6,349 nucleotides of DNA, from assembly GCA_001507935.1 (NCBI GenBank), contig LGET01000092.1, forward strand, positions 1 to 6,349. The letters run 5' to 3'. The stretch is from Thermococcales archaeon 44_46. GTDB lineage: Archaea > Methanobacteriota_B > Thermococci > Thermococcales > Thermococcaceae. Within the stretch, counting starts at the first letter, position 1. Each line of letters opens with the position of its first letter. The notes beneath the pieces were generated by a model. It did no database searches. It was not told the DNA's origin and saw nothing but the letters and a program-made list of their open reading frames with translations. The position numbers and the translations under genes are program-made. Shown here piece after piece: positions 1 to 6,349 of this stretch.

Positions 1-1047
1 AACAACACTGGAATAGAGTTCCCAGAAACCCTTGAGTATGTAAAAGAAATTAAACAGGAGCTTGAGAAAAGAAACATAAAATTTATCGTGGCTGATGCTG
101 GCGATGCATTCTGGAACTCTCTCAGCGTTTTTTCACCCCCGGGAAGAGACTATAGATGGTGCTGCAAGGTTACAAAACTGGGCCCAATAACCTTAACGAT
201 AAAGGAACACTACTCAAATGGTGTCCTGATGTTCGTCGGCCAGAGAAAGTACGAGAGCCTGCAGAGATACAAGCAGCCCAGAGTGTGGAAAAATCCATGG
301 GTGCCTAACGAAATTGGAGCCTCTCCAATATTTCACTGGAACGCCCTCGAGGTATGGCTCTACATATTCTCCCGTAAGCTGAAATACAACCCCCTCTATG
401 AGAACCGTTTGGACAGAATTGGTTGCTTTATGTGTCCAAGCTCTTCCCTAGCCGAAATTCAAACGCTAAAGGAAGAAAAGCCGCAGCTGTGGGAAAAATG
501 GGAGAGTGAGCTTAGGAAGTGGAAAGAACGCTTTGGAATGCCAGAGGAATGGATAACCTACGGCTTCTGGAGGTGGAGGCAGTTAACTAAAGGACAGAAG
601 GCCATTGCAAAGGAACTTGGAGTAAAGATTCCGGAAAAACGGACATGGGAACCTATAAGATATTCGCTTGAAGAGAAAGATGGAGAGTTTATTCTCAGAA
701 TAAACACGAGAATAATCCTGAAAAGAATCAAAGAAGTAGCCCCGATATTGGGTGAAGTAAGCGAAGATAAAAGGTCCGTAAGGATAAAAACTATAGTGTT
801 TACGGAGGAAGAGGTTAGGGCAAAGAGCAGAGAAGATGCTATAAGGGCATACTACCTAATAAAGAGGGCATATGAGTGTGTTGGGTGCGGGGTTTGTGTA
901 GGAAAATGTCCAGAAAATGCTTTAAGAATAAACCCCCATACAAAAAAGATAGAGGTTGATTCAGCGAGATGTATTCACTGCGAGGAGTGTATGGAGGTAT
1001 GTCCACTGTTAAAAATAAAAAATCCTCAAGAAGGAAGTCAGCTTTAA
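1..1047 (+). CDS. PAPS/APS reductase-family protein with C-terminal 2x[4Fe-4S] ferredoxin domain (5' truncated by window edge)
   Basis: The frame is open from base 1, so the start and the PP-loop that binds the nucleotide lie outside; 348 codons are visible. Numbering from the first visible codon, N2-T10 (NTGIEFPET) matches the conserved post-PP-loop segment of sulfonucleotide reductases, and G80-Q-R-K-Y-E-S-L-Q-R89 matches their G-x-R-x-x-E-S-x-x-R motif. The pair C54-C55 and the pair C142/C145 are 86 residues apart. This is the CC-X(~80)-CxxC arrangement that holds a [4Fe-4S] cluster in APS reductases. After about 150 further residues comes a ferredoxin domain with two CxxCxxCxxxCP sets (C293, 296, 299, 303 and C324, 327, 330, 334). 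Known: this family reduces adenylyl sulfate or a related compound. Inferred: electrons enter through the fused ferredoxin. I do not see the usual C-terminal ECG[LI]H active-site cysteine motif, so the substrate is uncertain. It ends with TAA inside the next gene. Confidence 0.9.
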   Translation, partial: NNTGIEFPETLEYVKEIKQELEKRNIKFIVADAGDAFWNSLSVFSPPGRDYRWCCKVTKLGPITLTIKEHYSNGVLMFVGQRKYESLQRYKQPRVWKNPWVPNEIGASPIFHWNALEVWLYIFSRKLKYNPLYENRLDRIGCFMCPSSSLAEIQTLKEEKPQLWEKWESELRKWKERFGMPEEWITYGFWRWRQLTKGQKAIAKELGVKIPEKRTWEPIRYSLEEKDGEFILRINTRIILKRIKEVAPILGEVSEDKRSVRIKTIVFTEEEVRAKSREDAIRAYYLIKRAYECVGCGVCVGKCPENALRINPHTKKIEVDSARCIHCEECMEVCPLLKIKNPQEGSQL

Positions 1048-1928
1048 TAGCCATGTTATTTTTCCTACTCTTGCCTTCAAAATTTGTAATTTCCCAGGAG
1101 TACGAATATGATTTAGATAGCTACTCCCTTTACTTTGATATTCTGGAGGACTATAGGGTTAAAGAGACCATTGAGCTTGTTCTGTTTCCAAACGTTCCCC
1201 TTTCCCATTACACTTTCTACTCTGAGTACCCAATTGAAAACCCTGAAGCTATAATTGAAATCGACGGTAAAACTCAGATAGCTAACATAAGCGTTTCCAA
1301 AATTGTGGGAGACATAAATGCCGTCTATATAGCGTTCCCTGAAGTTTCTCCCGGAAGCAGGGTGAAGATAAGGATAAGCTTTTATTCAGAGGGGATGCTT
1401 CAAGAAGTTAGTGGAAAGAAGCAGTTTTCATACTATGTGAAATTTAGCCAGCCGGTGGGATATTTTTACGCGAGACTCTACGTTCCTAAGGGTTATGCAA
1501 TTTTATCCCCTATAGTTCCTTCCCCGGATAAAGTCGAAAGCACGGGGAATGCTCTCATTTTGGAATGGAAAAAGACAGACGTTAGAGCTGAGGAGGAGTT
1601 TTATTTTATAGTGGGATTCTCAGGAGAAGTGGAGAATCAGTTCCCGCTGGTGACATTTCTCGCAACAGTGCTTATAGCGTTTGTAGGTGGCTTTTTTGCC
1701 GGGACCCTTTATAGGGGGAAAGAAAAGGGCGCAATCGACCTGCGTTCAGATGAAGAAAAGGTTCTTGAACTGCTTAGGGAAGGACCACTCTACCAAAGCG
1801 ACCTTGTAAAGCGGCTTGGCTTTTCAAAAGCAAAAGTCAGCTTGCTGTTAAAGGACATGGAGAAAAAAGGCCTAATCGAAAGGGTTAAAGAGGGAAGAAC
1901 GTATCTGGTCAGATTAAAAGAAAGCTGA
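999..1928 (+). CDS. Membrane-anchored protein with signal peptide, ectodomain, one TM segment and cytoplasmic winged-helix domain
   Basis: The 309-residue product has a basic N-terminus (K5 to K13), a hydrophobic stretch at about residues 15-26 and a likely signal cleavage near residue 32. An ectodomain rich in alternating hydrophobic residues follows (about 34-213), then a transmembrane helix (about 215-237) and the positive cluster RGKEKG. The last 60 residues form a winged helix, with an LYQSDLVKRLGFSKAKVS helix-turn-helix and a basic wing (KEGRTYLVRL). This layout resembles the archaeal predicted membrane-associated transcriptional regulators (COG2512-like), which may sense an external or membrane signal. 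The ATG at 999 overlaps the reductase gene by 49 nt and has a GAGGAG site (982-987) 11 nt upstream; ATG 969 would give ten more residues and ATG 1053 would remove the basic region. The overlap implies cotranscription and probably translational coupling with the reductase gene. The ligand and target genes cannot be told from sequence. Confidence 0.82.
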   Translation: MSTVKNKKSSRRKSALIAMLFFLLLPSKFVISQEYEYDLDSYSLYFDILEDYRVKETIELVLFPNVPLSHYTFYSEYPIENPEAIIEIDGKTQIANISVSKIVGDINAVYIAFPEVSPGSRVKIRISFYSEGMLQEVSGKKQFSYYVKFSQPVGYFYARLYVPKGYAILSPIVPSPDKVESTGNALILEWKKTDVRAEEEFYFIVGFSGEVENQFPLVTFLATVLIAFVGGFFAGTLYRGKEKGAIDLRSDEEKVLELLREGPLYQSDLVKRLGFSKAKVSLLLKDMEKKGLIERVKEGRTYLVRLKES

Positions 1929-1934
1929 GCTAAT

Positions 1935-1944
1935 CTTTATAAAG
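1935..1944 (+). promoter_or_regulatory. TATA box for the zinc-ribbon gene
   Basis: CTTTATAAAG is a near-ideal archaeal TATA element just after the previous stop codon. Its centre is about 36 nt before the ATG at 1976, which predicts transcription starting near 1965 and a leader of about ten bases carrying the Shine-Dalgarno site. Confidence 0.7.
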
Positions 1945-1965
1945 GAAAATCATCCAAAGCTGGAA

Positions 1966-1971
1966 GGTGAG
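1966..1971 (+). promoter_or_regulatory. Shine-Dalgarno site that decides the start of the zinc-ribbon gene
   Basis: GGTGAG is complementary to the archaeal 16S 3' end (CACCTCC). It sits 4 nt before ATG 1976 but overlaps the alternative GTG at 1967, so ATG 1976 is preferred. Confidence 0.6.
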
Positions 1972-1975
1972 GAAA

Positions 1976-3296
<1,321 letters not shown>

Positions 3297-3297
3297 G

Positions 3298-3927
3298 ATG
3301 TACCTCATAGCGTTTGATTTAGAAGGAACCTTGGTAAAATCCAAATCAAGCTGGGTTGAGCTTCACAAAAAGTTTGGTACGTGGGACAAAGGGAGAGAAT
3401 ACGCCGAGAGATTCTTCGCTGGGGAGTTTGACTATGCAACATGGGCAAGGTTGGACGCTTCTCTCTGGAAGGGGAGAACGAAAGAGGAGATTATGGAATG
3501 GGCAAATTCAGTTGAGTATTTTGAAGGTGTGGAAGAGCTTTTTCGATTCCTGAGAGAGAGGAACTTTAAAATTGCAATAATCAGCGGCGGCCTTAAATGC
3601 CTTGCCGAGAGAATAGGGAGAGAGCTTAAGGCCGATTTTGTGTATGCAAACGAGCTTGTCTTTGACGAAAAAGGCAAGATAACCGGAGAAGTCCTTCCAT
3701 GGGTGGACTTCAGAAACAAAGGAGATATATTGCTCGAGCTTAAAGAAAAGCTCAGGCCGAAGCTAACCATAGCTGTGGGTGATGGGCACAACGATATAGC
3801 CATGTTCAAAGTTGCGGATGTGAGCATAGCAATTAACCCCCACGAGGGCGTTAAAGGGGATTACCTCGCAAGAGACCTATATGAAGTGATGGAGATCATC
3901 GAGAAAATTCTGAAAGAAAAAGGGTAG
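3298..3927 (+). CDS. HAD-IB family phosphatase (phosphoserine phosphatase-like)
   Basis: The product is 209 residues long, with the four HAD motifs in order. Motif I is F6-D7-L8-E9-G10-T11-L12, where D7 is the expected nucleophile. Motif II is IISGG with S96. Motif III is K141 in RNKGD, and motif IV is G161-D162-G-H-N-D166, which binds magnesium. The region between motifs I and II (about 15-80) is the helical cap typical of the phosphoserine-phosphatase branch. The acid/base position two residues after the nucleophile is Glu rather than the usual Asp, as in ThrH-type HAD enzymes. The reaction is hydrolysis of a small phosphomonoester; phosphoserine is plausible but unproven. GGAGGG at 3286-3291 lies 6 nt before the ATG, and only 1 nt separates it from pcm. 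Its TAG stop overlaps the 3' end of an antisense C/D box RNA. Confidence 0.88.
   Translation: MYLIAFDLEGTLVKSKSSWVELHKKFGTWDKGREYAERFFAGEFDYATWARLDASLWKGRTKEEIMEWANSVEYFEGVEELFRFLRERNFKIAIISGGLKCLAERIGRELKADFVYANELVFDEKGKITGEVLPWVDFRNKGDILLELKEKLRPKLTIAVGDGHNDIAMFKVADVSIAINPHEGVKGDYLARDLYEVMEIIEKILKEKG
3912..3921 (-). terminator. Possible T-rich terminator of the C/D box RNA
   Basis: On the minus strand this reads TTTTTCTTTC, 7 nt after box D of the guide RNA. Archaeal transcription often stops at oligo-T tracts. It lies antisense to the last codons of the HAD gene, so the A-rich codons may be there for coding reasons alone. Confidence 0.4.
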
Positions 3928-3928
3928 G

Positions 3929-3976
3929 TCAGAGAAGGGCGTGTTCATCATAATCAGCAAAGCAAAAGTTCATCAT
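3929..3976 (-). ncRNA. C/D box sRNA (2'-O-methylation guide)
   Basis: Read on the minus strand, the order is box C ATGATGA (3976-3970), a 12-nt guide ACTTTTGCTTTG (3969-3958), box D' CTGA (3957-3954), spacer TT, box C' ATGATGA (3951-3945), a 12-nt guide ACACGCCCTTCT (3944-3933) and box D CTGA (3932-3929). All four boxes are perfect and both guides have the 12-nt spacing typical of archaeal double-guide RNAs. Flanking GGG (3979-3977) can pair with CCT (3928-3926) as a short terminal stem, giving the C/D kink-turn. Such RNAs assemble with L7Ae, Nop5 and fibrillarin and direct ribose methylation of the target base paired to the fifth guide base upstream of D or D'. Predicted targets are the middle G of CAAAGCAAAAGU (D' guide) and of AGAAGGGCGUGU (D guide), in both cases the fifth base. 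I could not place these in an rRNA or tRNA from memory. The ends of the mature RNA are probably a few bases beyond the boxes. Confidence 0.87.
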
Positions 3977-4005
3977 CCCTTTTCTGTGTTTAGTTGTGCC
4001 AAGGT

Positions 4006-4015
4006 ATTTTTAAAA
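4006..4015 (-). promoter_or_regulatory. Probable TATA box for the C/D box RNA
   Basis: The minus strand here reads TTTTAAAAAT, just past the stop of the prepilin peptidase gene. Its centre is about 34 nt upstream of box C, so transcription from about 3985 would give a short leader before the guide RNA. Alternatively the RNA could be processed from the peptidase transcript. Confidence 0.45.
4007..4011 (+). terminator. Possible oligo-T terminator of the pcm-HAD transcript
   Basis: TTTTT on the plus strand is the first five-T run after the HAD stop, about 80 nt downstream. It would let the HAD transcript end before running far into the convergent peptidase gene. There is no hairpin, which is usual for archaea. 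Confidence 0.35.
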
Positions 4016-4016
4016 T

Positions 4017-5132
4017 TTAAAGCCCGATGCTTTTTAGCACGAGCCACCAGAATAAGTCGCCGTAAAACACTGATATCAAGAAGCCCAAAAATAAAGCCGG
4101 TGCAAAGGGCATTGCGTTTCTGACAAGAAACTCATTCTCCAGTGCTCCTTCGTTCACAAGAGCTTTGAGGGTTTCTAGATCCTCTTTTTTGAGACCTTCA
4201 GCCGTTGGCGAGGCGATTAGTTTGTCGTATTCAACTCTCAGCGCATTTAGGTCGAGAGTCCTTAAAGCCCGAACAAGCTTGTCAAAGGAACTTTCCCTGT
4301 CTCTGTAGATTTTGCCGTCCTTTTCATATATCCACTCGCCGAGGATGTCCCATTCTTTGAGTTCGTCAACAGTAACTCTTTTTGTCAATACTTCCTCTCT
4401 TAAAACCTTCACAAGGGAGAAGAACACTTTAAAGGCATAAAATGTTGCGGCAAGTTTCAAATAGCTGTAAATGATTTCTGGAGTCTCAAAAGCACCGTAG
4501 GCAAAAAGCAGTATCCCAACAACATCTCCGACCTTTTGCAGTTTTGCTAAGATAGCTATCGTTATTGCCCATATCAAAACCCCAAAGTGGAGAGGAAGGG
4601 CTTCCCCAACAATTCCGAGAACAACAAAAGCCGCGGATACCCAGAGGGCGACTTCAAAGGGTTTGGGCCATTTATCGAGGAAAACCTCTTTCAACCGGGT
4701 GGTTCTTCTCCTTACCACTAACACTGCGAGGGAGTAGAAGAAGATAAATGGAAACACCGCAAGTATGCTGTTAAATAGGAGTGTTATGCTGTGCAAGGGA
4801 TATCTAGCCGCATACGGGGGGACTATCTTCGCATAACTTGATGCATATGGGAAGAGAGCCGAGTAACCCATTAAGATAACAACATCTCCACTTGCCCAGC
4901 CTCCCATGAGATAGAGCAAATAACCCAACAAAAATCCGATGGCGAGTCCTATTAATCCAGAAAACGCGTAGAAAAGGTCATGCTTTACGGCAAGTCCATA
5001 ATAAAGGTAATACAAAACCCCAATTCCAGCAATTGGAAACACATGTTTGTCCTCTATAAAGCCGGTTTTGATATCGGTGTAAGAGGTTAGAATTCCCATT
5101 ATAACCCCGAGAGCTATCAAAAGGAACTCCAT
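4017..5132 (-). CDS. Archaeal prepilin peptidase (A24 aspartic family) with type II C-terminal domain
   Basis: The 371-residue polytopic membrane protein has hydrophobic segments near residues 1-18, 32-48, 53-75, 84-96, 115-140, 161-178, 182-197, 203-240 and 343-366. The two catalytic aspartates of the A24 (TadA/PibD/FlaK) family are recognisable: D20 in SYTDIKTGFIEDK and D83 in GGWASGDVVIL, corresponding to the GxGD or GxHyD motif, here reading A-S-G-D. A soluble, charged stretch at about residues 245-335 before the last helix resembles the archaeal type II C-terminal extension of these peptidases. It cleaves the basic leader from class III signal peptides of pilins at the cytoplasmic face of the membrane. 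The gene starts 9 nt after a mini-pilin gene, with a full Shine-Dalgarno match. Whether it acts on archaellins too cannot be judged here; an EppA-like pilin role fits the neighbour. Confidence 0.9.
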   Translation of the reverse strand: MEFLLIALGVIMGILTSYTDIKTGFIEDKHVFPIAGIGVLYYLYYGLAVKHDLFYAFSGLIGLAIGFLLGYLLYLMGGWASGDVVILMGYSALFPYASSYAKIVPPYAARYPLHSITLLFNSILAVFPFIFFYSLAVLVVRRRTTRLKEVFLDKWPKPFEVALWVSAAFVVLGIVGEALPLHFGVLIWAITIAILAKLQKVGDVVGILLFAYGAFETPEIIYSYLKLAATFYAFKVFFSLVKVLREEVLTKRVTVDELKEWDILGEWIYEKDGKIYRDRESSFDKLVRALRTLDLNALRVEYDKLIASPTAEGLKKEDLETLKALVNEGALENEFLVRNAMPFAPALFLGFLISVFYGDLFWWLVLKSIGL

Positions 5133-5135
5133 CGG

Positions 5136-5143
5136 ATCACCTC
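5136..5143 (-). promoter_or_regulatory. Strong Shine-Dalgarno site overlapping the mini-pilin stop codon
   Basis: The minus strand reads GAGGTGAT, an eight-base match to the archaeal anti-Shine-Dalgarno, 3 nt before the peptidase ATG. The first G and A belong to the TGA stop of the mini-pilin gene, so terminating ribosomes could restart on the peptidase gene. Confidence 0.75.
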
Positions 5144-5306
5144 ACAGGGTTTCGAGAATCTTGTCCTTTATGGTGTCAATATATCCGGTTACCGATGAAT
5201 TTATTGCCTGAACACTCGTGAGAACAACCCTTATGGTTACCATAACCAGTATCAAAACAGCGGCCAGTATAAACAAATACTCAAGTGCACTTTGAGCTCT
5301 TCGCAT
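5142..5306 (-). CDS. Class III signal peptide (type IV pilin-like) small protein
   Basis: This short gene encodes 54 residues beginning [15 protein letters not shown] short basic leader (R2, R3) is followed by A4, then Q5-S-A-L-E9-Y, which is the archaeal class III prepilin signature (Q-S-x-x-E). It continues into a hydrophobic helix to about residue 30 ([19 protein letters not shown]). Processing is expected between A4 and Q5, leaving E9 at position +5 as in type IV pilins. The remaining tail (about 31-54) is short and polar, so this is little more than a pilin stem: a minor pilin, adaptor or assembly component rather than a large surface subunit. The TGA is followed by the prepilin peptidase gene after 9 nt. 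Upstream, GGTGTGAG ends 3 nt before the ATG on the minus strand and a TATA-like element lies at 5341-5346. Its exact job is not known. Confidence 0.9.
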
Positions 5307-5340
5307 TTTCTCACACCACATATGTTTGGTCTTCAGATGA

Positions 5341-5346
5341 TTTAAA
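5341..5346 (-). promoter_or_regulatory. TATA box of the mini-pilin and peptidase operon
   Basis: TTTAAA, preceded on the minus strand by an A-rich BRE-like stretch (TGAAAACG), is centred about 37 nt upstream of the mini-pilin ATG. The spacing is like that of the other promoters in the window. Confidence 0.55.
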
Positions 5347-5365
5347 CGTTTTCATTTTGTGCAAC

Positions 5366-5375
5366 CTTTTTAAAG
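5366..5375 (+). promoter_or_regulatory. TATA box of the ASCH gene pair
   Basis: CTTTTTAAAG is centred about 32 nt before ATG 5402. It is divergent to the mini-pilin promoter, with only about 20 bases between the two TATA elements. Confidence 0.6.
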
Positions 5376-5401
5376 TATTCGTCCCACAAAGTAAGGGAGC
5401 C

Positions 5402-5743
5402 ATGAAAGTGTACAGATTATATGTTAGGGATGAATATCTTGAGATGATAAAAAGCGGGAAAAAGACCATAGAGGTTAGAGCGGCATATCCACAGCTGAAA
5501 GACATCAAGCCCAAGGATAAAATTTTATTTAACAACGAAGTTCCTGCAGAGGTCATCTCGGTCAAAAAATATGAGACTTTTAGGCAGGTTTTGAGAGAGG
5601 AATCGATAGAGAGGATTTTTCCAGATAAGCCCAGCTTTGAACAGGCTGTAAAGAGGTTCCACAATATGTATCCAAAATGGAAGGAGAACCGCTATGGGGT
5701 AATTGCCATAAAATTCCGCCTCCTGAAACCAAGGAGGGAATAA
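5402..5743 (+). CDS. ASCH-domain protein, single domain
   Basis: The 113-residue protein is essentially one ASCH domain, a PUA-like beta-barrel. The family signature G-x-K-T-x-E-x-R is seen as G19-K-K21-T22-I-E24-V-R26. It is followed by a [22 protein letters not shown] strand region (about 36-57), a helical insert (about 58-90, with [15 protein letters not shown] and [13 protein letters not shown]) and the closing strand [16 protein letters not shown] proteins are thought to bind RNA or modified nucleosides, and some bacterial members hydrolyse N4-acetylcytidine; the substrate here is unknown. ATG 5402 was preferred over the in-frame ATG 5285. The longer form would add 39 residues that run across the promoter region and antisense to the mini-pilin, and it would lose the fit to the domain start. 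GGGAG at 5395-5399 is close to the start. The stop is 1 nt before the next gene. Confidence 0.88.
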
Positions 5744-5744
5744 A

Positions 5745-6314
5745 ATGCGGAATCTAAAGTTCGATGGGAGATACAAGGACTTGCTCCTCAGCGGGAAGAA
5801 AAACGCCACGGTGAGGGTAGGCAAAGTTAACTTAAAGCCCGGGGATGAAGTTCTTATCCATGCGGGAGGTTATGTTCTTGGAAAGGCCAAAATAAAGAGA
5901 GTTGAACGAAAAAAGGTTTCCGAGCTTACTGATGAAGATGCCATTAAAGATGGGTTCAACAATAAAGAAGAGCTTTTGGAGGCTCTTAAAGAACATTACA
6001 GGAACTTAACCCCGGATACAGAGGTAACGGTTGTTGAATTCGAGTTCACAAAGCTGCTGGATAAGCCTATATTGTCAGCAGATTTTCCCTATGAGGGCAA
6101 CAATCCAATCGAGATAGCGGAGCTTGCACTGAAACACCTGAAAGATTTAAGTTTTGAGGAAATTGCGCTGTTGAAGCTATTCCTGCAGTCAGGCAGTCTT
6201 AGGAAAGCGGCATACAAGCTTGGAGGGCTCAACAAAAGATATAAAATCAGAGAAGTGTTGAGGAAAGCTTATGAAGAGCTTAAGAAGATGGGCATTATGG
6301 AGCCGAAATTATGA
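5745..6314 (+). CDS. ASCH-domain protein with C-terminal helical (HTH-like) extension
   Basis: The product is 189 residues long. Residues 1-103 form a second ASCH domain, with G17-K-K19-N-A-T22-V-R24 as its signature, LKPGDEVLIHAGGYVLGKAKI strands (30-50) and a helix pair (about 59-88), closing with TEVTVVEFEF. Residues 105-120 look like a linker. Residues 121-189 are predicted helical and include G150-SLRKAAYKLGG-161, which resembles the first helices of a helix-turn-helix. The highly charged helix KIREVLRKAYEELKK follows. A nucleic-acid-binding role for that part is inference; it might instead be a dimerisation domain. GGAGGG at 5733-5738 lies 6 nt before the ATG and the gap to the preceding ASCH gene is 1 nt, so the two are one operon. 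The proteins differ enough in the signature to suggest distinct substrates rather than a recent duplication. Confidence 0.87.
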   Translation: MRNLKFDGRYKDLLLSGKKNATVRVGKVNLKPGDEVLIHAGGYVLGKAKIKRVERKKVSELTDEDAIKDGFNNKEELLEALKEHYRNLTPDTEVTVVEFEFTKLLDKPILSADFPYEGNNPIEIAELALKHLKDLSFEEIALLKLFLQSGSLRKAAYKLGGLNKRYKIREVLRKAYEELKKMGIMEPKL

Positions 6315-6349
6315 ATTAATTTGGCTTTAGGGCCGGAAAGGTTCCTTTC
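6315..6349. other. Right-edge tail, no supportable gene
   Basis: These 35 bases contain a perfect inverted repeat GAAAGG-TT-CCTTTC at 6336-6349 that may continue past the edge. On the minus strand the frame KGTFPALKPN followed by a stop at 6316-6318 could be the end of a convergent gene. Either reading is too short to support. Confidence 0.2.

What the first reader, a model, noticed from the sequence alone, without database searches (positions are those of the whole stretch)
3929..3976. C/D box guide RNA between two convergent genes
Four perfect boxes (ATGATGA, CTGA, ATGATGA, CTGA) with two 12-nt guides and a 2-nt internal spacer are seen on the minus strand. This is the canonical archaeal double-guide layout, and chance occurrence of all four boxes at the right spacing is very unlikely. 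It lies in a gap that a gene caller would leave blank.
Basis: partly seen in the sequence, partly recalled or inferred. Interest (0 to 1): 0.72.

Follow-up and report, generated by a model that had tools for sequence, protein, structure and literature searches.

The report
Stripped-down snoR9 methylation guide RNA
This stretch is the likely gene of a small RNA of a known family, predicted to direct methylation of two sites in the large ribosomal RNA of heat-loving archaea; here it stands without the second guide RNA that is joined to it in most relatives, and its score falls below the cut-off that standard annotation uses.

Summary
It is the C/D half of Rfam snoR9 (52.6 bits, cut-off 90). This half is found in 58 of 61 family genomes, with both 10-nt guide cores unchanged in 58 of 58. 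The cores pair perfectly with 23S rRNA in all 16 genomes read, around E. coli G54 and U224. The likely job is 2'-O-methylation of these sites; RNA and methylation were not tested.

The gene is less ordinary. In 40 of 61 genomes it sits directly behind the H/ACA guide Pab21; none of the 13 genomes of the window's genus has that half, and other lineages lost or broke it. Between the same two convergent genes the sRNA lies on one strand in 40 genomes and on the other in 9, needing at least three reversals on an RpoB tree; in the 9 genomes of the Pyrococcus genus it lies elsewhere. A known kind of RNA, in a solo variant, in a slot that flips.

The parts
3929..3976 (-). box C/D double-guide sRNA core (C box to D box), homologue of the C/D half of Rfam RF00065 snoR9
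   Evidence: sequence; RF00065 52.6 bits, E 3.3e-10; model R1 62.8 bits, E 3.1e-17 (the window is one of R1's 30 training rows)
3970..3976 (-). box C, ATGATGA
   Evidence: sequence
3958..3969 (-). D' guide ACUUUUGCUUUG; core CUUUUGCUUU pairs with 23S AAAGCAAAAG; predicted target G aligned with E. coli U224
   Evidence: 23S of relatives
3954..3957 (-). box D', CTGA
   Evidence: sequence
3945..3951 (-). box C', ATGATGA, after a 2-nt spacer (3952-3953)
   Evidence: sequence
3933..3944 (-). D guide ACACGCCCUUCU; core CACGCCCUUC pairs with 23S GAAGGGCGUG; predicted target G aligned with E. coli G54
   Evidence: 23S of relatives
3929..3932 (-). box D, CTGA; 1 nt from the HAD stop codon (3925-3927)
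   Evidence: sequence
4006..4015 (-). TATA-like box TTTTAAAAAT, directly after the peptidase stop codon and about 30 nt upstream of the GGG before box C; predicted promoter of the sRNA
   Evidence: sequence; a loose TTT[AT][AT][AT] match 15-42 nt before the RNA's first module in 43 of 50 loci scanned, no control run; transcription not tested
3298..3927 (+). HAD-family hydrolase, convergent neighbour
   Evidence: PF00702, PF12710; matched beside the sRNA in 49 of 49 loci outside genus g2
4017..5132 (-). archaeal type IV prepilin peptidase, co-directional neighbour
   Evidence: PF06819, PF01478; matched beside the sRNA in 48 of 49 loci outside genus g2

Best explanation
Window 3929-3976 (minus strand) is the likely gene of a double-guide box C/D sRNA, homologous to the C/D half of Rfam's snoR9, that is predicted to direct fibrillarin to 2'-O-methylate two G residues in domain I of 23S rRNA. 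Shown: the four boxes, the homology, the unchanged guide cores in 58 of 58 loci, and the perfect 10-bp complementarity of both cores to 23S rRNA of relatives. Inferred: transcription from the TATA-like box at 4015-4006, folding into K-turn (C/D) and K-loop (C'/D'), assembly with L7Ae, Nop5 and fibrillarin, and methylation of the nucleotide paired with the fifth guide position before each D box (aligned with E. coli G54 and U224). In 40 of 61 family genomes the same RNA sits directly behind the H/ACA guide Pab21; here that module is absent, so the predicted promoter would start the C/D RNA directly. The slot between the HAD and peptidase genes has likely been reversed in place at least three times in the family, so the RNA's function does not seem to hang on which neighbour it is antisense to.
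For: Four boxes at canonical spacing, no chance matches. RF00065 match over the whole C/D part. Of 101 genomes, 58 of 61 in the family have a strong R1 match and none of the 40 outside; the best outside is 22.9 bits. Cores unchanged in 58 of 58 (49 of 51 loci by regex; L035; 8 of 8; the other non-match, L072, is an HgcE H/ACA locus). Both cores match 23S in 17 of 17 sequences from 16 genomes, whereas shuffled cores find a perfect partner in 16S or 23S in only 345 and 481 of 20,000 trials. P. abyssi makes the composite transcript (PMC4652768, passage seen: 230,449-575, H/ACA at 230,517-575); one search finds the H/ACA half in G018 at exactly 230517-230575.
Against: No RNA-seq, methylation or pull-down data for this organism were available. 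In the window's own assembly 23S was found only from model position 556 on and 16S not at all, so the targets were read in relatives, including its sister in the tree, G002. G060 has lost the guide with an empty slot and still has both 23S target sequences, so conserved targets alone do not prove guiding and the guide is dispensable there. The RNA on its own folds no better than shuffles: 192 of 200 fold at least as well; that this is usual for C/D sRNAs is recalled.
Confidence: 0.93

Rival explanations
1. It is a cis-antisense regulator or a 3'-end element of one of the neighbouring genes, and the guides' match to 23S is incidental.
For: The D box lies 1 nt from the HAD stop codon here, and in many relatives the sRNA overlaps that stop by 7 nt. 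In T. kodakarensis 16 of 17 antisense snoRNAs include the 3' end of the complementary gene (PMC4247193, passage seen).
Against: In 9 genomes the RNA faces the peptidase gene instead of the HAD gene, and in the 9 of genus g2 neither gene lies in the stretch read around it, yet both guide cores stay identical. The variable bases are the guide edges, the spacer and single box positions.
Confidence: 0.04
2. It is a decayed remnant of the composite snoR9 locus that is no longer expressed or used.
For: The H/ACA half is absent throughout the genus, and other lineages show a broken H/ACA (G017, G037) or a fully empty slot (G060). In the genus D' has a one-base change in G010 and G011, and C' in several.
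Against: In all 12 genus genomes where the element was found, both guide cores, box C and box D are unchanged while the spacer and C' drift; the 13th, G004, is 77% complete. A TATA-like box stands about 30 nt upstream.
Confidence: 0.03

Closest known systems
Rfam RF00065 snoR9 / Pab21 (Pyrococcus, Thermococcus)
   Same: Same C/D layout and identical guide cores; same HAD-peptidase slot in the loci outside genus g2.
   Different: The family model and the P. abyssi transcript carry a 59-nt H/ACA guide (Pab21) at the 5' end; it is absent here, and the match stays below the gathering score (52.6 against 90).
Archaeal box C/D double-guide sRNAs in general (e.g. Rfam sR12, sR9, sR5)
   Same: Box layout, guide length, short D'-C' spacer.
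   Different: Other guides; the below-cut-off matches to them here rest mainly on the shared boxes (alignments).
H/ACA guide Pab21 alone
   Same: Partner on the same transcript in P. abyssi (PMC4652768, passage).
   Different: No match in the window or, at E 0.1, anywhere in its genome assembly, which is 79% complete.

Membership tests
archaeal box C/D sRNA (double guide) | boxes C, D', C', D in order with guides of about 10-14 nt | tested here: met
archaeal box C/D sRNA (double guide) | guide complementary to rRNA or tRNA with the target at the fifth position before D/D' | tested here: met
   both cores, 23S rRNA, 17 of 17 sequences of 16 relatives; own 23S 5' region not found; tRNAs not scanned as targets
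archaeal box C/D sRNA (double guide) | conserved in relatives | tested here: met
   58 of 61 family genomes, also inverted or away from the neighbours
archaeal box C/D sRNA (double guide) | expressed RNA bound by L7Ae, Nop5, fibrillarin; target methylated | not testable with these tools
   no RNA data for this organism
Rfam RF00065 snoR9 | reaches the family's gathering score (90 bits) | tested here: not met
   52.6 bits
Rfam RF00065 snoR9 | 5' H/ACA module (Pab21) | tested here: not met
   no R3 match in the window or own genome assembly
Rfam RF00065 snoR9 | 3' C/D module with the two snoR9 guides | tested here: met
   alignment
cis-antisense regulator of the HAD gene | antisense relation to the HAD 3' end conserved in relatives | tested here: not met
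   not present in 18 of 58 loci (9 inverted, 9 elsewhere)

The most novel reading that the evidence does not exclude
The HAD-peptidase intergenic slot is an invertible guide-RNA cassette: a promoter-plus-RNA unit that recurrently turns over between two stop codons, sheds its H/ACA half and can leave the slot altogether, which would be a concrete case of the mobility of archaeal C/D genes that a 2021 review says remains to be discovered.
Probability: 0.3. Interest if true: 0.55.

Novelty: new variant of a known kind. Interest (0 to 1): 0.33.

Why it matters
The guide itself is a known family, so its presence will not surprise a specialist. Two things are useful. First, Rfam's snoR9 model joins two RNAs with different jobs; at its cut-off 38 genomes are found, so 20 of the 58 with the C/D part fall below it. 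Second, the family is a small natural experiment: one C/D guide with invariant cores, with and without its H/ACA partner, on either strand of one slot, elsewhere in the genome, and missing from one single-contig genome (G060). That makes directly testable whether C/D and H/ACA guides on one transcript depend on each other, and how such genes flip and move; [quoted passage not shown]

Tried and rejected
A pattern search for a replacement H/ACA guide with Pab21-like pocket letters was dropped as uninformative: in the six genus genomes it gave no clear excess over the reversed control pattern, and an excess of about 1.5- to 2-fold only in the three g3 genomes. Three weak R3 hits outside the snoR9 locus (G001, G036, G015) are HgcF, Pab91 and HgcE, not displaced Pab21; the other weak ones, in genomes that have Pab21 in place (G022, G033, G036, G046, G049, G052), were not examined. 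The first H/ACA model, R2, had a misplaced basal helix and was used in no search; R3 replaced it. My scans for the Pab21 target did not single out a site: one search found none, and a 16S GGAA-U-U-GGCGGG site (E. coli U920 by alignment) was among several with equal or higher scores; it is only a guess. The sigma-70 and terminator scan does not cover archaeal promoters and found nothing. Whether the window's genus lost the H/ACA half or never had it is not settled: holding the genera with it together as one clade is not rejected (AU p 0.142, 29-row tree).

Literature limits: the searches that ran cover open-licence PMC papers only; searches used the phrases 'h aca' and 'box c d' or 'c d box', which matched nothing in the papers listed. 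I found no paper there on the solo form or the inversion. Two papers recalled by DOI (on P. abyssi H/ACA sRNAs and on Pyrobaculum C/D families) are not held and were not read; of the papers cited I saw only passages.

Full report
1. Observation. On the minus strand the window reads GGG-ATGATGA-ACTTTTGCTTTG-CTGA-TT-ATGATGA-ACACGCCCTTCT-CTGA-CC from 3979 to 3927. The exact arrangement, with up to 3 mismatches allowed, occurs once and in none of 200 shuffles; a looser pattern (R at the first C/C' base, guides 9-14 nt, spacer 0-12 nt) occurs once in the window and in 0 of 3000 shuffled windows. The gap between the HAD stop and the peptidase stop is 89 nt.

2. Identity. Rfam scanning with permissive thresholds gives RF00065 snoR9 at 52.6 bits, E 3.3e-10, with near-identity over the C/D part and most of the first half of the model skipped. 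The gathering score is 90, so a scan at that cut-off reports no snoR9 here. In P. abyssi the RF00065 locus is one transcript with the H/ACA guide Pab21 at its 5' end and the C/D guide behind it (PMC4652768, one passage seen). RF00065 matches in 58 of 101 genomes searched, all 58 in the window's family f1, 38 above the cut-off; among 14 control genomes only M. jannaschii rings, below the cut-off.

3. Distribution. I built a sequence model of the C/D part (R1, 30 sequences) and a structure model of the H/ACA part (R3, 11 sequences). R1: 58 of 61 family genomes at E below 1e-12; the other three (G004, 77% complete; G024, 78%; G060, 99%) have only weak matches. Among the 40 genomes outside the family the best match is 22.9 bits. 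R3: 40 of 61 family genomes at E below 1e-6, in each case ending 0-3 nt before the C/D match. The remaining 18 with C/D are: 12 of the window's genus g1, G015 (g4), G016 and G020 (g5), G056 (g3), and G017 and G037 (g6). In G037 a recognisable but broken H/ACA remains (26 bits, 7 of 18 model pairs marked as not pairing); G017 shows the same altered stretch in sequence and only a 13-position match. That f1 is Thermococcaceae and g2 Pyrococcus is inferred from these and from G018, whose H/ACA coordinates equal those printed for P. abyssi; that G003 is T. litoralis and G036 T. kodakarensis is recalled from genome sizes.

4. Guides and targets. Both 10-nt cores, CUUUUGCUUU and CACGCCCUUC, are unchanged in 58 of 58 loci (49 of 51 by regex, L035, 8 of 8; the other non-match, L072, is an HgcE H/ACA locus). 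The loci were found by Rfam and R1, not by these exact cores. What varies is the guide edges, the spacer and single box positions. The cores are perfectly complementary to 23S rRNA AAAGCAAAAG and GAAGGGCGUG, about 150 nt apart near the 5' end (domain I, recalled), in 17 of 17 sequences from 16 genomes (9 sequences, 8). Two further genomes, G015 and G020, gave no 23S match, and the window's own assembly lacks that region. Shuffled cores find a perfect 16S or 23S partner in 345 and 481 of 20,000 trials. By the rule of the fifth nucleotide before D/D' (stated in PMC7994747, passage), the predicted methylated residues are G's that align with E. coli G54 and U224.

5. Promoter. A TATA-like TTTTAAAAAT at 4015-4006 follows the peptidase stop codon and lies about 30 nt before the GGG preceding box C. 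In a loose scan, 43 of 50 loci have TTT[AT][AT][AT] 15-42 nt before the first module, whether that is H/ACA or C/D; G001, G005, G008, G009, G029, G038 and G056 do not. This fits a model in which absence of the H/ACA half leaves the C/D RNA at the start site. It is inference: the scan had no control, the start of the H/ACA module was set by a rule of thumb, and the region is AT-rich. The review PMC7994747 reports a conserved TATA-like motif for only 20% of archaeal C/D genes in six species (passage).

6. The slot that flips. I read all 58 loci with the HAD and peptidase proteins. HAD matches in 49 of 49 and the peptidase in 48 of 49 loci outside g2 (in G046 only HAD, so its orientation rests on that gene). 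In 40 (12 g1, 1 g5, 7 g6, 20 g3) the sRNA is on the peptidase strand with its D box next to the HAD stop; in 9 (7 g3, G015, G020) it is on the HAD strand with its D box next to the peptidase stop; in all 9 of g2 neither gene matches in the stretch read, about 1.5 kb on each side (0.5 kb on one side in G040). The distances roughly mirror each other: the D box lies -7 to +21 nt from the HAD stop in 39 of the 40 loci of the first form, and 2-18 nt from the peptidase stop in the 8 measured loci of the second. The exception is G034, where the HAD frame runs on across the sRNA to 247 aa. On a tree of RpoB from 59 genomes (57 family, 2 outgroup; SH-aLRT support only) the seven g3 genomes with the second form make one clade (96%), and at least 3 reversals are needed in all; the H/ACA state, with broken counted as absent, needs at least 6 changes. 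Deep branches among genera are weak, and an AU test on the 29-row tree does not reject one clade for the three genera with H/ACA (p 0.142). So loss or breakage is clear for G017/G037, G056 and G060 but open for the window's own genus. How a slot turns over is not known.

7. Loss. G060 has neither half; its HAD and peptidase genes end within a few bases of each other, and its 23S still has both target sequences. In G024 the sequence read after the HAD gene also lacks the sRNA, in an assembly that is 78% complete.

8. Function. The most likely function is guiding two ribose methylations near the 5' end of 23S rRNA, perhaps also helping to fold it. The cis-antisense reading is weakened because the antisense partner differs or is absent in 18 of 58 loci while the cores do not change. 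Decay is weakened by the unchanged cores, box C and box D in the 12 genus genomes that have the element, though D' and C' vary in some. None of transcription, RNP assembly or methylation was tested.

9. Novelty. The RNA belongs to a known kind and its C/D homologue is already in Rfam. The solo form, the repeated loss of the H/ACA half and the in-place reversal were not found in the open papers searched, which leave out most subscription papers.

Noticed in passing
G044, G053, G054, G059 (L079, L157, L078, L158): The D'-C' spacer of the sRNA is expanded from 2-4 to 14-21 nt of GC-rich sequence, in some with inverted-repeat-like letters, as if the K-loop were becoming a stem.
   Followed up: no
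L060 (G001), upstream of box C: About 43 extra nt between the peptidase gene and the sRNA compared with its sister G010 (91 against 48 nt), ending in CCGC-loop-GCGG-ACA; no match to the Pab21 model worth the name.
   Followed up: partly
L020 (G034): The HAD reading frame runs on across the antisense of the sRNA to 247 aa instead of about 208; read-through or an assembly error.
   Followed up: partly
own genome contigs C106:8290-8321, C136:3113-3172, C150:375-407 and others: Further three-box C/D-like candidates in the same genome (15 hits with overlaps and the window's own two counted, 1 in the reversed control); C136 has two that overlap.
   Followed up: no
control genome Methanocaldococcus jannaschii: A sub-threshold RF00065 match; which half it matches was not examined.
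   Followed up: no
window 5402-5743 and 5745-6314, +: Two adjacent ASCH-domain proteins in tandem.
   Followed up: no
window 1-1047, +: A PAPS-reductase-domain protein with a C-terminal 4Fe-4S ferredoxin domain, cut off by the contig end; the next ORF overlaps its 3' end.
   Followed up: no
L014 1685-1742 and L009 2769-2826: In two genomes of the Pyrococcus genus a second C/D sRNA (RF00095) lies 58 nt and about 1.1 kb from snoR9, on the opposite strand.
   Followed up: no
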